Source of the DNA: Phycisphaerales bacterium
Lineage (GTDB): Bacteria > Planctomycetota > Phycisphaerae > Phycisphaerales > SM1A02
Assembly: GCA_014238965.1 (NCBI GenBank)
Contig: JABAAC010000072.1
Span: 1 to 64,000 of the forward strand
Direction of reading: 5' to 3'
DNA length: 64,000 bases
Part shown: positions 1 to 64,000 of the stretch, one piece after another
Layout: each line of letters begins with the position of its first letter
Position numbering within the stretch: position 1 is the first letter of the stretch
Made by a program: the position numbers and the translations under genes
The notes under the pieces: generated by a model
Told to the model about the DNA's origin: nothing
Seen by the model: only the letters and a program-made list of their open reading frames with translations
Databases searched by the model: none

Positions 1-96
1 CGCGCCAGCGGCCTTTGCCTGGGTCAGTCGTGCCGTAAGTTCCTCGCCCATGGTCGGGTCGGGAAAGACAGCTCGCAGCAGTGCGATGGTGGGCAT
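1..96 (-). CDS. N-terminus of a truncated CDS, possibly carbon-nitrogen hydrolase (nitrilase-like)
   Basis: Minus strand from ATG at 96 reads MPTIALLRAVFPDPTMGEELTARLTQAKAAGA, open to the window edge; resembles nitrilase-superfamily N-termini only weakly. Confidence 0.3.
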   Translation of the reverse strand, partial: MPTIALLRAVFPDPTMGEELTARLTQAKAAGA

Positions 97-232
97 GCGT
101 GGACGATAGTCGATTCCTCAGAGACGGATGTGCCTCACGCTAGCGACTGCAATTCACGCGCCGCTCAGTAGCGATCGTTGCTGGCATTTTGAAACTGGCC
201 ACTATGGGAACGTTGCTTGTGGAGGAGAGAAA

Positions 233-306
233 CACCCCGGGCAGGGCTCGAACCTGCGACCTTGGCTTTAGGAAAGCCATGCTCTATCCAACTGAGCTAC
301 CGGGGC
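233..306 (-). tRNA. tRNA-Arg (anticodon CCU)
   Basis: Minus strand GCCCCGGTAGCTCAGTTGGATAGAGCATGGCTTTCCTAAAGCCAAGGTCGCAGGTTCGAGCCCTGCCCGGGGTG: acceptor, D-arm, anticodon stem tggct/agcca with loop TTCCTAA, T-arm GGTTCGAGCCC. No encoded CCA. Confidence 0.95.
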
Positions 307-322
307 AAGGGATGAGCGACAA

Positions 323-535
323 TCAGCCCATCAGTTGCGCAGCGAAAAACAGCAAGAACAAGCACGCAGCGATGATGCCAAGGGTAAAGGTCAGCGATGC
401 CACAGCCGCTGTTGCGATTGTTGCGTTCACCATCCATAGCGCAATCGTCGTGATGAGCAGCACCCACGTGATGACACGCAAGATGAAGGTCTTTGTTGAG
501 CAAGGCGTGCAAGTGGTTTGGGTTGACTCTGTCAT
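323..535 (-). CDS. small membrane protein (two predicted TM segments)
   Basis: 70 aa ORF MTESTQTTCTPCSTKTFILRVITWVLLITTIALWMVNATIATAAVASLTFTLGIIAACLFLLFFAAQLMG; strongly hydrophobic. Confidence 0.5.
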   Translation of the reverse strand: MTESTQTTCTPCSTKTFILRVITWVLLITTIALWMVNATIATAAVASLTFTLGIIAACLFLLFFAAQLMG

Positions 536-569
536 GACGGCCGTCCTCCGAGGGCAGTCTACAGGCCTG

Positions 570-1238
570 TTACGCCGAGCGGGCTAGGCCAGCAGCGGCC
601 GACGTGGCTAGGAAGACGCCCACAAGGTCGGGGTCGAATTGGGTTCCTGCGCACCGGGCAAGTTCTTGGCGGGCGGTGTGGGTGTCCAGTGCAGGGGCAT
701 ATGGACGCGGCATCGTCATTGCATCCCAGGCGTCAACGACGGCAATGATGCGAGCCACTAGGGGAATACAGGTACCAGCGAGGCTTGAATCCTCGCCATC
801 CCAACGATCATGGTGATGCGCAACGGCGTCTTGAACATAGGCAAGGGTCGGCTCACCTTGGAGCATGCGGGCACCGAGATCAGCGTGTCGATCCACAACG
901 GTTTTCTCAGCGATTGTCAGCTGGCGTGGGGCATCGAGCAACGTTGAATCAATCGCAGCTTTGCCAATGTCATGCAGCAGGCCGCCAAGTTGGGCCGCTT
1001 CGATCGTGGCGTCGTTGTAGCCCGCGGCCATCGCCAGTTCGGCGCTCAGCATGGATACTCGTCGAGCATGTTGCCCCGTTTCAGCATGGGCGGCATCAAG
1101 CACTGCTAAGTGGAGCAGGGATGCATTGCGTGCCTTGCTCGTCGATGGTTCGATGCGAGCAAGCACATCGGGCTTAGAGGCGTCTGGGCGAGAGAGGGTT
1201 TGGGGGGCAAAAAATGGTGCGATGACGGTCGTGGGCAT
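570..1238 (-). CDS. HD-domain phosphohydrolase (HD-GYP-like, degenerate GYP motif)
   Basis: LLHDIGKAAID ... VAHHHDRWDGED ... IPLVARIIAVVDAWDAM. Start chosen at ATG 1238, preceded by GGAG; the ORF could begin at 1289. Confidence 0.75.
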   Translation of the reverse strand: MPTTVIAPFFAPQTLSRPDASKPDVLARIEPSTSKARNASLLHLAVLDAAHAETGQHARRVSMLSAELAMAAGYNDATIEAAQLGGLLHDIGKAAIDSTLLDAPRQLTIAEKTVVDRHADLGARMLQGEPTLAYVQDAVAHHHDRWDGEDSSLAGTCIPLVARIIAVVDAWDAMTMPRPYAPALDTHTARQELARCAGTQFDPDLVGVFLATSAAAGLARSA

Positions 1239-1365
1239 CGGCGAGGCTCCTGAAATTGTTATTGGCGCTGGCGGGCCAATGGTGGGCATGGGAGGACAAG
1301 CCAGCCCATGGGCTGACCATTCAGTCCTTCAGGAGGGCATACAGGAATTCTGCAGTTTGGTCCGG

Positions 1366-1953
1366 TTATGCCGTTTGATCATCATCGACGGGCGATGGCT
1401 CGGAGGAGTTTGCCCCGGTCGCCTTGGCAATGGTGTGCCCAAGGGCGACGCGGTCCGCGCCGCGGACAATGAGGTCAATGCCAAGGAGCACCAACACCAA
1501 GAAGGCTGCTATGTCGGGCTTGGCGAGCATAAAGATGCCCACTCCGAGCGCCACGAGGCCGATGATCAAGCTGATCTGCCAGCCACGCTCGGGCTTCCGT
1601 GACAGGGCAACAGCGGTCGAGCCCAGCCCCCAGAAGATGACCACAATGCCCACGGTGATCGCAAATGCCTCCAGTGCCTGGCCTGGCCACACCAGCAAAA
1701 TGACACCCAGCACCAGTGGGGCCAGTGCGCCAATCCAAGCGATTGGGGAGATGGGGCGGTTTGATGGTGCTGTCCAGAGCTTTACGCCCACGCCAATACC
1801 GGCAAGGACAAGCAGCGCACCGCCAAGTTGCACGACCCATGGATCGTTTTCCAGTCCACTGCCTACAAGCACGATGCCTAGCAGCAGGAGCAAAATGCCA
1901 TCGAGGAGAATGATCCAGTGGGCCGGGCGCGAGGGGTTGGTGGAGTGTGACAT
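1366..1953 (-). CDS. HdeD/DUF308 family membrane protein
   Basis: Repeated hydrophobic helices with G-rich turns (WIILLDGILLLLLGIVLVGSG, WIGALAPLVLGVILLVWPGQALEAFAITVGIVVIFWGLG); start MSHSTNPS. Confidence 0.7.
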   Translation of the reverse strand: MSHSTNPSRPAHWIILLDGILLLLLGIVLVGSGLENDPWVVQLGGALLVLAGIGVGVKLWTAPSNRPISPIAWIGALAPLVLGVILLVWPGQALEAFAITVGIVVIFWGLGSTAVALSRKPERGWQISLIIGLVALGVGIFMLAKPDIAAFLVLVLLGIDLIVRGADRVALGHTIAKATGANSSEPSPVDDDQTA

Positions 1954-1963
1954 GGGTGGGATG

Positions 1964-4042
1964 CTACTCCAAGTCCATCGCTGTTCGCAGGACGCTGATG
2001 CCCTCAGGCTCGCCCAGCAGGACAACGCGATCTCCCGCGTGTAACTGTGTTGAACCTCGCGGTACGACCGTTTTGCCGTCACGGCCAATCAGGGTCACGA
2101 TGACATCTTCTGGAAGGTTCAGATCACGAATATGCATATCAATCCAGATGGAGCTTGGTGCATCGGGGCGAAGCCGCACATCGAGGCTTCGTTCATGTCG
2201 AAGCAAGCTGGCTTTCAGTCCAGCGCCGCCAGATGCAGCACGCCAACGTTCGAGGAAGGTTGGCTGCTCAACGGCGATCGCCAAACTTGCAAGCAGCCGA
2301 AGATGCAAGCCCGGGTCGGCTTCGGGGGAGACAAGGAAGAAAATGGCGTCGACATGTTGGGTGCGAAGGGATTGATCGGAGTTCCCGACCTCAATATCCA
2401 TGCCGCCGTTGCATCGGACAATAACCAGTTCCGGTGTCGTCAAACTCTCGGAGCGTGTGTGGGGTAAGGCGGCACCACCGGCAACGGGCGTCGATCCGAT
2501 TCGTGTGCCTTCTAGGAACTCGCGTTGGAGTGTGTCGGCGTTGAGGCCACTTCGTTCACCGATGGCAGCAGCAGCGAGGGACGCCGCGGCCGTGAAACCA
2601 GAGTGCTTCGGAAGGTCAATGACGAATGCGTCGGCCACAACTTCCTCGAATGGGTCTGTTTTGCGGAGTCCTTTTTCCTTGATGATCTCGCGGAGTTCCA
2701 CATCCAGTCGATCGAACTGTTGGCGGCCCAACTGCGCAAAGATGTGGTGAATGGCGCCAATACGGTGTACACGCTTGGAGGCGTACCACTGAAACCACAG
2801 AATGCCCAGTGTGATCAGGCCTGCAGTGAATAGCACGGGCACCCAGCCGAGCATGATGATGCAAGCGAGGCATGCCACGATTCCAATGATCGGAAGTATG
2901 GGATACAGAGGCGCTTTGAAGCCTGGATCGTAGGAATCAATGCGGCTTTGTCGCATCACGATGAGCGCCATGCAGATGCCTGCGAACAACAGCAGCATTA
3001 GCGTGCCGGCATACTTGGCAATGATCAGCGGATCAAGGAACAGGATCTCCAGCACGATGAGGGCTACGGTCACGACAATCGCACGTGTGGGGGTGCGAAA
3101 CCGCCCAATCTTGCGAAAGTACGTGGGAAAGGTGTGATCTCGGCCCATTGCAAAGGGGTAGCGTGATGTGCTCAGGATGCCTGCATTGGCAACTGACATG
3201 AATGCGGCGATCGCTGCAATTGAAATGACAACCTGGCCGTTGCGTCCCGCGAAGAACATCGCTGCATCCGCAGCGGGTGTTTTAGTTGCCGCGAGTTGGT
3301 CAGCAGGCACAGTGCCGATCATCACGCCGAGGCCCAACACATACAGCAGCATCGCCATGCCCAGCGCTAAGAGCACGCCCATAGGAATATTGCGGTCGGG
3401 GTTCTTCACTTCTTCAGCGATACTTGCGACCTTGGTCAGGCCCACGTAAGAGATGAGCACGATGCCAATCATGCTGATCATCGTGGTTTCACCTTGCCCG
3501 AAGAAGTCATTGAAGCGTGCTGGCTTGATGTCCAGTGTTCCGTCGATCGTGAACCAGCTCAACAGAAGGAGCACCAAGATCACGAGCATGTTCTGCAAGG
3601 CGGAAGCCTTGCTTGCTCCGATGATGTTCAGCATGCCAAAGGCCAGCGCTACCAGCACCGCAATAAGCGTGGTGTCTTGACCCTCAAAAAACAGACCCAC
3701 ATAGAATCCAAGGCCAACGAGCGCAAATGATGTCTTGAGCGACAGGGCGATCCACGTGCCGATGCCTGCAATGCACCCGGCCATTGGGCCAAAGGCGCGA
3801 TCGAGGTAGAAGTAGATCCCGCCTGCCCTTGGCATGGCCGTTGCGAGTTCGCACTTGCATATGCTGGGCAGGAGGACCACTAGGCCAGCAAGCACATAGG
3901 ACAGGATGATTGCCGGCCCAGCGACGCTGAAGGCCATTCCTGGTAGCAGGAAGAACCCACCAGCGATGGTCGTGCCAAACGCCACGGCAAAGACACCAAA
4001 GAATCCAATGCTCTTCTTAAGTTTGTGCGCGTCGCCGACCAT
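1964..4042 (-). CDS. APC-superfamily amino acid permease fused to a PTS EIIA-type domain and a C-terminal RCK_C/TrkA_C domain
   Basis: 692 aa: about 12 TM APC core, then EIIA-like GTRIGSTPVAGGAALPHTRSESLTTPELVIVRC, then TrkA_C-like VIVTLIGRDGKTVVPRGSTQLHAGDRVVLLGEPEG. Confidence 0.8.
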   Translation of the reverse strand: MVGDAHKLKKSIGFFGVFAVAFGTTIAGGFFLLPGMAFSVAGPAIILSYVLAGLVVLLPSICKCELATAMPRAGGIYFYLDRAFGPMAGCIAGIGTWIALSLKTSFALVGLGFYVGLFFEGQDTTLIAVLVALAFGMLNIIGASKASALQNMLVILVLLLLSWFTIDGTLDIKPARFNDFFGQGETTMISMIGIVLISYVGLTKVASIAEEVKNPDRNIPMGVLLALGMAMLLYVLGLGVMIGTVPADQLAATKTPAADAAMFFAGRNGQVVISIAAIAAFMSVANAGILSTSRYPFAMGRDHTFPTYFRKIGRFRTPTRAIVVTVALIVLEILFLDPLIIAKYAGTLMLLLFAGICMALIVMRQSRIDSYDPGFKAPLYPILPIIGIVACLACIIMLGWVPVLFTAGLITLGILWFQWYASKRVHRIGAIHHIFAQLGRQQFDRLDVELREIIKEKGLRKTDPFEEVVADAFVIDLPKHSGFTAAASLAAAAIGERSGLNADTLQREFLEGTRIGSTPVAGGAALPHTRSESLTTPELVIVRCNGGMDIEVGNSDQSLRTQHVDAIFFLVSPEADPGLHLRLLASLAIAVEQPTFLERWRAASGGAGLKASLLRHERSLDVRLRPDAPSSIWIDMHIRDLNLPEDVIVTLIGRDGKTVVPRGSTQLHAGDRVVLLGEPEGISVLRTAMDLE

Positions 4043-4148
4043 CGATCCTCCGCAGATGCGTTCTTCGGCCGCAATGGCCCCGGGTGAGGCTGGCGGCGTT
4101 CATCATAGGTTCAGTAGCCCTGCAGTGCCGGAGGATCAGTCGCGTACA

Positions 4149-5897
4149 ATGCCCCCTTACGCGGCCGTCCTGATGACAGGGCGGCCAGATGGAGCATGCC
4201 TCGTGGCCGCGAATTACTTCGATACACATCGTGAAACACTTGACGGCGCACTGGCTGCCATTGACAGCCGTGGTTTCTGGTCCGCCTATCCCGAGGTGCC
4301 AAGCAAGCGAATATACGGCGAAGATGCGCGCGGTGAGGGCATGGCCGCATGGAAGGGTCGTCTGGGCAAGACTTTCGGGATCGATCAGCCTGGCGTTGTT
4401 GGCACGGTGAACGCGGAGTCTTCACCGTATGGCATCGAAACGAACATCGACTACCCCAGCGTTGATCTAAACCAATTGCTGCCTGCCGCGTGCGTGGCAA
4501 TGGACAGCTGGAAGCGTGCCAGCATTGATGAGCGAACTGGGGTGTGCCTAGAGATTCTGGACCGATTGAACAAGCGGTCGTTCGAGATGGCCTTTGCCGT
4601 GATGCACACGACGGGGCAGGGCTTCATGATGGCATTCCAGGCAGGTGGTCCCCACGCGCAAGATCGTGGGTTGGAAGCTATTGCATACGCGTGGCGGGCG
4701 ATGAAGGCATGCCCAGAGTCTGCAACGTGGTCCAAACGCGTGAGCAAGACCGAAACCGTCACTCTCCAGAAGACGTGGCGCATCGTGCCTCGTGGCGTCG
4801 CTGTGACCGTGGGTTGTTCCACATTCCCGACGTGGAATGGCTATCCCGGGATCTTTGCCTCGCTTGTGACAGGCAACGCGGTGATCGTCAAGCCGCACCC
4901 CGGTGCGGTGTTGCCCCTAGCAATGACCGTAGAAATCGCGCGTGAGGTGCTTGCAGAAGCAGGCTTCGACGCGAATCTCATGACATTGGCATGTGACTCG
5001 TTTGATGAGCCCGTGGCCCAAGAGTTGGTTGTACGAGACGATGTTGCCATTGTTGACTTTACTGGGGGGAATGCATTTGGCGATTGGATCGAGGCCAACG
5101 CAACGCAGGCTCGTGTGTACAGCGAGAAGGCGGGCGTGAATACGGTTGTGCTCGATGGGTGCGATGACGTCCGGGCGATGACCGGCAACCTTGCATTTTC
5201 GCTGTGTTTGTACTCCGGGCAGATGTGTACATCGCCGCAAAACATCTTCATTCCCGAATCGGGCATCGACACACCCGAGGGTGTGCTGTCCTTTGATGAC
5301 ACCTGCGCCGCATTGGTGCAGGCCCTGGACTGGTTCCTGAGTGATCCAGCACGGGCCAATGAAGTGCTCGGCGCCATTCAATCGCCAGCCACGCTGGATC
5401 GACAGGCTGCGGCGAAAGGGGCCGGTGGCATAGTGCTTCGAGATGGTGTGGCGGTGCCGCACGAGCGATTTGATGCTGCACGCTTGAGTTCTCCGTTGAT
5501 TATTCAGGTGGATGAAGGTGATACGACGTTGTTTGAGCAAGAGCACTTTGGTCCGGTGGTGTACATCGTGAAGACGGCGTCAACATCGCGATCGATTGAG
5601 ATCGCTGCTGATGGAGCCAAACGGCTTGGTGGGCTTACCGCCGCGTTGTGGACGCGCAGTGACGACGTGATCGATGCAGCCGTTGATGCGTTTACCGATG
5701 CGGGAGTGGCGTTGTCGGTCAACCTGACCGGTCAAATTTGGGTGAACCAATCAGCTGCATTCAGCGACTTTCACGTATCGGGCGCCAACCCATCTGGAAA
5801 TGCAACGCTCTGTGATGCGGCGTTTGTGTCCGATCGCTTTCGCACGGTAGCCACGCGTATTCCCGTTCCCGCGCCGGTCGAAGAGGCTGCGTGCTGA
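4149..5897 (+). CDS. paaN: phenylacetic acid degradation aldehyde dehydrogenase PaaN (no MaoC hydratase domain)
   Basis: ALDH fold: GCSTFPTWNGYPGIFASLVTGNAVIVKPHPGAVLP, catalytic Cys in SLCLYSGQMCTSPQNIF; adjacent to paaY and other paa genes. ORF can extend to 3906; the ATG at 4149 is preferred. Confidence 0.85.
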   Translation: MPPYAAVLMTGRPDGACLVAANYFDTHRETLDGALAAIDSRGFWSAYPEVPSKRIYGEDARGEGMAAWKGRLGKTFGIDQPGVVGTVNAESSPYGIETNIDYPSVDLNQLLPAACVAMDSWKRASIDERTGVCLEILDRLNKRSFEMAFAVMHTTGQGFMMAFQAGGPHAQDRGLEAIAYAWRAMKACPESATWSKRVSKTETVTLQKTWRIVPRGVAVTVGCSTFPTWNGYPGIFASLVTGNAVIVKPHPGAVLPLAMTVEIAREVLAEAGFDANLMTLACDSFDEPVAQELVVRDDVAIVDFTGGNAFGDWIEANATQARVYSEKAGVNTVVLDGCDDVRAMTGNLAFSLCLYSGQMCTSPQNIFIPESGIDTPEGVLSFDDTCAALVQALDWFLSDPARANEVLGAIQSPATLDRQAAAKGAGGIVLRDGVAVPHERFDAARLSSPLIIQVDEGDTTLFEQEHFGPVVYIVKTASTSRSIEIAADGAKRLGGLTAALWTRSDDVIDAAVDAFTDAGVALSVNLTGQIWVNQSAAFSDFHVSGANPSGNATLCDAAFVSDRFRTVATRIPVPAPVEEAAC

Positions 5898-6505
5898 TGC
5901 CGTGTTATGCCTACGAAGGGGTGACGCCAGTTGTCGACCCAGCGGCCTTTGTGCATCCAACTGCGGTGCTCATTGGCGACGTCATTGTCGGTGCCCGTTG
6001 TCTTGTAGGGCCCAATGCGGTGTTGCGAGGTGATATCGGTCGACTGGAACTGAAGGCCGGCAGCAATGTGCAGGACGGGTGCATTGTGCATTGCTTCCCT
6101 GGCAAGGATGTTGTTGTGCACGAAGACGGTCACGTCGGACACGGGGCAGTACTGCATGGCTGCACGATTGGTCGCAACGCGCTCATCGGCATGAATGCCG
6201 TGCTTATGGATGAGGCGCATGTTGGGGAGAACAGCATTGTCGGAGCGTTGTCGTTTGTGAAGGAACGCACTGTGATTCCTCCCAACACGATGTGGGCAGG
6301 GGCGCCAGCGAAGCAGTTGCGGGAACTTTCGGAAAAAGAAGTGGGGTGGAAGTCGCGTGGCACGGCGGTGTACCACCATTTGGCTCAACAGCACCTTGCC
6401 ACGGAGCAGCAGGTTGAACCAATGCCTCAGGCCGATGAGGCTCGACTTGCCCAGCGCGTCCCTGATGTGCTGTACGAGACAAAGCAGGCTAACAGCGAAG
6501 GCTGA
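5897..6505 (+). CDS. paaY: PaaY-like gamma-carbonic anhydrase family / hexapeptide-repeat protein
   Basis: Left-handed beta-helix hexapeptides (VLIGDVIVGARCLVGPNAVLRGDIG, VGHGAVLHGCTIGRNALIGMNAVLMD); overlaps the paaN stop. Confidence 0.8.
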   Translation: MPCYAYEGVTPVVDPAAFVHPTAVLIGDVIVGARCLVGPNAVLRGDIGRLELKAGSNVQDGCIVHCFPGKDVVVHEDGHVGHGAVLHGCTIGRNALIGMNAVLMDEAHVGENSIVGALSFVKERTVIPPNTMWAGAPAKQLRELSEKEVGWKSRGTAVYHHLAQQHLATEQQVEPMPQADEARLAQRVPDVLYETKQANSEG

Positions 6506-6529
6506 ATCCCATCCTCTTGCATAGGCCTG

Positions 6530-7768
6530 CTATTGAGCGGTCATCGCTTGCCGCGCAGCTTCACCAAGCAGTTCTGCACGCGTTGGGTGCGACGGCACGC
6601 ACGCAGCAAGATCTTCCAGTGTGGCGGCCAATTCAATAGCAAGCATGAACGCTTCAGCCAGTTCGGTTGCGCCTTCGCCAACAGCACCTGCGCCCTTTAC
6701 AACGCCACTATCGGGATCCCAAGCAAGCATCGTTCGTCCTGAACCTGCAACTCCACGTAGCACCGCTTGTCCACTGAAACCCCACGGTACCGCAATGGTC
6801 TGTAGGCCTTCAAGATTATCCGGTCCACACCATGCGAGCCCCGGTGGACACCAAGTGGTGCGAGGTTCAGCCACGGGGTCCCATGCATCGTGTCGCTTAA
6901 GGACAGTTGATGCCGCAATAGCGCCCATTCGCAGTGCTCCACCAGCCCACATGCTTCGTCCCGTGCAGCGCCCTGCTGCGAGGATTCGAGTGTCAGCTGT
7001 TTGCATGGTGTCCGACACCTCGATCCAGCCCGCATCGTTCAGCACTGCCTCGGTTACGTGCACATCAAGGTGCGACACATCACCGTTGTGCTCACGTGCA
7101 TCGACAATCAGTCCCTTGCGGTCACATGGGCCCATGCCCGCAAGTGTTTTTTGGAGCCCGCGTTCGATTGGTTTGACGAGTTCACGCGGCACACCAGGAA
7201 GCACATCGCCACCAGGGTCAAGATGAACCTGGCATCCAGCAGCAGCAGCTATTGCTGCGCACTCTAGGGCATCGCTCGTTGTACCAAGCACGGTCACATC
7301 GCCCGACAAACACGATGGATCTTCGATGACCGACGATGGAGAAACGCACCCATCTTCCGGTGCGCTCCAGCCCCCGGCACACACGATTGCGCGCTTGAAG
7401 CGAAGTCGGCCGACAGTTTCTCCGGCAACTTGAATGGTGCGCCGGTCGGCGAAGCGGGCGGTGCCTTTCATGACACGAACACCCAGGGACTTAGCCTGTG
7501 CTGCAAGGCCAGCGGAAAGTGTCGTGACAGCCTGCTTCGATGCCGTGTGGGCAGCGTCTAATGCCACTTTGCGATCGCACAGTCCATGCAGGAGTGTTTT
7601 AGATCCGATGCATCCCGCGAAGAGGCATGTGCCTCCCAATGCCCCGCGCCCATCGACAACGACAGGAGCGCGACCGCCTTGCGCAAGAGCGAAGGCCGCA
7701 GCGTATCCCGCCGGGCCTCCGCCAAGTATCACAATATCAACGTCCTCAGTGAACTCACCGACGACCAT
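6530..7768 (-). CDS. dihydrolipoamide dehydrogenase-like E3 flavoprotein (divergent)
   Basis: FAD motif ILGGGPAGYAAAFALAQGG, redox disulfide GGTCLFAGCIGSK, C-terminal HPTRAE; lies near E1/E2 genes. Confidence 0.75.
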   Translation of the reverse strand: MVVGEFTEDVDIVILGGGPAGYAAAFALAQGGRAPVVVDGRGALGGTCLFAGCIGSKTLLHGLCDRKVALDAAHTASKQAVTTLSAGLAAQAKSLGVRVMKGTARFADRRTIQVAGETVGRLRFKRAIVCAGGWSAPEDGCVSPSSVIEDPSCLSGDVTVLGTTSDALECAAIAAAAGCQVHLDPGGDVLPGVPRELVKPIERGLQKTLAGMGPCDRKGLIVDAREHNGDVSHLDVHVTEAVLNDAGWIEVSDTMQTADTRILAAGRCTGRSMWAGGALRMGAIAASTVLKRHDAWDPVAEPRTTWCPPGLAWCGPDNLEGLQTIAVPWGFSGQAVLRGVAGSGRTMLAWDPDSGVVKGAGAVGEGATELAEAFMLAIELAATLEDLAACVPSHPTRAELLGEAARQAMTAQ

Positions 7769-7786
7769 CAGTGCACCTCATTGCGA

Positions 7787-8872
7787 TCAGGCAGCGCCTG
7801 CGTCGCGGACATATTCCTTCAACGTGCCTTCAATTTGCGTCTTCATGTTGTCTGGAGCGAGTTCAACGGCACGGCGTTGCAATGCAATGGCCTTGCGTGT
7901 GTCGCCCTTTTCCCACCAGCAACGCGCAAGTGTGTCAATGACCTGGGCGTCTTCATTCTTTGTCAACGTATTGGCCCGTTCAGCCCACGTGATGGCCTGT
8001 TCGACATCACGATGTCGGGCTTCTTTATCGTCGACAGTCCACCAGCTGATGCTATTGAGGAACATTGCATTGTCCCAATTGGCCTTGGCGATGACTTCCC
8101 CGTAACTGGACACGGCTGAGGCACTGTCAGAAAATTGCAGCATGAGTCGGTACCGCTGTTGTTGCAACTGAGACTGATTTGGATGTTCCTTGACGGCGGT
8201 ATCCAGAATGGCGAGGGCTTTGGCGCCGTCGTTGTCGCGTTGGGCTTGCTGGACTGCGGTCATAATGCGACGTCGATCCGTCATCCATTTTCGATCCTTC
8301 GCTTCTTGCTTGGCAAAAGCAACTCGATCGTATGTGCCCGCGACAACTTCACTCAGCGCTTTATCTATTGAGCCAGGATGGCCGATCCATTCGATCTTGC
8401 CCGTCTTGCCCACGATGAAGGCAGATGGAATGCCGTTGCGGCCCGCAGGGCGCATCCAACGGTCAGCCATCCAGCGATCGTCATCAACCGCGACGGTGTA
8501 ATCCATCTTCTTGCCTTGTTTGGTGACGAACGATGTCACAGTGGACTGTCGCTGGTCCTGCGTCTCTTCCCTTTGCCAGATTGCGGTACCAACAACTCTG
8601 ACACCCTTGTCCTTGTACTCCTCTTGGAGTTTGGTCAGGTGTGGAATGCCTGCAATGCACGGACCGCACCAGGTGGCCCAGAATTCCATGACGTACACCT
8701 TGCCATCTTCAAAGCCCGTCACGGGCTGGCCCTTGACCCATGTGGCAACCTTGATTGCAGGGGCCTTGTCGCCAGCTTGAAGTGTGTCTTTCTTCTTGTC
8801 GTTGTCTTGTGCTGCAAGTGTGCCGGTACAGGCAATTGCAGCGGCAGCAGCGATGGAAACGATGTGTCGCAT
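7787..8872 (-). CDS. secreted TlpA/thioredoxin-like protein with C-terminal TPR-like region
   Basis: Signal peptide MRHIVSIAAAAAIACTGTLAAQ; EFWATWCGPCIAGIPHLTKLQEEYKDKGVRVVG contains CxxC; helical repeats downstream. Confidence 0.85.
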   Translation of the reverse strand: MRHIVSIAAAAAIACTGTLAAQDNDKKKDTLQAGDKAPAIKVATWVKGQPVTGFEDGKVYVMEFWATWCGPCIAGIPHLTKLQEEYKDKGVRVVGTAIWQREETQDQRQSTVTSFVTKQGKKMDYTVAVDDDRWMADRWMRPAGRNGIPSAFIVGKTGKIEWIGHPGSIDKALSEVVAGTYDRVAFAKQEAKDRKWMTDRRRIMTAVQQAQRDNDGAKALAILDTAVKEHPNQSQLQQQRYRLMLQFSDSASAVSSYGEVIAKANWDNAMFLNSISWWTVDDKEARHRDVEQAITWAERANTLTKNEDAQVIDTLARCWWEKGDTRKAIALQRRAVELAPDNMKTQIEGTLKEYVRDAGAA

Positions 8873-8977
8873 TGGGGTATTCCTCCTCCGGCTCGCGATA
8901 GGCGGTCGGTTTCAAGACGATAGCAGTTCGAGCGTTCCGGCAGTGCCTTCGTTCAAGGAAGACCCCACAGAGGGGAG

Positions 8978-10234
8978 TCAAATGGCGAATCGCATGGGGT
9001 GTTCGAGGTCATCGATGACGTGCTCGATGAAGGGGATTTCCCGCCCACCATCGACCAGTCGGTGATCCATCGAGTGGCTCAGTGGCAGAATCAAACGAGG
9101 TACCACGGCATCATCGACAACCCATGGCATCTTTCGTGTTCGTCCAACCGCTAAGCACGCCACTTGTCCGGGCGTGATGATCGGTGTGCTGTACCGCGTG
9201 CGGCCCATGGCGCCTGCATTGGAAATCGTGTACGTGCCACCGCGTGTATCTTCAATGGTAAACGCGCCAGCGCGGGCATTGTGCGTGATTGCAGCCAGCT
9301 GGTCGGCAATATCACCCACGCCCATGACGTGTGCATTTTGAATGACCGGCGCCACTAGGCCACGAGGGGTTTCAATGCCGATTCCGATGTTGACGTATTG
9401 GTGGTATATGACTTGCTGCGTATCCCAGTCGACCGATGCATTCAGTACAGGGTGCTTCATCAATGCGCGGCACACGGCGCGGATGACAAACGCCAGCGTA
9501 GTGATGCGTCGATCGGGGGCTGAAGGATCGGCGAAGTCCTTGCGCAATTGCTCTAGTTGTGTAATGTCGGCATCGTTGCAATCCGTCACGTGTGGAATAG
9601 TCGTCCATGATTCACTCATGACGCGTGCAATTGACTTGCGAGCTTGCGAGAGATCGCTGCGGACGATGGCGCCGTACGCGTCGGTGCTTTCGACGCCCTC
9701 GATGTCGGCGCGAACCGGCGCACCTTGTACAGGCGTTGTAGGGACGGCCAGTGGCATTGCTTGGGGTGCTATTGGCGGGGCAGGTACGACTTGCGCTTTT
9801 GGGGTTGCGTTCTTGTCTGCAGCGGCTTGAATGTCAGCTCGTGTCAATCGGCCACGAGGGCCTGAACCAACGACGATCGACAAGTCGACTCGGAGTTCCC
9901 GTGCGAGACGGCGGACGCTTGGAGAAGCAGCTCTTGTGTGTCCGTCGGGCGAGTGTTGCTTGTCTGTATTGACTGGAGCGTCTTTCCCCTCGCCGAGCTC
10001 GATCTCCACCATCACATTGCCCACAAAAACGAGTTCCTTTTCGGCAACGTGCCATTTGGTGATGCGGCCAGACTGCGGCGACGGGATTTCCACGGCCGCC
10101 TTGTCGGTTTCGACTTCCATGAGCGGGGCGTCTTCCGTGATGTCACCGCCTTCAGGTACGTGCAGGCGCAATATCCGCCCTTCATGCACGCCTTCGCCTA
10201 GATCAGGCAGTTTGAATTCAAACGTACTGGTCAT
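8978..10234 (-). CDS. dihydrolipoamide acyltransferase (E2) of branched-chain 2-oxoacid dehydrogenase complex
   Basis: Lipoyl domain EVETDKAAVEIPSP, peripheral-subunit-binding domain SPSVRRLARELRVDLSIVVGSGPRGRLTRADI, catalytic DHRLVDGG. Confidence 0.92.
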   Translation of the reverse strand: MTSTFEFKLPDLGEGVHEGRILRLHVPEGGDITEDAPLMEVETDKAAVEIPSPQSGRITKWHVAEKELVFVGNVMVEIELGEGKDAPVNTDKQHSPDGHTRAASPSVRRLARELRVDLSIVVGSGPRGRLTRADIQAAADKNATPKAQVVPAPPIAPQAMPLAVPTTPVQGAPVRADIEGVESTDAYGAIVRSDLSQARKSIARVMSESWTTIPHVTDCNDADITQLEQLRKDFADPSAPDRRITTLAFVIRAVCRALMKHPVLNASVDWDTQQVIYHQYVNIGIGIETPRGLVAPVIQNAHVMGVGDIADQLAAITHNARAGAFTIEDTRGGTYTISNAGAMGRTRYSTPIITPGQVACLAVGRTRKMPWVVDDAVVPRLILPLSHSMDHRLVDGGREIPFIEHVIDDLEHPMRFAI

Positions 10235-10236
10235 CG

Positions 10237-11220
10237 TCAGTCCCAAGACATCGCGTCGCGCACGGCGTCGATGATGTCGTCAGCTTCGGGCAACGCGTGT
10301 TGCTCGACCTGGAAGTAGGGGAATGGAATGTCAAAGCCAGTTACGCGTCGAACCGGGGCCACCAGATGCTCGAAGGCTTCTTCTGTCACGCGGGCGGCGA
10401 TTTCCGCACCCACGCCACACGTTCGGTGTCCTTCATGCACGATGATGCACCGGCCTGTCTTGCGTACAGACTTCACGACGGTATCCGTATCCATTGGTGA
10501 CACCGTGAGTAGATCGATGCACTCGGCGTCGATGTTGTGTTCGTCTGCGAGGTCTTCGGCAGCTTCACGAACCGGCCGAACCATCGCGCCATACGTCACC
10601 AGCGTTACGTCTGCGCCGGTGCGGAACATGTCGGCTTTACCCAGCTCGAAGGCCTCTGGTTCATCAGGCACTTCTTCGCGAAACGCTCGATAGACGGCCT
10701 TGGGCTCGTAGAAGATGACCGGGTCATCGCACTCGATCGAGGCCTTCAGCAAGGCACGAGCGTTGCGTGGGCCTGATGGGATGACACACTTCAGTCCGGG
10801 TGTATGCGCCCAATACGCTTCGCGAGACTCACTGTGGTGCTCGACCGCGCGAATACCACCGCCAAAGGGCGTGCGCATGACCATGGACACTTTGAAACGT
10901 CCCTGCGTTCGATTGTGCAGTCGCGCCATGTTCTGCTCGATTTGATCCATCGCCTGCATGGTAAAGCCAGAGAATTGAATCTCCGCAACCGGTCGCATGC
11001 CATGTATGGCCATACCCACAGCCGTGCCGATGATGCCACACTCCGCCAGTGGTGTATCCATGACTCGATCGGCGCCGTAGCGAGCTTGCAGATCTTTCGT
11101 GACACGGAACACGCCGCCGTTGACGCCGATGTCCTGCCCCATTAGGCAGACGCGATCGTCTTGTGCCAGCGCTTCGTCGAGCGCCTTGTTGAGCGCTTCG
11201 ACCATGGTGAGTTGTGCCAT
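10237..11220 (-). CDS. 2-oxoisovalerate dehydrogenase E1 beta subunit
   Basis: MAQLTMVEALNKALDEALAQDDRVCLMGQDIGVNGGVFRVTKDLQ; typical transketolase-like E1 beta. Confidence 0.93.
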   Translation of the reverse strand: MAQLTMVEALNKALDEALAQDDRVCLMGQDIGVNGGVFRVTKDLQARYGADRVMDTPLAECGIIGTAVGMAIHGMRPVAEIQFSGFTMQAMDQIEQNMARLHNRTQGRFKVSMVMRTPFGGGIRAVEHHSESREAYWAHTPGLKCVIPSGPRNARALLKASIECDDPVIFYEPKAVYRAFREEVPDEPEAFELGKADMFRTGADVTLVTYGAMVRPVREAAEDLADEHNIDAECIDLLTVSPMDTDTVVKSVRKTGRCIIVHEGHRTCGVGAEIAARVTEEAFEHLVAPVRRVTGFDIPFPYFQVEQHALPEADDIIDAVRDAMSWD

Positions 11221-12428
11221 TACTCAACCCCTTTTCGATCGAGCCGTTTAAAGTACTCGGCCTTTTGGCGATCGAGCACGTCCGGGGTATCGACATAGAG
11301 GTAGTCGAAGATTTCACGCGGCTTTGCAGAGGCTGAGTTTCGGAACGCGTCGCGGGCGGCGAGGACTTGGGTTTCACACTCGGTTTTGACGCGGGCACAA
11401 GCATCGGCATCGAGCAGGCCTCGGCCTGCAAGCCAAGTCTCAAATCGCTTGATGGGACAACGGCCTTTCCAGGGCGTGACGTCGGCATCATCGCGGTACA
11501 CGGTTGGATCATCCGCTGTGGTGTGCAGGCTCATTCGGAATGTGACGGATTCGATGAGGGTTGGTCCTTCGCCACGTCGAGCACGAGCGCAGGCGTCTCG
11601 CGTTGCGACCATCATTGCCAAGATGTCGTTGCCATCAACGCGAATGCTCGGCACGCCGTAGCCCATGCCTCGAATAGCAAGCGAATCGACTCGGGTTTGT
11701 TTGGCCATTGGGGTCGAGATGGCCCAACCGTTGTTCTCGCACACAAAGATGACGGGCGCTTTGTCGACGGCGGCGAAGTTGAGACTTTCTGCCACAGCGC
11801 CTTGTGAAAAAGCGCCGTCTCCGAAATTCACGACGACACAATTGGCTTCGTTGCGACGTCGCATGGCCATGGCGGTGCCAACGGCTGGCGGCACTTGCGA
11901 GCCGATGACAATGGAGAAGGGGTAGTCATTGACATCCGGTGGTGGGGCGAAGCCTTCGTGATACCCAGCCCAAAGCTTCATGAGGCGTTCCATTGACCAG
12001 CCACGCCAAATTTGTGCGCCGAACGACCGGTATGACGGCGCGAACCAATCCTCTTTTGTCAACGGCCACACTTGACCGATCATGCACGCTTCCTGGCCGA
12101 TGTTGGGTGCGAACGTGCCCATTTCACCTTGACGCTGCATGGTGAGCATGCGGCTGTCAAACGCACGGCTGAGCACCATCGCGCGGTGGACCTCCAGCAG
12201 TTGTTCTGGAGTGAAGTCGGGCTCCATGCCTTGTTCCACTTGGCCGCGTTCATTCAAAATCTGCAGGCATTCGATGCGGCCCGGATCGATGGCACGCGTG
12301 TTGAATGTTCCTGGCGCCGGCGGTGGATCCGCCGGTGTCGAGCGATCTGCGGGAACACCACCGCTGTGGAGTGCAGCGTGCTTTGCAGCTTGATCGGTAG
12401 GTGTGGGGCGATCGGGGTGCATGGACAC
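11220..12428 (-). CDS. 2-oxoisovalerate dehydrogenase E1 alpha subunit
   Basis: ThDP motif GDGAFSQGAVAESLNFAAVDKAPVIFVCENN; overlaps E1 beta by 1 nt. Confidence 0.93.
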   Translation of the reverse strand: MSMHPDRPTPTDQAAKHAALHSGGVPADRSTPADPPPAPGTFNTRAIDPGRIECLQILNERGQVEQGMEPDFTPEQLLEVHRAMVLSRAFDSRMLTMQRQGEMGTFAPNIGQEACMIGQVWPLTKEDWFAPSYRSFGAQIWRGWSMERLMKLWAGYHEGFAPPPDVNDYPFSIVIGSQVPPAVGTAMAMRRRNEANCVVVNFGDGAFSQGAVAESLNFAAVDKAPVIFVCENNGWAISTPMAKQTRVDSLAIRGMGYGVPSIRVDGNDILAMMVATRDACARARRGEGPTLIESVTFRMSLHTTADDPTVYRDDADVTPWKGRCPIKRFETWLAGRGLLDADACARVKTECETQVLAARDAFRNSASAKPREIFDYLYVDTPDVLDRQKAEYFKRLDRKGVE

Positions 12429-12468
12429 CCCATTGTAGCGGTGGCCTTGGCAAAGGCGAGGGATTTGA

Positions 12469-13986
12469 TTAGGCCCCGCAGTCGCCCCAGGCGGCCATCA
12501 GCTCAAGCAGGTCGAGGATGTTGATGACGCCATCACTGTGAAGTTCGCCCGAATCAAATCCAATTTGGGTTGATCCCAGATTGGCAAGCAGTATCAACAT
12601 GTCATCCGCATCCACGTCATAGTCAAGGTCCAGATCCGCGGGGCAATTGGGCATCCCATCGATATTCCACCGGGCAACGGCCCCATCGTTGGCATCGAAT
12701 TCGTTTGACCAAGGCGCGCCAGCCCAGGCTTGGGTGCCCTGGACACACACCGCCATGCCTAGATCGTCGTCGATATCACCGTTCCATACATCATTGTCGA
12801 GCATGGCTAGGCGAGACCAAAGCGTCGTGGCATTGAGGTCGTAGCGATACGACGCTGCGATACCTTCGCCACCTACAGCGATGCGAAGGAGGTCAATGGA
12901 GACGGAACTTCCCCAGTTGGACACGCCGGTCCAATCATTGGGCTCTAGGTCCATGTTGTGCGTGACATCGATAGCGGGCGATGTTTGCCAGTTCTGTGCA
13001 TCCGCTTGTATGCGATACACAGACGCATGGCCCGAGCCACCTGATCCACCGATGACGAGACTGCCACCGAAGTAGCCGCCATAGAAGTCAATACTTGTTC
13101 CAAAGCCGCTGCTGCACGATGTGTCACTGCCGGCAATGGTTTCCAACAATGTCAGTTCACCGGTGCCTGGGTCAGTCACGAAGACGAAGACCGCACCTTC
13201 GCCGTTGTTCCAGCCCGGCGACCCAACGAAGTAGAACCAGCCATAGTGCTCAACCGCTTCGCCGAAGCGATCATCTGCTTGAACCCATGCAGGTTGCAGT
13301 GTGTGCAGCAATGAGAATGTGTTCAAGCCGATCCCTCGTTGATAGACGTAGACCGCGCCCGCATTGGCATCTCCAGACGTAGTGCCACCAACTCTTCGGC
13401 CTGGGGCGCCAATGATGAACCGTTCGTAGTCGCCAGTGGATTGGCTGCTCTGAAAGCCATCAACGCTCCAGCCGAAGTCATCGCCGATATAGGCATCCGC
13501 ATGTTGAAGGACTTGCACGAAAGTGGATGCAATTGCGTTGGAGGGAGTGTCATAGACAAAGACTCCGCCAGCGCCGACGTAGTCCGAGGTGCCCCGCCAG
13601 CCGGGGCTTCCCACAGCAAGGCAGTCGCCAGAAAAGGCCAATGAGGAACCGAATGTTGTTGTGTTGTTCGCACCTGAGCCTGGTGTGAGGGTTTCCAGCA
13701 GCACGCCTTCTGACTGCATTGGATCACTCGGTGTGCCGATCCAAATCGTCCGTCGGATTGTGACTTTGCCGCTGGAAATGGAGTCCGTGCTGTCGAACGG
13801 GGAGCCAATGGCAAGGACGCCGTCCGTTGCAGCGAGCGCCGTACCGAATCGACCGTTATTGCCGTCCTCATCGACGATGACCAACTCTGGCTGCACGATG
13901 GGCGAGGCCAGCGTGGGCAGTGCGATCGCCAGTGCTGAAAGCAGCGCAAGAGACCAAAGCGATTGATTGTGTAGACGTTTGGGCAT
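12469..13986 (-). CDS. secreted FG-GAP/beta-propeller repeat protein with C-terminal dockerin-like repeats
   Basis: Signal peptide; repeated FG.A...DG.LAIGSP motifs; C-terminus CPADLDLDYDVDADDMLILLANLGS...INILDLLELMAAWGDCGA. Confidence 0.8.
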   Translation of the reverse strand: MPKRLHNQSLWSLALLSALAIALPTLASPIVQPELVIVDEDGNNGRFGTALAATDGVLAIGSPFDSTDSISSGKVTIRRTIWIGTPSDPMQSEGVLLETLTPGSGANNTTTFGSSLAFSGDCLAVGSPGWRGTSDYVGAGGVFVYDTPSNAIASTFVQVLQHADAYIGDDFGWSVDGFQSSQSTGDYERFIIGAPGRRVGGTTSGDANAGAVYVYQRGIGLNTFSLLHTLQPAWVQADDRFGEAVEHYGWFYFVGSPGWNNGEGAVFVFVTDPGTGELTLLETIAGSDTSCSSGFGTSIDFYGGYFGGSLVIGGSGGSGHASVYRIQADAQNWQTSPAIDVTHNMDLEPNDWTGVSNWGSSVSIDLLRIAVGGEGIAASYRYDLNATTLWSRLAMLDNDVWNGDIDDDLGMAVCVQGTQAWAGAPWSNEFDANDGAVARWNIDGMPNCPADLDLDYDVDADDMLILLANLGSTQIGFDSGELHSDGVINILDLLELMAAWGDCGA

Positions 13987-14087
13987 TGGCGTGGGTCCAA
14001 CCTGGCCATGGGAACCAGGGCATTACCGCCTATGCGCCTTGAGCTCAATTGTGTGCCAGTGCGGCTTTGTTCGGGCCTCTGGCAGGC

Positions 14088-15530
14088 TCAGATGCAGCTT
14101 CCCCAGTTCAGTAACACATCGATGAGGTCCAGCATATTGATGTCGCCATCGTCATTGGTGTCTTCCAGGCACCCATCTGGGTCGCCGCAGGCGCCCCATG
14201 CAGTCAGTAGGTCGCTGATATCACTGGCGTCTGATGTACCGTCCATGTTGACGTCACTTGGGCACCCGGGGGTGCGCGACGTGCTCCAGTACTGCACATT
14301 GCCATGGCCGATGGTCGGCGCCGCTGCTGTTTCGGTGGCGCCAGATGCGCCCACCAGTAGTCCGTATTCGCCCAATGACACACTGGCCCCCAATTGGCTT
14401 GCAGCCCCGCCATTGCTTTGCAGTTCGGCGATCAGGTTCCAGTCGCCCGCGGCGTCTGCGTGATAGAGGTATGCGGCGCCTTCCAGGGCAAGGCCGAAGT
14501 CAGCGTGCATTGCACCAACAGCAGCGAGGTCGTCAAACAGAGCGACCGACCATCCATGCTTGAGTATGGTGGCTGATCCAGCTGGCTGCATGAATTGGCG
14601 GTGGCTCCAGGTCATGCCCTCGTTGAAGAGGTGAGCTCGGCCAGTAGCACCGTTAAAGAGGTACTCGCCTGCGATGAGGTTGCCACCTTGAAAGTCCAGA
14701 TCAGTGCCAAGATGTTCAGTGCTGGTGCCCATGGGCATCAGGGTCTGATCAATCGTCGCAATGGGTGACCATGACAGGGTGAAGGGGTCGTATTCAAATA
14801 TCTTGATCATGCCCGCCTCATCACCGGGTGTGGTGACGTCGGCATACGGCATGCTGGCCGCGAAGCGGTTTGCGTCGGCTTGGTCGAGCGCCACGGCCCA
14901 ACCTAGCCCGTCGCCTTCGTTGCCGCCAGGTAGAAACACCTGCTCACCGGACGACCAGTCATCGCCAGAGATGACATCAAAGATCCATACGCATCCACCG
15001 CCGCCGGTGGTTCCTGGGGCACCCACGATGATTCGATCATCTTGAATATCCAGATCCCAAGCGAATAGATCCGAGATCATCAGCGTGCTTGGTTGCAGCA
15101 CTTCTTCCAAGGTAAGCACACTTGGCCCGACGTCGTACACGTAGACTGCGCCGGTGGGGCCCATGCCAGTGTCCTGTGCAGGGGCTGCAACGGCCAAGGT
15201 GTTCCCCGAGACGGCCACAACGTTGCCGAAGGCGGCATTGGCCACGAGGCCCACGGGGGCTTCGATCGTGGACATGGTCGGTAATCCAGTAGCGGTGTCG
15301 AACCAGATGACGCTTACCGAACCGGCATTTGCAGCGACGTCATCGTCTGTGGGTGACCCTATGGCGAAGAATCCATCACCGAATGCAACTGATGCGCCCC
15401 ACTGATCTGTGAAGCCTGGAGACGTTGAGATCATGCTTTCATCGGGGGAAACGGGGCCGCTGGCTGCAGTTGTGCCCGCGACAATGAGGCTCGAAGTGAT
15501 GGCAATGAGGCAATTGGTTTTCAAGGACAT
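14088..15530 (-). CDS. secreted FG-GAP/beta-propeller repeat protein with C-terminal dockerin-like repeats (paralog)
   Basis: Signal peptide MSLKTNCLIAITSSLIVAGTTAASG; propeller-like repeats; C-terminus DVNMDGTSDASDISDLLTAWGACG...DTNDDGDINMLDLIDVLLNWGSCI. Confidence 0.8.
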   Translation of the reverse strand: MSLKTNCLIAITSSLIVAGTTAASGPVSPDESMISTSPGFTDQWGASVAFGDGFFAIGSPTDDDVAANAGSVSVIWFDTATGLPTMSTIEAPVGLVANAAFGNVVAVSGNTLAVAAPAQDTGMGPTGAVYVYDVGPSVLTLEEVLQPSTLMISDLFAWDLDIQDDRIIVGAPGTTGGGGCVWIFDVISGDDWSSGEQVFLPGGNEGDGLGWAVALDQADANRFAASMPYADVTTPGDEAGMIKIFEYDPFTLSWSPIATIDQTLMPMGTSTEHLGTDLDFQGGNLIAGEYLFNGATGRAHLFNEGMTWSHRQFMQPAGSATILKHGWSVALFDDLAAVGAMHADFGLALEGAAYLYHADAAGDWNLIAELQSNGGAASQLGASVSLGEYGLLVGASGATETAAAPTIGHGNVQYWSTSRTPGCPSDVNMDGTSDASDISDLLTAWGACGDPDGCLEDTNDDGDINMLDLIDVLLNWGSCI

Positions 15531-15649
15531 GGATGGCCCTCCATGCGTGTCAAAATGACCCGCATCATCGCCTACGCGCAATAGCGGCCTTTGTGTGCTT
15601 TCAGATGGTCAATAAGTGGAACACTTGGCTTTCATCCGCCTTTGGCTGA

Positions 15650-16138
15650 TCAACTATCAATCGCCTTCATGTGCTCAAACTGGTTTTGGCACGTTAGGCA
15701 GAAGTGGATTTGTCGGCAGCGGGTGGGGCCGAAGGGGCTGTCAAGGCGGGTATCTGACGATCCGCAATACGGGCATGGCACAGCCGACGTTTGCAATTGC
15801 ACAACACTACCGCCGCAACAGGCGTGCGGTGTCGTGACGCCATGCGCCTTGAGTCGTTCCTGCCCGGCCAAACTGATGCGGTTAGCAGTCCATGCGGGTT
15901 CGTAGGCCCATGTCACGTCGCATGTATGTACGCCCTTCATCGCGGCAACACTCGTTCGCACGTCGTCCTCGATCATTGCCAGCGCGGGGCACCCGGTGAA
16001 TGTTGGCAGCAACACAATCGAAACAACGTTGCCCTCGATACAGACAGATTCAACCAAACCAAGTTGAATCAGGCTGCAGGGCAATTCAGGATCGTCAATG
16101 CCATCGAGCACCGTACGGACATCGGCTTCGCTCACCAT
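15650..16138 (-). CDS. paaD: phenylacetyl-CoA 1,2-epoxidase accessory subunit PaaD
   Basis: MIP18-like N-terminus (VRTVLDGIDDPELPCSLIQLGLV) plus C-terminal zinc-ribbon-like CPYCGSSDT...CRQIHFCLTCQ; next to paaC/B/A. Confidence 0.9.
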   Translation of the reverse strand: MVSEADVRTVLDGIDDPELPCSLIQLGLVESVCIEGNVVSIVLLPTFTGCPALAMIEDDVRTSVAAMKGVHTCDVTWAYEPAWTANRISLAGQERLKAHGVTTPHACCGGSVVQLQTSAVPCPYCGSSDTRLDSPFGPTRCRQIHFCLTCQNQFEHMKAIDS

Positions 16139-16839
16139 GTGGCGCCGGGCTCGGCTGCGCGGACCTGTGTCATCTCGGCATGCGTTTCGATGAAGTGTTC
16201 AGCGTGCTTGCCACATCGTCCGCCTTCAATCGCGGCATCAGGCAACGTGACCTTGCAGGTCAAGCCGGCATCCATGAGTGCCGGGGCAATGGCAGCCTGC
16301 CACCGTTCAAATCGCGTCTGGCGATCTTCAATGTTCTCAAACAGCATGCCCGCATACGGGGCAAGCACATCCAGTGCGCATTGCATGCGTGTGCGGGCAC
16401 TGTCGCCTCCGGTGCCCAGACGCACCATCCAAGCGTTCAAGTGCGTGGTTTGAATAGCTTGTTCGGCTTGCAGGCGACGTGCACGCGCTGCCAGATCGGC
16501 ATCGTCGCGCTGAGCGAAGTCATCAAGCAGGATCGACGCGAAGTGCGCAAAGAGAAATCGTCGGCTTGTTGCGATCGCCCAGTCGAAGTCATCGGGCACG
16601 GTCATCAAGTCACAGCAGCGATACTCGGTAACGTCGCGGCCAAAGGCGAGCTCATCAGGATCGTCCCCAAGGTGCTCATACAACACCTGCGCATGACTCA
16701 AGTCATCTTGCGCCATGGCAGAAGCAGCGATGTCTTCTTCCAGAATCGGCCCAAGGCCCGTCCAGTCGCTTTGGACATGGCCGAGCATGAGTTTGTCATC
16801 AGCAAGTGCAAGGAGGTCACTCATGGGAGCACGCATCAA
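16132..16839 (-). CDS. paaC: phenylacetyl-CoA 1,2-epoxidase subunit PaaC
   Basis: LLALADDKLMLGHVQSDWTGLGPILEEDIAASAMAQDDLSHAQVLYEHL; ferritin-like PaaC pattern; overlaps paaB and paaD. Confidence 0.9.
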   Translation of the reverse strand: MMRAPMSDLLALADDKLMLGHVQSDWTGLGPILEEDIAASAMAQDDLSHAQVLYEHLGDDPDELAFGRDVTEYRCCDLMTVPDDFDWAIATSRRFLFAHFASILLDDFAQRDDADLAARARRLQAEQAIQTTHLNAWMVRLGTGGDSARTRMQCALDVLAPYAGMLFENIEDRQTRFERWQAAIAPALMDAGLTCKVTLPDAAIEGGRCGKHAEHFIETHAEMTQVRAAEPGATW

Positions 16840-17444
16840 TAGTGGTCCTTCATGTCTTCGCTGGCGTATCTATCGAGGTCAGTCTTGCTTCGAAACTGCG
16901 ACCACTTAGCTCGTACGTCCTTGCTGTAACCCCTCGCAAGTTTGTAACTCATGTCATGGTCACGCCAAATCGCAAGCTCATCGGGCGATGTCTGGTAGCA
17001 GTCAACTTCACGCACCACGCGGATGTTTGAAATGCGACCATCTGCAAAGGCACTGCGTGCACGGGACACGGCAGTGAGAGCATTGGGTGCATGAACCAAG
17101 CCCGCCTCAATGTGAATCATGCCTCGGCGTCGTTGCGTAAACACAATCCAAGCCTCGCCGTCGTTACCACACGCGTCACCGCCGGCAATTGGATCGATGC
17201 CGTATTCAGAGTCAGTCAGTGCTTCGTGGCGGTGAATCAAGATGCCAGTGCATGCTTCGTCTTGGCCGTAGTGCTCGCGTGCGTATTGCAGCGCCAAGGG
17301 CACATCTACGGCATCAAGATAGCCTGCCCATCTCGCTGGTCCGCCTTCTTTCTTGCGTGTGTAGATAGCCCAGTGCGCGTCGTCAGGCTTGCCTTCAGGT
17401 AGGTCCCCGTCGAAGTCATACATGATGTCGCGTCGCTTGGACAT
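16836..17444 (-). CDS. paaB: phenylacetyl-CoA 1,2-epoxidase subunit PaaB with apparent duplicated PaaB domain
   Basis: 202 aa versus about 95 aa for typical PaaB. Domain 2 EAWIVFTQRRRGMIHIEAGLVHAPNALTAVSRARSAFA...IRVVREVDCYQTSP; a similar layout HWAIYTRKKEGGPARWAGYLDAVDVPLALQYAREHY...GILIHRHEAL precedes it. Confidence 0.8.
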   Translation of the reverse strand: MSKRRDIMYDFDGDLPEGKPDDAHWAIYTRKKEGGPARWAGYLDAVDVPLALQYAREHYGQDEACTGILIHRHEALTDSEYGIDPIAGGDACGNDGEAWIVFTQRRRGMIHIEAGLVHAPNALTAVSRARSAFADGRISNIRVVREVDCYQTSPDELAIWRDHDMSYKLARGYSKDVRAKWSQFRSKTDLDRYASEDMKDHY

Positions 17445-17453
17445 GGTGTAGGT

Positions 17454-18476
17454 TCACGCTGCAGGGGGCGCAGTCACGGCACCGTTGGTCACAGCGCGTC
17501 GTACCCACTGACCTTGTTCATAGGAAAACCGACGCAGCGATAGGCGGTGTGCATTACATGGGCCATTGCCACGAATGACTCGAAAGAACTCGTCCCAGTC
17601 CGGATCGGTGAAGCCCCAATTGCCCGTTGTGTCATCAAGTACACACGACTCGTCTTGGCGAGTACTCGTCACTAGACCCTTGTCATCCTTCTGGCAGACA
17701 TTGATGATGAGACCCAAATCTTTGGCAGCGGGTGCAAATCGGTTCACGAATCGCTGCCGTAGCGAGTCGTTCTTTTCGACTTTCATGCGCCACTTCATGG
17801 CGGGCCGTTGCTCGGCATTTGGCTTGTCGTGGGGGCCGAAGAACATCAAGGAAATCGACCACCAGCGGTCAAATGCCTCCTGTGTCATTCGCTTTTGGCC
17901 TTTGGTGCCACTCATGAGCGTGAGCACCATGTCTTCGCCGCTTTTGAAGTGAAACGCTTCTTCCATGTTGATGCGGTTCATGGTGCGGACATACGGGCCA
18001 TAGGCGCCCTCGGCCAGCGTCTTCTGATTCATGATGGCTGCGCCGTCGATGAGCCACTGGATCATGGCAATGTCGCCCCAACTTGGCGCGGGGTAGTTAA
18101 AGCAGTTGTGGTATTTCGTCTTGCCCGTAATGAGATCGCGCAGCATGTCGTCGCGGCTCTTGCCCAACTCTTGCGACACGCGATAGAGCATTTGGCCGTG
18201 TCCAACTTCGTCTTGCACCTTGGCAGTTAATGCCAACTTTCGACGGAGACTTGGGGCCCGCGTGATCCACTCGCCCTCGGGTAGTGCGCCAATGATTTCG
18301 CTGTTGGCATGATGTTCGGCCATGCCAATCATGCCCATGCGATATGCCTCGGGCATCCAGTCGCCTGGCTCAATATGTACACCATCAGCGATGCGTTGTT
18401 CGAATTGAGCGACCTTATCAGGGTCCTCGCCTTGGCAGGGGCACAGGGGCTCAACGGGATTGGCGGCGCCACTCAT
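17454..18476 (-). CDS. paaA: phenylacetyl-CoA 1,2-epoxidase catalytic subunit PaaA
   Basis: MGMIGMAEHHANSEIIGALPEGEWITRAPSLRRKLALTAKVQDEVGHGQMLYRVSQELGKSRDDML; AAGGAG upstream of ATG 18476. Confidence 0.93.
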   Translation of the reverse strand: MSGAANPVEPLCPCQGEDPDKVAQFEQRIADGVHIEPGDWMPEAYRMGMIGMAEHHANSEIIGALPEGEWITRAPSLRRKLALTAKVQDEVGHGQMLYRVSQELGKSRDDMLRDLITGKTKYHNCFNYPAPSWGDIAMIQWLIDGAAIMNQKTLAEGAYGPYVRTMNRINMEEAFHFKSGEDMVLTLMSGTKGQKRMTQEAFDRWWSISLMFFGPHDKPNAEQRPAMKWRMKVEKNDSLRQRFVNRFAPAAKDLGLIINVCQKDDKGLVTSTRQDESCVLDDTTGNWGFTDPDWDEFFRVIRGNGPCNAHRLSLRRFSYEQGQWVRRAVTNGAVTAPPAA

Positions 18477-18506
18477 GTGGAACTCCTTCAACGAGGTGGG
18501 CGGCCT

Positions 18507-19733
18507 TCAGGATGCGGCGGGATTCTCAAACACCGCTGCAAGCCCTTGGCCTACACCAACACACAGTGTAGCCACGCCGCGGCGTGCCTTACGACGCCGA
18601 AGTTCATGAATCAGTGTTGTTGCCAAGCGAGCACCGCTGGCGCCTAGTGGATGGCCTAGGGCAATGGCTCCGCCGTTGACGTTTACCTTTGATAAGTCGA
18701 TGCCGAGGCCTTCAACGCAGGCAATTGACTGCACGGCAAAGGCCTCGTTGAGTTCAAACAGATCCACATCGTTGGTGGTGAGGCCGATTTTCTCCAGCGC
18801 CTTTTTTGTCGCGGGAATCGGTCCAAGGCCCATCATGGCCGGGTCAACACCCGCGGCCGCGCTACTGGTGACAATCGCCAAAATCTCACGGCCTTCCTCT
18901 TTTGCTTTGGAGGCTTCCATCAGGACCAGCGCCGCAGCGCCGTCATTGACTCCACTGGCATTGCCGGCAGTGACGGTGCCTTTGTCATCCTTTGCGAACG
19001 CCGGTCGCAACTTGGCAAGCGCCTCGAGTGTGGTGTTGGGCCTCGGGTGCTCATCGGTGTCAACGATGATCGGGTCGCCTTTGCGCTGTGGCACTTCAAC
19101 AGGGATCAATTCATCGGCGAAGTGCCCCATGTTGTGGGCGAGTGCCCATCGCTGCTGACTCAGTACAGCGAAGCGGTCTTGCGCATCTCGCGAAATGTCA
19201 AACGAGCGGGCGATGTTCTCTGCAGTTTCACCCATGCCGTAAGGGTGATGCATCGCTGCAAGTTTGGGATTCGTAAAGCGCCAGCCAATGGTGGTGTCAT
19301 GAACTTCAACGCGGCGATCGAATGCAGTTGCCCCTTTGGCTGTGACAAAGGGCGCGCGGCTCATGCTTTCTACGCCGCCGGCAACGTACACATCTCCGGC
19401 ACCTGACTCGATGAGGCGTGCTGCGAGGATGACGGCCTCAAGCCCAGAGGCGCACAATCGATTCACCGTGCATCCTGGAACACTCATTGGTAGCCCCGCA
19501 AGCAGTGCGGCCATGCGAGCGACATTTCGGTTGTCTTCGCCGGCTTGGTTGGCTGCGCCTAAGTAGACATCGTCAATGATCTCAGGGTCAATGCCCGATC
19601 GATCAACAGCCGCCTTAATGACCAGTGCTGCAAGATCATCGGGGCGAACGCTGCTCAGCGCGCCGCCATAGCGACCAAAGGGAGTGCGAAGGGCGGACAC
19701 GATGGCGGCTTGACGTGGCATAGGACTGGACAT
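18507..19733 (-). CDS. paaJ: acetyl-CoA acyltransferase (beta-ketoadipyl-CoA / PaaJ-type thiolase)
   Basis: [56 protein letters not shown]; adjacent to paaA. Confidence 0.85.
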
Positions 19734-19814
19734 TGTAGGCGTCTGGGTCTCGCGTGCTTGCCGCATCGAGGGTGAGTCTGGTGCGGTATTGTTTGGCGAT
19801 CAGGGAGCCAAATC

Positions 19815-22800
19815 GTGGCACAGCCAAATGACGTCGCCCGCACCATCGCATTGCAGGTCATTGCTGCGCCTTTGGAGCAACGCCGCAGTGTGCTGCACGA
19901 GCGTTGTGGGGATGACGCATCGATGCTTGCTCGGGTCGAAGCGGTGTTGGCCGAGTTGGAGGACGCTTCAGCAGCAAAAGGGAGCCATGAAGGGGGCCTA
20001 CGCGATCAAGCCACAGTGATGACACCGACTCCATCCGTTGCAATGAAACAAGCGAATCTTCCACCGGAGATAGGGCAGTTCTCCGTTCGTAGGCTCATTG
20101 GCACCGGTGGTATGGGGGCGGTGTACGAAGCGATGCAGGACAATCCCCGCCGCAAAGTCGCCATCAAGGTCATGAAGCGCGGCATCACCAGCGCCAGCGC
20201 TCAGCGGCGATTTCATCTTGAAGCGCAATTACTCGGCCGCCTGCACCACCCCGGCATTGCGCAAATATACGAAGCGGGCACGTGGGACGACGGCACCGGT
20301 GGGGTGCCGTTTTTCGCGATGGAGTACATCGCTGGTGCAAAGGAACTCACGCAGTACGCAAGTGACAAGTCGCTCGATACCACGCAGAAGTTGGAGTTGT
20401 TCGCGTCCATCTGCGACGCCGTTCATCACGGTCATCAAAAGGGCATCATTCACCGAGATTTGAAACCCGGCAACGTGCTGGTGGATCGCGCAGGCAATCC
20501 GAAAGTGATCGACTTCGGCGTTGCCAGGTCGACGGACTCGGACTTGGCGGTCACAACGCAGCAGACCGATGTCGGGGCGCTGATCGGCACGCTGCAGTAC
20601 ATGAGTCCGGAGCAGTGCGAAGCCGACCCAGACATCATCGACACACGCAGCGATGTGTACTCACTGGGGGTCATGTTGTACGAGTTGCTGTCGGGCAAGT
20701 CGCCCTACGACCTCGGATCCATGGCCATCTATGACGCGGCCAAGGTGGTCCGTGAGCAGCCTGCAACGCGGTTGTCGGTTGTGAGTCCTCTGCTGAAGGG
20801 AGATTTGGAGACCATTGTGTCCAAGGCGATGGCCAAGGACCCTGATTACCGGTATCAGTCGGCCATTGAGTTAAAGCAGGACTTGGAGCGCTACGGTCGC
20901 GGGGATCCCATTTCAGCTAGGCCATTGAGCCTGTCGTATCAGGTCTCGTTGCTCATGCGACGCAACAAGCCAGCCGTTGTGGCCGCGGGCGTCGTGGCGG
21001 GGGTGTTGGTGGTGGCAACGGCGCTCAGTATTGTGTTCGCGTTGCGTGCGAGCAGCGCAGAGACCCGAGCGTTGCAGGCGCAGGCCTTGACCGTGGCGGA
21101 ACTGGAGAAGGCTCGCGTCGGGCAGGATTTCCAGCGTGACATTCTGGCGATGAGCAGTCCTCGCAATGCGCAGGGTCGCACACTGAGTACGCAGCAGATT
21201 CTCATTGAGGCATCCGCGGGTATTGACGAACGCTTCGAGGGCTTGCCCGAATTGGCCGCCGAGACGCGGCTGATGGTTGGCGAGCTCATGTTTGAGTTGC
21301 AGATGTTCGATGAAGCAGATCGTGTGATTCAATCGGGCATGTCTGCGATTGAAGCAATTCACGGCGAAGGCGATGTGCGTGTTATTGCGGCCTTGGCGCT
21401 GCAGGCTCACCTTCGCACGGAGCAGGGGCGGGCTAAGGAAGCTGAAGCAGCAAGCGTTGAAGCTCTCGTGCGGGCCCAGCGATTGCCTGGTACTGACAGT
21501 CATGTGTTGATCGAGGCCTTGGCTGCTCGGGTCTTGGCGATGGCTTTTCAAACACACTTTGAGAAGGCTCGACCTATCGCAGAGCGATGGTTGTCCTTGT
21601 CGCAGCAGGTACACGGGGCCACCCACGAACAGTCACTTCGCGCAAAGTACTGGCTCGGCGCCGTGATCGGGGCGCAGGCCGCGCTACAAGTCGATCTGGA
21701 CAAGGGTGAGGTGATGAGTGCCGAGGCTCGCCTCTTGATAGATGAGGCATGGCAGGTTGCGTCGGCTCAATTGGGTTCGATGCATCCATTGAGTGTTCGA
21801 GCCGCTGGCATGCTCGCCTTCTTTGACTTGAATGCGTTGTTTACAGATGGTGACATGGAAGCGAGTCATGCACAGCTTGAACTGGCGACCTCACATGCAA
21901 GCATGGTCCTCGGGCCAGAGCACACCTTCGTCTTGGAGTTGCTGCATAGCCATGGCCGAATCATGATGTTTGCCGGCAAGATGAGGAAGGACCAGTCGAT
22001 GGTCGAGCTGTCATGGCCCTTGTTGGAGCGATCGCTAGCTGGTTATGTCAACACGCTTGGCGCTAATGATCCTCGGGCGCAGGCCGTGCAGATCGATCTT
22101 GGGCAATCCAAGTCAAGTGGCCTCGGCGAGCTCACCATTGATCAGTTGCAGGCCTCGTACAAGCGGCTGTTAGAGGTGCACAGTGAAGATCACTTTGACG
22201 TGCTCAGGGCGCGCGCCTTGCTGGCCATTGCGTTGCTTCAGGATGGTCAAGTTGAAGTGGGCGAACCACTCATGCGCAAGACACTGGTCGCGTTGGCCAT
22301 ACTTATCGGTCCATCCCACGGGGAGATGTTGGCGCTGCGGTTTATTCTTGCAGAGGCATTCATCGACGACGGCCAAGTCGACGCGGGTTTGGCCGAGATG
22401 GCATCGATCATTGCAGATGTTCGTGAGCATGCACCAGATGAGATTGACACGCTTGCGGGTGTGCTGACGCAGACTGCCAAATTGACTGAGGAGGCCGGTC
22501 AGGTGGAAGCAGCAGATGCCTTTCTGCTTGAGGCGGTGGAACTTGTGCAAACGCATCTTGAACCGGCATCTGATCGTCGCATCAACATACTGACGGCGTG
22601 GGCCTTGGCGTTGACGAAACGCGATGCGCCAGAGCAGGTGTTGAAGGTTATTGACGATGCTCTGGCAGGTCTGCTGGCGCAAGACGAACCCAATGCAGAC
22701 CTGCAGCAGATGCTTGAGGTCATGCAGTGGAACGCACGCTTTGAATCTGGCGATATGGATCACGGCTTGTCTGCACTTCGCGCAGGGCTGACGCATCACA

Positions 22801-23093
22801 ATGGAGATTCCGATGCGGTCGCAGTGCTGGTGCGCATGGTGGTCAAAGTGTCGGGCGATGGACTTTTACATGCGGCTCAAGCGGACCTGATTGCAGCTCT
22901 TGTACAGGCTCATGAGGCCATGGACGACACCGGCCCACGTTTGGAAGCACCGCTGGCTAGGCTGCATGCAGCATTGGGCAATGACGCTCAGGCTGTGCAT
23001 TGGCAGGAAAAGGTGCTGTTGGTCATTGAGCCAGAAGGCCTGCAGGCGGCTCGCAAGCAACTCATGACATACCGCGAATCAGTTGGCCAATAG
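19815..23093 (+). CDS. serine/threonine protein kinase with TM segment and TPR-rich C-terminus
   Basis: LIGTGGMGAVYEA, VAIKVMK, IIHRDLKPGNVLVD, VIDFGVA; TM VVAAGVVAGVLVVATALSIVFAL; long helical repeats. GTG start. Confidence 0.93.
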   Translation: MAQPNDVARTIALQVIAAPLEQRRSVLHERCGDDASMLARVEAVLAELEDASAAKGSHEGGLRDQATVMTPTPSVAMKQANLPPEIGQFSVRRLIGTGGMGAVYEAMQDNPRRKVAIKVMKRGITSASAQRRFHLEAQLLGRLHHPGIAQIYEAGTWDDGTGGVPFFAMEYIAGAKELTQYASDKSLDTTQKLELFASICDAVHHGHQKGIIHRDLKPGNVLVDRAGNPKVIDFGVARSTDSDLAVTTQQTDVGALIGTLQYMSPEQCEADPDIIDTRSDVYSLGVMLYELLSGKSPYDLGSMAIYDAAKVVREQPATRLSVVSPLLKGDLETIVSKAMAKDPDYRYQSAIELKQDLERYGRGDPISARPLSLSYQVSLLMRRNKPAVVAAGVVAGVLVVATALSIVFALRASSAETRALQAQALTVAELEKARVGQDFQRDILAMSSPRNAQGRTLSTQQILIEASAGIDERFEGLPELAAETRLMVGELMFELQMFDEADRVIQSGMSAIEAIHGEGDVRVIAALALQAHLRTEQGRAKEAEAASVEALVRAQRLPGTDSHVLIEALAARVLAMAFQTHFEKARPIAERWLSLSQQVHGATHEQSLRAKYWLGAVIGAQAALQVDLDKGEVMSAEARLLIDEAWQVASAQLGSMHPLSVRAAGMLAFFDLNALFTDGDMEASHAQLELATSHASMVLGPEHTFVLELLHSHGRIMMFAGKMRKDQSMVELSWPLLERSLAGYVNTLGANDPRAQAVQIDLGQSKSSGLGELTIDQLQASYKRLLEVHSEDHFDVLRARALLAIALLQDGQVEVGEPLMRKTLVALAILIGPSHGEMLALRFILAEAFIDDGQVDAGLAEMASIIADVREHAPDEIDTLAGVLTQTAKLTEEAGQVEAADAFLLEAVELVQTHLEPASDRRINILTAWALALTKRDAPEQVLKVIDDALAGLLAQDEPNADLQQMLEVMQWNARFESGDMDHGLSALRAGLTHHNGDSDAVAVLVRMVVKVSGDGLLHAAQADLIAALVQAHEAMDDTGPRLEAPLARLHAALGNDAQAVHWQEKVLLVIEPEGLQAARKQLMTYRESVGQ

Positions 23094-23169
23094 GCTCTTC
23101 TTCATACGCATCTGACGTTGACGGTGGCGCATCGACTATAACTGTGGATTCACGTACTAGGAGAATCCC

Positions 23170-23973
23170 ATGTCTATCTCAACATTCATAGCGGCCATCG
23201 TCTTGGCCTTTGCTCCCGTCAATACCCAGTGCCCCATTTCGGGCAAAGCAGTCACCCCCGACAGCCCAACCGTCACGATTGATGGCAGCGATGTTGCCGT
23301 GTGCTGCGCACGCTGCCAGGCCAAAGTGAATGCGATGGACGCCACGGCGAAGACCGCGATGCTCGCGTCGTTGGTACCAGCGAAGCTTGCGCCAGAAGCC
23401 ATCGAGATCACCCTCACCAAAGCCTACTTGCTTCCAGGTTGTCCGCTTTCAGGCAAGGGCATCGACAGCATGGGGAAGCCCGCCACAAAAACGATCGGCG
23501 GCCGTGAGGTGATGGTGTGCTGCCCGGGGTGCTTCAAGAGGATCGAAGAGAATCAAGACAAGTACAACGCCAAGATCAACACAAAGATTGTGGAGCGGCA
23601 ACGTAAGACGTACCCGCTGAACACCTGCATCATTTCGGGAAGGCCTCTTGGTGAGGCACCCGTCGATGTTGTCATCGGCAATCGACTTGTTCGCGTGTGC
23701 TGCGATCGCTGCGCGGCCAAGGTCAGCGCTGCTCCGCTGCCGCACCTCAAGACGCTGGATGCTGCGTTGCTAGCCAAGACACCACAGAAGCCTGATGACA
23801 CCTGCATCGTTTCGGGGAGGCCCCTTGGTGCATCCCCCAAAGCCGTGGTTATTGGTAACCGTGTCATTCGAACCTGCTGTGGCAATTGCTTGAAGAAGGT
23901 CACGTCGAATCCGCGTGAATGGGTGCTCAAAGTGGATGCTCGAACGCCAATTGCCCCCAAAAAGGCCTCCTAG
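23170..23973 (+). CDS. secreted protein with four tandem Cys-rich (YHS/TRASH-like) putative metal-binding modules
   Basis: Signal-like N-terminus; CPISGKAV...CCARC, CPLSGKGI...CCPGC, CIISGRPL...CCDRC, CIVSGRPL...CCGNC; AGGAG before ATG. Confidence 0.7.
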   Translation: MSISTFIAAIVLAFAPVNTQCPISGKAVTPDSPTVTIDGSDVAVCCARCQAKVNAMDATAKTAMLASLVPAKLAPEAIEITLTKAYLLPGCPLSGKGIDSMGKPATKTIGGREVMVCCPGCFKRIEENQDKYNAKINTKIVERQRKTYPLNTCIISGRPLGEAPVDVVIGNRLVRVCCDRCAAKVSAAPLPHLKTLDAALLAKTPQKPDDTCIVSGRPLGASPKAVVIGNRVIRTCCGNCLKKVTSNPREWVLKVDARTPIAPKKAS

Positions 23974-24038
23974 GGGTTCTCAAGGGCCTAGCCCATTGCC
24001 TCGTATCGTGGTTTGCCTTGAACTCAGTCGTCTCGACA

Positions 24039-24072
24039 CCGCCTCCTCATTGGCAGAGGAGGCGGTTTTTTT
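24039..24072 (+). terminator. intrinsic terminator
   Basis: Perfect 10-bp stem CCGCCTCCTC/GAGGAGGCGG, loop ATTGGCA, followed by T7. Confidence 0.9.
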
Positions 24073-24206
24073 GCTCTTTCTTCCTGTGAAACTCCCGATT
24101 TGGGCGTGCTTTGGGGCGGTATCAGGCTACATTTGGGGCACTTCGACGGCACCAATTATTCGTGGTGGGAGTCACCGAAAGCCGTCCTGTGAGGAGATTT
24201 GGTCAA

Positions 24207-25586
24207 ATGACTTTTGCGAAAATGAGTTCGGTTATCGGTGCCTCTGCGGGTGTTGCCGCATTTCTCACCGCTCCAGGCGTTGCCGGCAGTGGCCCATGTG
24301 ACGCCAATGGCGGCTTTGACGTTACGACAGTCTTCGTAGGCGAAGATGGTTATGGCGGTGGTGGTACAGACATTGAGTACTACGGAACATCAGGTGGCGT
24401 GCGAGGCTTTGCTGTGGGTACGACATCTTGCAACCGCGGTAACGTCGTCGCTCCTTGGTACGGCGGCACGGATAATGTTCCTGTCATTCAACAAAGTGCA
24501 TATCGCGTCCATCAGGGCCGCTTTGAACAGATCGGCATGAGTTGGCTTAAGCACAGTTTCTGCGCTGTAAGTGAACCAGGCTGTGACACTTGGACGGGCG
24601 GTGGCTGTAATAGCACTGGCTGCAACACGCTGGGTATTGGTTGTGCAGACACATACTGGGCAGGCCTCAATGCAGACGCCAATGCGCCTCGTAGCGAAAT
24701 CAACGCCTATACCGGCGAATACGACTACCCATTTACGATTAGCCCCTCTGGACCAAGCTCAGTTCGTGGCAAGTTGCAGTTGATCGATACGGACACACAG
24801 GTCTCCGGCGCTGATTACTACATGGAAGCTCAGTATGTTGAGCCAGGCGAGATTGACCAATGTGATGGAAGACGTCACTTGAACAATGCCTCGCACTGCA
24901 AGGCTTTGGTCAACGGTACTACTTCCATTAGTCGTGATCAGTCTTGGGGCTCAACAGCCCACATGATCCCTGCGATCTTTAGCTGGGCAGACTATGGCGC
25001 AACTGTCATGCAACATGACACACGAGAAGAGGACGGTGGTCCTGCTCGCGTGAATACTGGCTGGATGGTTACGGACAACGGTGATGGAACGTGGCACTAC
25101 GAGTATGTCGTGCATAACCAAAATTCACATCGTTCTATTGAGAGCCTGTCCATTGCCGTATCAGACAGCACAGATCTGACCAACGTTGGTTTCCATGATG
25201 TTCACTATCACAGTGGTGAAGAGAATGTCATTTATGGCACCGACTGGACGTTTGCGCATGCTGGTGGAAATGCCACGTGGACTGCAGTGGATGAAGGTTC
25301 GCACACCAATGCAATTCGCTGGGCCACCAGCTACACGTTCCGCTTCGACGCCAATGCAGCGCCTGTAGATGGAACAGTCTCCATGGGCTACTGGCGAGAC
25401 GGTCCTATAGCTAGCCTAGACATCACCGGCCCGGTTCCTGGGTCTGATGCTGGCTGCACAGGTGATGTCAACGATGACGGCGTGGTTGATGTCGAGGACG
25501 TACTGGTCGTCATTGCCGGTTTCGGAACCGATTACATGGTTGAGGATCTGCTCATTGTCCTTGCCAACTACGGCAGCGACTGCTGA
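24207..25586 (+). CDS. secreted protein with C-terminal dockerin-like repeats
   Basis: GAGGAG SD before ATG 24207; signal peptide MTFAKMSSVIGASAGVAAFLTAPGVAGS; C-terminus DVNDDGVVDVEDVLVVIAGFGTDYMVEDLLIVLANYGSDC. Confidence 0.8.
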   Translation: MTFAKMSSVIGASAGVAAFLTAPGVAGSGPCDANGGFDVTTVFVGEDGYGGGGTDIEYYGTSGGVRGFAVGTTSCNRGNVVAPWYGGTDNVPVIQQSAYRVHQGRFEQIGMSWLKHSFCAVSEPGCDTWTGGGCNSTGCNTLGIGCADTYWAGLNADANAPRSEINAYTGEYDYPFTISPSGPSSVRGKLQLIDTDTQVSGADYYMEAQYVEPGEIDQCDGRRHLNNASHCKALVNGTTSISRDQSWGSTAHMIPAIFSWADYGATVMQHDTREEDGGPARVNTGWMVTDNGDGTWHYEYVVHNQNSHRSIESLSIAVSDSTDLTNVGFHDVHYHSGEENVIYGTDWTFAHAGGNATWTAVDEGSHTNAIRWATSYTFRFDANAAPVDGTVSMGYWRDGPIASLDITGPVPGSDAGCTGDVNDDGVVDVEDVLVVIAGFGTDYMVEDLLIVLANYGSDC

Positions 25587-25610
25587 TCGTTTCATTGCAA
25601 GATTGAACCT

Positions 25611-25654
25611 AGGGGCCGGCGCCTGACACAACAGGGCCGGCCCCTGTTCTTTTT
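25611..25654 (+). terminator. intrinsic terminator
   Basis: AGGGGCCGG / CCGGCCCCT stem followed by GTTCTTTTTT. Confidence 0.8.
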
Positions 25655-25702
25655 TGGTGGTTCGTGGTGTCAGGCACCTATCGTTGAGGCATCTGATGGG
25701 GT

Positions 25703-26914
25703 TTAGGCACCAGTGGCTGGTCGAGCGAATCGATCTTCGCTGACATCTGCACACAGGGCCTCAAATGCGGCATCGACAACGGGCTCGCCCACATCCTTCA
25801 TCCACTGGAACGGCCCCTTGGGGTAGTTCACGCCAAAGCGCATGGCGGTGTCGATTGCATGCGCATCAGCTACGCCGTCGGCCTTCGCCCACATGGCTTC
25901 GTTGAACAAGCCGCACAACACCCGCATCATCGCAACCTGCAACGGCGGTTCGTTGCTCGATGCAGCCTCGCCGATGGCCTTGGCAAACCCTGATGCCGCG
26001 GCGGTGAGTGGGCGTGTGAGCGTCATCGCTTGCTGGCCGGGTCCAATCACCGCGACGGGGGCATCGCCGGCGTAACTGTAGACACCGCATCCGGTCTTGC
26101 GGCCGAGATCACCACTGGCGACTAGGGCCTCCTGCGCATGCACGGGCATGAGCCGTGCAGGTTCGTTCCAGGATGACCACACGCTGCGTGTTGTGGCGGT
26201 GTTTACATCGTGGCCAATTAAATCCGTAAGTTCAAACGGCCCCATTCGGAAGTCTGCAGCCTCACGCATTGCAGAGTCAATGCCATCTGGTGCCCCGAGC
26301 CCATCTTCAAGGCAACGAAAGGCCTCTAGGTAGTACGGGCGTGCGACGCGGTTGACGATAAATCCGGGCGTGTCGGCGCAGCGTGCGATCGTTTTGCCCC
26401 ACGCTGTGGCAATGGACGCAACAGTGTCGACAACCGCGGCACTTGTGTGTTCGCCGGCAACCACTTCTACCAACTTCATCACGGGAGCAGGATTGAAGAA
26501 GTGCATGCCGCAGACGCGCTCGGGGCAACCCAGTTGTTGACCTAGAGATGTCACACTCAGAGACGACGTGTTCGTTGCAATGATCGCATCGCTTGGCAGG
26601 TGTCCAATCAGTGCGGTCAGCGCTTGCACCTTGATGTCCATGTCTTCCACAATCGCCTCAACCAGCAGGTCACATGCTGAAAGGTGTGATGGCTCGTGGG
26701 CTACCTCGATACGTGCAATGGCTGCCTGCGCATCTGCCGCGGACATACGGCCTCGCTCAACACGCTTGTTGAGTCGTGCGGCAATAGACGCGCACGCAGC
26801 ATGTGCAACCGACACGTCAATGTCAAACAGTTGAACGTTCCAGCCACCGATGGACGCAACATGTGCGATGCCTTGCCCCATGGCACCAGCACCAAGAATG
26901 CCTACGCTCGACAT
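25703..26914 (-). CDS. paaH: 3-hydroxyacyl-CoA dehydrogenase (PaaH-type)
   Basis: VGILGAGAMGQGIAHVASIGG; NTSSLSVTSLG; GMHFFNPAPVMKLVEVV; 3HCDH C-terminal repeat. Confidence 0.9.
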   Translation of the reverse strand: MSSVGILGAGAMGQGIAHVASIGGWNVQLFDIDVSVAHAACASIAARLNKRVERGRMSAADAQAAIARIEVAHEPSHLSACDLLVEAIVEDMDIKVQALTALIGHLPSDAIIATNTSSLSVTSLGQQLGCPERVCGMHFFNPAPVMKLVEVVAGEHTSAAVVDTVASIATAWGKTIARCADTPGFIVNRVARPYYLEAFRCLEDGLGAPDGIDSAMREAADFRMGPFELTDLIGHDVNTATTRSVWSSWNEPARLMPVHAQEALVASGDLGRKTGCGVYSYAGDAPVAVIGPGQQAMTLTRPLTAAASGFAKAIGEAASSNEPPLQVAMMRVLCGLFNEAMWAKADGVADAHAIDTAMRFGVNYPKGPFQWMKDVGEPVVDAAFEALCADVSEDRFARPATGA

Positions 26915-26916
26915 CT

Positions 26917-27705
26917 TCAAGATCCCTTAAATGCGGGTGTCCGCTTTTCGAGAAAGGCCGTAACGCCCTCGAAGTGGTCGTGGGTCAGGCCAGCTGTTTC
27001 CTGGGCGAAAGACTCTGCTTCCAATTGCTCTGTCATCGTTGTTTCCATTGACTGATTGAGCAGTCGTTTGGTCAGCGCGAGTGCTCGGCCCGGCAGCGAG
27101 GCCAGTCGCTTGGCGACTTTGGCGGTGGCCGCTTGAAGGTCGTCCGCGGGCACAACCTGATTGACTAACCCAATCGCAAGTGCTTCTTCAGCGCCAACGG
27201 GGCGTCCAGTTAGGCACAAGTCCATGGCTCGGCCAAGACCAACAAGTCGAGGGAGCATCCACGTGCTTGCCGAGTCGGGAACGAGCCCGACATTGACAAA
27301 GACTTCAATGAACTTGGCATGCTCGGATGCGATGCGCATATCGCATGCCAGGGCAAGCGAGCACCCCGCACCAGCTGCAACGCCGTTGACGGCGGCAATG
27401 ACGGGTTTGTCCATGGTCCGAATGCGTTTGACCCACGGGTCGTATCGTTTTTGTAGATCTGCGCCCAGGTGCGGCACGTGGCCGGGCACGTACTTGGCTT
27501 TCAGGTCATCGAGGTCCTGGCCACTGCTAAATGCGCGACCTGCACCCGTAATGACGATCACTCGTACATCTGGGTCTTTGTCAACACCTTTGAGCGTGTC
27601 GATGAACTCCGGACTGAAGGCGTCGTTGAACGCATTCAATACATCGGGGCGATTGATGGTGATGGTCGCCACGTGGTCGGCGACGGAGAGCGTGATGGTG
27701 TCCAT
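26917..27705 (-). CDS. paaG: enoyl-CoA hydratase/isomerase, PaaG-type 1,2-epoxyphenylacetyl-CoA isomerase
   Basis: TITINRPDVLNAFND, GAGRAFSSGQDL, AAVNGVAAGAGCSLALACDMRIASEHAKF; paa context. Confidence 0.85.
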   Translation of the reverse strand: MDTITLSVADHVATITINRPDVLNAFNDAFSPEFIDTLKGVDKDPDVRVIVITGAGRAFSSGQDLDDLKAKYVPGHVPHLGADLQKRYDPWVKRIRTMDKPVIAAVNGVAAGAGCSLALACDMRIASEHAKFIEVFVNVGLVPDSASTWMLPRLVGLGRAMDLCLTGRPVGAEEALAIGLVNQVVPADDLQAATAKVAKRLASLPGRALALTKRLLNQSMETTMTEQLEAESFAQETAGLTHDHFEGVTAFLEKRTPAFKGS

Positions 27706-27711
27706 GTTCGG

Positions 27712-28488
27712 TCAGCGACCTGTGAATGACGGTCGCCGTTTCTCCATGAAGGCAGCCATGCCTTCTTTTTGATCGTCGGTGTCGAAGAGATCTGTGAACA
27801 AGCGTCGCTCTTCTACAAGACCGTCGCTGAGGTGTGCTTCATGGGCATTGAGTACAGATGCTTTGGCAGATCGAAGGGCGACTGGCGGCATGGTTGCGAG
27901 TTTCTTGGCAACCTGCAGTGCCTCGGCGTACCAGTGTTCGCGTGGCACCACACGACTGACCAGCCCGTGTTGCATGGCCTCCGCGGCGCTCAGGAATCGA
28001 CCGCTGAGGACGACATCCATGGCCATCGCCTTTCCAATGGCCCGCGTCAATCGCTGTGTGCCTCCTGCACCGGGGATCACGCCAATGTTGATTTCAGGCT
28101 GACCAATTTTGGCGGTTTCGCTGCACACGATGATGTCGCAGTGCATCATTAATTCGCAGCCACCGCCCAGCGCGAAGCCACTGACCGCCGCGACAATGGG
28201 TTTGCTGATGCGCTTGATTCGTTCCCATTGTTTGAATTGATCTCGCTCACGCATGTCTTGGGTCGACGCTGTTGCCATGTCGCCAATGTCGGCGCCCGCG
28301 GCCCACGCTCGCTCGCCACCTGCCAGCAGGATCACAACGATTGCATCGTCCTTGTCATACCGTTCCATCAGGTCGGCAAGATCCGTCATCAATTCCAGAT
28401 TCAGGGCGTTGAGCACCTTTGGGCGATTGATGCGAATGATCGCAATTGAGCCGTCGACTTCAGTGCGCAGGTGGTGTTCATCGTTCAT
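27712..28488 (-). CDS. paaF: enoyl-CoA hydratase, PaaF-type
   Basis: IINRPKVLNALN, GGERAWAAGADIGDM, AAVSGFALGGGCELMMHCDI, PEINIGVIPGAGGTQRL. Confidence 0.88.
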   Translation of the reverse strand: MNDEHHLRTEVDGSIAIIRINRPKVLNALNLELMTDLADLMERYDKDDAIVVILLAGGERAWAAGADIGDMATASTQDMRERDQFKQWERIKRISKPIVAAVSGFALGGGCELMMHCDIIVCSETAKIGQPEINIGVIPGAGGTQRLTRAIGKAMAMDVVLSGRFLSAAEAMQHGLVSRVVPREHWYAEALQVAKKLATMPPVALRSAKASVLNAHEAHLSDGLVEERRLFTDLFDTDDQKEGMAAFMEKRRPSFTGR

Positions 28489-28901
28489 TGTTCGTGGGCT
28501 CCGGATCTCGCCGTGGCTTGATGCATGATGTCGTTGAGTGTGGTCCGTGGCAAGATGCGCTGTGTCTGTTGGCCCGTGGCCAGAATTGTTCTACCGTCAC
28601 GTGCCTCTAGGGCACAAACCAGTGTTGAACTATCAAGTTCAACGGCTTGGGCGCGAACCGTGATTGTGCTACCAACAGGAGCTGGCGCAAGGTGGTCAAT
28701 GTGAATGTGGCTTCCAATGCCCTCTTGGTCGTCATTGAGATGTGGTGCGAGCACCATGCGAGCAGCGACTTCCATGTGGTGGGCCATGTCCCACGTAGAG
28801 CAGACGTGGTGTACAACCACGCCATCAAAAGCGGGGCACATAGCCTCAGTGACCTCGATCGTCAAAGTTGCGTGCGATCCAATCTGTAAGGACGGTTTCA
28901 T
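28485..28901 (-). CDS. hotdog-fold acyl-CoA thioesterase (FlK-like)
   Basis: TLTIEVTEAMCPAFDGVVVHHVCSTWDMAHHMEVAARMVLAPHLNDDQEGIGSHIHIDHLAPAPVGSTITVRA; ATGA overlaps with both neighbours. Confidence 0.7.
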   Translation of the reverse strand: MKPSLQIGSHATLTIEVTEAMCPAFDGVVVHHVCSTWDMAHHMEVAARMVLAPHLNDDQEGIGSHIHIDHLAPAPVGSTITVRAQAVELDSSTLVCALEARDGRTILATGQQTQRILPRTTLNDIMHQATARSGAHEQ

Positions 28902-29506
28902 GGAAGGCAGATTCTAGCCAGCCACGCAAATGGGAAAGCTACTTGGCCACGACTGGCCAGAATCCGTTTCAGACCATCGCCCTGATCAGCCCAGGGCTCG
29001 TCAAGATAGACATCAATCACGTTGGAGTCGTTGCAGCATGCTTGTGCAACGTGCCCGCCTAGTCCGGTGCCCCGCAGCACAATGTCGCCCGAAAGTGTCG
29101 CAAGCAGTGCTTGGAGGTCCGTCGCTTCTCTTGGGCCAAGCGAACAGCGGCCGGTATCGCGGGCGTGCCCGCGCATCGTTGGCAAAATGACCCTCCGGGC
29201 ATCTTTGACAAGGTCAACAAGATGGCCAAGTTGTGCTACAGGTGATCCACCCCAGTCATGCAGATCCACAACTGTCGGGCCATCAGCATTGCCACCATCA
29301 ATGCACCACATAGGCATGTTGAGCCCATCGTTGGTGTGCAGCGTTGTTTCGGTCCACGAACAGCCAAGGTCACCGGGGTCCGCAGGAAGCCCGTGCGCAA
29401 GTGCTGCGCCAAGTGATACGGCAGGCGGACGAGTTGCAAGGCGCACGAGTCCCCACGTGCCAAGCACAAGCCACGCAAGCCCGGCAGTAACGAGCAAGAC
29501 CCACAT
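28898..29506 (-). CDS. short alpha/beta-hydrolase-like protein, apparently lacking the nucleophile
   Basis: N-terminal TM; VVDLHDWGGSPVAQLGHLVDLVKDARRVILPTMRGHARDTG; elbow reads RGTGLGGHVAQ instead of G-x-S-x-G; 202 aa. Confidence 0.55.
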   Translation of the reverse strand: MWVLLVTAGLAWLVLGTWGLVRLATRPPAVSLGAALAHGLPADPGDLGCSWTETTLHTNDGLNMPMWCIDGGNADGPTVVDLHDWGGSPVAQLGHLVDLVKDARRVILPTMRGHARDTGRCSLGPREATDLQALLATLSGDIVLRGTGLGGHVAQACCNDSNVIDVYLDEPWADQGDGLKRILASRGQVAFPFAWLARICLP

Positions 29507-29513
29507 GCGCTGA

Positions 29514-30971
29514 TCAGTGGGGGTGGGTCATAGATGAGACGTCGAGCAGGCTATCGAGTTCATCAGCGGGCAAAATGTCGTGCTCAAGGCAATACTCCCG
29601 AATCGTGCAGCCTTCGGAGTACGCGGCCTTAGCGATGTGTGATGCTTCCATGTACCCAAGCACAGGCGCAAGTGCTGTGCCGAGCATCAAACTTCGTTCG
29701 ACCGTTTCGGCAATGGATTTTTTATTAGCCTTCAGTCCTGACACGCATCCATCGGCAAACAGTTCCGCGACGTTTCCAATGATCGTGATGCTCTCCATCA
29801 ACACATCGGCTGTCATAGGCATGGCAAGCGACAACTCCATCATCGAGCCAGCTCCACCTAAGTTGCCCATGCCAACGGCGACGTCATTGCCCGAAACTTT
29901 CATGGCGACCTGCATGACTGACTCGACTAATACCGGATTCACCTTGCCAGGCATGATTGATGATCCAGGTTGCACCGCGGGCAATTCAAGTTCATCGATG
30001 CCACATCGAGGGCCACAGCCCATGAAGCGAATATCACTTGCCACTTTGGACAAACTGATCGCGATGGTTCGCAAGTGGCCGTGGGCATCGCAAACGCAAT
30101 CACGTGTAGCCTGTGCCTCAAAGTGATTTGTGGCCTCCTTGAATCGAATACCCGTTGACTTGGACAGCTTTGAAGCGACCAATCGGCCGAACCGCGGATG
30201 TGTGTTGATGCCTGTGCCAACGGCAGTGCCACCTATGGGGAGGTTGTGGGCTAATGCAGCAAGGGCAGACTCGGCTCGTGTGACGGCGTTCTCCACCTGC
30301 GCCGTGTACCCAGAGAACTCTTGGCCTAGCCTAATGGGCGTGGCATCCTGAAGGTGCGTTCGGCCGATCTTGACGATGCTATCGAATGACTTGGCCTTTC
30401 GACGAAGGGCTTTGGCCAGCGTTTTCAGGGCGGGAATCAGAGCGGTCTTTATGTGCAATGCGGAAGCAATTTGCATGCCCGTAGGGAAGGTGTCATTCGA
30501 TGACTGTCCCATGTTCACGTGGTCATTGGGGTGTACCGGATCTTGTGCACCCATCTTCGCCCCAGCGCCGATGCAGGCGATGTTCGAGATGACTTCGTTG
30601 ACATTCATGTTCGTCGACGTTCCCGATCCAGTTTGGAACACGTCCACTGGGAAGTGACGCATCATGTTAGCGCGGGTTGCGTTGTCCTCGAGCATTGTGG
30701 CCACTTCGTTGCAGGCCTTGGTGATCAGTTTCATGCGTCGTGTGTCAAGTTTCCCCAACTCATGGTTTGCAGTTGCAGCGTCTCGTTTAAGCAGCGCAAA
30801 GGCATGAATGATCTCCCATCCGACAGGTCGGTGGGCAATGGGGAAGTTCTGAACGGCCCGTTGTGTAGAGGCGCCGTATAGCACGTCTGCTGGGACGCGC
30901 ATGTCGCCCATCGAGTCAGACTCGGTTCGCATGCGTTGTTTGGGTGAGGTTCGTTTGGCGGTCGCTGGCAT
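29514..30971 (-). CDS. fumC: class II fumarate hydratase
   Basis: TGSGTSTNMNVNEVISN, GRTHLQDATPIRLGQEFSGY, PGSSIMPGKVNPV. Confidence 0.95.
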   Translation of the reverse strand: MPATAKRTSPKQRMRTESDSMGDMRVPADVLYGASTQRAVQNFPIAHRPVGWEIIHAFALLKRDAATANHELGKLDTRRMKLITKACNEVATMLEDNATRANMMRHFPVDVFQTGSGTSTNMNVNEVISNIACIGAGAKMGAQDPVHPNDHVNMGQSSNDTFPTGMQIASALHIKTALIPALKTLAKALRRKAKSFDSIVKIGRTHLQDATPIRLGQEFSGYTAQVENAVTRAESALAALAHNLPIGGTAVGTGINTHPRFGRLVASKLSKSTGIRFKEATNHFEAQATRDCVCDAHGHLRTIAISLSKVASDIRFMGCGPRCGIDELELPAVQPGSSIMPGKVNPVLVESVMQVAMKVSGNDVAVGMGNLGGAGSMMELSLAMPMTADVLMESITIIGNVAELFADGCVSGLKANKKSIAETVERSLMLGTALAPVLGYMEASHIAKAAYSEGCTIREYCLEHDILPADELDSLLDVSSMTHPH

Positions 30972-31021
30972 GGGTTGCTCCTACGGACGAAGCAGTCTAC
31001 CCAAGTGTTGTGCGGGCAAAT

Positions 31022-31723
31022 TTATCCGCCAATGAGGCCCGGCACAATCGCATCGGCAGAGCCCACATGGACCTCGTGGGCATACGCATCGGCTGCAGAG
31101 GCATCTACATTGACCACTGACACATGCGCGCCATGCTGTCGGGCCAGTGCAATGAGGCCTGCTGCTGGGTGCACAATGGCACTAGTGCCAATGATCAGGA
31201 TTGCATCGCATGCCTTGACTGCGGCGACTGCTTGTGCCCAGACATCATCTGGCAGTGCTTCGCCAAACCACACGACGGCGGGCCGTACATGATGCTCGTT
31301 GCAATGTGGGCAGTGGCGAAGCGGCGCAGGTGTAGCGCAGTCAATGGGCGAAGACCAGCCGCACGCCCCGTGGCAGCGATCGCGATCGATGTGACCGTGC
31401 ACGTGCAGTACTTCTGAGGCGCCCGCTCGCTCGAGTAAGTTGTCCGTGTTTTGCGTGATATGCACCCAATTGGATTGTGAGGCAAGTGCGATGTGCGCTG
31501 CGTTGGGCTTCGCTGCAGCGATTTGTTCCCGGCGCATGGCGTACCACCGCATGACGAGCTCGGGATCATTTTCGAACCCCTCGGGTGAGGCAAGGTGCGT
31601 TGGGTCGTACTTGGCCCACATGCCATCCACGGGGTCTCGAAATGTCTGGACGCCCGATGGTGCGCTGAGCCCTGCGCCCGTAAACGAGACGCATCGTGGG
31701 GCATCGTCAAACGAGAATGACAT
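31022..31723 (-). CDS. cobB: Sir2-family NAD-dependent protein deacylase (CobB/SIRT5-like)
   Basis: FTGAGLSAPSGVQTFRD, TQNTDNLLERAGASEVLHVHG, CHGAC...CPHC zinc site, VVWFGEALP; WYAMRREQ. Confidence 0.9.
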   Translation of the reverse strand: MSFSFDDAPRCVSFTGAGLSAPSGVQTFRDPVDGMWAKYDPTHLASPEGFENDPELVMRWYAMRREQIAAAKPNAAHIALASQSNWVHITQNTDNLLERAGASEVLHVHGHIDRDRCHGACGWSSPIDCATPAPLRHCPHCNEHHVRPAVVWFGEALPDDVWAQAVAAVKACDAILIIGTSAIVHPAAGLIALARQHGAHVSVVNVDASAADAYAHEVHVGSADAIVPGLIGG

Positions 31724-33783
31724 TATGCGCCAGGTGGATCGGATGCATCACCCATGAGTGGGTCTGATGCCATGCCCAATCGGGCACGAAGTGTGTCGGG
31801 CAGATCCTCGTGGAATCGCCTGACAATCTCGGTGCGGAGCATGTCTGCCAATTCAGGTCGACCAAGTTGAAGTGACTCAAACGCTGTCACCCACACTCGA
31901 GGGTCACTTCGCAAGGTTGCAGCGGAGTCGAATTGGCGTGATCGAAGTGCTGCGACGAAGGCCGCGTCGTCTAAGCTCAACGGGCGATGTTCTTTGGGCA
32001 AGGCTGATACGAGTGCAATCAGCGCTCGATCCTCGCCGGTTGCCGCGAGCAATGGCACAAGCCGCTGCGCTGCAGCGAGTCGTTCATCGACGCTGTGTTG
32101 AGGAGCCATTGTTGGGATGAGTAAGTCGATGCGTTCCTGAGTCTCGATGCCATCGATTGCTTCAAGTGCTAGATCTACTTCCACGCGGTTGGAAAGGGGT
32201 GTGGATGCAGCTGCGTTGAGCAGGGCTGCCTGCCACAAGTCCATGTGGGGTTCAATTGGTGTGAGCGAGGCGATCGCTGTGAAGTCGCGGAGACTATTTC
32301 CTGATTGCATGCTCCGTACGAGCACGGGGAATACAGCGGGGTCTGTTGCGCGTGCAAGAACATGGTCGATGACGCCTCGCCGCCGAAGTGCCTCGGCAGT
32401 TCGAGTTCGATCTTCGGGGTGCTCTGAATCCAGCAATGGCATGATGGCAGCAAGCGCTTCGTCATCCCCGAGCATGGCGGCGAGGTGGGACAAGGGTCTC
32501 TCGGGGTTCGCCAGCCGCGCTGCGGCGACTGCTTCTGCAAGAAGGTCACTCGTGTCTGTTTCGATGGGTTCGTCCAGTCGCACCCACAGGGCCTCTCCCG
32601 CGAGTGTGCAGGCGGAGGCATGCGACAGATGATGCGACAAAGCCTCGAGATCCATCGTGGCGTCCGGGTGGTCGACGCAATACTGGAGTAAGGCGTTAGC
32701 GACAAGCCGATCACGTTCCAAGGAGAGTCGAGTATTGACTTGGGTTGGGACGTTTGCAGAGGGCAGTTCAGGCAGCAATTGAGCAACGGCGAGTCGAACC
32801 GAGGCATCAGGGTCATCGAGCCGTGCCAGTACGGCTGTATTGGTGTCATCGGTGGCGTTGCCGTCGCGAAGCAAAACCGCTGCCCGCGTAACACCAAAGC
32901 GTCGCAGCTGGGAGAGATCGTCAGCGAGGAGTTCTGGGAGTTTGTCAGCCTGTGCCTCGGCACTGAGCAGTGGCCAGAGGTTGCGGTGAATCGTGAGCAT
33001 GCGTTCCGCTAGCACTTGCTGTTGCTGGGCCGCATCAGCCTGACGGTGTTCAAGGTCAGCCACGCGGCGAGAGAGCGCTTGCACCATGTCAGCAAGCCAT
33101 CGTTCCGCTGGTCGGTCTCGATTGGCCGACCACCATGCCACCCAAATCTCGACGTCATCGTCGGGCGGAAGCCCGGTGAGCCGAGCTAGCGCATCGGTAG
33201 CGCCTGTGATCACTGCTTGTGATTGCACAAGCGGTTGCTCTAGAAGCGCCATGAGGGCTGCAGCAGCGCGGACGGGCGTGTGCCGACATTCGCCCAGTAC
33301 TGCGATGGCAGCAAGTCGTTGCGCATCAACGGCGTCGGCGTTGTCGGCCATTGTGCGAAGTCGGTCCACGATAGATGGCGTCGTGGATGCGGCTCGCGCG
33401 AGCAAGATGGCCAGTGACTCTCGTGCACCGGCGGGGACACTGGGCAATCGATCAAATGCGACATCCACCAGCACGCGGTGCGCATCGTGATCATCTGCCA
33501 ATGCCATGAAGATGGCCCGAAGGACTTCTGCTCGATCACTGTTCATGCTATCAGCGAGGACTTGGTCGGCCATGGGGTGTTGCATGCCCAAGAGTTCCAC
33601 CGCAGATGCGCTTCGCGTTGCCGCATCGACGCCGCTAATATCGCCTTGTAAAGTCAACTTGAAGATTGACAGGCGTTGTTGGTCACGCTGTCCCAATGTT
33701 GCATCGTCGGCCACTGCCCAGTGCACCGGTGCGGTGAGGGCGAGCGCGATCAGGATCCAGTGTTGGAGGGCGGGGCGTCTCAT
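31723..33783 (-). CDS. secreted HEAT-repeat-like protein of unknown function
   Basis: Signal peptide MRRPALQHWILIALALTAPVHWAVADD; Ala/Leu-rich helical repeats. Confidence 0.6.
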   Translation of the reverse strand: MRRPALQHWILIALALTAPVHWAVADDATLGQRDQQRLSIFKLTLQGDISGVDAATRSASAVELLGMQHPMADQVLADSMNSDRAEVLRAIFMALADDHDAHRVLVDVAFDRLPSVPAGARESLAILLARAASTTPSIVDRLRTMADNADAVDAQRLAAIAVLGECRHTPVRAAAALMALLEQPLVQSQAVITGATDALARLTGLPPDDDVEIWVAWWSANRDRPAERWLADMVQALSRRVADLEHRQADAAQQQQVLAERMLTIHRNLWPLLSAEAQADKLPELLADDLSQLRRFGVTRAAVLLRDGNATDDTNTAVLARLDDPDASVRLAVAQLLPELPSANVPTQVNTRLSLERDRLVANALLQYCVDHPDATMDLEALSHHLSHASACTLAGEALWVRLDEPIETDTSDLLAEAVAAARLANPERPLSHLAAMLGDDEALAAIMPLLDSEHPEDRTRTAEALRRRGVIDHVLARATDPAVFPVLVRSMQSGNSLRDFTAIASLTPIEPHMDLWQAALLNAAASTPLSNRVEVDLALEAIDGIETQERIDLLIPTMAPQHSVDERLAAAQRLVPLLAATGEDRALIALVSALPKEHRPLSLDDAAFVAALRSRQFDSAATLRSDPRVWVTAFESLQLGRPELADMLRTEIVRRFHEDLPDTLRARLGMASDPLMGDASDPPGA

Positions 33784-33886
33784 TGGGTCTGTCTGTAATT
33801 CTACGATCTGATTCGGCAATGTCACACCTCCTATGCCAGTAGACTTCGCATGTTCACCAGACCCCTCATCAGGAGAGACCACCCAC

Positions 33887-35224
33887 ATGCACGATTGGCT
33901 TGATGCAGAGCAGTTCGCCAGCATGGCAATCGAGCTTCTCGAACGCGGGCAATGGTCCGAAGCGGAGGCCCAATTCCGCCGAGCATTGTCCATCGATCCG
34001 GGCCAATCGGACTGGCATTTTCATCTTGGGCTGGTACTTGAAGCCCAGGGACGTGATAGTGAGGCCCGCGATTCCTTTGATCGGGCCGTTGACCCCTCTG
34101 TGGAGTCCATCGACGCAATGCTCGCTTCTGCCATGGCCTCTGGTCGTTTGGCGGACTGGCCGCGGGCGGTTGAAGGGCTCAATGCCATCTTGGCATTAGA
34201 TTCCCTCTGCGAAAGCGCCCACGCACGTCTCATTGAGGCGCTTGCCATGCAGGGCCTTCATGACGAGGCTGAAACAGCATTTTACATGGCTGAACAAGCG
34301 CTGGAACGGCCAAGCGCGGATTGCTTGGCACAAATCGGGTCGAGTCTTGCCGCTCGCGAGCAATGGCGCCGGGCAAGTTGGTGCCTACGGCAGGCGCTTC
34401 GACTAGATCCTGAGCTACCCCATGCACGACGGCGACTGGCCGACGTGCTTGCATTGACCGGCCAGGTGCAACGGGCAGTCGAACTCTACGAGCACGAGTT
34501 GCGAGAAGACCCTGATCATTTGGAATTGCTCACAGGCTATGCCGGGCTCCTTGAGCGACTCGGTCGACACGATGATGCCGCAGCCCGCCTTCGCCACGCT
34601 CTGGACGTAGATCCGACGCACATCGAAGCAAATCATCGACTTGGGCTTCTGGCGATGCGGCTGGGTCTACCCGATCAGGCGGCCGTTGCCTTCCAATTGG
34701 TGCGTCGGTTGGACCGATCGCATCCCACCATCGATCGCGATTTGGCCCATGCCCTGCTGCGAGCAGGCCTTCGTGGCGATGCTCGCCGTTTGTTGTCAGG
34801 CATTGTGCAACGGGTGCGAGAAGCTGAGGATGACGGAAGTCCAGAAGATGAGTCAAGGCAGTTATCGCTGATCAATCTGTTGCTTGATGCGGATCTACCC
34901 GCCGATGCAGCTGAGCGTGTTGACGTGCTGCTTCAGCGAGGGCTTTGTCCCGACGTGGACTTGTGGAGACGTATTGCATTGGCACGTTTCCGCGCAGGTG
35001 ACATTGACGGCGGACGCACGGCAAGCCGCCGCGTACTTCGCGAGGATGCCCGGTGCATTCGGTCTATTGGTAATTTGGCTATGGCGGCCTTGTTACAGGG
35101 CCGACTTCAAGAGGCTGCCGCTTGGATCAAGCGTGGCCGTCGAATTGATCGCGACGATGAGCGACTTCGCAGTCTACGCACACGGCTTTGGGTTGCGCGG
35201 ATCAAATCGCTTTTGCAGCGATAG
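33887..35224 (+). CDS. TPR-repeat protein
   Basis: Repeats of the type AIELLERGQWSEAEAQFRRALSIDPGQSDWHFHLGLVLEAQGRDSEARDSFDRAV. Confidence 0.85.
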   Translation: MHDWLDAEQFASMAIELLERGQWSEAEAQFRRALSIDPGQSDWHFHLGLVLEAQGRDSEARDSFDRAVDPSVESIDAMLASAMASGRLADWPRAVEGLNAILALDSLCESAHARLIEALAMQGLHDEAETAFYMAEQALERPSADCLAQIGSSLAAREQWRRASWCLRQALRLDPELPHARRRLADVLALTGQVQRAVELYEHELREDPDHLELLTGYAGLLERLGRHDDAAARLRHALDVDPTHIEANHRLGLLAMRLGLPDQAAVAFQLVRRLDRSHPTIDRDLAHALLRAGLRGDARRLLSGIVQRVREAEDDGSPEDESRQLSLINLLLDADLPADAAERVDVLLQRGLCPDVDLWRRIALARFRAGDIDGGRTASRRVLREDARCIRSIGNLAMAALLQGRLQEAAAWIKRGRRIDRDDERLRSLRTRLWVARIKSLLQR

Positions 35225-35258
35225 CAAACAAGGGCGATAGGCACCGATGCTGCTGAAC

Positions 35259-35498
35259 TCAAACAGTGCCACTGGTGTACGGCAGCAGGCCCATGAAGCG
35301 GGCTCGCTTGATCGCCTGCGAGATGCGTCGTTGTTCACCAGCTGTAGTGCCCAGACGCTTGCGGGAGTAGATCTTGCCGTTGGGCGTCATCATGCGTCGC
35401 AGCTCATCGATGTCCTTGTAGTCAACCCACGGGTTGTCTTTGACGTCCCGACGGACGACTTTGGCTCGACGGCTTTTGCGGCGTTGGATGTGAGACAT
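35259..35498 (-). CDS. rpsR: 30S ribosomal protein S18
   Basis: DYKDIDELRRMMTPNGKIYSRKRLGTTAGEQRRISQAIKRARFMGLLPYT. Confidence 0.95.
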   Translation of the reverse strand: MSHIQRRKSRRAKVVRRDVKDNPWVDYKDIDELRRMMTPNGKIYSRKRLGTTAGEQRRISQAIKRARFMGLLPYTSGTV

Positions 35499-35583
35499 GA
35501 GCAGGGCTTCCTCTCGTCATGGATACTGTTGTGCAGCAGTCCCCAAGAAAGCAGGGACGACGAACGAAGCAGTGTATCCACCC

Positions 35584-36264
35584 ATGCCCATTTCGCCAAG
35601 TGACAGATTGAACAACGCCCCTTTGGTGGCTGTGAGTCCCGATATTCGAGACGGACGTGTTCGGGTTGCTGCTGCCGTGCTCGATGCGGTGGTAGCGGCA
35701 GGGGGTGTACCGGTCATCCTTCCCCCGCAACCTGCCATAGCGTTACAGGTACTCGAGCGATCCAACGGGCTCATACTCACCGGTGGAGATGACCCTCGCA
35801 TGGAAGCATTTGGTGTGGCGACGAATCAGCACAGTGTGTTGGTGCATCCCAATCGCCAATTGCTAGATCTTGCGCTCATTGAAGCGGCGATGGATCGTTG
35901 CGCACTTCCGGTGCTGGCCATCTGTTTGGGCATGCAATATTTGGGATTGGTCGCAGGGGGCACATTGCACCAGCACTTGCCAGATGTCATTGATACCGCA
36001 GCGACGCACATGCACAACGCATTGCACAATGTTGATGGTTCACTTGGCAGTGGATCCGTTGCGAGTCATCACCGGCAGGCCTTGGCCGATGCGGGTTCTT
36101 TCAATGTCATTGCACACGCAGAGGACGGCATCATCGAGGCGATTGAACATCCAGAACGGCCGTGGGTACGCGGTGTGCAGTGGCATCCAGAACGCATGGG
36201 CGACACACCCTTGGGCCAAGGGTTATTCAAAGCGTTCGTGCAAGACATGGTTGGCTTGCCATGA
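35584..36264 (+). CDS. gamma-glutamyl-gamma-aminobutyrate hydrolase family (peptidase C26)
   Basis: LTGGDDPRMEAFG, PVLAICLGMQYLGLVAGGTLHQHL, VQWHPERM. Confidence 0.88.
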   Translation: MPISPSDRLNNAPLVAVSPDIRDGRVRVAAAVLDAVVAAGGVPVILPPQPAIALQVLERSNGLILTGGDDPRMEAFGVATNQHSVLVHPNRQLLDLALIEAAMDRCALPVLAICLGMQYLGLVAGGTLHQHLPDVIDTAATHMHNALHNVDGSLGSGSVASHHRQALADAGSFNVIAHAEDGIIEAIEHPERPWVRGVQWHPERMGDTPLGQGLFKAFVQDMVGLP

Positions 36265-37448
36265 CCAACCCTTCTCCACTCTTGACACTGATCGAAGACG
36301 AAGCAGCAGCGTCGCATAGGCCAATGACGCAGGCCAATCGGCCCGGCGCCGCAACGGGCCAACGGCCACCGCTGGAGTCTGAGTGGTTGCCATGGGGGCC
36401 ATCTGATGATGCATCGGGGCCACCAATGCTGCTGGCGACGCTTGGCAGCATTGAGTTGGAGTACGCGGCCATTCGGCGATCATGCGGGCGGCTCGATGCA
36501 GCCCATCGAGGCACTGTTCGGCTCACGGGTGACGATCGCCTTGACTTGCTTGATCGTCTTGTGACACAGCAGGTGTGCACGCTTAGGGATGGCGATGTGG
36601 CCGAGGCGTTTTTACTTGATCGCAAGGGGCGTTTGCAATCGGATCTTGTCGTGCTTCACAGCGATCAGGAGACCTGGCTCGATCTTGACGTTCATCAGGC
36701 AGCTGCAACGGCGGGCGCACTTGAGGCCATGTGCTTTGGTGAAGACGTTGTGATTGCCGATGTCTCAGAAGTACACCATCGCATTGAACTGCACGGGCCT
36801 CAGAGCGAGTCCCTTCTGAGTGCTATGGGGTTGGCTGTGCCAGAGGTCATGCGAGTCACACACAACGATGGGGTCGTGTGCTGGCGGCTCGATCGGGTCG
36901 GTGTGCCAGGCTTTGCGTTGTGTGTTGCAACATCCAGCGCTGCTGCATTGTGGATGCGCATAACCCAAGTGGCCAAAGCGAGCGAGTGTTCCTGTCGAAC
37001 GATTGGCTGGTACGCCTTAAACATGGCCCGCGTTGAGACTGGCGAGCCCATGGCAAACATCGATTACGGCACGGGGAATCTTCCTGCGGAGACTGGCGTG
37101 TTGCATCGCAGAGTCAGCTTTACCAAGGGGTGTTACCCCGGACAGGAGGTTGTCGCTCGCATGTACAACTTAGGACATCCCAAACAGGTCTTGCGGTCAC
37201 TCGTGCTAGATGACGATTGTCTGCCCATCGCTGGGGCACAGATTTTTTCTGGCGACGATGCCGATCTGGCATCACCCCTTGGTGCAGTGACCTCAAGCGC
37301 ACCTGCCCCGTTGTCGGGGTCAAGGCCCGCAGTCATGGGTATGGTGCGTTGGTCGATTGCTTCGCCAGGTACTCGTGTGCGTGTCATGGCTGAGGGCAAA
37401 GGGATTGGGGCTGCCATCGAAACACTTGCAACGGATGTGCAACCATGA
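36261..37448 (+). CDS. ygfZ: YgfZ/GcvT-family folate-binding protein
   Basis: Signature KGCYPGQEVVARMYNLGHPKQVLR; ATGA overlap with the upstream gene. Confidence 0.9.
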   Translation: MTNPSPLLTLIEDEAAASHRPMTQANRPGAATGQRPPLESEWLPWGPSDDASGPPMLLATLGSIELEYAAIRRSCGRLDAAHRGTVRLTGDDRLDLLDRLVTQQVCTLRDGDVAEAFLLDRKGRLQSDLVVLHSDQETWLDLDVHQAAATAGALEAMCFGEDVVIADVSEVHHRIELHGPQSESLLSAMGLAVPEVMRVTHNDGVVCWRLDRVGVPGFALCVATSSAAALWMRITQVAKASECSCRTIGWYALNMARVETGEPMANIDYGTGNLPAETGVLHRRVSFTKGCYPGQEVVARMYNLGHPKQVLRSLVLDDDCLPIAGAQIFSGDDADLASPLGAVTSSAPAPLSGSRPAVMGMVRWSIASPGTRVRVMAEGKGIGAAIETLATDVQP

Positions 37449-37645
37449 CGCTCTTTGTGGCCTCTGCAAGCGTTGGACAGCGTGTGCCCTTGCCACCAAT
37501 CCCTGTCCATGGCGAGGCTGATCCCTACGTAGCGACTTCAGAGGTCATCTTGTTGCTCGTTGCGGCAGTCTTGACAGTACTTGTTGGCGTGACGCTGGTG
37601 GTCTTTCTCGCTCGTCAACAACGCAAGGGCACCTCCGATGTCTGA
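37445..37645 (+). CDS. small single-TM protein
   Basis: 66 aa, TM VILLLVAAVLTVLVGVTLVVFLA; overlaps upstream and downstream genes. Confidence 0.55.
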   Translation: MTLFVASASVGQRVPLPPIPVHGEADPYVATSEVILLLVAAVLTVLVGVTLVVFLARQQRKGTSDV

Positions 37646-38501
37646 TGCTGCCGATCGTGTTTGGATCACCGACGTGGGGCCTCGTGACGGTTTGCAGAAC
37701 GAATCGACGCCAGTGCCCACAGCTGCAAAGATCAATTTGGTCGACGCGTTAAGTGCCGCGGGGCTGCCTGACATCGAGGCAACAGCCTTCGTGCGGGCAT
37801 CGTGGGTACCTCAATTGGCAGACGCAAGTGAAGTCATGCATGGCATCACACGGCGACAGGGCACGCTGTACACGGTGCTCGTTCCCAATGAACGAGGACT
37901 CGATCGTGCGATGGAGGCGAACCCAGACAAAGTGGCTGTATTCACCGCCGCAAGCGAGACGTTTGCGCAGCGGAACACAAATGCATCGATCGATGAGACG
38001 TTTGATCGATTTGCTCCAGTGTTTGAACGCTGTTCGGCAGCGGGATTGCCGGTACGGGCCTATGTGAGTACCGCCATAGCATGTCCATACGAGGGCGCCG
38101 TTGCGCCTGGAGCAGTTGTCAGGCTCATCGAGCGGTTGGTAGACCTTGGCCCGTGTGAAATCGACCTCGGGGACACGATTGGTGCGGCGGGGCCAGAGGA
38201 CATTGACGCGTTGCTGGACGCAGTGGGGGGCACCGTGGAGTTGTCGGAGTTGGTATTGCACTTGCATGACACAGGTGGCCGCGCTCTTGCGTGTGCTCAG
38301 CGGGCCATCGAGCGAGGTGTTCGCCGGTTCGATGCAGCGTGCGGCGGACTTGGCGGATGTCCGTTTGCACCAGGCGCACCGGGCAATTTGTCTACATCGA
38401 GTCTGGTGAGGCATTGTGAGGCCACCGGCTTGCACACAGGCATCGATGTGGACGCAGTCGATACGGCAGCGCGGGCAATCAGGTCAGTCCTCAACTCTTA
38501 G
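37638..38501 (+). CDS. mvaB: hydroxymethylglutaryl-CoA lyase
   Basis: VWITDVGPRDGLQNES, VRRFDAACGGLGGCPFAPGAPGNLSTSSLV. Confidence 0.93.
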   Translation: MSDAADRVWITDVGPRDGLQNESTPVPTAAKINLVDALSAAGLPDIEATAFVRASWVPQLADASEVMHGITRRQGTLYTVLVPNERGLDRAMEANPDKVAVFTAASETFAQRNTNASIDETFDRFAPVFERCSAAGLPVRAYVSTAIACPYEGAVAPGAVVRLIERLVDLGPCEIDLGDTIGAAGPEDIDALLDAVGGTVELSELVLHLHDTGGRALACAQRAIERGVRRFDAACGGLGGCPFAPGAPGNLSTSSLVRHCEATGLHTGIDVDAVDTAARAIRSVLNS

Positions 38502-39774
38502 ATTCAACAGCATCCGGGCCGAAGGTCAAGCAGTTCTTGCCGCGCCGCTTGCTTTCCAAGGCTCGCTCGTCGGCAATGCGAAGCAGCGTTGACCCCTCGT
38601 CGCCATCCCATGGAAACGTGGCCAGTCCACCACTGATCGTGGCGCCACCGGGTGCACTAAGGCCCAACTCTGGAAACTTCATTCCCGCAATTTGATTCTG
38701 GAATCGATGAGCAATGCCGTCGATTGAATCAGGGTGCGTCGAGCCGGGTGTGCGAGGGGGCATGCGATCGGCGAAGACGACAGCAAACTCATCGCCGCCA
38801 GTTCTCGCAACTGCATCTCCGTCGCGAATAACTGAGGCGAGTAGTTGCACCACATGTCGCAAAATAACATCGCCAGCTTCGTGGCCCCAGCGGTCGTTCC
38901 ACGATTTGAAGTCATCGATGTCGAACACTAGCACCGAAATTTCTCGTCGCGCGCGTCGAGCCTTGTCTATCGAACTGTCCAAGAATCGTTTAAGTCCACG
39001 TCGATTAAGTGCGCCAGTGAGGTCGTCGCACAAGGCTTCGTTACGCAATCGAGTTAAGTGTTCTTCAAGACGCAGCCATTGTGCTGTCCAGCGGGCCCAC
39101 GCTTGGAGTCGAGGGTTTGGATCGGCGCCTTCTGTTGCGACAAGATGCCCATACGTCACGCCCTCATAGTGGACAACGGTGGCGTCTGCCCGTCCAGCGC
39201 CAGGCTCGAGCCGTACGGGTGACTGCCCACTGCGTTCGGCGAGGGCTTGCAGGAGCAGCCCTTGGAAGTCAGCGGTGGATTGCAGCAGTGAGGCGATCAG
39301 TGTCGTGTCAGTGATGCGGGCAACTGCTTCCGCTGGGACGGCAGACACGATGTCGGTCTCGGGAATGGGTGTTGTTGAGGGTGCTGGCGGCGTGGCCTTG
39401 GGTTCCTCTTGCGTGCCATCAAGGAGTTGCGCGACAGCTTCGATGGGTAGCGGCCCGGCGACTTGCAGGTCAACATGGTCGTCTAACACGGCAAGTGGCA
39501 GTCCCGGGGCCGTGGCAATGATGAGCAGGCCAGGTTCCAGTCGTCGCAGGGCTTCGACGCTACGCAACATGTCCGGTACTCGATGAGTAGATGGTGCAGC
39601 GATCACCACGGCTTCAATAGGTTCACGTGCCGGGCAGGTTGTAAGTTCACCCAACGCGGCGAAGATCGTGTCAACGGTCAGTCTTCCAATGGACGGATCG
39701 TCTCCTTGCACATCTGCTGTGCCCACGCACAACAGTCGGCGCCGGGCTGATCGTTGATGAGACACCGGGCTCAT
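38491..39774 (-). CDS. GGDEF-domain diguanylate cyclase with degenerate N-terminal region
   Basis: DDLTGALNRRGLKRFLD, RDGDAVARTGGDEFAVVF. Confidence 0.92.
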   Translation of the reverse strand: MSPVSHQRSARRRLLCVGTADVQGDDPSIGRLTVDTIFAALGELTTCPAREPIEAVVIAAPSTHRVPDMLRSVEALRRLEPGLLIIATAPGLPLAVLDDHVDLQVAGPLPIEAVAQLLDGTQEEPKATPPAPSTTPIPETDIVSAVPAEAVARITDTTLIASLLQSTADFQGLLLQALAERSGQSPVRLEPGAGRADATVVHYEGVTYGHLVATEGADPNPRLQAWARWTAQWLRLEEHLTRLRNEALCDDLTGALNRRGLKRFLDSSIDKARRARREISVLVFDIDDFKSWNDRWGHEAGDVILRHVVQLLASVIRDGDAVARTGGDEFAVVFADRMPPRTPGSTHPDSIDGIAHRFQNQIAGMKFPELGLSAPGGATISGGLATFPWDGDEGSTLLRIADERALESKRRGKNCLTFGPDAVESKS

Positions 39775-40250
39775 GCGGGTTCCTGCTCAGGGGGTCCTAA
39801 CAGCGACAGGATCTCATCTGGATCGATGTCGGCGCTCTGTGGTTCAACAGCATGCAGCAACTGCAACGTGTCACCTGCCAGCAGCAGCAGCGGCACATCG
39901 GGAATCGAGCGTTGCAGGGTGTCCACCATGTCCTGTGTGCCACCAGTTGGCTGACGCAGGAATACAAGGGGGGCCAGGTCGCTGTGGGGTTGGCCCGAGG
40001 CCATGCGATGCCGTGCATCTCGTCGCAAGAGGCATACTTCGGCCATAGCAAGGCGTGGGTCGTGTTCGATACGAGGGGTCAGCCCTGCCTCATGCAGCGC
40101 CTGATGCAGCGGCTCTGGAATGGGGGTGTCGAGCCCTGCAAGTACGACGCATGGTCTCAGGGGAACTGCTGCAGCCCCATCGCCTTTGAGCATGGGCGAC
40201 CAAGTCGAATCTGTCAGGTCCAATGGTGTGTCGTCGTGATCAGTGGGCAT
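39771..40250 (-). CDS. hypothetical protein, possibly receiver-like, co-translated with GGDEF gene
   Basis: 159 aa; 4-nt ATGA overlap with the GGDEF gene; alternating hydrophobic beta/alpha pattern. Confidence 0.5.
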   Translation of the reverse strand: MPTDHDDTPLDLTDSTWSPMLKGDGAAAVPLRPCVVLAGLDTPIPEPLHQALHEAGLTPRIEHDPRLAMAEVCLLRRDARHRMASGQPHSDLAPLVFLRQPTGGTQDMVDTLQRSIPDVPLLLLAGDTLQLLHAVEPQSADIDPDEILSLLGPPEQEPA

Positions 40251-40273
40251 ATGCCTCGAACTCCACTGGAAGT

Positions 40274-41452
40274 CTAGCCTGCATCTGGGCTTGCACCAGC
40301 CAAATCATCCTTGCCAAGAGCGAGTTCCCTGAGCATGCGTGCCGCCCTAGGGCCTCCGTGAAGGCCTTTGAACTGTTCTGCACGGTCTGCCCAGGCGAGC
40401 AGTTCAGAACCTTGTAGGAGTGGCTCTATGGCCTTCTGGAAGGCCTCCCAGGTCGCCGATGGCTTGATTTGATCGTGAATCGAGCATGCGATGCCCGAAT
40501 CGACGCTCGGTTGGGCATTGCACCGCTGGTGGTTGTCTTTATGCCAGGGATAGGGCAAATAGATCGCAGGCACTCCGGCGCATCTGGCTTCGCCCACCGT
40601 GGACGCTCCAGCGCGGGCAATGACGAGATTTGCAGCCCCCCATGCCACGCCCATGGCATGGCGAAATGGCTCAACACGGGCCTGAATGCCAGCACGCTCG
40701 TAGGCTCGCTGAAGGTTCTGGTCATTGCCACGCCCGGCAAGGTGGAGTACTTGCCAGCCATCGAGCAACTGCGGTGCCGTTGTGGTCAAGTGGTGCATCA
40801 GGTCGTTGATTGTTCCGGCTCCTTGCGAAGCGCCTGTAACCAACAGCAAGCGTGTGTCGGGGTCGAGATCGAGCAATCGGCGATGGTCAGCCTTTGAAAC
40901 GCCCTCTTGGGGTCGCGCGTTGGCCCGAATAGGCGGTCCATCGATCAGTTGACAGTGCTTTGATGGTGTAGAGAGTGCTCGGACCGTCTTGATGGCCGTC
41001 GCCAGCGCCGTTGCACGGGAGGCCATCCAACGATTGGCGCGACCTGGCACAGCATCTAGATTCAACATGAGCGTTGGTATGCCCTCTGCCCGCGCGGCCA
41101 TCATCACTGGCGCTGCGACGTAGCCGCCTAAGAGTCCAACAGCATCAACATGTGCATCGCGCAGAAGGCGGCGTGCTTGGGCCTTTGCACGCAGCGTGCC
41201 ACGGAGGAACGCTGCGATGCCCATTGGTGATTTGCCAAGCCCTCTTGCTGGTAGCGCGGTCCACTGAAGCGAAGTGTCGCTTAGGATTGTGGCGTCGATA
41301 GCTCGCTCTGAGACCGCCAGTTGAACCTTGCATGTAGGCATTTGCCACTGCAATGACTCGGCAATGGCAACGGCGGGGGCCACGTGTCCGCCGGAGCCGC
41401 CCCCTGCAAGGCAGAAGGTCAGTGTCCGCTGCGATGGCGTGGATGCTGTCAT
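40274..41452 (-). CDS. murG: UDP-GlcNAc--lipid I GlcNAc transferase
   Basis: FCLAGGGSGGHVAPAVAIAESL, LVTGASQGAGTINDLM, ARAGASTVGEARCAGVPAIYLPYPWHKDNHQ. Confidence 0.93.
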   Translation of the reverse strand: MTASTPSQRTLTFCLAGGGSGGHVAPAVAIAESLQWQMPTCKVQLAVSERAIDATILSDTSLQWTALPARGLGKSPMGIAAFLRGTLRAKAQARRLLRDAHVDAVGLLGGYVAAPVMMAARAEGIPTLMLNLDAVPGRANRWMASRATALATAIKTVRALSTPSKHCQLIDGPPIRANARPQEGVSKADHRRLLDLDPDTRLLLVTGASQGAGTINDLMHHLTTTAPQLLDGWQVLHLAGRGNDQNLQRAYERAGIQARVEPFRHAMGVAWGAANLVIARAGASTVGEARCAGVPAIYLPYPWHKDNHQRCNAQPSVDSGIACSIHDQIKPSATWEAFQKAIEPLLQGSELLAWADRAEQFKGLHGGPRAARMLRELALGKDDLAGASPDAG

Positions 41453-42555
41453 GCGGGCATTGGCGGTGGTGCCGCCGTTGGTGTGCGTCGATCCACGGAT
41501 CGGATCCACCCAAGTGCAAAGGCTGTGAGGAGCCAGCCGGTGCCTCCAGAAGAGATCAGCGGCAGGGCAATGCCCTTGGTTGGCGCGAGTCCTGTGACCA
41601 CCAGCAGGTTCACCAGCGCCTGTATCCCAATGGTGAGTAAGACGCCCAGTACAAGAAGGCGTTGATGCGCCACGGTTGTTGATCGCAGAATCACCCAGCC
41701 CACAATGAGCATCGTTGCAAAGAGTGCCACGATCAGCACCGCTCCAGCAATGCCTGTTTCTTCACAAATGATCGCGAAGATAAAGTCGGTGGTGTCTTCG
41801 GGCAAGTAGCCATACTTTTGGATGCCATTGCCGATACCACGGCCGCTGGTTCCACCCCCGGCAATGGCAGCCATCGACTGAACCACGTGGTAGCCACTGG
41901 CTCCCGGGTCGGCAAATGGGTCAAGGAATGCCTGAAGCCGCTGCACGCGATAGGGCTCTATGGCAATGCCACCAGCGACAATCGCCAAGCCCGGCACGGC
42001 CAGTAGCCCCAACTGCCAGAGTTTCGCGCCTGCAGCGAGCACCATCGCTGAGGCAACCGCGATCATCAACACGGCGGTACCGAGGTCTTCTAAAAGAACC
42101 AGACCCGCGAGTAGGCCCACAATGCAAAGCACCCCTGCAAGGGTCCAGAAACGACCAAGCGAGCATGCCCACCAACTGCAGGCAGCTGCCATGAAGATGA
42201 CCAAGGCCCACTTGGCCACTTCGCTGGGTTGGAAGCCCAGCGGGCCAATGTCGATCCATCGACGTGCACCGTTGACTTCTCGTCCGATGCCTGGGATCAA
42301 CACGATGATGGTCAGTATCAAGGCGAGGGATAGGGCCGTCCATGCCACCCATGGTCGAGCCAGCAAACGTGGGGGCACAAAGGCTCCGGCAAAAAAGGCG
42401 ATCATCGCCCCTGCAGCGAGCAGCACCACTCGGTTGGTCATGGTGCCCCACAGCGACAGATCGTCGGTGACCGAGAGGCCCGCCGACTGAATGGCAACGA
42501 TGCCGGTGCCGAGCATGGCTACCAGCAGCACGAGGATCAGGTCACCGCTTCGCAT
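41449..42555 (-). CDS. ftsW: FtsW/RodA-family SEDS glycosyltransferase
   Basis: GREVNGARRWIDIGPLGFQPSEVAKWALV, PEDTTDFIFAIICEETGIAGA, KGIALPLISSGGTG; overlaps murG start. Confidence 0.92.
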   Translation of the reverse strand: MRSGDLILVLLVAMLGTGIVAIQSAGLSVTDDLSLWGTMTNRVVLLAAGAMIAFFAGAFVPPRLLARPWVAWTALSLALILTIIVLIPGIGREVNGARRWIDIGPLGFQPSEVAKWALVIFMAAACSWWACSLGRFWTLAGVLCIVGLLAGLVLLEDLGTAVLMIAVASAMVLAAGAKLWQLGLLAVPGLAIVAGGIAIEPYRVQRLQAFLDPFADPGASGYHVVQSMAAIAGGGTSGRGIGNGIQKYGYLPEDTTDFIFAIICEETGIAGAVLIVALFATMLIVGWVILRSTTVAHQRLLVLGVLLTIGIQALVNLLVVTGLAPTKGIALPLISSGGTGWLLTAFALGWIRSVDRRTPTAAPPPMPA

Positions 42556-42650
42556 GCTTCTGACTGTGTATCGGCTCGCAGGCTCAATCGTCTGGGGAAT
42601 TGGGCCCACTCTGGACTCTTGACTCTTGAGCGCCCTACGATGGGTGGCCC

Positions 42651-44249
42651 ATGGTGGACCTCACGATTAATCGTATTGCCGGTGGCCCGAGCATCTATAT
42701 GGAGACATTTGGATGCCAGATGAACGTCCTTGATAGCGAGCTCGTGCGTGGGCACTTGCAGGCGCTTGGGTATGCATTCACTCAGGCGGGGGATCAAGCA
42801 GACATTGTGCTGTTCAACACCTGCTCGGTTCGAGCACAGGCCGAGAACAAGGTGTTAAGTCGCCTTGGGCGGTTGCGTATCGAAAAGGATGAAGGGCGAA
42901 ACGTCATCGTTGGCGTGATCGGTTGTCTTGCTGAGCGTGAGGGTGAGGCCATGCTTCGCCGTCGGCCTGAGGTTGATCTGATGTGCGGCCCAGGCGAGCT
43001 CGATCGTCTCCCCATGCTGCTAGACAACGTGCTCAAGGGCGATCTACTGGAAGTAGCTGATCGCGCAGCGTTGCAGGGGGCTTCATCGAGGCGATCTGCG
43101 ACGTTGTCTGCGGCGGAGGACTCGCTTGAGTTGCTGGACTTATCGCGGGCATTTGATCCCGACACCGCAGCAGTTGGAGGCCGATCGGCCTATGTTCGGA
43201 TCACCCGTGGCTGCAACAAATTCTGCACCTATTGCGTGGTTCCAAACACGCGGGGTGCTGAGGTCCATCGTCCACCCGATGCGATTGTGGATGAGTGCCG
43301 CAGATTGGCCCATAGGGGAGTGATCGAGGTCACCTTGCTAGGCCAAACGGTCAATCACTACATGTACGTGCATGGCACGGCAATTGATGACACCGGGCGG
43401 GAACTGCCACAAGTTGGTCCGGGGCTCTCGGCATTTCGTCGTTCGGATCGAGGCGCTGGGTCGCATCGAGTAACCACGTTCGCCCAGTTGCTGCAGCGGA
43501 TTCACGATGAAGTGCCTGAGATTCAACGCCTTCGATTTGTGACGAGCTATCCGCGTGATTTCGGTGACGATGCGCTTGATGTAATGGCCCAGTGCCCACG
43601 AATCTGTCGGTATTTGCATGTGCCAGTGCAGTCGGGGTCTGACCGCATCCTTGGCTTAATGAATCGTGGCTACACGGTTGGGCAATACGAGTCCTTCATC
43701 GAGCGGGTGCTAGAGCGTTTGCCCGATGCGTCCATTGCCGGAGACTTCATCGTTGGCTTTCCAACCGAGACCGATGCAGACTTCCAGGCATCAATTGACC
43801 TGTTGCATCGTGTCCCGTTTAAGAACAACTTCATCTTCAAGTACTCGCCGCGGCCGGGGACCACTGCGATCGACCGGCTTCCCGATGACGTGCCTGAAGC
43901 TGTCAAACGCGAGCGATGTAATGCATTGCTTTCCGTCCAGGCCGAGATCTCTGAGGCAGTGCATAAGCGTGCGGTAGGTCAGGTGCATCAAGTATTTGTA
44001 GAGAAATTGACTGATGTCGAACCAGCCAAGAACCATGGTGCCAGCCGCGTCGAGTTGGGGTGGTCCACACCACGAAAGCAGTATGCAGGCCGAACTCCCG
44101 GCGACCTGATCACCGTGTTCGACTATGCCCACGATGGGGACGCAGAGGACCTTATTGGAAAAATCGTTCCCGTTTTAGTGGAATCAGCGGCACCGCGGCT
44201 CCTAAGGGGCCGAATGGTCTCTCGTTCCCCAATGGAGGACTCACGCTGA
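42651..44249 (+). CDS. miaB: tRNA-2-methylthio-N6-dimethylallyladenosine synthase
   Basis: ETFGCQMNVLDSELV, radical SAM ITRGCNKFCTYCVVPNTRG, SGSDRILGLMNRGYT, C-terminal TRAM-like region. Confidence 0.93.
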   Translation: MVDLTINRIAGGPSIYMETFGCQMNVLDSELVRGHLQALGYAFTQAGDQADIVLFNTCSVRAQAENKVLSRLGRLRIEKDEGRNVIVGVIGCLAEREGEAMLRRRPEVDLMCGPGELDRLPMLLDNVLKGDLLEVADRAALQGASSRRSATLSAAEDSLELLDLSRAFDPDTAAVGGRSAYVRITRGCNKFCTYCVVPNTRGAEVHRPPDAIVDECRRLAHRGVIEVTLLGQTVNHYMYVHGTAIDDTGRELPQVGPGLSAFRRSDRGAGSHRVTTFAQLLQRIHDEVPEIQRLRFVTSYPRDFGDDALDVMAQCPRICRYLHVPVQSGSDRILGLMNRGYTVGQYESFIERVLERLPDASIAGDFIVGFPTETDADFQASIDLLHRVPFKNNFIFKYSPRPGTTAIDRLPDDVPEAVKRERCNALLSVQAEISEAVHKRAVGQVHQVFVEKLTDVEPAKNHGASRVELGWSTPRKQYAGRTPGDLITVFDYAHDGDAEDLIGKIVPVLVESAAPRLLRGRMVSRSPMEDSR

Positions 44250-44581
44250 GTGCAGCATTGGCCGTAGGAATCTCTGTTCTAGCTATGAAAAACAGGGTTT
44301 CTTCCTGAGTGATCAGGGTATGGGCCGACGCAGAATGGCCAAAGTGACTGAGTTCTTTGCCGGAAGTGCCGGTTTTGCGGGGTATCATTTGAGCCTTCGG
44401 GTTGAAAAAAAGGTTCGGACATGCGTTCTGACGGTTGACCTTTGCCGTGCGGAAGGTAAGTTCGGCAAGAAGGTTGTGGGTGTTGAGCAGGTCTTGGTGG
44501 CCTCCTCTGAACCCATGGAAGAGAACGAGAAGGTTACGCACGCTAAAAGAGCGACTCAATACACCTACATACCACTACCTT

Positions 44582-44599
44582 CCCGAACGCGTGTTCGGG
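44582..44599 (+). other. hairpin in leader of first PEP-CTERM-like gene
   Basis: CCCGAAC-GCGT-GTTCGGG perfect 7-bp stem. Confidence 0.5.
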
Positions 44600-44740
44600 G
44601 TCCAAGCGAGGACCAATTTACAGGCCCAATGGGGATCGGGCTTGGTTCGAGCGAGGAGTGGGGGCGAGATCTAGATCTAGAAGTAAACAGTCTTTGTGGA
44701 CCCCGCCACAAGAAGAAGAGAAAGGTTTGGAGGAATCAAC

Positions 44741-45424
44741 GTGAAGCGTTTTTCCATCTTTGCTGGGACCGTTGGTGGTCTTGCCCTCGCGGGTACCGCT
44801 ACTGCCGGTTTGAACAGCCTTAGTTATGACCTCGTTGGCGAAGACCTCGTCGCAGGCACCTACACCGTCCGTTTGTATGCTGATGTCGATGCTGGTGATC
44901 GTGTTGATGCCGTCTATGGCAACAGCGATTCCAGTTTCATGATCAACATGAATGGTGGTGCATCCACTTACCAGAACACCACCTACGGTGGTGCTACATC
45001 CAAGTCGATCAACAGCGCGTTCTTTGCGATCGTGCCGTCGCTCGAATGGGACAGTTACGTCACCATCGGGTGCCTGCACTCTGATGGTTACCCCTTTGGC
45101 GGTAATGCTCTCCAGGACATTGGTATCGATTGGTCCGGTTTTGAAGCTGGTGGCGATGTCAGTTCCGACAACGGCACGTGGTTCGTCACGCCTGCCGATG
45201 CACAGGGTGAGGAGCAGGGCGGCCGCGTCCTGATCGCACAGTTCTCGATCTACGCTGGTTCGGGCGACTATGACATGATGTTCTCAGCTGGCTTCCAAGG
45301 GAAAGACGCCTCTGGCGTGACTTGGAACGGTGCTGACTCGGTCCAGATTGCCGTCCCCGCCCCTGGTGCTCTGGCACTGTTGGGCTTGGCTGGCATCGCT
45401 GGCCGTCGTCGTCGTCGCGGCTGA
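44741..45424 (+). CDS. secreted protein with PEP-CTERM-like C-terminal sorting tail (paralog 1)
   Basis: GGAGG SD then GTG 44741: VKRFSIFAGTVGGLALAGTATAG; C-terminus VPAPGALALLGLAGIAGRRRRRG. Confidence 0.85.
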   Translation: MKRFSIFAGTVGGLALAGTATAGLNSLSYDLVGEDLVAGTYTVRLYADVDAGDRVDAVYGNSDSSFMINMNGGASTYQNTTYGGATSKSINSAFFAIVPSLEWDSYVTIGCLHSDGYPFGGNALQDIGIDWSGFEAGGDVSSDNGTWFVTPADAQGEEQGGRVLIAQFSIYAGSGDYDMMFSAGFQGKDASGVTWNGADSVQIAVPAPGALALLGLAGIAGRRRRRG

Positions 45425-45480
45425 GCCAAGACGAACAAGGCGGGTGCTTCTGCACCTGTAGTTTGACGATTACAATCCAC

Positions 45481-45515
45481 CCACCGCTGATTTCAGCGGT
45501 GGGTGGCCATTTTTA
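45481..45515 (+). terminator. intrinsic terminator
   Basis: CCACCGCTGA/TCAGCGGTGG stem then ..CCATTTTT. Confidence 0.8.
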
Positions 45516-45801
45516 GAGCGTCGAGCGTTATTTTGGTGAGCAAGCGGTGCGAGGCACCATTGGCCCAAGACAAGCAAAACCTTTCCAGAATTGCCAATAA
45601 CGAGTCTGGACAGGCCGCACATCCGTGATAGGCTCGGGATGTGGAAGCAGAAGGGACGTCCCCAAGAGCCGGTGGGTTTTTGGAATCAGGAAGTTCCCTC
45701 ATCGTATGGCCGTACTCCTGCACATCGCAGATGTGTAAGCGTGGGGTCTAACAATGGCAGTTCCTCGCATGATATTGGAGGAACCTGAGAGGAGAAGAGT
45801 T

Positions 45802-46446
45802 ATGAATAGCTCAATCTTCGCTGGCACAGTAGCTACGTTCGCCCTTGTGGCAACCGCTTCTGCCAGCCCATATCTTGGCATGTCAATTGAGTCAGTCGAC
45901 AACGGCGGCGTCATTGTGGGAGACACGTATCGTATTTACGTGAACCTCGAAGACGGCGGTCGGGTTGATGCAGTCTTTGGCAACGCGTCCGACACACTGA
46001 CAATCGGTGTGGACGGTGGTTCGTTTGTCCAGAGCCCCTATGGCGGTAACACGTCACAGGACATCAATCCGGCGTTTTTCGGTGTTTTCGCTTCGATCGA
46101 ATTTGAATCATTCGTGACGATCGGACAATTGACGAACGTAGACAATGCCTTGAACAACATCGGGATTGATTGGTCGGCCTTTGAAGCTGGTGGCGACTTG
46201 GTCACGGACAATGGTTCGTGGTTTGTCACTCCAGACGATCCACAGGGCGCCGAAAGCGGCAACCGTGTATTGATTGGCCAGTTCACAGTCACTTCCGGTG
46301 CGAGCGTAATCGGGCAAGTCAGCCTCCAGGGTAAGGACGCCGATGGCGTTACCTGGCAGGCGAACGGCGTTTCTTGGGTGCCTGCACCTGGTGCGTTGGC
46401 CTTGCTTGGCGTTGCTGGTCTTGCCGGTCGACGTCGTCGTCGCTGA
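45802..46446 (+). CDS. secreted protein with PEP-CTERM-like C-terminal sorting tail (paralog 2)
   Basis: GGAGAAG SD; MNSSIFAGTVATFALVATASASPYLGMSIESVDNGG; C-terminus WVPAPGALALLGVAGLAGRRRRR. Confidence 0.85.
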   Translation: MNSSIFAGTVATFALVATASASPYLGMSIESVDNGGVIVGDTYRIYVNLEDGGRVDAVFGNASDTLTIGVDGGSFVQSPYGGNTSQDINPAFFGVFASIEFESFVTIGQLTNVDNALNNIGIDWSAFEAGGDLVTDNGSWFVTPDDPQGAESGNRVLIGQFTVTSGASVIGQVSLQGKDADGVTWQANGVSWVPAPGALALLGVAGLAGRRRRR

Positions 46447-46512
46447 TTCAGCGACACGGTTTGTCAGATGATCGGACATTTCGATCCACTGACGGACTAG
46501 ACATACTCGAAA

Positions 46513-46547
46513 CACCGCCCCGATCTTTGGATCGGGGCGGTGTCTTT
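46513..46547 (+). terminator. intrinsic terminator
   Basis: Perfect 13-bp stem CACCGCCCCGATC/GATCGGGGCGGTG, loop TTTG, then TCTTT. Confidence 0.88.
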
Positions 46548-46615
46548 GTAGAGTGGGGGTGATCGGGCGTAGGCATTTCCCAGGGGTAGCGACCTGTGCA
46601 TATTCAAAGATCAGG

Positions 46616-46676
46616 TGGGGCTGATGTTGCGTGTGTGATGGGCAGATTTTTGCCCTACGGCGACAATCTGGCCCCA
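46616..46676 (+). other. candidate structured RNA element (nested hairpin)
   Basis: TGGGGC(46616-46621)/GCCCCA(46671-46676), GTTGC(46626-46630)/GCGAC(46660-46664), GGGCA(46640-46644)/TGCCC(46651-46655). Confidence 0.4.
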
Positions 46677-46954
46677 ATTTGAAAAAGACTTCGGCCGTGA
46701 TTTTGGCAAATGCTGCGTGAATTTCAGAATGGCTGGTGCTGCAATACCTTGCAGCTCTTTGCCAACAGACCAAAAGGTTATCGGGACTTCTGCCCAGATC
46801 AGGTTCTAAAGCGAACAGTTCATTGCACGCCTGTTTGGAGGGATTTCTAAGTCTGTGCGGGTTATGCGGTTTGGCGATTGGCAGGAAGTGTTGTGGATAG
46901 ATGGCAACAACTTGACCGGGGCTTTGGTGCGGGTAGGTTGCCACTTGGAAGCGG

Positions 46955-47022
46955 AGAGAGTTTGGTCCGTTGCCCTGCACGGTGGTACACGCAGGGACAA
47001 CCGGGGCGGAACACAACTCTCT
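46955..47022 (+). other. candidate structured leader element upstream of PEP-CTERM-like paralog 3
   Basis: AGAGAGTT(46955-46962)/AACTCTCT(47015-47022), TCCG/CGGA, TTG/CAA, CCCTGC(46973-46978)/GCAGGG(46991-46996). Confidence 0.4.
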
Positions 47023-47107
47023 GGAGATTCATCGGAGCTTCGTGGCTGCCACGCCTCGAACACAAACGTTTGGGCTGAATTGATTCGGTCCTTGGAGAAG
47101 GTCAGAA

Positions 47108-47755
47108 ATGAACAAGACCACATTATTTGCAGGAAGCATTGGAATGTTTGCCTTGGCAGCGACTGCCTCAGCAAGCCCCTACCTTGGTATGTCGCTCGAG
47201 TCAGTTGACAATGGCGGCGCTATCGCAGGTGATACATATCGTTTGTACGTAGACGTCGAGGCGGGCGCTCGAATTGACGCTGTCTTTGGAAACTCATCTA
47301 ACACGCTCAACATCGGTGTCGATGGCGGCTCCTTTGTTCAGAGTACATTCGGAGGTAATACGTCACAGGACATTAACACGGCGTTCTTCCCCATTGTGCC
47401 TTCCCTTCAATGGGAATCATTCGTGACGATCGGCTTGTTGGATAACACTGACAACGCCCTGAACAACGTTGGCATGGACTGGGCCGCCTTTGAAGCTGGC
47501 GACGCGTTGATCACTGACAATGGCTCGTGGTTCGTGACGCCCAATGACATTCAGGGCGAAGAAATTGGTGGGCGTGTGCTCATTGGTCAATTCACGATCT
47601 CAGCAGGCGCGTCGCTCGTGGGCAGCGTCAGCGTGCAAGGTAAGGACGCCGACGGCGTGACCTTCCAAGCAACGAACATCTCGTGGGTCCCGGCACCTGG
47701 TGCCTTGGCACTTCTGGGTGTGGCTGGCCTCGCTGGCCGACGTCGCCGTCGCTGA
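47108..47755 (+). CDS. secreted protein with PEP-CTERM-like C-terminal sorting tail (paralog 3)
   Basis: MNKTTLFAGSIGMFALAATASASPYLGMSLESVDNGGAIAGDTYRLYVDVEAG...; C-terminus WVPAPGALALLGVAGLAGRRRRR. Confidence 0.85.
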   Translation: MNKTTLFAGSIGMFALAATASASPYLGMSLESVDNGGAIAGDTYRLYVDVEAGARIDAVFGNSSNTLNIGVDGGSFVQSTFGGNTSQDINTAFFPIVPSLQWESFVTIGLLDNTDNALNNVGMDWAAFEAGDALITDNGSWFVTPNDIQGEEIGGRVLIGQFTISAGASLVGSVSVQGKDADGVTFQATNISWVPAPGALALLGVAGLAGRRRRR

Positions 47756-47829
47756 ATAAGCGACATACGTCCTGACGGGTCGGGCTAACTCCGACCCGAC
47801 CTGATGGACTACGTTCGTACTCGAACTCG

Positions 47830-47863
47830 CCGCCTCGGCCATTTGGCCGGGGCGGCTTTGTTT
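47830..47863 (+). terminator. intrinsic terminator
   Basis: CCGCCTCGGCC/GGCCGGGGCGG stem (one G:U), loop ATTT, then CTTTGTTT. Confidence 0.8.
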
Positions 47864-47873
47864 CGATAGTCCA

Positions 47874-49394
47874 CTATCGACTTTCGTAGTTGCCTACAGC
47901 CTCACCTAGTGCGTCTCGCATTGGGGCGAGTAAGTCGCCCCAAGCTTTGTGACGGCCTACAGCAGAGGCGTACAGCGGCCTGCGAACCTGATCTTGGCTC
48001 AGCGTCAGGACCGTTCGCTTCGTTTCCCAGAATCGAAGGCACGCCGCATGAAAGGGCAATCCTACGAAGTCCAGAATTCGTCGAACCTCACCCTCAAGGT
48101 CCTCCACGAGTTGCTCGTAGCGAACCTCGAGCATCGGTAGGGGGCAAGCACTCGCCCAATGAGCCACCAGGCGTTGCGATCGATGCCACTGGCGGGCGAT
48201 GGCTGCTTGATCTGCAGCCCAGGCGTTGGTCTCGGGTGCAAACTTCTGTGTCCAGCAGGAAAGTCCTAGATCCATGGGGTGCCTTGTGCAGTGGATGACA
48301 CGAACTTTGGGCATGAGTAACCCGGCCAAGCCAACAAACATCATGTTCCCCAACTGTTTGTCCACCACCTTGGTGGCCCGTTTACCCGCACGCTTGAGCA
48401 CTTGGACGTATTCGCGGGCCACAGCCGTCAACTGGTGCTCGTTGGTTTCCTGCAAGCATGCAGGAAACGGCAGAGCCGTTCCCAATCGCTGTGGTAAGTG
48501 GGTAGCGAGCGTCGCTAAAGTCTCCAATTCCCCAGCCCCTGCACCATCAGGGTGTGACGCAATGATTTGCTCCACAAGCGTTGATCCACAACGTGGCAGG
48601 CCGACAATCAAAACCGGCAGATCAGTGCTGGATTCGCTTCGGGGTAAGCTCGCCCAGGCCGCGGTTGAAAAGGTCTCGAGCACGGCATCGACCTGACGGT
48701 CTGCCGCGGCATCGGATTGGGCAAGTGTCTCATCCAAGGCTATGTCCCGAGGCACGGACAGCGCGTTGGCCTGGGTGTATGCCGCAGCTGCCGCCTTAAA
48801 GTCCTTGAGGCTTGTGCAGGCATGTCCAAGTTCAAACCACACGGTGCGGCGAACTTCCAGTGGTGCGTCAGTGGCATCTGTATGCCGCTGGACGACCGCT
48901 CTGGCCTTGGCAGCGTCACCCTGGCGTCGCAGGGCCCGGGCGTGAATGCCTGCTAGGACAGGCGTGTCTGGTCCGCTGGAGGCAGTTTCAACGGCTTCGT
49001 CAAAGCGGCCAAGCCGCAAAAGGGCATCCGTTCGTCCTGCAATTGCCGCGTCATAGCCTGGATGGAGTTTGAGGGCCTCGTCATACCGTCCCAGTGCCTC
49101 AGAGGGTCTGCCAATCATCGACTGCACTTCTGCGGCCAAGGCGTGGAAGTCTGCTCGCTTGCGATCGCCGGAAATCGCACGCTGAATCAGCGGGGCGGCC
49201 TCGTCGAATGCTCGGCGGCGTGAAAGAATCTGCGCCAGCATTGCCATGGCTTCATGATCGTTTCGGTGTCGTTTCAGTACGTCTCGAAGCAGTGCCTCGG
49301 CTTGGTCAATAAGTCCAGCACCAATGAGTCGGCCCGCTTCCTCTCGAGTCGCGTTGGAGTTGCTGGGCACGTCAGCCCCGCACCATCTCAGCAT
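47874..49394 (-). CDS. TPR-sulfotransferase family protein
   Basis: TPR repeats then LIVGLPRCGSTLVEQIIASHPDGAGAGELETL (PAPS-binding-like) and HCTRHPMDLGLSCW. Confidence 0.88.
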   Translation of the reverse strand: MLRWCGADVPSNSNATREEAGRLIGAGLIDQAEALLRDVLKRHRNDHEAMAMLAQILSRRRAFDEAAPLIQRAISGDRKRADFHALAAEVQSMIGRPSEALGRYDEALKLHPGYDAAIAGRTDALLRLGRFDEAVETASSGPDTPVLAGIHARALRRQGDAAKARAVVQRHTDATDAPLEVRRTVWFELGHACTSLKDFKAAAAAYTQANALSVPRDIALDETLAQSDAAADRQVDAVLETFSTAAWASLPRSESSTDLPVLIVGLPRCGSTLVEQIIASHPDGAGAGELETLATLATHLPQRLGTALPFPACLQETNEHQLTAVAREYVQVLKRAGKRATKVVDKQLGNMMFVGLAGLLMPKVRVIHCTRHPMDLGLSCWTQKFAPETNAWAADQAAIARQWHRSQRLVAHWASACPLPMLEVRYEQLVEDLEGEVRRILDFVGLPFHAACLRFWETKRTVLTLSQDQVRRPLYASAVGRHKAWGDLLAPMRDALGEAVGNYESR

Positions 49395-50502
49395 TCGTTT
49401 CAAACCGGGCCATGGCACTTAAGAGTTGTTCAATTTGCACAACTGGCTTCATGGTCATCAGTCGACGTCGAAGCGCCGTGACCGTCTTGATCTCAACGGG
49501 GTCCATGAGCAGATCTTCTTTGCGTGTGCCTGACTCGGCCAGATTGATGGCTGGGAACAGTCGCTGATCGGCGATAGATCGATCGAGGATGAGCTCCATG
49601 TTGCCCGTCCCCTTGAACTCCTCAAAGATCACCTGATCGGCGCGTGATCCTGTGTCAACGAGGCACGTCGACAGAATCGTCAGCGAGCCACCTTCTTCGG
49701 CCTTTCTTGCAGCACCGAAGAGTTGCTTGGGTACTTCCATCGCCTTTGAGTCAAGCCCACCACTCATGGTTCGTCCGCTGCTGCCATATTTTCGTGAGTT
49801 ATTGAAAGCGCGGCCGAGCCGTGTCAGTGAGTCCAGCAGTAACACAACATCAAGGCCTGCTTCGAGCATGCGTTTTGATCGATCGACGGCGTGCAAGGCG
49901 AGTTCGATGTGTCGGTCATTGGGTTCATCGTTGGATGATGCCAACACTTCCGCGGGCACATTACGACGAAAGTCGGTGACCTCTTCAGGTCGTTCATCGA
50001 TCAACAACGCAACCAACTCCACGTCTGGGTGGTTGTGGTGAATACCGTGGGCGATCTGCTGTAGCAATACCGTCTTGCCAGCCTTAGGTGGTGACACGAT
50101 CAGTCCTCGTGTGCCGTAGCCAATAGGGCAAAACAGATCGATCAAGCGGCATGCGGGAGGGCAGCCTTTGTACTCCAGGGTCATACGCGGTGAGGGGTCG
50201 ACTGGAGTCAACTCAAGGAAAGTCTTGCGAGCTTGCCACTCATCGGGTGCCATGCCTTCAATTTGCACCAACTCTTCTACGACAGGCCGAGCGGCACCGC
50301 GAGGTTTACCAGAGCGCCGTCGAGGTCGCCGATGGGTGACCGTAGCTTCAATGCGCATGCCTTCGCGCAGCGCATAGGACTCCGCCAGCTGTGGCGGCAC
50401 GAGTGGGTCGTCGTTTGTTGCAACGGCGCCGCTGTCGATTTGCCTGAGCCGGCACTCCTGGGGTGAAACCCAGTCGAGAATGCCCGTAACGGTGTCTGAC
50501 AT
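49372..50502 (-). CDS. rho: transcription termination factor Rho (short, divergent N-terminus)
   Basis: GLIVSPPKAGKTVLLQQIAHGI, LLIDERPEEVTDFRR, LLDSLTRLGRAFN, LVDTGSRADQVIFEEFKGTGNMEL. Confidence 0.92.
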   Translation of the reverse strand: MSDTVTGILDWVSPQECRLRQIDSGAVATNDDPLVPPQLAESYALREGMRIEATVTHRRPRRRSGKPRGAARPVVEELVQIEGMAPDEWQARKTFLELTPVDPSPRMTLEYKGCPPACRLIDLFCPIGYGTRGLIVSPPKAGKTVLLQQIAHGIHHNHPDVELVALLIDERPEEVTDFRRNVPAEVLASSNDEPNDRHIELALHAVDRSKRMLEAGLDVVLLLDSLTRLGRAFNNSRKYGSSGRTMSGGLDSKAMEVPKQLFGAARKAEEGGSLTILSTCLVDTGSRADQVIFEEFKGTGNMELILDRSIADQRLFPAINLAESGTRKEDLLMDPVEIKTVTALRRRLMTMKPVVQIEQLLSAMARFETNAEMVRG

Positions 50503-50626
50503 GGTTGGATGGGCGCCGCGGTCGAAGGTGGTGCGTGATTGTGCAACCGATCCTTGTGCCCGACGCTTGCGCCTATTGGAGCAGGACCGCAGCGGTAGGT
50601 CAACTGCTCAAGTGGTAGATGGGCTC

Positions 50627-51598
50627 TCAGCAAGCCTTTGGGGTGGATTCGCCGTGCTGGGCCAGCCTTGATGCGGTTGAGGCGTTGTGCAGCAGCAAAG
50701 CGATATTTGCTCGCAGCGAAGCTCCATTGGATCTTTGGGCCATATCTTCAAGGAGGGCCGGAGTTCGCAGCGGGCCCGTGGCGTGAACTGCATGCTCAGT
50801 TTCCTCAGCAAGCGCAGTAGCACTATTGAGGTCCATTGCGGTGGAGGCGGGGGGGTCTTGTGCAAGCACCACGCCGCCACCTCCAAGAGCCCAGTGCGAG
50901 TGCAGGATTGACGCAACATCGTCGCTGGCGTCCTCAATGGCCGGTGCGTCAGGGCCGCCAGGGGACAAGAAGGCTGGCAAGGTGCCACAGCCCAGCCCAA
51001 GCAATGGCACGCCGAGTGTTTGCAGGGCCTCTGCCGTGGCATGCGTGTCCAAGATCGACTTTGCACCCGCGCATACCACTGCGCAGGGCACACGCGAGAG
51101 CAGCAGTAGATCTGAAGACACATCGGGGCGGTCTTGCCAATTGCGATGAACGCCACCAATGCCGCCCGTTGCGAACCAGCGAATGTGAATGCCGTCCTTT
51201 GCGGCCGCTTGGATTAACTGCAGTGTGCCACCAACAGTTGTGCCCGCGCTTGAGCCACGGGCGATGTGCATCGCAATGGAATCCGCCGCGGCTTTGGCAG
51301 GCGGGGCCTCAGCAAGCGATGCGCACTGGTCGTCATCGAGTCCAATCCAAGGTTGTCCGTCCAAGACGCCACACACTGCCGGGACCGCACCAGCATCACG
51401 GACAGCCTTCGCTATGGCATTGCAGGTGGCCAGATGCAACGCCGCGGAATCGTCAATATCAGCGGGACACGGTCCATGGCTCGTGTTCCACGGTGCGCGA
51501 GGCAGACCACAGGTGAGCACGGCCGTTTCCAAGGCCACGAGGGGCCGCTTGTGCTTGATAGCCTCGGCGACGTCGGAGCCAATGTGAATAGTCGTCAC
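50627..51598 (-). CDS. psuG: pseudouridine-5'-phosphate glycosidase
   Basis: ALETAVLTCGLPR, GTTVGGTLQLIQAAAKDGIHIRWFATGGIGGVHR. Confidence 0.88.
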   Translation of the reverse strand: MTTIHIGSDVAEAIKHKRPLVALETAVLTCGLPRAPWNTSHGPCPADIDDSAALHLATCNAIAKAVRDAGAVPAVCGVLDGQPWIGLDDDQCASLAEAPPAKAAADSIAMHIARGSSAGTTVGGTLQLIQAAAKDGIHIRWFATGGIGGVHRNWQDRPDVSSDLLLLSRVPCAVVCAGAKSILDTHATAEALQTLGVPLLGLGCGTLPAFLSPGGPDAPAIEDASDDVASILHSHWALGGGGVVLAQDPPASTAMDLNSATALAEETEHAVHATGPLRTPALLEDMAQRSNGASLRANIALLLHNASTASRLAQHGESTPKAC

Positions 51599-52938
51599 GA
51601 TCGACGAGTGCGAAGCCGCCCGCCCATGCCCTTGCGAGGAAGCGCAGTGGGCACGATGCCCCCGGGGAACTTGGCGTCATCTGCCGCGGCTTGGGCGTTG
51701 GGGAGTTTGTTGATCTTGCGAGACTTGTTCTCAACTTCCGCAGCCTTGGCCTTGGCCTGCGCCTCTTGGCGACGCCGATCCCTTTCCGGTGGTGGAGAGT
51801 CTTTGAAGTCGTCGTAGCTGTCTTCGTGAATTTCGGTATTCGTCAGTTCCATAATGCCGTCGACCAGTGCGCCCTGATCGGGTGTGACGAACATGATGGC
51901 TTGGCCATCACAGCCCGCTCGTGCCGTTCGGCCGATGCGATGCACATACACCTCCGGGTCATCGGGGACGTCGTAGTTTACGACATGCGAAATGCCCTTG
52001 ACGTCGATACCACGTGCGGCGAGGTCTGACGCCACAATTACGTGTACTTTGCCCTCTCGCAACTGCTCCATCACGCGGTCGCGTTGATTCTGAGCCATGT
52101 CGGCGTGCAATGTTTTGGCGTCGATCTTCTTGTGGGTCAGGTGTTCGGCGACCTTGTCGACTGTTGCCTTCGTTCGGCAAAAAACCAACATCAAGTTTGG
52201 CTTTTCACGATCGACAATCATTTTGAGCAGCCGCCGTTTATCCCATGGCTGCACGGCCATGAATCTCTGATTGACCTGTGACACGGTCAGGCTTTTTGCC
52301 TCAACTGTGGATAGATCCACCGGGTTGTCCATGTATTGCCGTGCCAATTTTTGGATTTCCGGTGAAATCGTCGCTGACACGAAGACGGTTTGGTGCGGTT
52401 GCTTGATTGCGCCGAGGATCTTTCGAATGTCCTCTCGGAATCCGATGTCGAGCATGCGATCGACTTCGTCAAGCATTGCGATCTTCAGAAACTTGTATGG
52501 CAGTAATCGCCGCTGATTCATGTCCATGATGCGACCAGGTGTGCCGACAATGATCTGTGGGTTACGTTCGAGTTTCTTGGCTTGGATGGTGATTTTCTGG
52601 CCGCCATACACGGGCACGGTGCGCAGTCCCGTGTGCTTGCCAATCACGTCGATCTCGCGAGCAACCTGTACGGCGAGCTCACGCGTGGGCACAAGCACCA
52701 ATGCGCCGAACTTGTCCGATTCAGTCAATTGATTCAGGACAGGAATACCAAATGCAGCGGTTTTGCCCGTGCCGGTCTTGGACTGTCCAAGAATATCTTT
52801 GCCTTCAATTGCCAAGGGAATGAGTTGCGACTGCACGTGCGTGGGATGCTCGAATCCCATCTCGGTGATGCCTTGCAGAACTTCTTTGCGTAAGCCGAGC
52901 GACGCGAAAGTCGTATCGGTGTCAAAAATTTCGTTCAT
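51595..52938 (-). CDS. DEAD-box ATP-dependent RNA helicase (RhlE-like)
   Basis: GQSKTGTGKTAAFGIPVL, PTRELAVQ, MLDEVDRMLDIGF (variant DEVD), SATIS, HRIGRTARAG. Confidence 0.93.
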   Translation of the reverse strand: MNEIFDTDTTFASLGLRKEVLQGITEMGFEHPTHVQSQLIPLAIEGKDILGQSKTGTGKTAAFGIPVLNQLTESDKFGALVLVPTRELAVQVAREIDVIGKHTGLRTVPVYGGQKITIQAKKLERNPQIIVGTPGRIMDMNQRRLLPYKFLKIAMLDEVDRMLDIGFREDIRKILGAIKQPHQTVFVSATISPEIQKLARQYMDNPVDLSTVEAKSLTVSQVNQRFMAVQPWDKRRLLKMIVDREKPNLMLVFCRTKATVDKVAEHLTHKKIDAKTLHADMAQNQRDRVMEQLREGKVHVIVASDLAARGIDVKGISHVVNYDVPDDPEVYVHRIGRTARAGCDGQAIMFVTPDQGALVDGIMELTNTEIHEDSYDDFKDSPPPERDRRRQEAQAKAKAAEVENKSRKINKLPNAQAAADDAKFPGGIVPTALPRKGMGGRLRTRRS

Positions 52939-53157
52939 GTTTGATCCATGCCCGGGATGGGCCATTTGGATGGTCACTCGGGTTGTAGTCGTGCCCAAGT
53001 CAATGTCTAAGGTTGTGCAGGCTCGGCAGCTCATGATCCGCCACAGCGTTGCGTGAACCGCTCATGATACGATCGACCACGCGACGATACAACGACTGGG
53101 GCAATTCGGGTCGCTTCGGGCCCACCGCTCCATCCACACACACTGAATAGGCATTGG

Positions 53158-54333
53158 ATGCACGCTGACAGCACACTTGACATCGATTTAGCCGCCATTC
53201 GACGAAATGCAGGTCGCTTTCGCCGCGGCTGTGGCCAACGGCGTGCTCTTTGCGGTGTCGTAAAGGCTGATGCCTACGGCCTAGGTGCCACTGCCATTGG
53301 GCCCGTGCTGGAGTCAGCGGGTTGGGACATGCTTGCGGTCCACCGCATCGACGAGGCGCTGGCATTGCTCGATCATGTCCATGTGCCGCTGCTTGTCTTG
53401 GGGCCAGTTCGGGGCTTGAGCCCACTGCATCCCCTTGCGATGCCTTTGTCCGAGGGTCGCATCGAGTTGTGTGTGCAGGATGTAGAGGGGCTCAACGACG
53501 CTCGATCGTTGGGGCAGTCCATGGGTCGCCCCATTGCAGTACACCTTGAGGTAGATACCGGCATGGGTCGAGGCGTCGAGTTGGAAGCAGTGCCTTCCAT
53601 TCTCCGCGGGTTGCTTGCGGATCAACGACTGGAAGCCGCCGGCGTTATGACTCACTTTACGGCCGCAAGCGACATTGCTTGCGCCCGTCGTCAATATGCG
53701 AAGTTTGATCAGAGCATGCTGACTATGCGTCGTCGATTACCTGTTGGGTGTCGTCGCCATGCCGCTGCGACAACTGCCACATTGCTCGATTCAAATCTCC
53801 GGGGCGACATGGTGCGCATCGGGCTTGGTTGGGTTGGTCATGCCGTTGGCGTTGATCGGCCAACTGTTGGAGATGAGCCGCTTGAAGGGGCCCTTCGGTG
53901 GACGAGCCGCGTCGCTTCCATACGCAGTGTTCCACGCGGCACACCGCTTGGGTATGGATCGCGACACATTTGCCTGCGCGATACACGCATCGCCATGCTT
54001 CCTGTTGGCTATGCCGATGGGCTGCCCGTGCAAGCCATTGGACATTCACTTTCAATGCTTGACGCGACTGGGACATGTGTTTGCACAGCCAAGGTTGTGG
54101 GTACTGTCGCGATGGACCAGGTGCTGCTTGACGTCACGCATGCGCCTGCCGGAGCGGTATCGGTTGGCACCACCGTGCAAGTTTTTGACGGCACGTCGCT
54201 GGGGGCCTTCGCCTTGGCGATGGGGCTGCAGCCGCATCATCTGTTGACGGCGATCGGGCCGCGGGTCCATAGACGCATTGCCGATCGAGCGCAGGCGGGA
54301 AACGCACAGGCATCACAGGCCGCTGCGGGCTGA
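53158..54333 (+). CDS. alr: alanine racemase
   Basis: VVKADAYGLGA (PLP Lys), HLEVDTGMGRGV, MLPVGYADGLP. Confidence 0.92.
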   Translation: MHADSTLDIDLAAIRRNAGRFRRGCGQRRALCGVVKADAYGLGATAIGPVLESAGWDMLAVHRIDEALALLDHVHVPLLVLGPVRGLSPLHPLAMPLSEGRIELCVQDVEGLNDARSLGQSMGRPIAVHLEVDTGMGRGVELEAVPSILRGLLADQRLEAAGVMTHFTAASDIACARRQYAKFDQSMLTMRRRLPVGCRRHAAATTATLLDSNLRGDMVRIGLGWVGHAVGVDRPTVGDEPLEGALRWTSRVASIRSVPRGTPLGYGSRHICLRDTRIAMLPVGYADGLPVQAIGHSLSMLDATGTCVCTAKVVGTVAMDQVLLDVTHAPAGAVSVGTTVQVFDGTSLGAFALAMGLQPHHLLTAIGPRVHRRIADRAQAGNAQASQAAAG

Positions 54334-54558
54334 TTGCCTTCTCCATTTGATTCGATTCGAACAATGCTCATTCGCTCGCATCGAAGTTCGCCTTTGAGCC
54401 ATTACATGTGCTTGAGTGATCCACCATCGGCCCCTTTTCTCGTACACAGCCCAGTGTGCTGGGGGGGTAGTATGTAGGCTTATCAACCAACAGCCTTGGT
54501 CTACTGGTGGACACAAGCGCATCTGGTTATGGATTTGGATCGAGAAGGGAATACACGT

Positions 54559-55542
54559 ATGCGATGCGCAATGATGAATCGGACATGGGGCACACTCTGC
54601 CTCGTACTTACGCTCTTAGTTGTTGGCTGCAGCGACTCAAGCAGTTCCTCGTACTCCGGGCCAACGGCTTTGCCCGAGGCCGTTAGCGATGCGGCTCGCA
54701 ATGGCACTCCTGCAGTTGCGTGGAACGTGCTTCCAAACACTTGGCGAAGTCAGGCCGATGGGCTCGTACATGACTTTGCCAAGGTGGTCCCGGCAACGCT
54801 GTATGACAAGGCCATGTCTACCATGGGCAAGTTGGCCTCCGTGCTCGCGTCCAAAAAGTCGTTTGTGCTTAACTCAACGATGGTCAAGGCGGGCATGGCT
54901 CAACTCACTTCTGCGCAGCAGTTGCAGGTCAATCAGACCTATGACGTTGTGGTGGCATTCGTAAATGCGATTGCTTCCAGCGATCTCCGCACAACCGACA
55001 CGCTGAGTAGGGCAACTGTGTCGGGCTTGCTCGAACAGGTGGGTCCACCCGCGCACACAATGATGATCACAATGGTGACATTTGCGTCGCAGTCAACGGG
55101 TAGTGATGCCCAGCAGGCCAAGATCGTGCTTGCGGTAGTCGAGGCAATCAAGAATCTCACGGCCAAAGTTGACAGCCAAACAGGTACGAGCGCGGAGATT
55201 TCCATCTCCCTTCCTGGCTTGCCTGCCCAAGCGGCTCTCGGCCCTGTGGGCTCTGATGGCATGTTCAAATTGCCGATGTCTGAAGTTGGCGGCAGTTGGG
55301 TGCCCTTGCCTCTTGTGTCACAGTGGCCACAGGGCATTGCTGAAGCTAAGGCAAACATCGCCACGATGGCGAGGCAAATTGCCCCGGACAACGCTCAGTC
55401 CAAGCAGACACAGATGATGGCCCAGATGGGTTTGGGCATGTTTGAAACGGCGCTTGATGGCATGGCCAAGGCCACAACACAGGCTGAATTCGATCAGTCC
55501 ATCGCCGGGCTCGCGGGATTAATGGGCGGACTAGGTAACTGA
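54559..55542 (+). CDS. putative lipoprotein of unknown function
   Basis: Lipobox-like LCLVLTLLVVGCSDSSSSS. Confidence 0.6.
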   Translation: MRCAMMNRTWGTLCLVLTLLVVGCSDSSSSSYSGPTALPEAVSDAARNGTPAVAWNVLPNTWRSQADGLVHDFAKVVPATLYDKAMSTMGKLASVLASKKSFVLNSTMVKAGMAQLTSAQQLQVNQTYDVVVAFVNAIASSDLRTTDTLSRATVSGLLEQVGPPAHTMMITMVTFASQSTGSDAQQAKIVLAVVEAIKNLTAKVDSQTGTSAEISISLPGLPAQAALGPVGSDGMFKLPMSEVGGSWVPLPLVSQWPQGIAEAKANIATMARQIAPDNAQSKQTQMMAQMGLGMFETALDGMAKATTQAEFDQSIAGLAGLMGGLGN

Positions 55543-55570
55543 CTCGACAGATTGCTTTGGCGAAACTTCA

Positions 55571-56437
55571 ATGACTACGTTAGCTGCATCGATGACCCCG
55601 CCTCGGGCTGCATCTACTGAGCGAGATGTCTTGCGCGTTGGCGCGGTGCCGTACCTGAATGCGTGGCCAGTGACTTGGGGGCTTGGCAAACTCAGCAATT
55701 GGGCTACATCGTCCGCGGTACCGAGTGAGTTAGCCACGCAGCTCACATCAGGTGCTATTGACATGGCACTCGGATCATCAATTGATGCTATGCGCATCGA
55801 TCCAGCTCCCATTGTTTTGCCCGCTGCGCCCATCGCCAGCGACGGTCCAACATTAACGGTGAAAATTGCCTCGCGGGTGCCTGCTGAGCGTCTTAGGGCC
55901 CTCTACTGCGATACCGACAGTCATACGAGTGTGGCGCTTGCAACCATTTTGCTTCGCGAAGTGTGGGGGATTGATCCAGTGATTGAGTCATTTGACGCTC
56001 GCTGTCACAAAGGTGATTGGCCTGAGTCGGTGCTGCTCATCGGCGACAAGGTGATCACCGACCCACTGCCAGCTGACACATGGGCGTATGACATTGATTT
56101 GGGCGAAGTGTGGACTCGCACAACGGGCTTGCCCTTTGTGTTTGCCGTGTGGATGCTGCATCCGTCACGTGCGGATGAAGCGAACGCAGTATGCGCTGTG
56201 TTGGATCGTCAACAACGCGCCAACAGTATGCGGTTCGAATCGATGGTGGCGCACGGCGCCCGTGATCATGGCTGGCCAGTAGACCTCGCTCGGCGATATC
56301 TGTCGCAGCATCTGACCTATCGATTTGACGCGTCACATCGTGCGGGGCTGGAGCTTTTCATCGCGAAGTGCCGTGAGCACGAATTGGTCGATGCCGATCG
56401 AACGTTGCGCATGCACACTTGGCCCATGGGGGTATGA
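55571..56437 (+). CDS. mqnA: chorismate dehydratase, futalosine menaquinone pathway
   Basis: RVGAVPYLNAWPVTWGL, VPSELATQLTSGAIDMALGSSIDAM, VLLIGDKVITDP. Confidence 0.85.
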   Translation: MTTLAASMTPPRAASTERDVLRVGAVPYLNAWPVTWGLGKLSNWATSSAVPSELATQLTSGAIDMALGSSIDAMRIDPAPIVLPAAPIASDGPTLTVKIASRVPAERLRALYCDTDSHTSVALATILLREVWGIDPVIESFDARCHKGDWPESVLLIGDKVITDPLPADTWAYDIDLGEVWTRTTGLPFVFAVWMLHPSRADEANAVCAVLDRQQRANSMRFESMVAHGARDHGWPVDLARRYLSQHLTYRFDASHRAGLELFIAKCREHELVDADRTLRMHTWPMGV

Positions 56438-56444
56438 TCGATCG

Positions 56445-58049
56445 ATGCCGCGCCGTCCGTCGTTTCGGTCCAGTGCGATAGAAGACCTTAATCGGCAACT
56501 GGCCTTTGCGCCCCAAGCGGTGCAGCGAACGAGGTTGGAAGCCGCGGAATCGCTCATTCGATCGATTGATGCGAATCGACAGTATCCAATCGACTTTGTC
56601 ACTTTCAAGTTGACGGGGTATCGGCCCGACGACTCTGCGCAAGAGCACGTTGTCGGAACAATCCTTCGAGCAGATTTGGTGACCATGATTCAGGTGGCGT
56701 CTCGTTTGTGTCCGTTGGTGTGTGATGGTGAACGTGGGCATCCACTTGACGTAGATGCCGTGGCTGCTCGCTTGGGCTGTACGCGACGGTCGTTGCGGAC
56801 GCTTCGTCCACGGGGCCTCGTCTTCTGGTGGACCAGTCGATGCGGCCATCCACAGAAGCTTGGGTGTCCCCCTGACATGCTGGAGTGGTTCGCCCGTGAG
56901 ATGCAAACAGCTGCGCCCAAGCGGCTGGACAAAGCGCAGAGAGAACAGCTTGAAACGGCAGCATCAGCCTATATGGCAAGAGCAAGCACGCAAGTGACAC
57001 TTGCCGATGTTACTCGGCATGTCGCAGCAACGCAGCAGTTGGGCCCTGATGTTGTGCGCGGTGTGTTGCGGCGTGCAGTTGATGCAGGCCGAGTGAACTT
57101 GCCCCGGGCAAAGCGACTGCAGCGACGGGATGGTCGCTTGGCCTTGCGAGCGGTTCGACATGGCTTGCCAGTGTCGTCCATTGCGAGCCGTCTTTCGATC
57201 AGTGTTTCAAGCGTGCATCGGTCGCTCCAACGGGAGCGTTTGGCATTGTTCGTGCGATATCTGGCGCGGCCATGTATGGCTATCGACCCAACATCGAAGT
57301 TCGATGTACCTTCGGTTCCACCGCCACGGTTGAGGTGGGACTGCACGATGCTTCTGAATCCACCGAATACGTCCACTGTGATCAAAGGTGTCGGGACCAG
57401 TGAGGCCAACCTCAAAGCAATTGCAGCCTCCATGGGGCATTTGCAGTTGCTTGTCAAGGCTGCCGACCCCCGCGGATCCATCGATGCCTGGGCGGCGATC
57501 GATGCCAGTTTGATGGAACTCACGCGGCGTTGGTGGGGCGTGCTGGTTGGTTTGAGGCCATCGATCGAAGCAGGACTCAGTGGCTGGTCGGGCAAACCCG
57601 TGTCGGAGATTCCAACTGCTGTGATCAGTGCGCTTCTTCCAGGGCTCGTAGACGTCGCCATCGCCACACTCAGACGAGCCCAAGTGGGGGATGCCAAGCG
57701 GTTGCCAGATCGCACCCGCAGTGCGATTGATCGTGTGCTGATCAATCCAGCAACACACATTCAATCGCGGACAGCCCATACGCCTCAAGGCGTGTTTCTG
57801 CTTCGGCATACGCCGTGGCGATTGCTATTGCCGGATCCTCGCTGGGAGCGGGCGATTGGTCGGTTGTCGGAGTCTGACGCCGCGCTTGCAATGGAGCGGT
57901 TTGGTTTGCATGGTGCGTCATTACACAGTGCAACGCAGTGCGCCAAGGCACGCGGGTGCAGTGTGCAGGCGATTTCCGCTCGAACAAGTTGGCTGCGTGG
58001 GCAACTACACCACCACTCAAGGTCACTTCGCAACCTCCACGACAGTTGA
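56445..58049 (+). CDS. divergent sigma-70-like / HTH protein
   Basis: HTH-like SSIASRLSISVSSVHRSLQRERL and a C-terminal region-4-like segment ALAMERFGLHGASLHSATQCAKARGCSVQAISARTSWLRGQL. Confidence 0.55.
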   Translation: MPRRPSFRSSAIEDLNRQLAFAPQAVQRTRLEAAESLIRSIDANRQYPIDFVTFKLTGYRPDDSAQEHVVGTILRADLVTMIQVASRLCPLVCDGERGHPLDVDAVAARLGCTRRSLRTLRPRGLVFWWTSRCGHPQKLGCPPDMLEWFAREMQTAAPKRLDKAQREQLETAASAYMARASTQVTLADVTRHVAATQQLGPDVVRGVLRRAVDAGRVNLPRAKRLQRRDGRLALRAVRHGLPVSSIASRLSISVSSVHRSLQRERLALFVRYLARPCMAIDPTSKFDVPSVPPPRLRWDCTMLLNPPNTSTVIKGVGTSEANLKAIAASMGHLQLLVKAADPRGSIDAWAAIDASLMELTRRWWGVLVGLRPSIEAGLSGWSGKPVSEIPTAVISALLPGLVDVAIATLRRAQVGDAKRLPDRTRSAIDRVLINPATHIQSRTAHTPQGVFLLRHTPWRLLLPDPRWERAIGRLSESDAALAMERFGLHGASLHSATQCAKARGCSVQAISARTSWLRGQLHHHSRSLRNLHDS

Positions 58050-58054
58050 GGATG

Positions 58055-58095
58055 GCTAAAAAGACCAGAACGGCGAGAGATGACTCGCCGTTCTG
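58055..58095 (-). terminator. intrinsic terminator downstream of rpsI (minus strand)
   Basis: CAGAACGGCGAG/CTCGCCGTTCTG 12-bp stem; on the minus strand followed by GTCTTTTTAG. Confidence 0.75.
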
Positions 58096-58120
58096 AGTAG
58101 ATTCGAGTTGTACGTTTGAC

Positions 58121-58711
58121 TCAACGCTTGGAGAACTGGAAGCGTTTGCGAGCTCCGGGCTGACCAGGCTTCTTGCGTTCCACTTTGCGTGGGTCACGTG
58201 TGAGGAAGTCGTGGTCACGCAACGTGGAATCCAGCGATGGATCGTAGTTCCGAAGCGCTCGGGCAAGACCAAGCACAATGGCGCCCGCTTGGCCGGTGTA
58301 TCCACCACCATGGATGTTGACGGCCACATCGACAGCGCCGGCCGTGCCGGTCGTCTTGAGGACATGGTTGATGTCGTTGTGGTCTCGCTCTTGTGAGAAG
58401 AATTCTTCGAGCGTACGTTTGTTGATGATGAAGGAGCCGGATCCGGCTTTGACGCGAACGCGGGCAACGGCGGCCTTTCGGCGGCCGGTACCCCAGAACC
58501 AGCCGCCAGCGGCCGGCTTGGTCACCACAGTTCGTTCGGTGATCGTCACTGGTGCAGCGGTTTTCGAGTCAGTCAATGTGACTTCGGCAGCTGGTGCTTC
58601 GACTGCAGGCTCCGCAACCGCAGGCATCTTTGCCTTGGGTGTATCTGGCGTGGCTTCGCTTGCAGCGGTACCGTTGTCGGCAGTGGCATCGTTCGTTGTC
58701 TCTTCGCTCAT
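58121..58711 (-). CDS. rpsI: 30S ribosomal protein S9 with long N-terminal extension
   Basis: FWGTGRRKAAVARVRVKAGSGSFIINKR ... LTRDPRKVERKKPGQPGARKRFQFSKR. Confidence 0.95.
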   Translation of the reverse strand: MSEETTNDATADNGTAASEATPDTPKAKMPAVAEPAVEAPAAEVTLTDSKTAAPVTITERTVVTKPAAGGWFWGTGRRKAAVARVRVKAGSGSFIINKRTLEEFFSQERDHNDINHVLKTTGTAGAVDVAVNIHGGGYTGQAGAIVLGLARALRNYDPSLDSTLRDHDFLTRDPRKVERKKPGQPGARKRFQFSKR

Positions 58712-58730
58712 CACGTCTCTTTGACTCCAG

Positions 58731-59165
58731 TCAGACGGCCATTGCAGCGGGTTGCTGCGCGTGATGCGGGTGATCGGTACCGGCATACACTTTGAGTTTG
58801 CTCATCATTTGTCGGCCAAGTCGGCTCTTGGGAAGCATGCGGCGAACGGCGTTTTCAACAACGCGTTCGGGATGCTTGGCAAGCACATCACCGACGGGAC
58901 GTTCACGCAGGCCACCGGGATATCCCGAGTAGCTCTGCACCATTCGTTGCTCCGCTTTTCTGCCGGTGAGCACGATCTTCTCAGCATTGGTCACGACGAC
59001 GAAGTCGCCACAGTCAACATGTGGCGTGTAATCGGCGCGATGCTTGCCCATCAGAACAGTTGCGATGGCCGTTGCCATACGACCGAGGATCTGTCCATCA
59101 GCATCCATGTGATGCCACGAACGATCCACGTCTTGGCGAGTACGGAATGTGGTTTGACGGGGCAT
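58731..59165 (-). CDS. rplM: 50S ribosomal protein L13
   Basis: WHHMDADGQILGRMATAIATVLMGKHRADYTPHVDCGDFVVVTNAEKIVLTGRK. Confidence 0.95.
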   Translation of the reverse strand: MPRQTTFRTRQDVDRSWHHMDADGQILGRMATAIATVLMGKHRADYTPHVDCGDFVVVTNAEKIVLTGRKAEQRMVQSYSGYPGGLRERPVGDVLAKHPERVVENAVRRMLPKSRLGRQMMSKLKVYAGTDHPHHAQQPAAMAV

Positions 59166-59260
59166 GGCCCTGTCCTTCCTAAAAACCTGAACGTGAGCCA
59201 AATGCAGCGCACGTGAATTCATGTGTCCGGGGCCTTGCAAGACCACCGGGCGAACCGAGC

Positions 59261-59288
59261 AGGATAGCGAACCACCTGTAAAAATCAA
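59261..59288 (-). promoter_or_regulatory. candidate sigma70-type promoter for rplM-rpsI
   Basis: Minus strand TTGATT-16 nt-TATCCT about 100 nt upstream of rplM. Confidence 0.35.
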
Positions 59289-59345
59289 GCCCCTGAGCCC
59301 CTAGAGGGGGCTGTGGGCGTGTTCTAGAGGGGGTACAGTCCAGCC

Positions 59346-60791
59346 ATGGACACACGCCTATCAAATCAAGGCCCTGAGGGGCCTGACGCCGCCCCCTCTG
59401 GCCCTTTTCGCCCCCACCCGTGGATTGCATGGTTCGTGGTGCTGCTTGTGGCAGGTGGGTCCATCGCGTTGCAGTCCATGGACGCCACAGCCCCCATCGT
59501 AGACGCCGAGGGTGAGATTGAAACAGGCAATGCCTCACATATCCAGGAGCCCTCCGATCTTGCGGGGCTCGGCGACGACGCCATGGTGACTATTCAGGGC
59601 CGCCCGCTGCTGGGAATGATGACCCTTGTACCAAGCGAATTTGAATCTGAGATTGACAAACTGCTGGTCAATCGACAGCCGGTTCAACAAATTCGTGGCT
59701 GGATCTTGTTGGGGGTCAATGATCCAGACGCAGGGATCAAGGGTCTCCGCGAGTTGGCTTCCTTGGATGACAAGACCGTACCAGTGAAAGTGGTCACGGC
59801 CGCGCTACATGCAGCTGAAGCAATGGCAGGCGATCCATCTTTTGACGAAGCACATCTTCAATCCGAACTTGGTTGGTTTGGCAATTTGGCCTGGGCCATT
59901 GGCGGGGACTCCGCCGAGTTGGAGGCCATGCAAAATAGCGCACGCAATGTGGTCATCGTGCTCGCTATAGGTATCTGCGTGCTGGCACTCTCTGCACTGG
60001 CCGGACTGGTGCTGGGCATCATCGCGTTAGTGAAGATCAACGATGGGTCGCTTCGATCCGGACTTCAGCCGCCTGACATGTTGCACGGGCTCTACGCCGA
60101 GACGTTTGCCGTGTGGCTGGTGCTGTTCAACGTGTTGTCCATTGCTGCGGTGATCATTGCCACGGAGATAGGCGCCGCGCCATTTACGGTGTTGCTCGTA
60201 TTCTTCCCAGCGAGTTTGTTCGCACTGGTGTGGCCGAGTCTTCGTGGGTCGACACTTGCACGGACCTGCGCCGACATTGGTTGGACTCAAGGTCGAGGCA
60301 TCGTGCGCGAGATCGGCGCTGGCATCGTCGGGTGGATGGGCATGTTGCCTATTCAATTCATTGGCATTGTTTGCACACTCACGCTGATGGCGATAGCTGG
60401 TGTGGCCGAGGGTGACACCGATGCACCAACGCACCCGATTATCGATGCGCTTGGCGACCCATTTGCCGTCTTTACAGCATTCATGGTGGCGGTCGTCTTG
60501 GCACCGATCGTTGAAGAGACGGTGTTTCGGGGCCTGCTGTATCGGCAGTTACGCAGCGTCTCCCGATTCCGGCGCGGAGCCATTAGCGTTCTGGCCTCGG
60601 CATCCATCACGGGCTTGCTCTTCGCGGCGATTCATCCACAAGGTGTTTTGGGTATTCCCGCGCTGATGAGCATCGCTATTGCCGTGGCCTTCGCACGCGA
60701 ATGGCGTGGTTCGCTGATTGCACCAATGCTGATGCACGCAATGAACAATGCAATGGCTGTCACCGCGATGCTCATCATCATCAAGTGGTGA
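59346..60791 (+). CDS. CPBP-family intramembrane metalloprotease
   Basis: Multi-TM; APIVEETVFRGLLYRQL (EExxxR), LLFAAIHPQG, LMHAMNNAMAV. Confidence 0.88.
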   Translation: MDTRLSNQGPEGPDAAPSGPFRPHPWIAWFVVLLVAGGSIALQSMDATAPIVDAEGEIETGNASHIQEPSDLAGLGDDAMVTIQGRPLLGMMTLVPSEFESEIDKLLVNRQPVQQIRGWILLGVNDPDAGIKGLRELASLDDKTVPVKVVTAALHAAEAMAGDPSFDEAHLQSELGWFGNLAWAIGGDSAELEAMQNSARNVVIVLAIGICVLALSALAGLVLGIIALVKINDGSLRSGLQPPDMLHGLYAETFAVWLVLFNVLSIAAVIIATEIGAAPFTVLLVFFPASLFALVWPSLRGSTLARTCADIGWTQGRGIVREIGAGIVGWMGMLPIQFIGIVCTLTLMAIAGVAEGDTDAPTHPIIDALGDPFAVFTAFMVAVVLAPIVEETVFRGLLYRQLRSVSRFRRGAISVLASASITGLLFAAIHPQGVLGIPALMSIAIAVAFAREWRGSLIAPMLMHAMNNAMAVTAMLIIIKW

Positions 60792-60803
60792 TGGGGCAGT
60801 CGC

Positions 60804-61886
60804 TCAGCCTTTAATCGACACCGTGGGCATCTGCGTTTGCCCCGCAGCTGCAGCGATGGAAATGCGTCGGGCAAGTTCACCGGCCACGTGCTCGACGCTC
60901 GTGGTGACTGCAGTGTGGGCCTCAACCATTGCTATTGGGTCGCCCACATCGCCCGCTACGCGAACCTGTGTGTGCATTGGCATCGCGCCAAGAAACGGCA
61001 ACTGCATGTCAGTAGCCATTTGCTCTGCGCCGCCTCGACCGTACAAATCGTGTTCGCCATTGGCTTCATCGATGAACCATGACATGTTTTCGACCACACC
61101 GAGTACCGGCACGCTGAGTTGCTCGAACATCCGTACGGCGCGTCGCGCATCATCGAGCGCGACCTTTTGTGGTGTACAGACAATCACGCTTCCACGAAGG
61201 GGTAACGCTTGCGAAAGGCTTAAAGGCACATCGCCAGTGCCAGGTGGAAGATCAACAATCAGGTAGTCCAGTTCGCCCCAATTGGTCTGCAGCAACAACT
61301 GTTGAAAGGCCTTGTGAGCCATTGGGCCACGCCAGATCATTGCTTTCTCGGGATCGACGAGTTTGGCGATAGTCATCACCTTGATGTCGTTGACGACAAA
61401 CGGATCGAGGATGTTGCCCTGCGCAGTTGCTTGCATGGCATCAAGCCCAAGCATGGTGCCCAGTGAGGGTCCGTAAATGTCGCCGTCGAGCAGTCCAACC
61501 GATGCGCCGCTCCTTGCAAGACCCGCCGCGAGCAACGTGGAAATTGTGCTCTTGCCAACGCCACCTTTGCCAGCCCCAACGGCGATGACATGCTTGACGC
61601 CTGGCAAGACATCTCGTGGCGGATCGCCGCTGCGAACCTTCGCTGTGAAGGTGACGTTGATTGGTGTTGTGGTGTCTTCACCATGGGCTTGAATGGCAGC
61701 TTCGATATCAGCTCGGATGCGATCTTTCATGGGGCATGCGGGCGTGGTCAGCTCAATCGTGATATCGATGGTGTCAGCACCCACCTGCACATCCTTGACC
61801 ATGCGTAGCGATATGAGATCGCTGCCCAAATCGGGGTCAGGAACGGTGGCCAGTGCAGCAAGGACGGTTTCGGTGGTATGCGACAT
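60804..61886 (-). CDS. Mrp/ApbC-family Fe-S cluster carrier ATPase
   Basis: MIP18 N-terminal domain; GAGKGGVGKSTISTLLAAGLARSGASVGLLDGDIYGPS; DYLIVDLPPGTGD. Confidence 0.93.
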   Translation of the reverse strand: MSHTTETVLAALATVPDPDLGSDLISLRMVKDVQVGADTIDITIELTTPACPMKDRIRADIEAAIQAHGEDTTTPINVTFTAKVRSGDPPRDVLPGVKHVIAVGAGKGGVGKSTISTLLAAGLARSGASVGLLDGDIYGPSLGTMLGLDAMQATAQGNILDPFVVNDIKVMTIAKLVDPEKAMIWRGPMAHKAFQQLLLQTNWGELDYLIVDLPPGTGDVPLSLSQALPLRGSVIVCTPQKVALDDARRAVRMFEQLSVPVLGVVENMSWFIDEANGEHDLYGRGGAEQMATDMQLPFLGAMPMHTQVRVAGDVGDPIAMVEAHTAVTTSVEHVAGELARRISIAAAAGQTQMPTVSIKG

Positions 61887-61973
61887 GGGATTGGGGATGG
61901 ACTCCAGGATCAGTATCGTAGGATCTGTTAGCGGCGCTGGAGCGTGTTTCTTCAGCCCGGCCGGAGGATGTCC

Positions 61974-62927
61974 ATGCTTGCACCCCTAACACTCGCCACC
62001 TTGCTCATCGCTGCCGTGGTCACCACGGATACGCCGCCAGGATCATGGGATCCCACTAACCCCGAAGACGTTGCACGGCGGTCTACGGATACCTCCACAG
62101 GTGGCTCAGCGGAGGATCCTCTCAAGGGCCCAGATGTTCCCCCGGGCGAGCAAGGCTCAGCGAGAGGCTCTCGTGCCGGAGAGGGCTCTATGCAGATGGC
62201 ACCCACTGTGGCGGGATTGTTGGAGGCCCGATGCGGTCAGTGTCACGGCCCAGATAAGCAAAAGGGTGGGCTTCAAATTGTTCCTGTCAATCGACTGCAT
62301 GAAGGCCCCGAGAAGTTCCGGGTCATTAAGCCAGGCGATGCTGCGGGAAGTTTGCTCGTGCAGCGCATAAAGTTGCCTGCCGGCCATGACGATGTCATGC
62401 CACCGTCAGGGCAATCATTATCAGCAACCGAGATTAAGGTGATTGAAGATTGGGTGAATGCCGGAGCAACGCAGTCTGCAGCCCATGTGACGGTTGCGGG
62501 TATGGCTTCAGCTCAGGGGTCTCGAAAGCAAACGACATCTCCTCGGGTCTTTTTGCGTGCCTACATGGGGCTATCTGATCTCACGAAGGTGCAGCGCAAG
62601 GCCGGCATTGATGCCGCAACTGCAGCACGCAAGGGGATTTCGGCCGAGGACAGGAAGGTTCTTCAGGACTTTCGCACCATGCAACAGGCGATGGCCAATG
62701 GCGGCGAGTTGTCCACCGAGATTGTGGCACGTCGTCAAGAAATTCGTGGCAAGATTCAGGCCATGGAAGCAAAGGCCCGCAAAGTGCAAGGCGAGCTTTG
62801 GGCATTGCTCAACGCGGACCAGCAAGCAACGCTTCGAGCCGCTTTGGAACAAGCCGCAGCCAAGGGGCAACGAGGCCCTCGTCAAGATCGTCCAAACGGT
62901 GGTCAGAGGCCCCCCTCTACGCCCTAA
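61974..62927 (+). CDS. secreted planctomycete-type cytochrome c domain protein
   Basis: Signal peptide; LLEARCGQCHGPDKQKGGLQIVP (CxxCH), MPPSGQSLSATEIKVIEDWVNAGA. Confidence 0.82.
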   Translation: MLAPLTLATLLIAAVVTTDTPPGSWDPTNPEDVARRSTDTSTGGSAEDPLKGPDVPPGEQGSARGSRAGEGSMQMAPTVAGLLEARCGQCHGPDKQKGGLQIVPVNRLHEGPEKFRVIKPGDAAGSLLVQRIKLPAGHDDVMPPSGQSLSATEIKVIEDWVNAGATQSAAHVTVAGMASAQGSRKQTTSPRVFLRAYMGLSDLTKVQRKAGIDAATAARKGISAEDRKVLQDFRTMQQAMANGGELSTEIVARRQEIRGKIQAMEAKARKVQGELWALLNADQQATLRAALEQAAAKGQRGPRQDRPNGGQRPPSTP

Positions 62928-63175
62928 ACAGGGCGTGATTCATATCGTGTGGGATGTTCGAATCAGCCCTTGCCCCGGTGTGCGGAAGTCTCTACGATCT
63001 TCGTTTCCCCGGTGTTTTGGGGCCTTGGGCGACCCGTTCAATGGCTGCAATGTGACGCACCGGTCTCATCGCTCCTTCGATCACGTGGCGACCAGGCCCA
63101 TTGGGTTCTCTCGGATGTCCACCTGACCAAACCAATAGGCCTCCAGACTTGTTTGGGGCCCAGGGATTTGAACTT

Positions 63176-64000
63176 ATGACCGGTACGTTGGTTTCTCCTC
63201 ATGGTGGCACGCTTGTCAATCGAATGGTCGATGCCGATTCGCTTGAGTCGCTTCGTATAGAAGCAGCGTCGCTGCCTCGTATTGACATGAGCGCAAAGCA
63301 AGCTTGTGATCTGGAAATGATCGCTATGGGGGCCTTTAGCCCATTGACTGGATTCGTCAAAGAGGCTGACTTTCGAAGTATCTGCTCTGACATGCGTCTC
63401 GCCGATGGCACAGTCTGGCCCATTCCTGCAACGCTGGCCGTTGACGACGATGTCAAGAGCACCCTTGAAGTTGGCTCACGAGCCGCCTTGTATCACAGCG
63501 ATGGCACGCTCATGGCAGTCATCGATGTCGAAGAGGTGTATGCCCATGACCGCGAGATCGAACTCTCGGGCGTCTTCCGAACAACTGACCAGGCACATCC
63601 AGGCGTTGCACAAGTACTGGCCGAAGGCGATTGGCTTGTCGGTGGCGTCGTACACGTCCTTACCGTGCTGCCTGAGCATGAGCCCGGTGAGCAATTCACT
63701 GAGCACCGCCTGACCCCGGAGCAAACTCGCGCTGCGTTCACAGAGCGTGGATGGTCTACGGTTGCGGGATTCCAGACTCGAAATCCGATTCACCGTGCGC
63801 ATGAGTACCTGTGCAAATGTGCCACTGAGATTTGCGATGGTCTATTGATTCATCCGCTTGTTGGTGAGACGAAGGAAGGCGACATTCCAGCTGATGTCCG
63901 TATGAAGTGCTACGAGACTATTATCGAGCATTACTTCGTCGAGGACTGCACGTGCCTCAGCGTGATGCCGGCAGCTATGCGGTATGCCGGTCCTCGTGAA
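63176..64000 (+). CDS. sat: sulfate adenylyltransferase (ATP sulfurylase), truncated by window end
   Basis: Open from ATG 63176 to the edge (absent from the ORF track): MTGTLVSPHGGTLVNRM...MGAFSPLTGFV...GFQTRNPIHRAHEYL...IHPLVGETKEGDIPADVR. Confidence 0.93.
   Translation, partial: MTGTLVSPHGGTLVNRMVDADSLESLRIEAASLPRIDMSAKQACDLEMIAMGAFSPLTGFVKEADFRSICSDMRLADGTVWPIPATLAVDDDVKSTLEVGSRAALYHSDGTLMAVIDVEEVYAHDREIELSGVFRTTDQAHPGVAQVLAEGDWLVGGVVHVLTVLPEHEPGEQFTEHRLTPEQTRAAFTERGWSTVAGFQTRNPIHRAHEYLCKCATEICDGLLIHPLVGETKEGDIPADVRMKCYETIIEHYFVEDCTCLSVMPAAMRYAGPRE

Follow-up and report, generated by a model that had tools for sequence, protein, structure and literature searches.

A sigma-70-derived gene beside mqnA in Phycisphaerales that has probably become another kind of DNA-binding regulator

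An open reading frame at positions 56445-58049 (+) of the window, by which we mean the whole stretch of 64 000 nucleotides analysed, encodes a protein of 534 aa that almost certainly descends from a sigma-70 family factor of the Planctomycetota. Sigma factors are the proteins that direct RNA polymerase to the start of transcription. This one has probably left that role and now works, without forming holoenzyme, as a DNA-binding regulator with several helix-turn-helix (HTH) domains. A preliminary description had proposed a lineage-specific sigma-like regulator, which is supported in that the protein comes from a sigma factor yet is probably no working sigma factor now. The frame starts with ATG and lies directly downstream of mqnA as described, with a gap of 7 nt (mqnA ends at 56437) in place of the 8 nt given there. 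A genome search found one homologue each in 55 of 61 related genomes, nearly all of them open frames of ~490 aa or more, and this together with the conserved adjacency to mqnA makes the ~534-aa frame real and more than a chance one. The gene, its parts and its neighbours are as follows, with family labels (f1-f94) assigned automatically in a whole-genome comparison:

55571..56437, + strand: mqnA, directly upstream of the sigma-derived gene; it also adjoins the canonical sigma orthologues of family f5
56445..58049, + strand: sigma-derived multi-HTH protein, 534 aa, single copy, family conserved order-wide
56445..56729, + strand: N-terminal module, residues 1-95, with the pattern YPxDFVxFRITGYRP...VGxALxxDL; found in this family only and, among divergent members, conserved better than any other part
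56730..56909, + strand: MerR/HTH_17-like winged helix, residues 96-155, corresponding to the N-terminal HTH of the preliminary description
56910..57251, + strand: middle helical/HTH part, residues 156-269, including an HTH_23-like central HTH at residues 232-263
57252..57533, + strand: poorly predicted linker, residues 270-363, aligning with what precedes region 2 in canonical orthologues
57534..57749, + strand: degenerate sigma domain 2, residues 364-435, lacking the [DE]GN core-binding and FSTY melting signatures
57864..58010, + strand: degenerate sigma region 4, residues 474-522, with the fold kept and the RxRQxE recognition-helix signature absent
58121..58786, - strand: rpsI (S9), convergent downstream neighbour, followed by rplM; conserved in family f1

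Identity to the window protein is 51% and 48% in its genus relatives and ~25-35% in most others. The named relatives are metagenome-assembled genomes of Phycisphaerales/Phycisphaerae and other Planctomycetota, and the proposed restriction to a lineage is borne out, since all relatives found come from Planctomycetota with a single exception. This is a contig titled Methylococcaceae bacterium, which carries a planctomycete protein of the family (L073:6001-6615) and is probably misbinned or mislabelled. Of the 53 genomes having both genes, 51 have mqnA as the immediate upstream neighbour on the same strand, f5 genomes with a canonical sigma protein among them, and in family f1 the common neighbourhood reads DEAD helicase, alr, mqnA, the sigma-derived gene, rpsI and rplM. 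Six genomes that keep the sigma-derived gene have no mqnA that we could find, and mqnA has apparently been lost repeatedly among such genomes; the alr and rpsI-rplM neighbours persist in some of the six. A role limited to menaquinone synthesis is therefore unsupported. The gene is probably co-transcribed with mqnA without depending on it. With 12 ordinary Sigma70_r2 genes, the window's genome does not depend on the gene described here for its supply of sigma factors.

All three segments singled out in the preliminary description, namely an N-terminal HTH, a central HTH and a C-terminal segment resembling sigma region 4, lie where it placed them in the frame, and each can be assigned. The N-terminal HTH matches HTH_17 in 16 of 20 family members (Pfam), and in the structure model it forms a winged helix with helices at residues 103-110 and 114-123 followed by strands at 128-131 and 138-141. 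The central HTH gives the sole Pfam signal in the window protein itself, as HTH_23 (4.7e-5) and as Sigma70_r4_2 (0.0012); both matches fall under the curated cut-off, and at 23.5 bits for HTH_23 against a cut-off of 24.6 the protein does not qualify as a member of single-domain HTH families (HTH_23, MerR). Profile and fold both identify the C-terminal segment as sigma region 4. Ahead of the winged helix, the N-terminal module (residues 1-95) is modelled at a pLDDT of about 80-97, and a fold search gave it no known fold, only weak matches to phosducin (E 0.014 or worse) that we take as chance. The linker is effectively unpredicted (pLDDT about 30-50); the stretch of canonical orthologues that aligns with it carries the patterns ExxLxxxYNxLKxRA ... 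IETDLRWA. Two frames of 381 and 379 aa (G185 C154:24620-25684 and G119 C93:33315-34388) have the N-terminal module fused straight to the sigma part without the two HTHs, which suggests that the HTH block is separable. A further family member, of 624 aa, has ~50 extra residues before the sigma part (L006:1501-3375, genome G029).

Searched alone, the window protein returns generic HTH matches only, and its C-terminal half scores -0.7 bits against the canonical profile, which is no match. The sigma nature of this half rests on intermediates. In members of f5, in the same order, and in proteins from other orders and classes, the N-terminal half is the same and leads into unmistakable sigma-70 regions 2 and 4. 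Orthologues outside the order are canonical in this sense, as are five of the six f5 proteins inside it, and the canonical f5 orthologues match Sigma70_r2 at 1e-10 to 1e-11 and Sigma70_r4 at 1e-17 to 1e-20 (Pfam). Orthology with these sigma factors is indicated by the shared N-terminal half, the mqnA neighbour in f5 and the nesting of families in the N-terminal tree. Because canonical members in a profile find sigma factors trivially, the first PDB profile, which included them, was replaced by one restricted to divergent members (A4). This profile gave 69 PDB matches at E up to 1, of which the best 60 were all sigma factors, the top match (6.6e-8) falling in region 4. A second alignment (A6), of the C-terminal halves of nine canonical proteins, was made independently, and the divergent profile matched it at 98.6% (E 4.8e-16) over 269 columns. 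Foldseek searches with a model of the divergent members only agree, with 50 of the 50 PDB matches listed being sigma factors and SigA region 4 structures found at probability 1.00 and TM 0.70, while individual E-values are weak (0.05 or worse); the full-length model behaves in the same way. Thus the protein belongs to the sigma-70 family by profile and fold homology to domains 2 and 4, and the PDB matches listed contain sigma folds only, rather than the missing sigma 2/4 fold or unrelated HTH family that the preliminary description had named as evidence against its reading. The alignment is least secure where region 2 columns are assigned in the window protein, because the C-terminal half of this protein is at the extreme of the divergence.

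The fold has been kept while the residues that define a working sigma factor have gone. We compared a divergent set of 55 proteins (families f1-f4 and f6, including the window protein) with a canonical set of 37. The [DE]GN core-binding signature of region 2.2 is present in 37/37 canonical and 0/55 divergent proteins, the melting signature FS.[YF] of region 2.3 in 36/37 against 0/55, and the recognition-helix signature R.RQ.E of region 4.2 in 35/37 against 0/55. Region 2.2 makes the main contact to the beta-prime coiled-coil, and regions 2.3-2.4 contact the -10 element (PMC4598750). The missing canonical region 2.4 noted in the preliminary description is indeed absent, and the 2.2 and 2.3 signatures are absent likewise. 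In family f6, represented by five genomes, region 4 is missing altogether. One f5 protein (G052) scores 184 bits against the canonical profile while the rest of f5 score 289-340 bits, which by sequence makes it an intermediate between the canonical and altered forms. Missing signature residues are no proof that core binding has been lost; with the core-binding, melting and -35 recognition residues all gone, 'sigma-like regulator' is the right description and 'sigma factor' probably not.

Conservation has been reversed along the protein. Sigma domain 2 is the best conserved part of the canonical proteins, at 58% mean pairwise identity, with the N-terminal module among the lowest at 36%; in f1 the values are 25% and 41%, and in the divergent group the N-terminal half with its putative DNA-binding domains is now the best kept. 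Full length is nevertheless retained in f1-f4, across about 30 genera of f1. In five close pairs the divergent C-terminal half has dN/dS values of 0.06, 0.15, 0.11, 0.29 and 0.27, similar to those of the N-terminal half, showing that the altered C-terminal half is still under selection and kept for something. Estimates for the window's own genus are unreliable because its synonymous sites are almost saturated.

A tree of the N-terminal half follows and nests the families, and an RpoB tree recovers the same families with f5 branching first. This agreement and the shared mqnA neighbour indicate that the gene has been inherited vertically and that the altered form is derived from the canonical one. 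The minimum number of losses of the sigma signatures is two on the RpoB tree (G052, and f6 with f1-f4) and three on the N-terminal tree. The AU test does not formally reject a single origin (p 0.069). In one genome used here (G034, L151) the rpoB match at C1:398940-402167 stops at model position 1094 inside a frame of 1829 aa, and the C-terminal piece (1189-1237) lies far off at C1:1180011-1180157 in a frame of 554 aa; this rpoB is rearranged, fused or misassembled. We are evenly divided on a broader scenario in which a sigma factor present across the phylum would have been turned into a non-sigma regulator in most of the order, on two or more occasions and in different ways, with f1-f4 keeping the region 4 fold but losing region 2 function, f6 dropping region 4, and one f5 genome part-way.

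Loss of every signature tested, with selection retained, points to another kind of DNA-binding regulator. The ancestor would have been a planctomycete sigma-70 factor with the N-terminal module, winged helix and HTH ahead of sigma domains 2 and 4. Its present descendant would no longer form holoenzyme or melt promoters; similarity to HTH domains suggests that the N-terminal half binds DNA, so that the protein may bind specific sites through its winged helix and HTH and regulate transcription independently, as an ordinary DNA-binding factor does. The former sigma domains may have found a new use, either structural or in contacting DNA or protein. It is very improbable that the protein is instead an unrelated multi-HTH protein that has converged on sigma region 4. 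Such a protein would explain why the window sequence by itself finds only generic HTHs, but neither the existence of canonical sigma orthologues that share its N-terminal half and mqnA neighbour nor the profile match across 269 columns, and the canonical intermediates strongly disfavour it. Improbable too is a sigma part that is simply decaying, leaving the N-terminal half alone to matter: the better conservation of that half and the loss of region 4 in f6 fit this idea, yet it is rejected by the dN/dS values of 0.06-0.29 in close pairs, near those of the N-terminal half, and is at odds with the full length kept across about 30 f1 genera.

The same selection on the C-terminal half, the sigma-2 and sigma-4 folds that remain in the model and the length kept in f1-f4 might also be displayed by a protein that still serves as a sigma factor, though with greatly changed core contacts and promoter specificity. 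The N-terminal DNA-binding half or a partner protein would then perhaps be needed for promoter opening, by analogy with the split SigO/RsoA pair. We consider this rather unlikely, given that none of the 55 proteins of f1-f4 and f6 retains any of the core-binding, melting or -35 signatures tested, that f6 is without the entire region 4, and that the sigma domains have fallen from the best to the worst conserved part. A sigma mimic is likewise an unlikely reading, in which the degenerate sigma part would titrate an anti-sigma factor and free the real sigma factor, as PhyR does for EcfG, while the N-terminal half senses or targets. PhyR provides the precedent of a correct sigma fold with degenerate promoter- and core-contacting regions (PMC8103513, PMC4598750), and the window's family has the same combination of sigma fold and degenerate contacts. 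However, the Pfam matches of the window protein include no receiver domain, and neither do the 25 families listed for 20 members of its family, the conserved neighbours compared (alr, mqnA, rpsI, rplM) include no anti-sigma gene, and a best-conserved part that is the putative DNA-binding half would be ill-suited to a pure titrator.

We compare the proposed ex-sigma regulator with known systems. With sigma-70 factors having a SigA-type region 4 (PF04542, PF04545), it shares the C-terminal domain order, the sigma-2 and sigma-4 folds and profile homology, but the family has ~270 extra N-terminal residues with HTHs, no match to sigma region 3 even in its canonical relatives, and lost signature residues in the window's group. 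The planctomycete orthologues with intact sigma domains (f5, f7, f9, f32, f73 and others) have the same N-terminal module, winged helix, HTH and length, with the mqnA neighbour in f5; they differ in their intact 2.2, 2.3 and 4.2 signatures and in having the sigma part as the best conserved region. Homology-based annotation as a sigma factor may be wrong across the window's group. ECF87-89, planctomycete sigma factors too, are described as N-terminally extended (cited in PMC8103513), but they are ECF factors, while region 4 of this family is of the SigA type. We found no paper on the family in the open-licence literature. To our knowledge, sigma factors that abandon the sigma role are rarely seen, PhyR being the best-known case. 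Proteins that keep a sigma fold but have stopped acting as sigma factors are a known kind (PhyR; PMC8103513), and the sigma-like domain of alphaproteobacterial PhyR resembles the family in keeping the sigma fold with degenerate core- and promoter-contacting residues (PMC8103513). PhyR joins an ECF-type domain to a receiver, whereas this family has a putative DNA-binding half at its N-terminus, and no receiver was found in it. The phylum is another difference from the PhyR case, and so is the survival of every stage: ancestral, intermediate and altered forms exist as orthologues at one genomic position, so that the steps from a sigma factor to something else can be read and tested.
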